A DNA stretch of 28,246 bases from a virus, in IMG/VR virus record IMGVR_UViG_3300030333_000944, positions 1 through 28,246 of that record. One strand, written 5' to 3'. The notes beneath the pieces are model-generated. The model was not told the origin of the DNA, made no database searches, and saw only the letters and a program-made list of their open reading frames with translations. Below, one piece after another: positions 1-28,246 of this stretch; the stretch's first letter is position 1; the number at the start of each line of letters is the position of its first letter. Both the position numbers and the translations under genes were made by a program.

Positions 1-597
1 TACACTAAATTTCTTTCCAATAGGTAATCTTGCTCTAGCTTCTGCTGATTGATATTTAAAACCTATATTTCCTTGTGCTCTTTGTTCTAATTTTACAATA
101 TGGTTATCACCAGTATGTCTAATAAAGAATCTTGAGTTAATCCATTCTTCTCCACGTTTTCTTTCTTTCTCATAATGAATTAAATATTCTAAACCCTTTA
201 TAGCAGCGGTAGGAGCAGATAAACCAACATTGTTTTCATCTTCACCTATACCGTTGTAAAAGTTCGCACCTTTAACCTCATAATCAAATCTTGCTAGTTT
301 TCTGATACCGATACCGTATCTATAATCGAATGGATGATATACTGTTTGATCTACAACGTCAGGAATAGCGTATAAATTGTTTGGATCAGTTCTTACAAAG
401 AATTCAGGTCTTTGTGTTTCATAAGCATTACCTATATTACCAGCAGCATAAAAAGTACTATATTTAAATAGTTCTTTATATAAATCTTTAAAGAAAGGTT
501 GTTTCTTTTTGATTTTAATTGCTTCTGTATAAGTTATTTCTTGTGCAATTATGTTACTAGAAAATAGTAACATCAATATTATTAGTAGTTTTCTCAT
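1..597 (-). CDS. Secreted, possibly outer-membrane protein (3' end outside window)
   Basis: The reading frame opens at ATG 597 and stays open for 199 codons to base 1, so the C-terminus lies outside the window. The first 19 residues (MRKLLIILMLLFSSNIIAQ) form a classic Sec signal peptide with a basic start, a hydrophobic core and an Ala-Gln end, a form very common in Bacteroidota. There is no lipobox Cys. The mature part is rich in aromatic and alternating charged residues (for example HPFDYRYGIGIRKLARFDYEV), which suggests beta strands and perhaps a barrel. It follows the 2828-residue gene by 39 bases and may be the last gene of the late operon. I do not know its function. A role at the host envelope, such as receptor masking or superinfection exclusion, is inference only. 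The signal peptide is the firm observation. Confidence 0.82.
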   Translation of the reverse strand, partial: MRKLLIILMLLFSSNIIAQEITYTEAIKIKKKQPFFKDLYKELFKYSTFYAAGNIGNAYETQRPEFFVRTDPNNLYAIPDVVDQTVYHPFDYRYGIGIRKLARFDYEVKGANFYNGIGEDENNVGLSAPTAAIKGLEYLIHYEKERKRGEEWINSRFFIRHTGDNHIVKLEQRAQGNIGFKYQSAEARARLPIGKKFSV

Positions 598-636
598 AGT
601 GTAAGTCTTTATATTCTTATATTATTACTTAAATTT

Positions 637-3600
637 TTACTTTTTTAACCCACGTTTTCCAGTTTTAAGAGATTTTAAGTTAATTTTAACCTCTTTTTTC
701 TTATTATTTTTCTCTTGATCAGTATTAACACCTAATTGCCAATCTCTCCAACCTAATAATATACCTAATCTTTGCCAACCAGCTAATTCACCATCTAAAA
801 TTTGAGCAGCTTGGCTCATTTTATAATATAATTTAGCAGATGGTATATTTGTAGCAGCTTCAATAAATTGGGCTCTAGCTTCCATAGATGGATTATTAGG
901 ATTAAGTGGTCCATACATTTCCATTTCATCTTGATTAAACTTCATTGTTTGTAAACCAGAGTATACTTTTCTAGCTTTACTACCTAATGGTGGTGATACA
1001 TTTATAGCTTCTATTAAAACTTGTGTCATATCTTGTTTATAAGTGTCTTTCTTTTTTTGATCACTATATTCCATAACCATGTTCTTAAGAGTTGCAATTA
1101 TAGCCATTCTATAACCCATACCTCTCAATATAGAATCAAGCATTCCATTCGCAAATCTCTTTTCACGATCAAGTTTCCTTTCATCATCTTCATCTTCAAT
1201 AAATATAGTTGCGAATAAAGCATTTTGTAACGCGTTAAATATTACGTTTTGTACACCCATGTAATAAATAATCTTTGATACATTAGTTAAATCACTTTGT
1301 TTTTGTGTCTGACCAGTGTTTCTTCTTCTATTATAAAGATCTAAAACAGCTTTTTTAGCTTGTCTATTATACTGCATTGTAACATTTTGAAACGCTAATA
1401 TAACCCTACCTAAAACACTAGCTTGTTCTTGAGATATTAAATCTGGTCTACCTGACTGCTGTGTTGTTTCAGCAATTTCTTGAAAATCTACAAAAGCTTT
1501 TTCTTTAGCTTCTTTTTCGGATAAACCTTCTTTAATATATGAATTTACCCTATTTCTATACATACTGGCACCACCTAAAGCAATAGCGAAACTATCCATT
1601 GTTTTTGTTGGTAAAAATCCTTTTTGTAATAACCAAGATATTGCGTCTTTAACTTTATTTTTAGAATTTTTAACATGTGATGCTATCTCTTGCCAGTTAA
1701 CATCTTGTTGTAATCCTGCTCTTCTTGCTTTTAAGAAATCAGAATTAAATAAATATGAAAAATCTTTCCAGAATTGTGGTTGATTAGCAAAAGCTACACC
1801 AGCTTTATAAATGTTATTATCTGTCCAGTTAACAAAGTTAGCAAATGATATTGTCTGTAATACAGCTGATCTGGTGTTAAAAAACATTATAGTTCCAGTA
1901 GCATTATTAACCCAATTCATAGCGCCATTAACATATTTGTTGCTTCCAAAATTTCTATTTGTTCCATTTTGAATACGATATAACATATCTACTAACGCAT
2001 CTTTAAAATGAGTACCATATATAGCTTCTATTTTATTCATATTTTCTTTAGAAAATATTTCATCAGCGTTTTCGTTAAATTCTTTTAAATGATGCCCTCT
2101 TCTAACGTTTTGATTTATGTCTATTAAATCTAAACCAATATTACCGTATGCCCAGTTTGCGTCTGGTTGAATATAACCTTCTTTTAATTTTGTTAATTTA
2201 CTTAATTTATCCGCAAAATCCTTCATATCAGGATCTGACTTAACTATTTTGTTTAAAGCTTTTAAATCTCTTTTTGATATACCAGGTATTTCCATACCAT
2301 GTTTGTCCCATAAATAAACTCTTATAGCATTACCAAAGTTAAAACTACTATAACCAGAATCCTTTTTTAATTTTTTATGAATTTCAGGATACTGCTTTTT
2401 TAACGCTTTATAATCGTTTTCAAGTGCTAATTTAGCAGCGTTAATATCAGCATAACCTCTAGCTAAAGGTCTAAGTAAATTTACTTCAAACCATTTCTTT
2501 TGTTTAGTACCTGCTTCACCTTTTCCTAAAAACGAGTATATTAAACCTTTAAAATCTTCAGCTGAAGCTGGTAGAAATAATCCCCAATCAGTAACCTCAG
2601 CTCCCCTCATTTTAGCAGCAGCATCAGAAAACTTTTTAAAAGCATCAACACCGGTTGTCCCTTCTATTACTTTATTAAACGCATCTCCTAATGTATCTCC
2701 AAGAGCTAGATTCATTTTAGATTTAGCTTGTTGAACATCTGATTTTACATCAAATTGATTTAATACATTTTGTACAGCTTTTACGTTTTTATAAGCATCA
2801 TCTGCAAAATAAAAATCATTATAACCTTCTGCAACTTTTTTAGTTACCCAATCTGCCTTAGCTTGTGATGTTCCATTTTCTAAACCAGTTATGTTTTTTA
2901 TTGGTATATATAACCCTAAACCTCTAGCAAATTTTTGTATTGCTCTAGCAGAAGTCTGTGGTCTAGCTGTTAATACATAAATATCTTTACTTCCAAATTT
3001 CTTTTGTCTTTTTAAAGCAAGATCAAATAAAGGACCTTTTCTTCCTTTTACAACTTTATTAAATTCACTAAAATCAAACGTAGCACCGATAGATTCAAAA
3101 GCAGCAGAATTTTTAGCAAATTCAGCAGGTGTTATTTTTTCTGTAGCATTGCTAGTCATTTTAACCTTTCCATTATGCCAAGTCTCATATCCATATTGTT
3201 TACCACCAACCATTTGCTTTGGTAGGTTTACTATAACTTTACTATCAGATATAGCTAAAGTGTCATCAAAATCTAAAATAGTAATACCCTTTTGTTTTGG
3301 ATTATTTCTTCTTGACATAGCCATTGCTTCATCAAATATTTTAAACTTATCTACTGCTAAACTTTTCTTTGCGAAATTTACATCTTTTGTACGTTGTACT
3401 CTATCTAAACCTCTTTGTGTTCTAAAATTATTACCATTGATATGATAAATATTGTCTCTATCTTTTTTCTTTAAACTATTTATTCTATCCACATGTGTTT
3501 TTAAAGGAGTTCTACCAAGTTCACCTTTATCTAATTCTGTCTGTCCAACACGTTTAATTGTACCAAGTTGTGTAAATTCAGATAAACCTTTTTTATCATC

Positions 3601-6600
3601 TAAATACCATGTATCTATATCCTGATCTTTTGCGCTTGTCACAAACCCTGCTATTCTACCCATAGCAGAGACATTAGGTTGCATATGTTCGCCATATAAT
3701 TCCGCTATTTCTTCTTTAGTAGTTCTTTGTATTCCATCTATAGTAACCCATTCCCATTTTGTTAAGCCTTTTAAACCTAATACAGCATTTTGCTGTTCTT
3801 GAAGTAATGTTAATGTATTGTTTTGATCTATTAAACTACCATTTAATGTTTTAAATTGTTCTATTATATATTTTAAAATAACAGTATTAGCAATATTAGC
3901 ATTATTTATTTCTGTTTGGTGTTCTTTTAATTTTGCTAGTTGAGCTTTTTTACCTTTTACGCTATATATATCTTTTAATATAGCTAACATTCTACCGGTT
4001 TTTGAATTCCAAACTCTCATGTCTGTAAGAGCGTTTTCTACTTCTGAAGGTAAAACTGTATTATTATTATACAATATTTCTTTAATATCTTGAACAGCAT
4101 CATGAAAAGGACCCGTTATATTTTTACCAAATTTATCTTTTTGCCAGTCAGGTTTAGGTGAAGGTAATTCTTTTAAACCTTTTTCCTTCATCATAGCAAT
4201 CTCTTCCTCAGTGTAATTTTTTGTTTTATTTTTTCGTCTAATTTCTTTTCTAGCTTCAACTGATGCTTTAGTTTCTTTTTTACCACCTGGATCTAAACCT
4301 CTTGATATATACCATAACATCATTATGTTATCAGAAATTTCTCCATCTTTTTTAGTGTACATCTCTTTGATAATTCTACCTATACCTGATGCTGCTATAA
4401 TTTTATTTTCCTCATGTAAGTCTAATTTATTATCAGCATTATGTTGATCATGGTTTTTATAATCTTGTTGTGTATTTTGATCAACACCACCTAAACTCAT
4501 TGATTTATAAAAACCACCAGTACTTGGTATACCTTTTGCTTCTAACTCTTTAATGTGAGGAATCCAAAGTGTTGAATATTTTTTTAACCTTTTGTCAGTC
4601 CATTCTGAATCAGTAGCAAAATCTTCTACTGTATCATTATCTGTATAAATAATTTTTGCAATACTTATATATTCTTTAATGTATAAATCTCCATCATTAT
4701 CAACTGGTATTTTTGAATCTAAAGCAATATTTAGTTTAGTATTACCACGATCTATTTGTCTACCTACTTCAACAGCAAAATTATCTCTTAATACTAATTC
4801 TTTTATTTCAGCATTTTTAAGAAATGACGAATGTATTTTACTTTTTGGATTTTGTATATCTCTATAAAATATATCTAATCCACCTTCTGCAGCTAACTGC
4901 TCTGATATACTTTCGGTTTTATTTTGTACAAGTGTATAATCTTCTTTACCTTTTTTATTTATAAATTTCTTTTTAAATTTATCACCCCATTCCTTATCGC
5001 TAATAACGTCCTTTAAATTAGGTTTCTTTTTCATTAATTGCTTACCATCAGTCATACCTGTAACAGATGATTTTTGTGTATCTATTTTAGCGGCTGGTAT
5101 ACCCTTCCATACAGTATGATCAACCCAATTAGGTTTAAAAACCTTTTGTTGTTTACCATTAATTTCTTCAAACACCCATTTACCACCAACTGATTTTAAT
5201 ATTGTTTCAGGTGCAAATTTAGCTAAATAACCTTTTGTAAAATTACTTAACATTGCCTCTTTATACTTTATCATGTTGTTTATAAACTCATTATTTGCTT
5301 TACCACCTAAAGCCTCTTTAACCTTAGCCATTCCATGGCGCTTAAGTTCATTTCTTATTTTACTTATATAAGGTGTTACAGTTCTATTTTTACTTACATC
5401 ATCATAAATAGTTTTACTAGATATTGCAATGTCTGCTTCTAATATTTTTACTAAATCATTAACAATATCATTTATTATACCAGCGTCTAATAAACTTATA
5501 TTACCATCAGATTCTCTTAATATTTTTACTTCTTCATATAATGCTTCTTCAATTTTGTTTTGAACAGTTGGCTCTGTTATATCTTCTGTATATTTTTCTG
5601 TAGTTGCTTCTTTTCTACCTAATATTCCAGCTATTTTTTTATCAATTTGAGCGTTAATCCAACCACTTAATGTAATTTTAGAACCTTCAACAGCTGCTTT
5701 TTCTGGATCAAAGTTTCTTATATGTGGTATTAAATCTGCTATAGTTCCTGCAATAAAATCTTCTTCACTAAAATTAGGTAAATCTCTAAATCTTTTTGCT
5801 TTAAAAGATAAATCTTTTTGCAATATTGGAAAAATATCTGCCATAGCTAAATCTGCTCCACCTTGGTTTTTCCAGTATTCTTTTGTGGTATCAGCATCAT
5901 ATGTTTTATTTATATCTGCCGCACTTTTCTTAGAAAAACCAGGTATAGGTCCTTCTTTTGCTCCTTTTATACTTGATCCAATTTTTATACCCTCTTTTGT
6001 AAACATCTTTTTTTGGGCTTTTGTAAATCTACCTTTTGCTATTGATGTATTATAATCTTTTAAAAACTTATAAAAATCCTGTTCATCATTAATCTCAATA
6101 TTTGCCCATCCAATATCCTGAAGAAATCTTCTTGTAGCATCTGCCATTTTAGTAAGTAATCCTTCTTTAAATGTTATATGTTTATAAGCTAAAGCATCAC
6201 CTAACAATGTTATAGTTTCTTCAGCGGTAAATATTTCTCCTTTTTTATCCTTTCCGTAATGGTTTTTATATTTTTGTAATCTTTGATTAAATTCAATGTA
6301 ACCTTTAGAGTTTCTATTTGGATCTTTTTCTTTAGCTTTAAGAATCAATGCTTTAGCTTGTTCAGCTAAACCTTTTACTACGCCTTTACCAGTTATTTTT
6401 CCTTTTTTACTAACTTCATATAATGTGGTAAATAAAGCAGCATGTAATACCTCATGAGCTGCTGTGTTCATTTGTCGTAATTTAGCAGCTTTTTGTTCAT
6501 CTATAATTATAGTTTTACCATCAGGACTAATATAACCTGTGGCGTCTGCGTCTAGGGCTATTGCATTTTTACCAGCTTTTTCTTTTGTATCAGCGGCATC

Positions 6601-9123
6601 TTTACCAATTATATATTTACCACCCCATTCTGTGCCTTCTAATGCTTTCCCAGCTTTTGTTGTTATTTTTCTAGTTTCAGGTAAAAATTTAGTTAATATA
6701 ATAATTTCATTATCAAGTTCTTTGATTCTATCTTTTTCTTTATTTACAACAGCTTCATCTTTACCTTCTATTTTTTTCTTTAATTGTTCCTTTTCTAAAA
6801 CTAAATCTACAAGTTTTAACCTATCTTTACCTTCTAACTCTTTTGGCAATCTTAGATTAGCGTTCCTTAAATCTTTTAAAACTTGTTTTTTATCAATGTA
6901 TTCATCTTCTCTAATACTTCCTTTCTTATAAAGTTCGTCTAAACTATTTAATTGTCTTTGAAAAAATGCTTCAGTTTTATCAAGGTTTAACTTACCCATT
7001 ATAATCCTATTAGCATTGTATAGTTCTCTAGCTGTCTGTGTTAATACCATAACACTACCTGGCATAAGACCACCAATCACAGCACCAGAACCCATAGCTT
7101 CTAAATAGTTTTCGAATTTCATGTTTTCCCATAGATCACTCCAACCACCTCTTCCTTGATCTTCTATTGCTGTTTGAATACCTTCTGTAATACTTTCTAC
7201 GAAACTTGCTCTTCCAGCTTGATAACCACCTTGTACAAGACCCCTAGTTGCTCTACCCATTTGATTTCTAATAAAAGATCCTCCAGCTTTACCAACAAAT
7301 AACTTTATTGCTTTAAATTGTGGAATAAGACCGACGAATTCTGCAGCAGCATATGGAATAGCTGCAAGATTAGCAGCTTCAGAATGTGCTCTAGCTTCTG
7401 GCGTTACGTTGTAATCTGATATAAGTTTTGCAATTTTGAGTCTATTTTTAGGATCATTAAAATCTTTATCTGATATATTGTGTTTCTTTTGTACTTCAGT
7501 TCTAAGTCTATCAAAATAAATATCACCTGAAGCTTGAACAGCTGGCGCAGCACCTAGAGTTAATGCAGCTCTAAATAATTCTGGTAACTGAGAACCAATC
7601 ATTTTTTGTAATTGACCAGTTTCTCCATTCATCATGGCTAAAAAACTACCTGCATCAAAAGCGCCATCAGTAATTTGTCTTTCCTCTATAGTCATGTAAT
7701 CCTTAATAGCTTCTTTTGTGTGTGCGGTGGTTTTATCTTTTAGTATTTTTTTAGCTTCACCCCATGTGGTTTTTTCAAGTTGACCAAAATTAGGCATAGT
7801 AAGTTCATATCCACGATTTTTGTTTGTAAAGAAATCATCGTATTCTTTTTTAGTTGGGAAAAACATACCATTTTTAAGTTTCATATTTTTTCCTGTAACT
7901 ATAAAACCTTGTTTATCGTCTCCCCAATTATATTTTTCTGATTTATATAAATTTGCATTAAAATTTTCTTGTACTGGTCCCCACTTGTAATCTGTTTTAC
8001 GTCTTAAACTATTTTTATCAGAACTTGTACCCCATCTTCTAAAAGTTGCGTACATACTATAAGGATCTAAAGGTAACATATTTGTGTTTTCCTGTAGTAA
8101 TTGTGTTGATCTTATGAAACTTCTAAATGTATTACCTGCTTTCCAACCAGTATCAATTCCTTCCGGACCTGTCCAATCTCCTAATCCTGGAAGTTTTAAA
8201 GTTTCACCATCTCTATTCATCTCTTTACCTACAACAAATTGGCTCCACATTTTTGAATTTATCTCTTCATATGCTTGGCCAAAATTATTAAGATGTTTTT
8301 GGACTCTTTCATCGTTATATACAAATTCACCTAATATTTCATTCCATTCTTTTTCAGCTGACTCAAGATCTTCATTAAAATCTTCTCTATCTGCATCACC
8401 TAAGTTATACTTTTTATTTAACTCATCTGCTAATCTATTTAATTCTTGTGATTTTTCTTGAAGTACAAATGGTATTATTTTTTCATTTAAAATTTTATCA
8501 TTTTGAACAAAATCATTTAAAACTATATCATTGAATTGTTCAACCTCAGTGAAATTTCCTTGTTCGTCAACTTTATCCCAATTTAATACATTACCAAGGT
8601 ATTGACCTTCGCTAGTAAGACTAATATCACCTGGTGAATAAAATAATTCTGGATTTTTTTGTTTATTATTAAGGTAGGATTCTTGAGCTAATTTACTATA
8701 GTTGTTTTTTATATCTAGCCTTTTTTCAAGTTCAAAATCAAAATCAGTAGGAATTCCTGCGACACCGGTGCTTTCCGCAGTCATCAGTGGTGGGGTTTCT
8801 AATTTTAATGAATTTCTGTTTTCTGAAAATTGATCTGGATTATATAATAGATCTTGTGTATCTGGATCATTTGATGTATTCCACCATTCGTTACCTGGAT
8901 CTTCTTTGCCCTCTAATAATAAACTTTCTAGTTCGTCTCCTGCTATAACGTCTGGATCCCTTGTGTCTTTCTCTCCTTCTGGTATATACTCTTCCCAACC
9001 TGGATATTTTTCTAAATATTCTTCAACACTAGATAATCCAGCTTGTTGAGCGGCCTCTAATAATTGAGAATAAGTTCTAATTTGGGAACCTTTATACCTG
9101 TATTGTTTTTCTCCGTTAGCCAT
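637..9123 (-). CDS. Giant multidomain virion/ejection protein with zincin and HAD domains
   Basis: This 2828-residue protein is the largest gene in the window and probably an internal protein ejected into the host. It has an N-terminal acidic region, Ala/Gly-rich hydrophobic stretches near residues 510-530, 580-610 and 673-695, then an HEXXH zinc-protease motif (HEVLH, 890-894) followed about 90 residues later by AEET, a possible third ligand. Next is a long Lys-rich region, then a full HAD phosphatase set: DFDDT at 1951-1955, LTARP at 2051-2055 and FADDA at 2106-2110. The C-terminal 650 residues are helical, with a hydrophobic segment around 2617-2641. The multi-enzyme build matches the published idea of phage polyvalent proteins, delivered with DNA to act on host defences. 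It starts 6 bases after the 634-residue gene. The start at 9123 is the only plausible one. Virion location and targets are inferred. Confidence 0.88.
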   Translation of the reverse strand: MANGEKQYRYKGSQIRTYSQLLEAAQQAGLSSVEEYLEKYPGWEEYIPEGEKDTRDPDVIAGDELESLLLEGKEDPGNEWWNTSNDPDTQDLLYNPDQFSENRNSLKLETPPLMTAESTGVAGIPTDFDFELEKRLDIKNNYSKLAQESYLNNKQKNPELFYSPGDISLTSEGQYLGNVLNWDKVDEQGNFTEVEQFNDIVLNDFVQNDKILNEKIIPFVLQEKSQELNRLADELNKKYNLGDADREDFNEDLESAEKEWNEILGEFVYNDERVQKHLNNFGQAYEEINSKMWSQFVVGKEMNRDGETLKLPGLGDWTGPEGIDTGWKAGNTFRSFIRSTQLLQENTNMLPLDPYSMYATFRRWGTSSDKNSLRRKTDYKWGPVQENFNANLYKSEKYNWGDDKQGFIVTGKNMKLKNGMFFPTKKEYDDFFTNKNRGYELTMPNFGQLEKTTWGEAKKILKDKTTAHTKEAIKDYMTIEERQITDGAFDAGSFLAMMNGETGQLQKMIGSQLPELFRAALTLGAAPAVQASGDIYFDRLRTEVQKKHNISDKDFNDPKNRLKIAKLISDYNVTPEARAHSEAANLAAIPYAAAEFVGLIPQFKAIKLFVGKAGGSFIRNQMGRATRGLVQGGYQAGRASFVESITEGIQTAIEDQGRGGWSDLWENMKFENYLEAMGSGAVIGGLMPGSVMVLTQTARELYNANRIIMGKLNLDKTEAFFQRQLNSLDELYKKGSIREDEYIDKKQVLKDLRNANLRLPKELEGKDRLKLVDLVLEKEQLKKKIEGKDEAVVNKEKDRIKELDNEIIILTKFLPETRKITTKAGKALEGTEWGGKYIIGKDAADTKEKAGKNAIALDADATGYISPDGKTIIIDEQKAAKLRQMNTAAHEVLHAALFTTLYEVSKKGKITGKGVVKGLAEQAKALILKAKEKDPNRNSKGYIEFNQRLQKYKNHYGKDKKGEIFTAEETITLLGDALAYKHITFKEGLLTKMADATRRFLQDIGWANIEINDEQDFYKFLKDYNTSIAKGRFTKAQKKMFTKEGIKIGSSIKGAKEGPIPGFSKKSAADINKTYDADTTKEYWKNQGGADLAMADIFPILQKDLSFKAKRFRDLPNFSEEDFIAGTIADLIPHIRNFDPEKAAVEGSKITLSGWINAQIDKKIAGILGRKEATTEKYTEDITEPTVQNKIEEALYEEVKILRESDGNISLLDAGIINDIVNDLVKILEADIAISSKTIYDDVSKNRTVTPYISKIRNELKRHGMAKVKEALGGKANNEFINNMIKYKEAMLSNFTKGYLAKFAPETILKSVGGKWVFEEINGKQQKVFKPNWVDHTVWKGIPAAKIDTQKSSVTGMTDGKQLMKKKPNLKDVISDKEWGDKFKKKFINKKGKEDYTLVQNKTESISEQLAAEGGLDIFYRDIQNPKSKIHSSFLKNAEIKELVLRDNFAVEVGRQIDRGNTKLNIALDSKIPVDNDGDLYIKEYISIAKIIYTDNDTVEDFATDSEWTDKRLKKYSTLWIPHIKELEAKGIPSTGGFYKSMSLGGVDQNTQQDYKNHDQHNADNKLDLHEENKIIAASGIGRIIKEMYTKKDGEISDNIMMLWYISRGLDPGGKKETKASVEARKEIRRKNKTKNYTEEEIAMMKEKGLKELPSPKPDWQKDKFGKNITGPFHDAVQDIKEILYNNNTVLPSEVENALTDMRVWNSKTGRMLAILKDIYSVKGKKAQLAKLKEHQTEINNANIANTVILKYIIEQFKTLNGSLIDQNNTLTLLQEQQNAVLGLKGLTKWEWVTIDGIQRTTKEEIAELYGEHMQPNVSAMGRIAGFVTSAKDQDIDTWYLDDKKGLSEFTQLGTIKRVGQTELDKGELGRTPLKTHVDRINSLKKKDRDNIYHINGNNFRTQRGLDRVQRTKDVNFAKKSLAVDKFKIFDEAMAMSRRNNPKQKGITILDFDDTLAISDSKVIVNLPKQMVGGKQYGYETWHNGKVKMTSNATEKITPAEFAKNSAAFESIGATFDFSEFNKVVKGRKGPLFDLALKRQKKFGSKDIYVLTARPQTSARAIQKFARGLGLYIPIKNITGLENGTSQAKADWVTKKVAEGYNDFYFADDAYKNVKAVQNVLNQFDVKSDVQQAKSKMNLALGDTLGDAFNKVIEGTTGVDAFKKFSDAAAKMRGAEVTDWGLFLPASAEDFKGLIYSFLGKGEAGTKQKKWFEVNLLRPLARGYADINAAKLALENDYKALKKQYPEIHKKLKKDSGYSSFNFGNAIRVYLWDKHGMEIPGISKRDLKALNKIVKSDPDMKDFADKLSKLTKLKEGYIQPDANWAYGNIGLDLIDINQNVRRGHHLKEFNENADEIFSKENMNKIEAIYGTHFKDALVDMLYRIQNGTNRNFGSNKYVNGAMNWVNNATGTIMFFNTRSAVLQTISFANFVNWTDNNIYKAGVAFANQPQFWKDFSYLFNSDFLKARRAGLQQDVNWQEIASHVKNSKNKVKDAISWLLQKGFLPTKTMDSFAIALGGASMYRNRVNSYIKEGLSEKEAKEKAFVDFQEIAETTQQSGRPDLISQEQASVLGRVILAFQNVTMQYNRQAKKAVLDLYNRRRNTGQTQKQSDLTNVSKIIYYMGVQNVIFNALQNALFATIFIEDEDDERKLDREKRFANGMLDSILRGMGYRMAIIATLKNMVMEYSDQKKKDTYKQDMTQVLIEAINVSPPLGSKARKVYSGLQTMKFNQDEMEMYGPLNPNNPSMEARAQFIEAATNIPSAKLYYKMSQAAQILDGELAGWQRLGILLGWRDWQLGVNTDQEKNNKKKEVKINLKSLKTGKRGLKK
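2806..3273 (-). other. HAD-superfamily phosphatase domain
   Basis: Within the giant protein, residues about 1951-2106 carry all the core HAD motifs in the right order. The nucleophile motif is ILDFDDTL, with Asp at 1951 and 1953. Motif II is VLTARP, with Thr 2052. Lysines suited to motif III occur between them, and motif IV is DFYFADDA with paired acids at 2108-2109. The spacing of about 155 residues includes a cap insertion with GRKGPLFDLALKR. A phosphatase acting on nucleotides or nucleic-acid ends is a reasonable guess, but the substrate cannot be read from the sequence. Confidence 0.8.
6442..6456 (-). other. HEXXH zincin metallopeptidase motif
   Basis: These codons read His-Glu-Val-Leu-His, residues 890-894 of the giant protein, within the helix-like context MNTAAHEVLHAALF. 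The segment just before contains IIIDEQKA, giving the strand-then-helix arrangement seen in small phage zincins. A downstream FTAEETITLLGDAL could supply the third zinc ligand. Peptidase activity is inferred from the motif only. Confidence 0.65.
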
Positions 9124-9129
9124 ATTATA

Positions 9130-11034
9130 TTAGTTATATTTTGCATACCTGTTACCCTTTTTGAACATAGCTAAATACTCTCCTATAAAGTAGTTTTTAG
9201 CATTATCATTTAAATTAGCATTATTTATAATCCATTTATATATATCCTTCTGATCGTTTAACTTAAAAGGAGTTGATTTCATCTCACCACCTTTTTCTTG
9301 ATATATTGGAGAATTACCTAGATTATCTGTAAACATTTTTTCAAACTCAGGTGTATACCCTTTAGTTGGATCACCATCTACCCATATTTCTTCTTTAAAT
9401 GCTTCTTCATTTTTCTTTGCTGTGCCAAAAAATCCTGCAGGAATTTTATACTTTTCCTCTAAATCTTTATAATCTGTAGTTAAGAAATCATCAATTAGTT
9501 GATCTGCAAATGAAGATTTTGCATCATCTTGATTCATTAAAGTTAATTCAGTTGGATTACCAGTATATTCATTAACTAATTCTACTAAATCATTTATTTC
9601 AGCTTCACCAAAATCTTTTGGATCTTTCTTTGATATAATTGCTCCTTTATTATTTATATTGTATAATAATAAATCAATTCTATTTCTAATATCTTCCTCT
9701 TGATTTACGAATGCTCTAACACCAGTAATTGATCCACCACCACCAGTACCAGTTGGTGTTGGTTTAAATTTCCAAGGAGTACGAACATTATCTAATATTC
9801 TTTCTACTACAAAATTTTCAACTTGTTCACGTTGTGTTAAAGGTTCAGTAATTGTATCACCATTAGCATCAACACGTGTGTACATCACTTGTTTTGTTGC
9901 GGCATCATATTTATAACTACCACCCCAAGATAATGTAACTCCATCAAAGTTTTTATCTGTCACCACTGCTCCAGGCATATATTGATTAGGATTAGAATAA
10001 CCATTTATAAAACCTGTTTTTGGATCTAATATCATATTGTTATATATAAACCCATAGTCTACATTATAATCTTCCTCACTATCTCCAGTTGAAAATCCAA
10101 GTTCAAAATTTTTAGCATGTTGAAAAGCTTCATGTAAAATAAAAGCTTGCTTATCTTTAACACTTAAATCTTTATGGATAGACGTTAAATCAGCATCAAT
10201 TAGTTTACCTTCATCTTGAAACTCTTTAGTTGCAAAATCTTTACCAGCTTCATTAGTTATAAATAGTTTTTGACCGGCAATTATTTCTCTCAAAGTAATT
10301 GTTCTGTCTTGACCGTTTTTATCTTTATACCTTATTATACCAGTTTGACTGTGACTTTTATATCCTTTTTTATGTTGTCTTTTTGTTTTACCTTTAATTC
10401 TATCGGCTCCAATTCCTAAAAACCCTGCTTTCATTTTTTTAATCTCATCCCAATCCATATCATACTCGTCAAATGTTATATCAAAAGCACCATCTTGTGT
10501 ATTTGTAGCTATATGATCCATGAAAGCCGCGAAGTTATTATGATCTTTCATTGCCGACCAATTAATATTATTTAGATTTAACTGACCAGCATTTACATTT
10601 TGTAATACTGCATCAATTTGAGTTTTATACTGTTGAGCCCATGCCATTCTTTGGTTTTGTACTCTTTGCTCTGCTGCCGATAACTCATCCCAATGTTTAC
10701 CACTACCTTTTACTGGCACATAACCACCGGCTCCATTATTAATTGTTGGATCCCATTCCATATCATAAAAAATCTCACTCATACCTCTTTCTAAAGCTTC
10801 TTGTGAGTTTTGTTTAATTTTACCACCTACAGTCTCTCCAAAAAGATTTTTCTCTTCTTCAGATACTTGAAGTGCAGCGCCAACCGTTTTCCCCATATCC
10901 ATCCAAGCCTTGTGTATATTTTCGTTCATCTCAGCATAATTAGGTAGCTCAGCAACTTTACCTGTTCTCCATGGACCCAAAGGTGCATCTCTAGGTAATT
11001 GTATGTGTGGTCTCCATTGTTCTATTCTAGCCAT
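9130..11034 (-). CDS. Putative internal virion protein
   Basis: This is a 634-residue soluble protein with no signal peptide or membrane segment. It lies between the S74-bearing protein and the giant protein, where short-tailed phages keep their ejectosome genes. The N-terminal third (MARIEQWRPHIQLPRDAPLG and a helical, Gln-rich segment to about residue 170) may pack against its neighbours. A basic patch near 210-230 (KGKTKRQHKKGYKSHS) could touch nucleic acid. A Gly-rich linker (TGTGGGG, near residue 425) separates it from an acidic helical C-terminal part. An HEAFQH string at 301-306 is not a zincin motif. The gene starts 2 bases after the upstream stop in an A/T leader (AGAATATAATT) without a Shine-Dalgarno sequence. 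The role is assigned from position only, since I recognise no enzymatic domain. Confidence 0.7.
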   Translation of the reverse strand: MARIEQWRPHIQLPRDAPLGPWRTGKVAELPNYAEMNENIHKAWMDMGKTVGAALQVSEEEKNLFGETVGGKIKQNSQEALERGMSEIFYDMEWDPTINNGAGGYVPVKGSGKHWDELSAAEQRVQNQRMAWAQQYKTQIDAVLQNVNAGQLNLNNINWSAMKDHNNFAAFMDHIATNTQDGAFDITFDEYDMDWDEIKKMKAGFLGIGADRIKGKTKRQHKKGYKSHSQTGIIRYKDKNGQDRTITLREIIAGQKLFITNEAGKDFATKEFQDEGKLIDADLTSIHKDLSVKDKQAFILHEAFQHAKNFELGFSTGDSEEDYNVDYGFIYNNMILDPKTGFINGYSNPNQYMPGAVVTDKNFDGVTLSWGGSYKYDAATKQVMYTRVDANGDTITEPLTQREQVENFVVERILDNVRTPWKFKPTPTGTGGGGSITGVRAFVNQEEDIRNRIDLLLYNINNKGAIISKKDPKDFGEAEINDLVELVNEYTGNPTELTLMNQDDAKSSFADQLIDDFLTTDYKDLEEKYKIPAGFFGTAKKNEEAFKEEIWVDGDPTKGYTPEFEKMFTDNLGNSPIYQEKGGEMKSTPFKLNDQKDIYKWIINNANLNDNAKNYFIGEYLAMFKKGNRYAKYN

Positions 11035-11036
11035 AA

Positions 11037-11915
11037 TTATATTCTTTTAAATTCTACGTCTAATTTTGAATAATCTACTAAATCATAACCATCCGCATGT
11101 TTAGTAACAGCATGTTGAGGAATCTCATCAGATATGACACCTTGAAATAATCCTTTACCAAACGCTTTGTTTATATATTCAAAGGTATATATTTTTAATC
11201 CATTAGGAGAATATCCTATTAATTTTATATTTCTCTTTAATCTTCTATCACTAGCCGCATAAGTTTGCATACCAGCACTAACAGCTTGTGGAATTGCTTG
11301 ACCTATAATTTGAGTTTGCTGAGCTTCCATTTTATATTGATTTGTTCTGTTTCCAGCTGCAAGTCCAGCTTGTCTATCTAAATATTGTAAATCTCTTTGC
11401 TCTTGAACATTAAACTGCCAAGCTCTACCCTCAGCTGTCATAGCTTGCATTCTTCTAGCTTCACCCATTCTCATTTGCATTGCCGCTTGTTCACCCTGAG
11501 CTGCATATAATTGATTTCTAGCTTCTTGTTGTCCTATACTAGCCGCGATACCTCTTTTTGATGATAATGCTCCTTGTGCTAAAGCTGTTGCTCCACCACC
11601 ACCAAATCCAAAAGCTCTACTTTGATCTAACATATTCGCTAAAGCTATATCACTTTGTTCTGCTTGAAATTCTGCTGTTTTCGTAGATACTTGGAGATTT
11701 GCAAATGGATTAGATACCATTGAGGACAAGTCTCCCATTTGATCATAAGGATTTATAACATCCTGTCTACTTGCTTCTCTAGCCTCCATTTTTGCTTCGG
11801 CTGTATTAGCTCTATTTCTTGCTCTTTTAGCTTTGTCAGAAGCCACCTTCGCTGATATAGCGCTACCTGCTAATGATGCTCCTGCTACGATTGCTGCTGC
11901 TGTTACTATTCCCAT
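11037..11915 (-). CDS. Internal virion-like protein with C-terminal S74 autoprotease/chaperone domain
   Basis: This protein has 292 residues. Residues 2-22 form an Ala/Gly-rich hydrophobic segment (MGIVTAAAIVAGASLAGSA), followed by an Arg/Ala/Glu coiled coil to about 55 and then Gln/Ala/Met-rich helices to about 215. This build recalls the small T7-type internal core proteins. The end is different: SDRRLKRNIK at 222-231 is the signature of the peptidase S74 intramolecular chaperone, with the expected Ser 222 and Lys 227 pair. It is followed by SPNGLKIYTFEY and SDEIPQHAV, which are typical of that family. In tail spikes this domain cuts itself off just before the Ser after trimerisation. Here cleavage would release 71 residues. 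The gene sits 2 bases from each neighbour. The S74 assignment is strong; the ejection role is inferred. Confidence 0.82.
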   Translation of the reverse strand: MGIVTAAAIVAGASLAGSAISAKVASDKAKRARNRANTAEAKMEAREASRQDVINPYDQMGDLSSMVSNPFANLQVSTKTAEFQAEQSDIALANMLDQSRAFGFGGGGATALAQGALSSKRGIAASIGQQEARNQLYAAQGEQAAMQMRMGEARRMQAMTAEGRAWQFNVQEQRDLQYLDRQAGLAAGNRTNQYKMEAQQTQIIGQAIPQAVSAGMQTYAASDRRLKRNIKLIGYSPNGLKIYTFEYINKAFGKGLFQGVISDEIPQHAVTKHADGYDLVDYSKLDVEFKRI

Positions 11916-11917
11916 AA

Positions 11918-12322
11918 TTATATCATTTTTGTTAGTTCGTAAGATGGTTTTGGCTCAACAATCCATCCTAATTTCTTTTTTATTTCTATTAATTTATTAT
12001 TTCTACCTACGGCAAATAAAGCTCTAACACCCTTTCTACTATATATATCTTGAACGCTTGTTATTAATAGCTCTATAGCTTGTTTTCTATCCTTATCTCT
12101 ATATTTAGGATTTGAAACTATCCACTCAAATAAATACCATTTTGAATTTGTTTCATAAACAAACCCGCAAACAATAGGTATTCCATTTTTTTCCACCATG
12201 TAGCCACCTGTTCCGTTATTAGGTAAAAACTCTTTTGGTAAAACTGGCCAATCCCATTTTACCCACCAATCAGAGAAGATGTCATAATCTTCTTCTTTTA
12301 ATTTTCTAACATTTAATTCCAT
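11918..12322 (-). CDS. GNAT-family N-acetyltransferase-like protein
   Basis: This is a 134-residue protein of a size usual for a single GNAT fold. The N-terminus MELNVRKLKEEDYD is the usual first strand and helix. A middle strand pair covers GGYMVEKNGIPIVCGFVYE and WYLFEWIVSNPKYRDKD, where the beta-4 strand leads to the acetyl-CoA loop. That loop is degenerate: YRDKDRKQAIELLI takes the place of the canonical Gln/Arg-x-x-Gly-x-Gly/Ala. The last strands include ALFAVGRNNKLIEIKKKLGW, the common Asn-then-helix that leads into a final strand. The substrate is unknown. The gene sits tightly inside the ejection-protein cluster (2 bases before the next start), so its product may be packaged or may modify virion proteins, but that is inference. 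The altered CoA loop leaves real doubt about catalysis. Confidence 0.7.
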   Translation of the reverse strand: MELNVRKLKEEDYDIFSDWWVKWDWPVLPKEFLPNNGTGGYMVEKNGIPIVCGFVYETNSKWYLFEWIVSNPKYRDKDRKQAIELLITSVQDIYSRKGVRALFAVGRNNKLIEIKKKLGWIVEPKPSYELTKMI

Positions 12323-12333
12323 TTTATTTATAT

Positions 12334-13728
12334 TTATCTTGATGATAATGACACTTGAGAACTTACACTAAACAACTCAGCTTTATCTGCTGTAGCTGTC
12401 TCTGTTGGCTCCCAATATCTCATTTCAAATTCTCCATAATAACCCTTTATTCCAGTTGTATTAAAATTTGAGTTATCTTGAAAGAAATCATTTGCTTTAT
12501 TTCTTAATTCACTAAAATATTTTCCTTCTTTTTTTACAAAGCCAATTGTCTGACCACCTGATGTTGTAGTTTCTTTTGGTATTGTATAAGCTTCATGAAC
12601 TTGTGTAGACGTATTAAAACCAGTTATAAAATGTCCACCGGTTACACAGCTTTCCATTGACCAACCAGTTGTACCTTCATAATTTATAGTAAAAAAGTTT
12701 TTAATATCAGATGGTTGTTCATTAAATAAACCCTTTACATAAACTGGATCAGGAAAACTTACTGCACCGTCATAATGTCCATCAGGTTCTGTATAAAATT
12801 TAGCTCTTGGAACAGTATTGTCATAGTGTTTAAACATATTTTGACCAATTAATGATTTATTTGGCCATGTATAATATCTATTACGTAAACTAACTCCAAA
12901 AGATGGTTTAAATGTATAAAAACTAACCCAACCTTCAACTCTTTCGTCATAACAAAGCGTTCTGTATCCAGTAATAGCTGTATCTATTTCTGGAACACTA
13001 TTATTATTTTTACTTAAAACTCCACCATCTATTGTAGAACCTTGTAATGATATAACATATTTTTGTTTTTGCTCATCAAAAGACCCGTATATATTATCAC
13101 ACAAAATTAGGTTATCTTTAAAAAAGTCTTTCATACCAGACATGGATATAGGTATAATAGCGTTTCCTTCTAATCTACATACAGCACCTCTTCTTTTATC
13201 CGCCCAGTATTTTCTAGTACCAAATGCAGCAAAACTCTCTGGATGTTTACCTATACCAAATTTTCCAGGATAAGGTGTTATTTGACCTATAACATTAGCA
13301 GCTGTTGCTGTTATTGGTTGTCCTTCAGCTGTGTAAATAGCGTCTTTATCAATAAGAGCTCTATTAACTTTATCTTCTTGAAATATATTTAAGTTAGTAT
13401 CTTCAGCATGTAGTCTTTGAATACTACCATGTGCTAAATCTGCAGCTCTTGTAATTTCTTCACCAATAGGAAATTGATTTAGTTCATTAAATCCTGTTCT
13501 TGAATTAAATATACCACTATACATCATAGCGTTTGGTCTTTCTAACACGTCATAGTTTTCATTGGTAACATGAGCTCTAGCGCCTAGATCCATTTGTTGA
13601 CCATTGAATTCACCTTTTATTCTTGATTCTTCTATATGCCATGCACCAGTATCTTCTGCTGGTCCAGCTGTAACACCACCTGCTATTACTATCGAATTAA
13701 AATAAGCTATTTCTATTGTTACTGCCAT
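12334..13728 (-). CDS. Tail protein, likely C-terminal half of a nozzle/propeller-type protein
   Basis: This 464-residue protein is predicted to be beta-rich. Its sequence (FNSIVIAGG near residue 10, EESRIKGEFNGQQMDLGARA, MMYSGIFNSRTGFNELNQF, LIDKDAIYTAEGQ, GKHPESFAAFG, KRRGAVCRL, MKDFFKDNL) matches a conserved block that I recall as the C-terminal part of much larger tail proteins in marine phages, where it follows the type of sequence found in the 1230-residue neighbour. It starts 16 bases after that gene's stop. It probably forms part of the tail tip or nozzle beta-propeller together with the upstream product. No membrane segment, protease or lyase motif is visible. The leader is A/T only. 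The structural assignment is fairly secure, and the exact place in the tail is inferred. Confidence 0.75.
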   Translation of the reverse strand: MAVTIEIAYFNSIVIAGGVTAGPAEDTGAWHIEESRIKGEFNGQQMDLGARAHVTNENYDVLERPNAMMYSGIFNSRTGFNELNQFPIGEEITRAADLAHGSIQRLHAEDTNLNIFQEDKVNRALIDKDAIYTAEGQPITATAANVIGQITPYPGKFGIGKHPESFAAFGTRKYWADKRRGAVCRLEGNAIIPISMSGMKDFFKDNLILCDNIYGSFDEQKQKYVISLQGSTIDGGVLSKNNNSVPEIDTAITGYRTLCYDERVEGWVSFYTFKPSFGVSLRNRYYTWPNKSLIGQNMFKHYDNTVPRAKFYTEPDGHYDGAVSFPDPVYVKGLFNEQPSDIKNFFTINYEGTTGWSMESCVTGGHFITGFNTSTQVHEAYTIPKETTTSGGQTIGFVKKEGKYFSELRNKANDFFQDNSNFNTTGIKGYYGEFEMRYWEPTETATADKAELFSVSSQVSLSSR

Positions 13729-13744
13729 TTGTATATTTTTTTAA

Positions 13745-16700
13745 TTAACAATCATCACATTCTCCGTTATCAGCATTTAATACCCCATTAACAACATACC
13801 ATGCGTGTTCATTATTTTTCCAAACAAACCAACCGGTTGAGCCAGCGTATAATCTATTAGTCATAGCCGCATCAGTGTATACTATGTTATTATAATGAAT
13901 TCCACTATCTGATGGGGTTGATCCCGTTGCTTCGTCTATATAAACTGTCATTGAAGAAGCAATACATAATAAATTACATGCAGAACTTTCACTTGAAGCC
14001 GCATAACCTGAAGTTTGATACCCAGCTAGTTTAGTTATAACAAAAGTATTACTTGCTGACAAACTACCATTATCTGTTATATTTAATGTAACCGTCTTTG
14101 TTGTATTACTTCCAAATAATGTGGTTTCATTATATGAACTAGTTGTTTGAAGTCTTATTGTACCATCAGAAGGTTGAACAATTTCTAAACCAGCTATTGT
14201 AGCTCCTCCACTAGGTTCAGTAACGTTACCAGGTGTTATAAATTTAGTTTTTAAAGTCGTGTCAGCAGAACCATTAACAGCTGATACTGACCCAATAACA
14301 ACACCAGAACCAGAACCAGAAGGTATAACACCAGTTCCACTAGTTATAGTAGGTGCAGAATTAGTAACACTAAAATCAAAGTCTCCATTTGTTGATGTCC
14401 CATCTGTTTGACTTACTTTGATAGTTAGTGTAAAAGTGTCTTGGGGTGTAATATTATTAAAAGCAAATGTGCCATTAGTTTTAATTTTCCAAGTACTACC
14501 GCTACTATTGTAAACAATAAACTTACTTGAAACATCATTACCGTTTCCATCTACAGCAGTTACTAATTGATAAGATGTTATACTACCAGTTGATGCTGTA
14601 GCTGTAAGTGTTGCTAATTCTTTACCAGAATTTTCACTTTCTACAAAAGTTGGTGCTGATGTTGTTCCAGCGGTTACAGCCGATAAAGCTAAACCAGTTG
14701 GTCCACCAGATTGTAATGTTATTTGTTCGTTTAGATCTCTAAGTAAACCACCTGTTGATGTTTCATAGAATATATCTAATTTTGATTTTACTGGCTCAGT
14801 TTCAAAAACTGTTAAACCACTAACATTAGCTTTAGGATAACCAGCTGGTGTATTAACTCCTTCAGCTGAAGAATCTATATCAACATCACCTGTTGTAACA
14901 GCTACTTGTTCTGTTCTTAAATTAGGTAATTCAGCAACTAATGGATTTTTATCATTATCACGAACGAATTTATAAACCCTAACTCTATCTACACCAGTAT
15001 TTCCTTCGTTAACATCACTCCATAAACCCTGCTCAATAGCAGAACCTATACTAATAACTTTCATGTATTCTTGGTTAATATTACCAATTACGGATTTATA
15101 ACTTGGTGTGTCTCCAGAATCAGCACCTTGTACTACTTTAGGATAAAGTCTTACTTCGCACCCAGCTATACCCGGTCTAGTTTCATCACTTTGCGTAACA
15201 GATCTAGGCACTTTATTTATATTATCCCCATATAATGTAAGCCATGTTCTACCACTACGAGATGTATCTTGATCACCACCAATTGTGTTAGGACTTGTAG
15301 TCGTAAAACCTTTTGTGGTCCATGAATTAGCTGGATGGTTTGTATATACGTTATAATAATCTTGTTCTTGTTGTTTTACAACTAATCTCCAAGAATACCA
15401 ACCATGAGGATTTGTCTCATGATGATACAAATCTTCTTCAGGAACAATTCTTTCATCATGAAATGTTATAGTTAAAGCTTGACCATAAGCAGCTTGATTC
15501 GTACTCCAACTGTATGCTGAACTATATTTTGCTGATAAATCTTCCGCACTAGCACCAACCGTTACTGTATCAGTTCCATCTGTTGAAGTGTGAGTAGATA
15601 AAATAACAGGTGACTGTCTACCCCAAATATCAGATAATACAATACCAACTTGATAAGTTCTTCTTTGTTTTATATTGTGGTATTTATACATTTCGTCGTT
15701 ATTCTGTATAACACCAACTGTTTGTCCAAATTCTGCATCTCCTTTTTTATCATATGATACAGTATAATCAATACCCTCATTATTGCTAGTATCTTTTGGT
15801 AAAGTAAGATTTTGTGTTATATTACCATATACTAGTCTATTACTTACAACTTCTTGTGCTTTTGCTCTAACTGGTATTTTATCACTAGTTCTTAGTAATT
15901 GTTTTTCAGGTAAAACTTTATAAGGTTCTTTTGATGTATATGTATACTTTAGTGCGTGTCTATAATATGCTTTTTTAAATGTCAATGAAGCATCATCAGA
16001 ACATGTTATTCCACCACCCGCACCAGTATCATGATTAAATGTTCCCGCTTGATTTTGTAATCTAATTGTTGTGCCACTAACACTTGCTACGTATAATCTA
16101 CCTTCAGAACCTAGAACACTAGTCGACATGTTATCTATTATCCAACCTGCCTCAACGCCATTAAGAGCATCAACTTCTAATGTGTTGTCGTTAGTATGGT
16201 TTCCATTAGCAACAACAGTAGCAGAACCAGTTGCTACATAATATGTTTCTATAGTTACGCCTGCGTCTTCTATATTTATAGTATCAACTAGTTTAACACC
16301 TAAACCATCAGATTCTTTTGCTAATATTTCAACACTTTTTATATTAAATGGGTTTGCAACATATACACTATTGCTTAAATAACTTTCAGTACCATTATTA
16401 CCATCTGGATTATTTGTAGATCCGTGTTCATCTATGCTTGGAAGTGGTATACGCATTATAACTTTATTATATGCGTTTTGCATTATAGGTACAACAGTGT
16501 CTTCCCATACATCTTCTACACTAACAGGTACTTTAGGCTCATCACCAGTTCCAGTGTCAGCAGCTGTAGCATTAACTTGATCAGGCGCATGTTTTAGTAC
16601 ACCCGCGTTAAGTGGTTTAAACACAGATTGTGTAAATGGTGATATTACAGAATATTGTCCATCTTTAAATTTATATCTATAAGCAAATCTAACAAATTTA

Positions 16701-17437
16701 TCTTCTAAGTATTTGGATTTAACATCCCCATCTCTAAGCAATGTTGTACCATCACCCCTTGAATGTGCACCAGTACCAATTACAACATTAGTTTCATTTA
16801 ACATAGGCTCTAAATATGGAGCTACTTTACCTACACCAATTCTTGCCTCACATTTTGTGTATTGACTTCCGCCACCAGTTCCAAAATAATAGTTTCTATC
16901 ATATTTAGGACTATTTGGATCAGCTATGTCTAAATCAATCATTCTTGGTTGATTGTAATCATCAGTCCAACATAAATAATTTTCAAGAACATTTATACCT
17001 GTTATTAATTTCTTTTTATTAAAATTTAACCAACTACCAGTAGCAATTTCTACAGGTTCAGCATCACCATCTTTCATGATTACACTACAATAATTACCAA
17101 CACCAGCTCTTTCCATTTTTTGAATAGTGTTTGTAGAATCACTACTAAAATTAGTTGTAAACCAAAATATTCTATTATTTGGCGTATCGGAATAAGCACC
17201 TATAGTAGTATCACCAGAATTATTTCCACTTGGACTAGTATAACCTGTTGGCCAATCAATTTTATCATTATATGCTAGTTTATTGCCTAAAACATTTTCA
17301 ATAGCACCTACGTCAGAATCTTCACTACTAGAAATTTGTATGTTTTGGGCTTCTCTATACTCACCTTGTGGCACAAGTCTTTCGTCAAGATCTTTATTCA
17401 TCTTGCCCTTCATAAATACTTTTTTAAACTCTGGCAT
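13745..17437 (-). CDS. Large tail nozzle-like structural protein with cadherin-like repeats
   Basis: This protein has 1230 residues. The N-terminus (MKGKMNKDLDERLVPQGEY then QISSSEDSDVGAIENVLGN) is the conserved opening of a family of large phage tail proteins, comparable in layout to the T7 nozzle protein, whose N-terminus also describes a propeller. Residues to about 910 are beta-rich with many Asn/Thr/Gly. Two cadherin/Ig-like repeats follow, at about 915-1020 and 1024-1140 (APTFVESENSGKELATL and APTITSGTG starts). The last 80 residues are a separate Cys-containing module (CNLLC near 1150, ending ECDDC) with the VYTDAAM-type strand seen at phage tail tips. It begins 4 bases after the preceding stop. 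It likely makes the distal tail and contacts the host surface. The propeller comparison is inference; the repeats and the tail module are seen directly. Confidence 0.78.
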   Translation of the reverse strand: MPEFKKVFMKGKMNKDLDERLVPQGEYREAQNIQISSSEDSDVGAIENVLGNKLAYNDKIDWPTGYTSPSGNNSGDTTIGAYSDTPNNRIFWFTTNFSSDSTNTIQKMERAGVGNYCSVIMKDGDAEPVEIATGSWLNFNKKKLITGINVLENYLCWTDDYNQPRMIDLDIADPNSPKYDRNYYFGTGGGSQYTKCEARIGVGKVAPYLEPMLNETNVVIGTGAHSRGDGTTLLRDGDVKSKYLEDKFVRFAYRYKFKDGQYSVISPFTQSVFKPLNAGVLKHAPDQVNATAADTGTGDEPKVPVSVEDVWEDTVVPIMQNAYNKVIMRIPLPSIDEHGSTNNPDGNNGTESYLSNSVYVANPFNIKSVEILAKESDGLGVKLVDTINIEDAGVTIETYYVATGSATVVANGNHTNDNTLEVDALNGVEAGWIIDNMSTSVLGSEGRLYVASVSGTTIRLQNQAGTFNHDTGAGGGITCSDDASLTFKKAYYRHALKYTYTSKEPYKVLPEKQLLRTSDKIPVRAKAQEVVSNRLVYGNITQNLTLPKDTSNNEGIDYTVSYDKKGDAEFGQTVGVIQNNDEMYKYHNIKQRRTYQVGIVLSDIWGRQSPVILSTHTSTDGTDTVTVGASAEDLSAKYSSAYSWSTNQAAYGQALTITFHDERIVPEEDLYHHETNPHGWYSWRLVVKQQEQDYYNVYTNHPANSWTTKGFTTTSPNTIGGDQDTSRSGRTWLTLYGDNINKVPRSVTQSDETRPGIAGCEVRLYPKVVQGADSGDTPSYKSVIGNINQEYMKVISIGSAIEQGLWSDVNEGNTGVDRVRVYKFVRDNDKNPLVAELPNLRTEQVAVTTGDVDIDSSAEGVNTPAGYPKANVSGLTVFETEPVKSKLDIFYETSTGGLLRDLNEQITLQSGGPTGLALSAVTAGTTSAPTFVESENSGKELATLTATASTGSITSYQLVTAVDGNGNDVSSKFIVYNSSGSTWKIKTNGTFAFNNITPQDTFTLTIKVSQTDGTSTNGDFDFSVTNSAPTITSGTGVIPSGSGSGVVIGSVSAVNGSADTTLKTKFITPGNVTEPSGGATIAGLEIVQPSDGTIRLQTTSSYNETTLFGSNTTKTVTLNITDNGSLSASNTFVITKLAGYQTSGYAASSESSACNLLCIASSMTVYIDEATGSTPSDSGIHYNNIVYTDAAMTNRLYAGSTGWFVWKNNEHAWYVVNGVLNADNGECDDC

Positions 17438-17441
17438 TTAA

Positions 17442-18617
17442 TTAGTGTTTTAATTGTTTCGACTTACCTCTCATTACTTGAGTTAACTCTGCAAACTTAA
17501 GATTAGATAATCTAATTTTTGCATTTCTCATTGCAGCTCTTCTTTCTTTTCTATATCTATTTATAACATATTCAGGAATAGCGTTTCTAGTTGAAAGTAA
17601 ATTAAATACTAAATTTTTATACATAGCTTCTTCAAAAAATTTATGTATTTTCATTTCAGCATCAGTACCTAAACCATCAGAAATATATTTTAAAGTAATT
17701 GTTTTTTCTTTTATATCACTACTAAAAGATATTTTACCATTTACCTCATCAATAACAAAAACACCATTTTGTTGTGCTGACTCTGGATCTAATCCATATC
17801 TTAAACCTATGTTTGCTAATCTTTCAGCGTGATAACTATTATGATAAAAGTAATCATTACTATTTACGTTACCAGATAAGTTTGATAGTTCAAAGTCTTT
17901 AAAGTAATCATCAGTAAGAGAACTACCTGTTAATAAATCTTTTTCAGATGAATATAAATAATCATAATCTGAATCTTGTAGTATTGCTTCTGATGGTTTT
18001 GATGTATATCTAGCAGGGTATATAATATGCTCAATACCAGCTGTGTCAACCCAAGATATTCTAACATAATTTATATAATCCTGTGGCATAGGCATTGATA
18101 AACTTGGACCAATATCTACTTCTTGTATTTTTTCAACTCTTCCAATGTCATAATTAAATTCTTGTATAGATCTTTTAGCATGAAATAAAACCTCTGATCT
18201 TTTTACAGTATTAATTATTTTACCATCTCCAATATAAGCAATCATAAAATTATTAACAATATCTTTTAGCGATATATATCTATAATCACCTAATACTTGT
18301 GTTGTTAATAATGCTATTATAGTATCATCTGCCGCTATCGTGTTACTAACACTTAAGTCTGTTGTTACATTGTTAATTGTTTTTTTAGTAAATGTTATTG
18401 CACCAGTTGAACTATCATATGTGTAATTATCTCTATCCTGCTCATCACCATTTAATGTTATTGTAAAATCACTCTCTGAACTTGGTTTATGTGTAAAATC
18501 TGTTGGAAATGTAAATATAGCTCTTGGAATACTACCACTAGTCGTTCCTTCTGATCCCAACCATTTATTTTGTTGGTTATAATATTGATAATGTGTTGTT
18601 GTTCCTAATAATCCCAT
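17442..18617 (-). CDS. Tail ring/adaptor protein
   Basis: This protein has 391 residues. The first 110 residues form a beta domain (FTFPTDFTHKPSSESDFTIT, DRDNYTYDSSTGAITF) resembling the carbohydrate- or collar-type start of some tail tubular proteins. The rest is the conserved core: YISLKDIVNNFMIAYIGDGK, VKRSEVLFHAKRSIQEFNYD, MPMPQDYINYVRISWVD, then a helical end with basic Arg/Lys stretches (NRYRKERRAAMRNAKIR). The YISL...HAKRSIQEF...LPxDYIxYVR layout is the hallmark of the phage adaptor that sits under the portal, comparable in role to T7 gp11. It lies between the 344-residue ring protein and the nozzle-like gene, as expected for head-to-tail assembly order. The function is inferred from these motifs and synteny. 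Confidence 0.75.
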   Translation of the reverse strand: MGLLGTTTHYQYYNQQNKWLGSEGTTSGSIPRAIFTFPTDFTHKPSSESDFTITLNGDEQDRDNYTYDSSTGAITFTKKTINNVTTDLSVSNTIAADDTIIALLTTQVLGDYRYISLKDIVNNFMIAYIGDGKIINTVKRSEVLFHAKRSIQEFNYDIGRVEKIQEVDIGPSLSMPMPQDYINYVRISWVDTAGIEHIIYPARYTSKPSEAILQDSDYDYLYSSEKDLLTGSSLTDDYFKDFELSNLSGNVNSNDYFYHNSYHAERLANIGLRYGLDPESAQQNGVFVIDEVNGKISFSSDIKEKTITLKYISDGLGTDAEMKIHKFFEEAMYKNLVFNLLSTRNAIPEYVINRYRKERRAAMRNAKIRLSNLKFAELTQVMRGKSKQLKH

Positions 18618-18619
18618 AG

Positions 18620-19654
18620 TTATTGTTGTTTAGCCATTGCGTTTGCTTGTATTACTTGTCCTGCTTGTGCTGTTACAGATGGATCTTTTAATGTTACACC
18701 AGCGAATGATAATATTTGCATTATTAATTGAGGTTCTTCAGATGGATGTAATTCAAAATTTGTTGAACCTCTTGTTGTGTTATTATAAATATCTGTAGCT
18801 CTTAATGTTAAAACTATATCAACACCACTAGCCCATGATACTAAACTAGAAATTGTAATTGTATCACCTGAAGAAAAACCTGATCCAGCAGCATCAACAT
18901 TCATAGCGGTTATTGCATTACTACTAACTGTAAACGTAATAGTTAATCCAGTACCGCTACCACTTGTTGTTACGTTAGACGTTGATCCAACTGTTACAGT
19001 GTGTGTACCATCTAATAAACCTGAATTACCACTTGTAATAAAACCCGTATCAATTGCTCCTAATACTATACCACCATCTACATAAGTATTTGAATCATAT
19101 GTATGAGTACCGTATGTCGCATTTGTTGTATAACCCCATCTAGGAGTTTCTGGCACTTTTATATAATCAAGTGTTGCTGTTGATATACTTACTGGATTTA
19201 CTTGTACTGATGTTGCACCTGAAGTTGTTGCTGTTTTGTAATATACCGGATAATCTGTGCTTGGTTTTGTCAAAGGAGATGACAATAAATAAGGTAGTTC
19301 ATGTTTATCAACTAACTCAAACGGTAATGTTCTATCACTATTTGTTAGTTCAATTATTTTATATACATCAGTTGGTAATGAACCAGCACCTGCGCTTAAA
19401 GCTACAGATGATGTTTTATAAAACTGATCAATTTTTTCTTTTACTTTTGCTGGCAAATCAGCGTATCCAGCATGCATGTTACCCATAGTATCAAGAGAAT
19501 GCATTTTATTGTATTCTAAAAATGACACCTCTAATAACATAATTTGTGCTTCTTTGCTTATCTTATTAAATTCATCTGGTGTTAAGTATCCTCTTTGTTC
19601 TTTACTTAATATGGATAAAACTGTTTTATATACTGTGTTTACGTTAATTGCCAT
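18620..19654 (-). CDS. Head-tail connector/ring protein with inserted beta domain
   Basis: This protein has 344 residues. The N-terminus (MAINVNTVYKTVLSILSKEQ, RGYLTPDEFNKISKEAQIML) is a conserved helical start of ring proteins found after the capsid gene in marine phages. The chain continues with LPTDVYKIIELT and FELVDKHELPYLLSSPLTKP, then YPVYY. It ends with ELHPSEEPQLIMQILSFAGV and TLKDPSVTAQAG, again conserved. Between about residues 202 and 286 there is a Gly/Thr/Ser-rich beta segment (GSGTGLTITFTVSSNAIT, AGSGFSSGDTITI) that looks like an added Ig-like or glycine-turn module. It starts after a 60-base spacer that carries two competing hairpins and ends 2 bases before the next start. Its place as a neck ring rests on synteny plus the conserved ends. 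Confidence 0.7.
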   Translation of the reverse strand: MAINVNTVYKTVLSILSKEQRGYLTPDEFNKISKEAQIMLLEVSFLEYNKMHSLDTMGNMHAGYADLPAKVKEKIDQFYKTSSVALSAGAGSLPTDVYKIIELTNSDRTLPFELVDKHELPYLLSSPLTKPSTDYPVYYKTATTSGATSVQVNPVSISTATLDYIKVPETPRWGYTTNATYGTHTYDSNTYVDGGIVLGAIDTGFITSGNSGLLDGTHTVTVGSTSNVTTSGSGTGLTITFTVSSNAITAMNVDAAGSGFSSGDTITISSLVSWASGVDIVLTLRATDIYNNTTRGSTNFELHPSEEPQLIMQILSFAGVTLKDPSVTAQAGQVIQANAMAKQQ

Positions 19655-19675
19655 AATATCTTTTTTTTATAGTAA

Positions 19676-19706
19676 GTGGTCACCTATAGAGATGACCACC
19701 TCTATA
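19676..19706 (-). promoter_or_regulatory. Two overlapping, mutually exclusive 7-bp hairpins
   Basis: In the spacer between the 275- and 344-residue genes, GTGGTCA (19676-19682) pairs perfectly with TGACCAC (19693-19699). TATAGAG (19685-19691) pairs perfectly with CTCTATA (19700-19706). Each arm pair interleaves with the other, so both stems cannot form as simple hairpins at once. No U-run follows on the transcribed strand, so this is not an ordinary terminator. It could be an RNA processing site, a translational switch for the ring gene or a protein-binding site. Function is unknown. Confidence 0.6.
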
Positions 19707-19714
19707 AATGATTA

Positions 19715-20542
19715 TTATTTTATTCTCTTCTCAATAGATTTATAGATTTCTAAACCTTCATCTGTTTTGAAGAAAGCTGCTAATGCAGAATAAGGATTCT
19801 CATCAAAAGGTACAGTCATGATTTTTCTATCAGTACTTCCCCAATGAAAAGTTCTTTGATCTTGTGCTAGTTTTAAAATACCAGCTTCAACAGCTCTTAT
19901 ACCCATGTTTCTGACTTCTATATTTTCATCAGTCGCGAGTTCTAAGAACAATTTAGGATTTTGTTTAGCAAATATTAATAAATCACGTTGAAGTTCCTTA
20001 GATTTCATCTCTGTAACTCTAGAACCAACCTCTGTTCTTAATATTGCCTCCATTTGATCAACTTCCATATTTGCAGCAACTTGTAATGCCTCAATTTCCA
20101 TCTGTAATATATCAAGATCTGATTCAGCTTCTTTTTCATGATCTACCTCATAAAATAATTTACCAGCATCAGGGTGATATAAAGATAGTAATTTTTGCAA
20201 TGTTACTTCATTTCTAGGAACAGGTAAAATACCATCTCTAAAAATAATATGTCCTAATCTTTCAGGACCTTTCATTTCATCAACAAATACTGTTTTTTGA
20301 TTTCTACAGTATTTCATTTCTCTCTCGTATCCTTTTTCTTTATCAAACCAAAATAATCCTCTTGATTTAATAATATAAACAACAGGTCTTTTAGATCCTT
20401 TTAATCTATAAACTCTGTCTTTTATTTCCCAAACATTTTTTTTGGGTTCTGTAACTGTAGGTTTTTCTACAATTACTTCTTCTTTTACTTGTAGTTCTTC
20501 AACTACTTGTGGTTTTTTAACCACTTTTTTTGCTTTTGCCAT
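19715..20542 (-). CDS. Conserved phage head/neck-region protein of unknown function
   Basis: This protein has 275 residues. The first 35 are Lys/Val/Glu-rich and low in complexity (MAKAKKVVKKPQVVEEL), likely disordered. The middle is a mixed domain (DRVYRLKGSKRPVVYIIKS, GLFWFDKEKGYEREMKYCRN, VFVDEMKGPERLGHIIFRDG) followed by VPRNEVTLQKLLSLYHPDAG. The C-terminal half is helical and acidic (LDILQMEIEALQVAANMEVD, ELQRDLLIFAKQNPKLFLEL) and ends in a conserved-looking block with FHWGSTDRKIMTVPFDENPY and SALAAFFKTDEGLE. I recall related proteins next to capsid genes in marine phages but know of no assigned function. It follows the capsid gene after a strong terminator and has almost the same leader as the scaffold gene. 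A head accessory or completion role is inferred from position only. Confidence 0.72.
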   Translation of the reverse strand: MAKAKKVVKKPQVVEELQVKEEVIVEKPTVTEPKKNVWEIKDRVYRLKGSKRPVVYIIKSRGLFWFDKEKGYEREMKYCRNQKTVFVDEMKGPERLGHIIFRDGILPVPRNEVTLQKLLSLYHPDAGKLFYEVDHEKEAESDLDILQMEIEALQVAANMEVDQMEAILRTEVGSRVTEMKSKELQRDLLIFAKQNPKLFLELATDENIEVRNMGIRAVEAGILKLAQDQRTFHWGSTDRKIMTVPFDENPYSALAAFFKTDEGLEIYKSIEKRIK

Positions 20543-20545
20543 GAT

Positions 20546-20569
20546 ATAATATAATTAAATAGTTAAAAA
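20546..20569 (-). promoter_or_regulatory. Leader element shared with the scaffold gene
   Basis: Three bases before the start codon of the 275-residue gene is an element that matches 23 of 24 positions of the element before the scaffold gene, at identical spacing. The core is TATTTAATTATATTAT, preceded by TTTTTAA. It could be a promoter giving an almost leaderless transcript downstream of the capsid terminator, or an A/U-rich translation enhancer. The match is seen directly; the role is inferred. Confidence 0.6.
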
Positions 20570-20570
20570 T

Positions 20571-20604
20571 AAAAAGGCTAGGCGCCGAAGCGCCTAACTT
20601 TTTT
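20571..20604 (-). terminator. Intrinsic terminator after the major capsid gene
   Basis: On the transcribed strand, TAGGCGC (20596-20590), the loop TTCG (20589-20586) and GCGCCTA (20585-20579) form a perfect 7-bp GC-rich stem with the very stable UUCG tetraloop. GCC and a run of five T (20575-20571) follow, with more T beyond. Outer A/T pairing (AAAAAG with CTTTTT) can extend the stem, so the element could also work on the other strand. It begins about 9 bases after the capsid stop, in otherwise very AT-rich DNA. It probably limits read-through so that capsid mRNA is in excess of neck and tail mRNA. Confidence 0.87.
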
Positions 20605-20612
20605 AATAGTTA

Positions 20613-22058
20613 TTATCTGAATAACACAAAGTTATTCGCAGCTTGAGTTACTAAACATCTTTCAGATAGATAATGAACATTCATTTCATCCATCGTAGAG
20701 TTTGTCGCTCCAACCGAACCAGTTATCCAAGATTTCATTCTCCTGTCATCAGCTTCAGAAGCTCTATATCTAACGTGTAAGAAAGGTCTTTTGACGTTTC
20801 TACCCATCGCTTGATCGTAAACAGTAGACGTTCCAGCAGGAACTAAAACCCCAGCAACTTTACCAACAGTTGCTCCGTTGTTAACTAATCCTCTAGTTGA
20901 CTTGTTATTTAAGTATTTCCAGTCAGTTTTATAGAAGTCATAAGAACCTCTTCTGAAACCAGAGAAACCTAAATTAAGTGCCATTTCTTCAGAATTGTTA
21001 AATACACCGTAAGATGATCCTGCGTCGTAGTTAGAGTTAACTGCAGCTAACATGTTATCAAATCCTAGATTAGAAGATCTGTCTAAGAAAAGTACGTTTT
21101 CTTCAATAGATCCTTGCTTATCTAATTCACCAATTAGTGAATCAAAATCAGCTAAATCATCAGATGCTGAATCAAACATGTTTGATGCTACCATACCTCT
21201 ATCTTCAATAGCTTCGAAAAGACCTTCAGTTCCTGTACCAGTTACGGCAGAAGAACCACCCTTAGTAACACCTTCAATTACAGACATTTCTAAGTAATCT
21301 TCGAATCTTTTTCTCGTATCACCTTCAGCTTTTAGATACCATAAGTATCCATTTTGACCAGCTTCACCAGAAACTTCAACCCAACCAATTTGAGCAGTAT
21401 CAGATCCAGAGACCGAATACTTATCTTTAATTATAATTGGTTTGTTGCTGAACGATTTGAATTCTGGCTCAACAGATTGTTCGATTGCATCAGTTCCTTT
21501 ACCGAAGTCAGAACCAACAGCAAACACTCTAGTAACAGCAGCACCTGCGACAGCGATATTATCTAAGTCGTCAAAGTTTGCGTTACCATAAGGTTTTAAT
21601 GTAAATGTTGATGTACTAGCTTCAATACCAGCGCTAACTTGTGCTTTTACAATAGCAACGTCAGAACCAGTAGCGATTTGACATACAACTATTTGACCTT
21701 TTCTAAGCGCATGTGCAATATTTGAACCTGATTCATTGTCAATATCTTTAATATCAGCACTTACACCAGTTTCAGTATTTATTGTACACTTATAAGCCAA
21801 ATGTAACCTACCTTGCTCAGACCAAACAACTTGGTCAGAAGCCATAGGCATTTCTGCACCTACCATTCTTAAGAAACCACCGATAGATCTGTCTCCATAT
21901 CTTTCGATTTCAGCTTCGTATAGTTCAGGTAGATATTGTTGTGCCCAACCTTCATTAGCAGTACTAGCTAAATCTAAATAAGATCCAGTAGTAACTTGCT
22001 TAACAGCGTTAGGACTTACCAGACCGGACGTACCGATCGAAATACTTGCTACACTCAT
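20613..22058 (-). CDS. Major capsid protein
   Basis: This protein has 481 residues, the right size for an HK97-fold capsid subunit. It is Ser/Ala/Gly-rich, with a short N-arm (SIGTSGLVSPNAV), a helical stretch resembling a spine helix (PELYEAEIERYGDRSIGGFL) and extended beta regions. The C-terminal part has RPFLHVRYRASEADDRRMKS and ends YLSERCLVTQAANNFVLFR, like other phage capsid proteins of the marine Bacteroidota/crAss-like type as I recall them. Position is decisive: it directly follows the scaffold-like gene by 24 bases and precedes a strong terminator. Codon use looks less AT-biased than its neighbours (more GTC, GTA and ACC-type codons by eye), which fits a highly expressed gene. The leader (ACAAATTAACAA) has no Shine-Dalgarno sequence. 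Confidence is high on role, moderate on lineage. Confidence 0.87.
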   Translation of the reverse strand: MSVASISIGTSGLVSPNAVKQVTTGSYLDLASTANEGWAQQYLPELYEAEIERYGDRSIGGFLRMVGAEMPMASDQVVWSEQGRLHLAYKCTINTETGVSADIKDIDNESGSNIAHALRKGQIVVCQIATGSDVAIVKAQVSAGIEASTSTFTLKPYGNANFDDLDNIAVAGAAVTRVFAVGSDFGKGTDAIEQSVEPEFKSFSNKPIIIKDKYSVSGSDTAQIGWVEVSGEAGQNGYLWYLKAEGDTRKRFEDYLEMSVIEGVTKGGSSAVTGTGTEGLFEAIEDRGMVASNMFDSASDDLADFDSLIGELDKQGSIEENVLFLDRSSNLGFDNMLAAVNSNYDAGSSYGVFNNSEEMALNLGFSGFRRGSYDFYKTDWKYLNNKSTRGLVNNGATVGKVAGVLVPAGTSTVYDQAMGRNVKRPFLHVRYRASEADDRRMKSWITGSVGATNSTMDEMNVHYLSERCLVTQAANNFVLFR

Positions 22059-22082
22059 TTGTTAATTTGTTTAAAATGTTAA

Positions 22083-23282
22083 TTAATAGTTTTTAAGTTT
22101 AAATTTAAGCTTAGAACTATCGTCACCGCTAACAACCTTAAATTTTTGACCACCGCTTTCAACAGTGCCAAGATCAGTCTTCCTATCCATATTTATATTT
22201 TTGGCTTTAGAAGTCATGTCTTTAATAGCATCTGCTTTACCTTGTTCGTAAAAATGGTTGGCAACGGCATCAGCGTTTGATGCAGTGAAAATTGATTTAT
22301 GGTAACCACTAGCGTCCTTAATTGTATTATCTTCATTCAAAAATGGTTTGAAGATATTCATAATTTCACTTTGATTTTCCTTAACACTTTTCGCATCTTT
22401 AACATTGTATCGATATTTCTTGTCTCCAACTTTAAAATCAAAACCTTTGAAGTTATCATTAAACACTTTATCAGTTTCTTTGTTAAAATGTTGCCTTGTT
22501 TTTTCGTTAAGTTCTTTAGCTTTTTCTTGCTCTTTTTCGTAACGATTGAAAAAGTCCATAGCTTTTTGAGCATCTTCAGGTAATCTAGATCCTAACTTAA
22601 GATCTGAATAATATTTGTCCTTTTGACTTTCTAAAGTTTTTCGTGCTTCTGCAACCGCTTCTTTATAAGCAAGTTTTTTACGTTTAATATCCTTGGGTTC
22701 ATCTATTTCTTCATCAAAACTATATTTATCTTCAATTAAGAAGTTAATTTCGTCTTGAGATAAATGTCCCTTGGTTTGTTCAAGATAACTTCTTAATAAA
22801 GAGTCATCATCAACTTTTGAATAATCCGCATTGAGTTTAACGTAATCCTCAACCGTTCCACCAGTCTCGTTCATAAACTTCACGAGTTTTTCAACATTCT
22901 CTGGTAGTTCCATTCCTGGAGTATCTTTAGTATCTTCTACAACGGGCTCTTCTTTTACCACTTCTTCTTCTACCTTTTCTGCTTTTACTTCTTCTTCAGA
23001 GTCCGTAATCTCTTCAAGAACAGGAGCGTCTACTTTTTCTTCGACCTTCTCTTCTTTTTCTTCTTTTTTATCGGAGACTTTACTTTCGTCCCCTTCGGGT
23101 AATGTTTTCCCGGCATCTTCTTCAGTTTTATTAATTTCACTTAAATTAACCTTATAAGAACCATCTTCTTGCAAAGCAGATTCTTTTTTAGGTTTTTCTT
23201 CCTTTACTTCAGGTTCAGATACTTTCATATCTCCACCTTCATTTATAATTTCGGTATTATCTACCTCTTGTTGTTTTTCCAT
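22083..23282 (-). CDS. Scaffolding/prohead core protein
   Basis: This is a 399-residue protein that is extremely acidic over its first 140 residues, with repeated Glu/Lys/Val runs (EEKEEKVEEKVDAP, EEVKAEKVEEEVVKEEPV), then helical and charged (KRKKLAYKEAVAEARKTLES, KEQEKAKELNEKTRQHF). It ends in a basic tail (SGDDSSKLKFKLKNY). An acidic, coiled, Cys-free chain with a basic C-terminus, lying directly before the capsid gene, is the standard form of a phage scaffold, whose basic end binds the capsid shell. No Ser-His protease motif is visible, so it does not look like a fused maturation protease. The start at 23282 is supported by the leader element found at the same distance from the 275-residue gene's start. 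Confidence 0.82.
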   Translation of the reverse strand: MEKQQEVDNTEIINEGGDMKVSEPEVKEEKPKKESALQEDGSYKVNLSEINKTEEDAGKTLPEGDESKVSDKKEEKEEKVEEKVDAPVLEEITDSEEEVKAEKVEEEVVKEEPVVEDTKDTPGMELPENVEKLVKFMNETGGTVEDYVKLNADYSKVDDDSLLRSYLEQTKGHLSQDEINFLIEDKYSFDEEIDEPKDIKRKKLAYKEAVAEARKTLESQKDKYYSDLKLGSRLPEDAQKAMDFFNRYEKEQEKAKELNEKTRQHFNKETDKVFNDNFKGFDFKVGDKKYRYNVKDAKSVKENQSEIMNIFKPFLNEDNTIKDASGYHKSIFTASNADAVANHFYEQGKADAIKDMTSKAKNINMDRKTDLGTVESGGQKFKVVSGDDSSKLKFKLKNY

Positions 23283-23285
23283 AAC

Positions 23286-23309
23286 ATAATATAATTAAAT
23301 AATTAAAAA
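23286..23309 (-). promoter_or_regulatory. Leader element before the scaffold gene
   Basis: This is the partner of the element at 20546-20569. TTTTTAATTATTTAATTA and the following TATTAT end three bases before the ATG, with 23 of 24 positions shared. The other starts I inspected in the window lack it. Shared control of scaffold and the post-capsid gene, by transcription or translation, is a possibility. Confidence 0.6.
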
Positions 23310-23317
23310 ATTTCGTA

Positions 23318-23719
23318 TTAATTCTTTGGTGCCGCAGCATAATTAGCGTGAGTAGTTGTGTTAGCACTACCATCATGAGCGTAATAAGCTATAATTTTTC
23401 CAGAAGCTATATTTATTTTAGTATATCTACCGTATAAATTAATGCTTGTTGGAAAACTATCGCCAACTACTATCTCTTCACCACCAGATCCTTCGTTTAC
23501 AGTTTCTGATCCACTAGCTAAATCACCAGCAGCATCTTCTGTGTTTGCCCATCGGGTAGCTGATTCCGCAACTAAACCAGTTGTATTGCTAAATGTAGTA
23601 GCTGCTAATGTTGTAATACAAACGAATACACACCCTGTTGGTGGTATAATAACATCTCCAGTTTTTGCAAATACTGATCCAGTATAATTATGTGTTGTTG
23701 GTATATTAAATTTTCCCAT
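23318..23719 (-). CDS. Small head protein, possible capsid decoration or head fibre base
   Basis: This protein has 133 residues and is rich in Thr, Ala, Gly, Ser and Asn, with alternating hydrophobic residues that point to an all-beta fold (GDVIIPPTGCVFVCITTLAA, SINLYGRYTKINIASGKIIA). No signal peptide or membrane helix is present. It lies 11 bases after the portal stop and 35 bases before the scaffold start, a position often held by decoration, head-fibre or assembly proteins. I do not recognise a named family. The composition argues for a structural, exposed protein expressed at high level and against an enzyme. The leader (ATAAAAACAAAAACT) lacks a Shine-Dalgarno sequence. Confidence 0.65.
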   Translation of the reverse strand: MGKFNIPTTHNYTGSVFAKTGDVIIPPTGCVFVCITTLAATTFSNTTGLVAESATRWANTEDAAGDLASGSETVNEGSGGEEIVVGDSFPTSINLYGRYTKINIASGKIIAYYAHDGSANTTTHANYAAAPKN

Positions 23720-23730
23720 AGTTTTTGTTT

Positions 23731-26151
23731 TTATCTTGGTTCAAATTGTTCAAGACCAAATCCATCTAAGTTATCAAAACCTCTCGATTCGAAACTTTTA
23801 GGTGGAAGATCTTTTTTTCGTTGTTCTATTAATTCAGATTGTTGAGACGCTTGAATTCTAGTTCTTTCGTCCTTACGATCTTCTTTTTCTTTCTCTTTAT
23901 TACTAATCACTTGTAATTCGCTATCTTTAAGTCGCATATTTAACTGAAACTCTCTTTCCATTAATCTCATTTTTATCTGCGCTTCTCTTTCCATTTTTTC
24001 TATATCAAAACCTTTTTGTGCCTCAGCTATTTGAACTTTACTCTGTGCTGTAGCTTGTTCTTTTTGCATCTCAGCAGCGGCAGCAGCTTCAGCAGCTCTA
24101 GTATTAGATTGCGTTTGAGCTTCAATGTTTTCTAATTGTATTTGTCTATCTTGTTCAAATTTCTTACGTCTACGTAATTTTAATAATTGATTAGCTAATT
24201 TTAAATTTTTAATTTCCCTAATATCAATAGCGTCCTCAAGATTTATTTGTTCTTTTTGAAGAGCAACTTGAATATTATTTTCAAGCATTTGTTTTTCTTC
24301 TTCATCAGGCGTTAAATCTAAAAATATACCAAAATCATGTAAGTGTAAACTTGATACTTCACTTAACGTTGCGACATTAAATCTACCTAAAGATTGTACA
24401 AATTGATTAGTTGTGGTAGAGTACTCTAAAACATCTGATATTCTTAATGAAATACATTCTGCTGTTTTTAAAGTTAAATACAAACCACCTTGTAATATAT
24501 GTCTTGTAGCTGTATTGCTATTTGCAGCAGCTAATTTTTGTATACCAACTAAAGCATCTTTTGAAGGTGTTGTTGCATCTCTTGCTTCATTTAATCCAGT
24601 TACATCTCTTATCATTTGTAAATAATAGTTATAACTATTTATTAAACTAGATATTTTTTGATTACCTCCACTTGATTGTAGTTCTGTTATTGGCGCTTTT
24701 CCTTGATTAAAATCACCATCTTGTGTCATTGATCTACCAATAACACTACCAGTTTGGAAATACATGTTTAATGCTTCTTGTGGGTTATAGTTTGTCCCAT
24801 TACCAAGATCTATTTCAGCTAATCCATCAGCATCTAAATAAACACCATCAGGAACTAATCTTGAAAGAACTTGTTGTAACTTTAAATGTGTTAGTTGAAT
24901 CATATCAGCAAACGTTGTCATTCTGCTAACTAAAGATTCTGGTTTTCCTCTATATAATCTAGGCGCAACAATGTTATAAGACATATGGCATTTTGTAACG
25001 TCTGATTTAGGTCTACACATATTTTCTGCTAAATACCATTTTAACATATTATCTTGACCTATTATCTTTGCACCACAATATAAAACTTCTATAGCTCTGT
25101 TTACTTTTTTAAATCTAGCTCTTTGATCTTTTGGTGGATTAAAATCACCACTTTTTTCTAATGCTTTTTCGTATCCACTAGATCCTTGTTTTACTTTCCA
25201 TGTTTGATTCTGGTAAGTTTTGTATTCAAAATATAAAACATGTACAAAGTTAGATTCTGCTTCTTTTTGAGTTTGGAAAGTTCTATATAACTCACCTGCT
25301 GCACCTTGTTTTTCTATTTTAGCTATTTCTTCGTCTGTTATATAAGGAAATTGTTTTTTAAGTTCAGGTATTGCTACTTTTCTTACTTCACCAACATAAT
25401 AAAGATCATCAAAATATGGTGAATCAGTATATGAATGTACTATATCTACAGGATCAACATATTTTATTGTTATTCCTTCAGATGTATTAAATTCATTTTT
25501 TACACAAGCTATACCTAAAACAGCAATATCATAATCTAATCTCTTTTTAATTAAATCATAATCATTTAAATCCATTACGTTTGACAACGCTTCTTCTTCA
25601 GCTATTTCAATTGATTTTTTATAATCTAATTGCATATGTAAAGATAATTCCTCGTCAGTTTCAGGTAGATTTTGAGGATCTTTACTATTCCACATTTGTA
25701 TATCAAGAATATTATTCATTTGCTGGTAATACTCTTTATTACGCATATCCTTAACAATAGCCTCAATATAATCAGTTCTTTCTTTTGTAGAAGCAGCATC
25801 TTGAGAATATGCTTTAATATCATATGTTCTTTCTGCAATACCGTTAACTACTATATCTACAAACTTAGGTATAATAGGTACTGGTTTCCAATCTAAATTA
25901 AGATAAGATAAATCACCATTGATAGATAATTCATCTTTATATTTTTGTACAGATTGTTCTCCTCTAGCATATAATCTTAAATCATTATATCTTTGTCTAG
26001 AATTATAATATTTTGTAGAACCAGAATCTTTTCTAAACCATTCATTTTCTATAGCTCTTGCAATTTGCAAACCATATTCATGACTCATTTTTTCCTCTTC
26101 AGAAACTGAGTGACTTGGAAAAGCTGTTTTTACTTGTTTGTTTACTGCCAT
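23731..26151 (-). CDS. Portal protein
   Basis: This protein has 806 residues, larger than T7-type portals (about 540) and close to crAss-like and N4-like sizes. Portal-like features are the early block RLYARGEQSVQKYKDEL, then DLSYLNLDWKPVPIIPKFVD and IVVNGIAERTYDIKAYSQD, the wing-type segment KKRLDYDIAVLGIACVKNEF with YVDPVDIVHSYTD, and the crown-entry region ITELQSSGGNQKISSLINSY with MIRDVTGLNEARDAT. The C-terminal 130 residues (about 640-775) are a long coiled coil with tandem heptad-like repeats (EREAQIKMRLMEREFQLNMR), which probably forms an extended barrel inside the capsid. The gene abuts the terminase stop without a gap. The role is highly secure from motifs and position. Confidence 0.9.
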   Translation of the reverse strand: MAVNKQVKTAFPSHSVSEEEKMSHEYGLQIARAIENEWFRKDSGSTKYYNSRQRYNDLRLYARGEQSVQKYKDELSINGDLSYLNLDWKPVPIIPKFVDIVVNGIAERTYDIKAYSQDAASTKERTDYIEAIVKDMRNKEYYQQMNNILDIQMWNSKDPQNLPETDEELSLHMQLDYKKSIEIAEEEALSNVMDLNDYDLIKKRLDYDIAVLGIACVKNEFNTSEGITIKYVDPVDIVHSYTDSPYFDDLYYVGEVRKVAIPELKKQFPYITDEEIAKIEKQGAAGELYRTFQTQKEAESNFVHVLYFEYKTYQNQTWKVKQGSSGYEKALEKSGDFNPPKDQRARFKKVNRAIEVLYCGAKIIGQDNMLKWYLAENMCRPKSDVTKCHMSYNIVAPRLYRGKPESLVSRMTTFADMIQLTHLKLQQVLSRLVPDGVYLDADGLAEIDLGNGTNYNPQEALNMYFQTGSVIGRSMTQDGDFNQGKAPITELQSSGGNQKISSLINSYNYYLQMIRDVTGLNEARDATTPSKDALVGIQKLAAANSNTATRHILQGGLYLTLKTAECISLRISDVLEYSTTTNQFVQSLGRFNVATLSEVSSLHLHDFGIFLDLTPDEEEKQMLENNIQVALQKEQINLEDAIDIREIKNLKLANQLLKLRRRKKFEQDRQIQLENIEAQTQSNTRAAEAAAAAEMQKEQATAQSKVQIAEAQKGFDIEKMEREAQIKMRLMEREFQLNMRLKDSELQVISNKEKEKEDRKDERTRIQASQQSELIEQRKKDLPPKSFESRGFDNLDGFGLEQFEPR

Positions 26152-28246
26152 TTATTGTATTATTTTCGATGTTATTCCTTTGTTATTATATTTTGATAAA
26201 CCAAATCCAACTTTTGTTAAAGTTTTTTCTGGTCTTGGTCTATATAAGTTTTTATTACACGCCATTATTGCTAAACCGGAACTAATTGTAGCATCAAATC
26301 GTGTTCTATTATTTATATCAAATTTAGACCAATCATTTAATGTTTTATTAAAATACATATCTCCATATGTTGTATCGGATTTTAAACCAACGTAATCTTG
26401 TATATATGTTTCAATAGCTGAAGCATGCGCTTGTTTAATATCTTCACTTGAGTTTGGTATTCCACCAATTTCTTTTTCAGCTGCAGATAGTTTATTCCAT
26501 GTTTTATCTGGTCTATTCATTGAATATCCTCTATATCCTCTTCTTTTTAAGTAATATAATAATCTAGGTTTATTGTTTTCACATAATAGAGGCATTCCAT
26601 AAAATATTAATGCCATTAAAACATCTTCAAAAAATATTTCAGATGTTTGAGGTCTAGCTATATATTCTAAAAAGAAATGATTAGGTGGAACATCTTCCAT
26701 GCTAAACTTAGTTAAACCATGTAAAGCTCCTTTTGATCCTTTCTTATCCACTGTACCAGATATATCATAACTATCACAACCAAAAGCACCTATATGCTCA
26801 TTACCTGGATATTTAAAACCGTTTTTAATTTTAATACTATTTTGTAAATCACGATTTGGTATCCAACTTACTAAAAATCTTCCATTCAAATCTGGGTAAA
26901 ATATTACTTCAGTATCTTTAATCCCACTACTCCATTGAAAATTACCCTTTGTTACTAGAGAAGATCTAGTAACGTCATTATTATAATCTATTTGTTCGTA
27001 TATTTTTACTAGATTAAATAAACTATTTTGTGTTTCATCTCTAAAAGCATGATCTTCAGTTCTTGGAAATTGTCTATAAAATTCGTTTAAACCGTCTTGA
27101 TCATTCTTTAAACCATCAACTTCATTTTGCCAATGCTCTATAATTCCAGTGTCTATAAAATCACCATATGTCCCTTCAACTTCTGTTTCTGGCGTATCGA
27201 ATACAGGGTGTCCATAAGAATCAATGAATCCTTCGTAGTTCCATTCCATAGGTATGAACAAAGAATATAATCCTGAGCGAGTCTGTCCATTGCGATTTCT
27301 TTTTGTGACATCTGAATCATTATATAATTTTTTAAAATTATCACCTCCTTTATCTAAAGCGTTTGATGTTGAACCCATCATGCACTTACCAATAACTCTA
27401 CTACCTAATCTTAATGTTGTCTTTGTAACTCTCCAGTTATTTAAAATATTGTTAGGTCTTTCCCACTTTCCGCTTTCATCGTGTACTAATAATTGTAATT
27501 TTTCACCATCATAACTATTATCACCTGTATTTTTCCAATCAATAGTTGTATCTAATCCTTGTAAATCTATAGTATCAGTACCTGATTCTATCTTTCTTCT
27601 TGTTAATTTACTAGCTGGTACTCTATATGCTAATTCTGTTTTAGGTCGATCCATACCATCTTGGATCGGTTTAAAGAAAAACGGATAATTAACAGATATT
27701 GGCACAACCTTATCTGTAAACATCTTTTTAGCATCTGGACCAGTTTTAGATAATATTCCATATCTTGAATCACTAGATATAGTTGCTAAATTTACACATT
27801 CTCCAGAAGCCATAAAAGAAAATCCAGAACGTCTATTTTTTAAATAACACATTCCATAACATCTTTGATCAGCTTTACAAGCTTCCCAGAATAGAAAAAA
27901 TAATCTATTAGCTTCTCTAAACTCTGGAGCACCTACATCAATCTTTGACCATTGTAGATACATATAATGAGTACCAGTTATATATGTTGGTATACCTTTG
28001 TTATAATACCAAAATCCCTCATCTCTTCTTTTAAACTCTTCATCTATATAACCTATATATTGATTTTTAAAATCTTTTGGATAATCTTTCCAATCAAATA
28101 CAGTTTTAATTCTTTGTAGTGGTTTTGGTTGTGCGGTTACCTCCCATTTGTCACTATTAAATTTATGTATTTCTTTTGGTATTTTAGGTAAAGCTATTTT
28201 TAAATTTTGTATTTCATATATTTCACCTATTTGTCCTGTTTTCGAT
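26152..28246 (-). CDS. terL: Terminase large subunit (5' end outside window)
   Basis: The frame is open from the window edge to the stop at 26152, so the start lies outside. The Met at 27963 is internal: 94 upstream in-frame codons continue the protein (FDWKDYPKDFKNQYIGYIDE, GFWYYNKGIPTYITGTHY). The ATPase part has an unusual Walker A, KNRRSGFS (27817-27840), a Walker B VHDES (27472-27486) and a coupling motif GSTSN. The RNase H-like nuclease part has FGCDSYDISGT (near 26775), the FFEDVLMALIFYG/CENN block and a last acidic site RTRFDATISSGLA (near 26300). Together these give the DNA-packaging motor that cuts and pumps genome into the prohead through the downstream-encoded portal. The Walker A lacking the GKT/GKS ending is shared by crAss-like and related terminases as I recall. 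Confidence 0.93.
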   Translation of the reverse strand, partial: SKTGQIGEIYEIQNLKIALPKIPKEIHKFNSDKWEVTAQPKPLQRIKTVFDWKDYPKDFKNQYIGYIDEEFKRRDEGFWYYNKGIPTYITGTHYMYLQWSKIDVGAPEFREANRLFFLFWEACKADQRCYGMCYLKNRRSGFSFMASGECVNLATISSDSRYGILSKTGPDAKKMFTDKVVPISVNYPFFFKPIQDGMDRPKTELAYRVPASKLTRRKIESGTDTIDLQGLDTTIDWKNTGDNSYDGEKLQLLVHDESGKWERPNNILNNWRVTKTTLRLGSRVIGKCMMGSTSNALDKGGDNFKKLYNDSDVTKRNRNGQTRSGLYSLFIPMEWNYEGFIDSYGHPVFDTPETEVEGTYGDFIDTGIIEHWQNEVDGLKNDQDGLNEFYRQFPRTEDHAFRDETQNSLFNLVKIYEQIDYNNDVTRSSLVTKGNFQWSSGIKDTEVIFYPDLNGRFLVSWIPNRDLQNSIKIKNGFKYPGNEHIGAFGCDSYDISGTVDKKGSKGALHGLTKFSMEDVPPNHFFLEYIARPQTSEIFFEDVLMALIFYGMPLLCENNKPRLLYYLKRRGYRGYSMNRPDKTWNKLSAAEKEIGGIPNSSEDIKQAHASAIETYIQDYVGLKSDTTYGDMYFNKTLNDWSKFDINNRTRFDATISSGLAIMACNKNLYRPRPEKTLTKVGFGLSKYNNKGITSKIIQ

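Follow-up and report, generated by a model that had tools for sequence, protein, structure and literature searches.

The window analyzed here is a 28-kb fragment, a virus record of 28,246 bases, which in the direction of transcription encodes a terminase, a portal and further head proteins, a phrog_13704 virion structural protein that we take to be the major capsid protein, tail-region proteins, an acetyltransferase-like protein and, at the end, proteins of 292, 634 and 2828 amino acids. The largest of these, P0001, had been reported as a 2828-residue open reading frame in a preliminary description of this DNA, which named no strand. We confirmed the reading frame and assigned it to the minus strand, with an ATG at position 9123 and a stop codon ending at position 637. 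Its gene is the last of the virion module, and the protein is the last and largest member of a three-gene ejection-like set (Table 1). Downstream of it, an open reading frame cut by the contig end (positions 1 to 597, minus strand) had no family match.

Comparing the whole of P0001 with viral contigs, Pfam, PHROGs and PDB sequences yielded almost no matches; MT836673 matched it at 22.6%, and the PDB sequence match was a "ferric anguibactin-binding protein" (E = 0.001). Of the hydrophobic segments that the preliminary description had ascribed to the protein, one proved clear (Table 1), while a second, at residues 2624 to 2642, was only borderline (mean Kyte-Doolittle value, 1.32). A possible polymerase motif, DNDGD at residue 1475, was set aside, as it occurs once and lies outside the conserved blocks.

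Table 1. Features of the ejection-like gene set and of the domains encoded within P0001
Feature	Position	Strand	Basis
P0001, predicted ejection protein of the virion module	637..9123	-	ORF; synteny; 88 full-length family members
Hydrophobic stretch, aa 676-694	7042..7098	-	Kyte-Doolittle mean 1.52 over 19 residues
Zincin-like metallopeptidase, aa 847-1039; HEVLH 890-894; E969 third-ligand candidate	6007..6585	-	Family HMM, E 1e-38
Sigma-70 region-2-like domain, aa 1069-1176	5596..5919	-	AlphaFold2 model (residues 225-332); profile vs PDB sequences
Conserved domain, no known relative, aa 1239-1465	4729..5409	-	Iterated HMM matches 40/88; partly pLDDT >90
HAD domain, T4 Pnkp 3'-phosphatase type, aa 1939-2134	2722..3309	-	HMM 71/88; VIA-align; phrog_415
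All-helical conserved C-terminal domain, aa 2148-2805	709..2682	-	HMM 88/88 (relatives selected by it)
634-aa protein, second gene of the ejection-like set	9130..11034	-	Position and size
292-aa protein, first gene of the ejection-like set, hydrophobic/Gly-Ala N-terminus	11037..11915	-	Alignment with syntenic proteins
Acetyltransferase-like protein, phrog_17252, synteny marker	11918..12322	-	Alignment with syntenic genes, one annotated acetyltransferase

Synteny of the virion module

The terminase, portal and phrog_13704 proteins matched podoviruses of Flavobacterium, Cellulophaga and Maribacter as well as a freshwater-spring genome, and the terminase and portal also matched Tenacibaculum podoviruses. 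The gene order of the window is common to MW202828, Elemovirus and phi38:1, and the slot of P0001 is filled by giant proteins of 3859 amino acids in MW202828, 3694 in Elemovirus, 1829 in Panino, 1691 in phi38:1 and 1935 in phi18:3. The Gundel_1 giant (2482 amino acids) is found in a rearranged order, adjoining the terminase. Proteins at this position are annotated as structural in Elemovirus, phi38:1 and Gundel, and the one in phi18:3 is annotated as detected in virions by MS/MS. Synteny with Elemovirus, phi38:1, phi18:3 and Gundel thus supports the ejection-protein position that had been proposed for P0001.

The remaining members of the set fit the same layout. The 292-residue protein matched phrog_6121, a virion structural family (E = 1.7e-8), and its C-terminus contains a Peptidase_S74-like stretch at a sub-threshold level (E = 0.019); wherever we aligned them, the giant genes of the relatives were likewise preceded by a smaller gene whose product has a hydrophobic, Gly/Ala-rich N-terminus. 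For the 634-residue protein there was no family match of weight in Pfam or PHROGs, and a middle-sized gene occupies its slot in MW202828, Elemovirus, phi38:1, phi18:3 and Gundel. By analogy, the three-gene layout is that of podovirus ejection operons, and the phage, a short-tailed virus of marine and freshwater bacteria, probably injects its giant protein together with its DNA. For P0001 itself, delivery into the host along with the DNA is predicted indirectly, from its position and from the MS/MS annotation of phi18:3 gp123. The acetyltransferase-like gene, the profile of which was too divergent for scanning, stays just before the ejection genes even in distant flavophages.

Family and domain architecture of P0001

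The P0001 family is large. A scan with the phrog_13704 protein returned at least 600 confirmed relatives, and one with the conserved C-terminus of P0001 returned at least 588. A relative of P0001 was present in 19 of 50 records from the former scan, and the latter added 80 loci, 68 of them with complete open reading frames. The resulting 88 full-length proteins, P0001 included, range from 1919 to 4044 amino acids. In HMM mapping, the zincin was found in 83, the sigma-like domain in 47, the HAD domain in 71 and the helical C-terminal domain in 88, counts that are biased in that the second batch had been chosen by similarity to the P0001 C-terminus. The 20 proteins of the first batch, P0001 among them, had been picked with the capsid-region gene and, in a second step, by matching P0001; HExxH was present in 14 of them and HAD in 6. 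The order of zincin, sigma-like domain (where present), HAD (where present) and C-terminal domain never varied among the 88 proteins.

The HEXXH motif reported earlier for residues 890 to 894 reads HEVLH and occurs once in P0001. Shuffling the protein (n = 2000) generated HExxH in 2.25% of cases and the HAD pattern hhDhDDT in 0.15%, so that the motifs alone are modest evidence, and it is their conservation in the relatives that settles both. H890, E891, H894 and E969 were invariant in 58 aligned members selected for HExxH; in an alignment made without this selection (A5), the E969 column was invariant in 59 members and the HExxH residues were conserved in at least 90%. In the modelled secondary structure, HExxH lies in a helix that follows two short strands, and E969 lies in a later helix, an arrangement that has been described for metallopeptidases in polyvalent proteins (PMC5512222). 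The HExxH motif and the conserved downstream glutamate mark the domain as a predicted zincin. Profile searches, which the preliminary description had suggested as a check, gave a sub-threshold match to Pfam Peptidase_M78 at this site (E = 0.065), and LPD14 was found by them in a relative (E = 9.7e-6) and not in P0001. The zincin HMM also matched Elemovirus gp18 (5.7e-11) and the MW202828 giant (3.9e-7). Against PDB sequences the zincin profile gave weak matches (aureolysin, E = 0.16), and in the fold comparison of the model covering residues 845 to 1480 the list was filled by sigma factors.

A full set of HAD motifs had been placed at residues 1951 to 2110, and we indeed found all four motifs there: DFDDT (1951-1955), LTARP (2051-2055), K2089 and DD (2108-2109). 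D1951, D1953, T1955, T2052, K2089, D2108 and D2109 were invariant in 43 and in 59 family members in two alignments. An AlphaFold2 model of residues 1925 to 2815 (pLDDT 79.9) was compared by VIA-align, and its HAD part was closest to the 3'-phosphatase of T4 Pnkp (Z = 13.9; 2.6 Å over 128 residues, ∼17% identity), followed by Pnkp1 (13.6) and T4 PNK (13.1 and 12.2), with other HAD proteins at Z scores of 10.9 or lower. The best PHROG match of the P0001 HAD was weak (E = 0.041) and concerned phrog_415, "polynucleotide kinase"; this family was the best match for all five kinase-free HAD domains tested, reaching 8e-10 only in L117. Searching PDB sequences with the HAD profile returned only ResA-like noise, and tblastn of the HAD segment against phage records returned no match. 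The idea of a protease and a phosphatase in one chain stands as far as the zincin and HAD domains go, but the modelled HAD resembles a polynucleotide 3'-phosphatase and not a generic phosphatase. We infer 3'-phosphatase activity from its fold and its invariant catalytic residues. This T4 Pnkp-like character had been overlooked in the preliminary description, as had the sigma-70 region-2-like domain at residues 1069 to 1176.

The relationship to Pnkp was also apparent in nine relatives (L147, L151, L159, L169, L178, L179, L192, L198 and L207), in which a P-loop kinase of ∼190 amino acids is nested between HAD motifs I and II. It matched AAA_33, zeta toxin and the phrog_505 polynucleotide kinase, and judged by sequence it would form with the surrounding HAD a nested kinase-phosphatase of the Pnkp type. 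The pairing of kinase and HAD is that of T4 Pnkp and bacterial Pnkp1, but the kinase is inserted between the two motifs rather than fused N-terminally, and the HAD resides in a virion-module protein rather than in a free enzyme. At the same insertion point, L115 carries an ART-PolyVal-like domain (residues ∼2003 to 2140; E = 3.9e-6 to 4e-4, below the curated cut-off), so that the site resembles a hot spot of enzyme gain. Searching 28 relatives for an RNA ligase gene (PF09414) detected one in five of them, in three cases above the curated cut-off; a search with RNA_lig_T4_1 gave no matches, its controls being silent as well. PF09414 genes at L219 to L221 are compatible with an RNA repair pathway.

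The long C-terminal helical domain of the preliminary description was likewise recovered, as this region is all-helical in the same AlphaFold2 model. Among its fold matches in BFVD (10 to 16% identity) were numerous phage proteins bearing the name large polyvalent protein, ART-PolyVal or PolyVal ADP-ribosyltransferase. The comparison with the PDB gave no match of weight, which we do not regard as evidence of a new fold. The C-terminal HMM matched Gundel_1 gp074 (E = 1.1e-10 to 3.9e-10), and gp074 in turn matched phi18:3 gp123 (3.7e-14) and phi38:1 gp101 (2.4e-16) through its N-terminal region. This chain of homology from the P0001 C-terminus by way of gp074 to gp123 and gp101 supports the reading of P0001 as an ejection protein.

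Like phage-type large polyvalent proteins, P0001 is a very long chain, encoded among virion genes, that joins several domains unrelated to one another. Named domains of this class are present as well, the zincin in P0001 itself and ART-PolyVal and LPD14 only in its relatives. Wall-cutting domains, namely GH108 (L142 and L148) and SLT (L150), also occur in the giant chains of relatives, as expected of proteins that cross the cell wall. The family thus shares with the polyvalent proteins of Iyer et al. (2017) the zincin hub, ART-PolyVal, LPD14 and lysozyme-like domains and the C-terminal fold (PMC5512222), and the preliminary description is supported in assigning P0001, as a virion-module protein, to the polyvalent class. 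The main text of the 2017 survey contains none of the words "phosphatase," "haloacid" and "sigma" (PMC5512222), which makes the HAD and sigma-like domains look like additions to the known repertoire.

The sigma-70 region-2-like domain

When the AlphaFold2 model of residues 845 to 1480 (pLDDT 73) was submitted to Foldseek, sigma factors dominated the list, with weak E-values (best, 0.39). In VIA-align, 49 of the 50 entries listed were sigma factors with Z scores of 5.3 to 8.1, all aligned to residues 1069 to 1176; rmsd values were typically 2 to 3 Å over ∼90 residues, with a few poorer rows of up to 11.3 Å. A Z score of ∼8 is middling for helical folds. A sequence profile built from 35 members independently pointed the same way, as 31 of its 34 matches to PDB sequences were sigma factors (WhiG counted; best E = 3e-4), and one relative matched Pfam Sigma70_r2 at 9.6e-4. 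The P0001 segment itself had no Pfam match. In a profile-profile comparison with the free sigma factors encoded by these phages, a longer segment aligned region 2 in register (E = 7.9e-4, probability 25%), compared with 0.31 for a control domain; hhalign with a short segment was negative, and a subset profile (A9) dissented, finding enoyl-CoA hydratases and no sigma factors. Since fold and sequence pattern otherwise agree, we consider it quite probable that residues 1069 to 1176 adopt the fold of sigma-70 region 2.

The predicted helical core and the sequence profile are those of region 2 in bacterial sigma factors such as sigmaS, sigma32, sigmaK and SigE, but P0001 differs from these proteins in that no region 1, 3 or 4 was detected and in that the domain lies inside a giant virion-module protein. 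For region 4, the helix-turn-helix recognizing the -35 element, there was no Pfam match in P0001 or its relatives, and we therefore do not class P0001 as a complete sigma factor. In our alignments, the sigma-like domain only partly keeps the aromatics of sigma region 2.3 that serve promoter melting. No convincing sigma-like or HAD match emerged from HMM mapping of the giants of Elemovirus, phi38:1, phi18:3, MW202828 and Panino. As these are the closest isolates, virion proteomics covers the gene position and the distant homologues but not the architecture of P0001.

A separate sigma factor of ∼260 amino acids was detected with Pfam Sigma70_r2 in 9 of 50 relatives, in a search that did not match the giant protein; at L213 to L218, it is encoded elsewhere in the genome. 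A search of 33 records detected no beta subunit of a bacterial-type RNA polymerase (controls positive, 14/14), so that these phages probably rely on the host RNA polymerase. A search for T7-type RNA_pol gave no matches, with controls silent as well. A phrase search of the literature for sigma factors that are packaged or injected returned no paper.

Following the sigma-like domain, the segment of residues 1239 to 1465 is well conserved and partly modelled with confidence.

Possible actions at genome entry

Taken together, these observations make it rather probable, in our judgment, that a flavobacterial-type podovirus has in P0001 its large ejection protein, a beads-on-string polyvalent protein that takes the place of T7 gp16 or N4 gp50 and acts at entry. 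N4 gp50, the virion RNA polymerase of Schitoviridae, belongs to an operon of gp50, gp51 and gp52 of about 3500, 644 and 150 amino acids, and it carries an HExxH domain (C1) followed by a helical domain (C2) and is considered to move in beads-on-a-string fashion (PMC12633501). P0001 shares with it the giant size, the three-gene operon and the succession of HExxH and a large helical C-terminus, but where N4 has a complete single-chain RNA polymerase, P0001 has a domain resembling sigma region 2 and a phosphatase of the Pnkp type, and no polymerase was found. The likeness to N4 gp50 and T7 gp16 is one of place and build, no sequence relation to N4 having been seen. The Pfam search detected in P0001 no wall-cutting domain like that of T7 gp16, and we therefore propose that it works like gp16 and do not claim it as a homologue. 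Among cultured phages, Elemovirus gp18, phi38:1 gp101, phi18:3 gp123 and Gundel_1 gp074 share with it the gene position or the three-gene set, and homology extends to the zincin in gp18 and to the C-terminal domain in gp074, but they have other central regions and no convincing HAD or sigma-like domain.

As an ejection protein of this kind, P0001 would be packaged in the head and leave through the tail with its 292- and 634-residue partners, and its helical C-terminal domain may serve packaging, the channel or both. The zincin, judging by its class, might cut the P0001 chain itself or a partner, either before or after ejection. Once in the cytoplasm, the sigma-like domain could bind the core of the host RNA polymerase, which would then be brought to the entering DNA or drawn away from host promoters. 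The HAD domain would remove 3'-phosphates from RNA or DNA ends as a step of end healing, which in some relatives may be completed by the nested kinase together with an RNA ligase encoded by its own gene. A more specific proposal, which we regard as tentative, is that the injected sigma domain replaces the injected RNA polymerase of N4, capturing host polymerase on the entering genome and so permitting transcription before any phage protein is made, with Pnkp-type end repair alongside. Giant ejected proteins are known, and the role of their middle domains is known for few phages. This family provides a testable case of a virion-module protein with a transcription-initiation module and an end-healing enzyme, and if the sigma-like domain works, it would explain immediate early transcription in phages without their own polymerase. 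The domain combination suggests that the virus begins to take control of the cell ahead of any protein synthesis of its own, and cultured phages with same-position proteins (Gundel_1, Elemovirus and phi18:3) offer an entry point at the bench.

The preliminary description had envisaged a first strike against host defences. In such a scheme, the zincin would cut host defence proteins, and the HAD domain would disarm defence signals or repair tRNAs cut by anticodon nucleases, thereby protecting the incoming genome. The polyvalent class of P0001 is in keeping with this, and T4 counters PrrC-type anticodon nucleases with a kinase/phosphatase and an RNA ligase (see PMC2610378), a set to which the Pnkp-like HAD, the nested kinase of some relatives and the RNA ligase gene of 5 out of 28 correspond. 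However, with HAD in 71 and zincin in 83 of the 88 proteins, both domains are near-core rather than switchable among the closest relatives, which housekeeping fits at least as well, and in most relatives no RNA ligase was detected. The sigma-like domain speaks for a take-over of transcription no less than for anti-defence. We therefore see only a modest chance for this explanation, possible chiefly by way of the repair of cut tRNAs.

It seems unlikely that the domains of P0001 serve only virion maturation or passage through the envelope, with the sigma-like domain acting as a packing module without a role in transcription. The structural annotation of the same-position proteins would agree with this, as would the partial loss of the promoter-melting aromatics and the proposal of Iyer et al. 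(2017) that the metallopeptidases of polyvalent proteins autoprocess their chains (PMC5512222). Nevertheless, strictly invariant HAD catalytic residues are not needed by a purely structural part, and neither does the insertion of extra enzymes (P-loop kinase and ART) at one HAD site fit such a part.

Still less likely is that the sigma-like domain is a decoy, keeping the host core polymerase from host sigma factors and thus shutting down host transcription while a separate phage sigma serves the phage genes, for such a factor occurs in a minority of the relatives (their contigs being partial), even though its presence in 9 of 50 and the finding of region 2 alone in the giant protein would suit that role.
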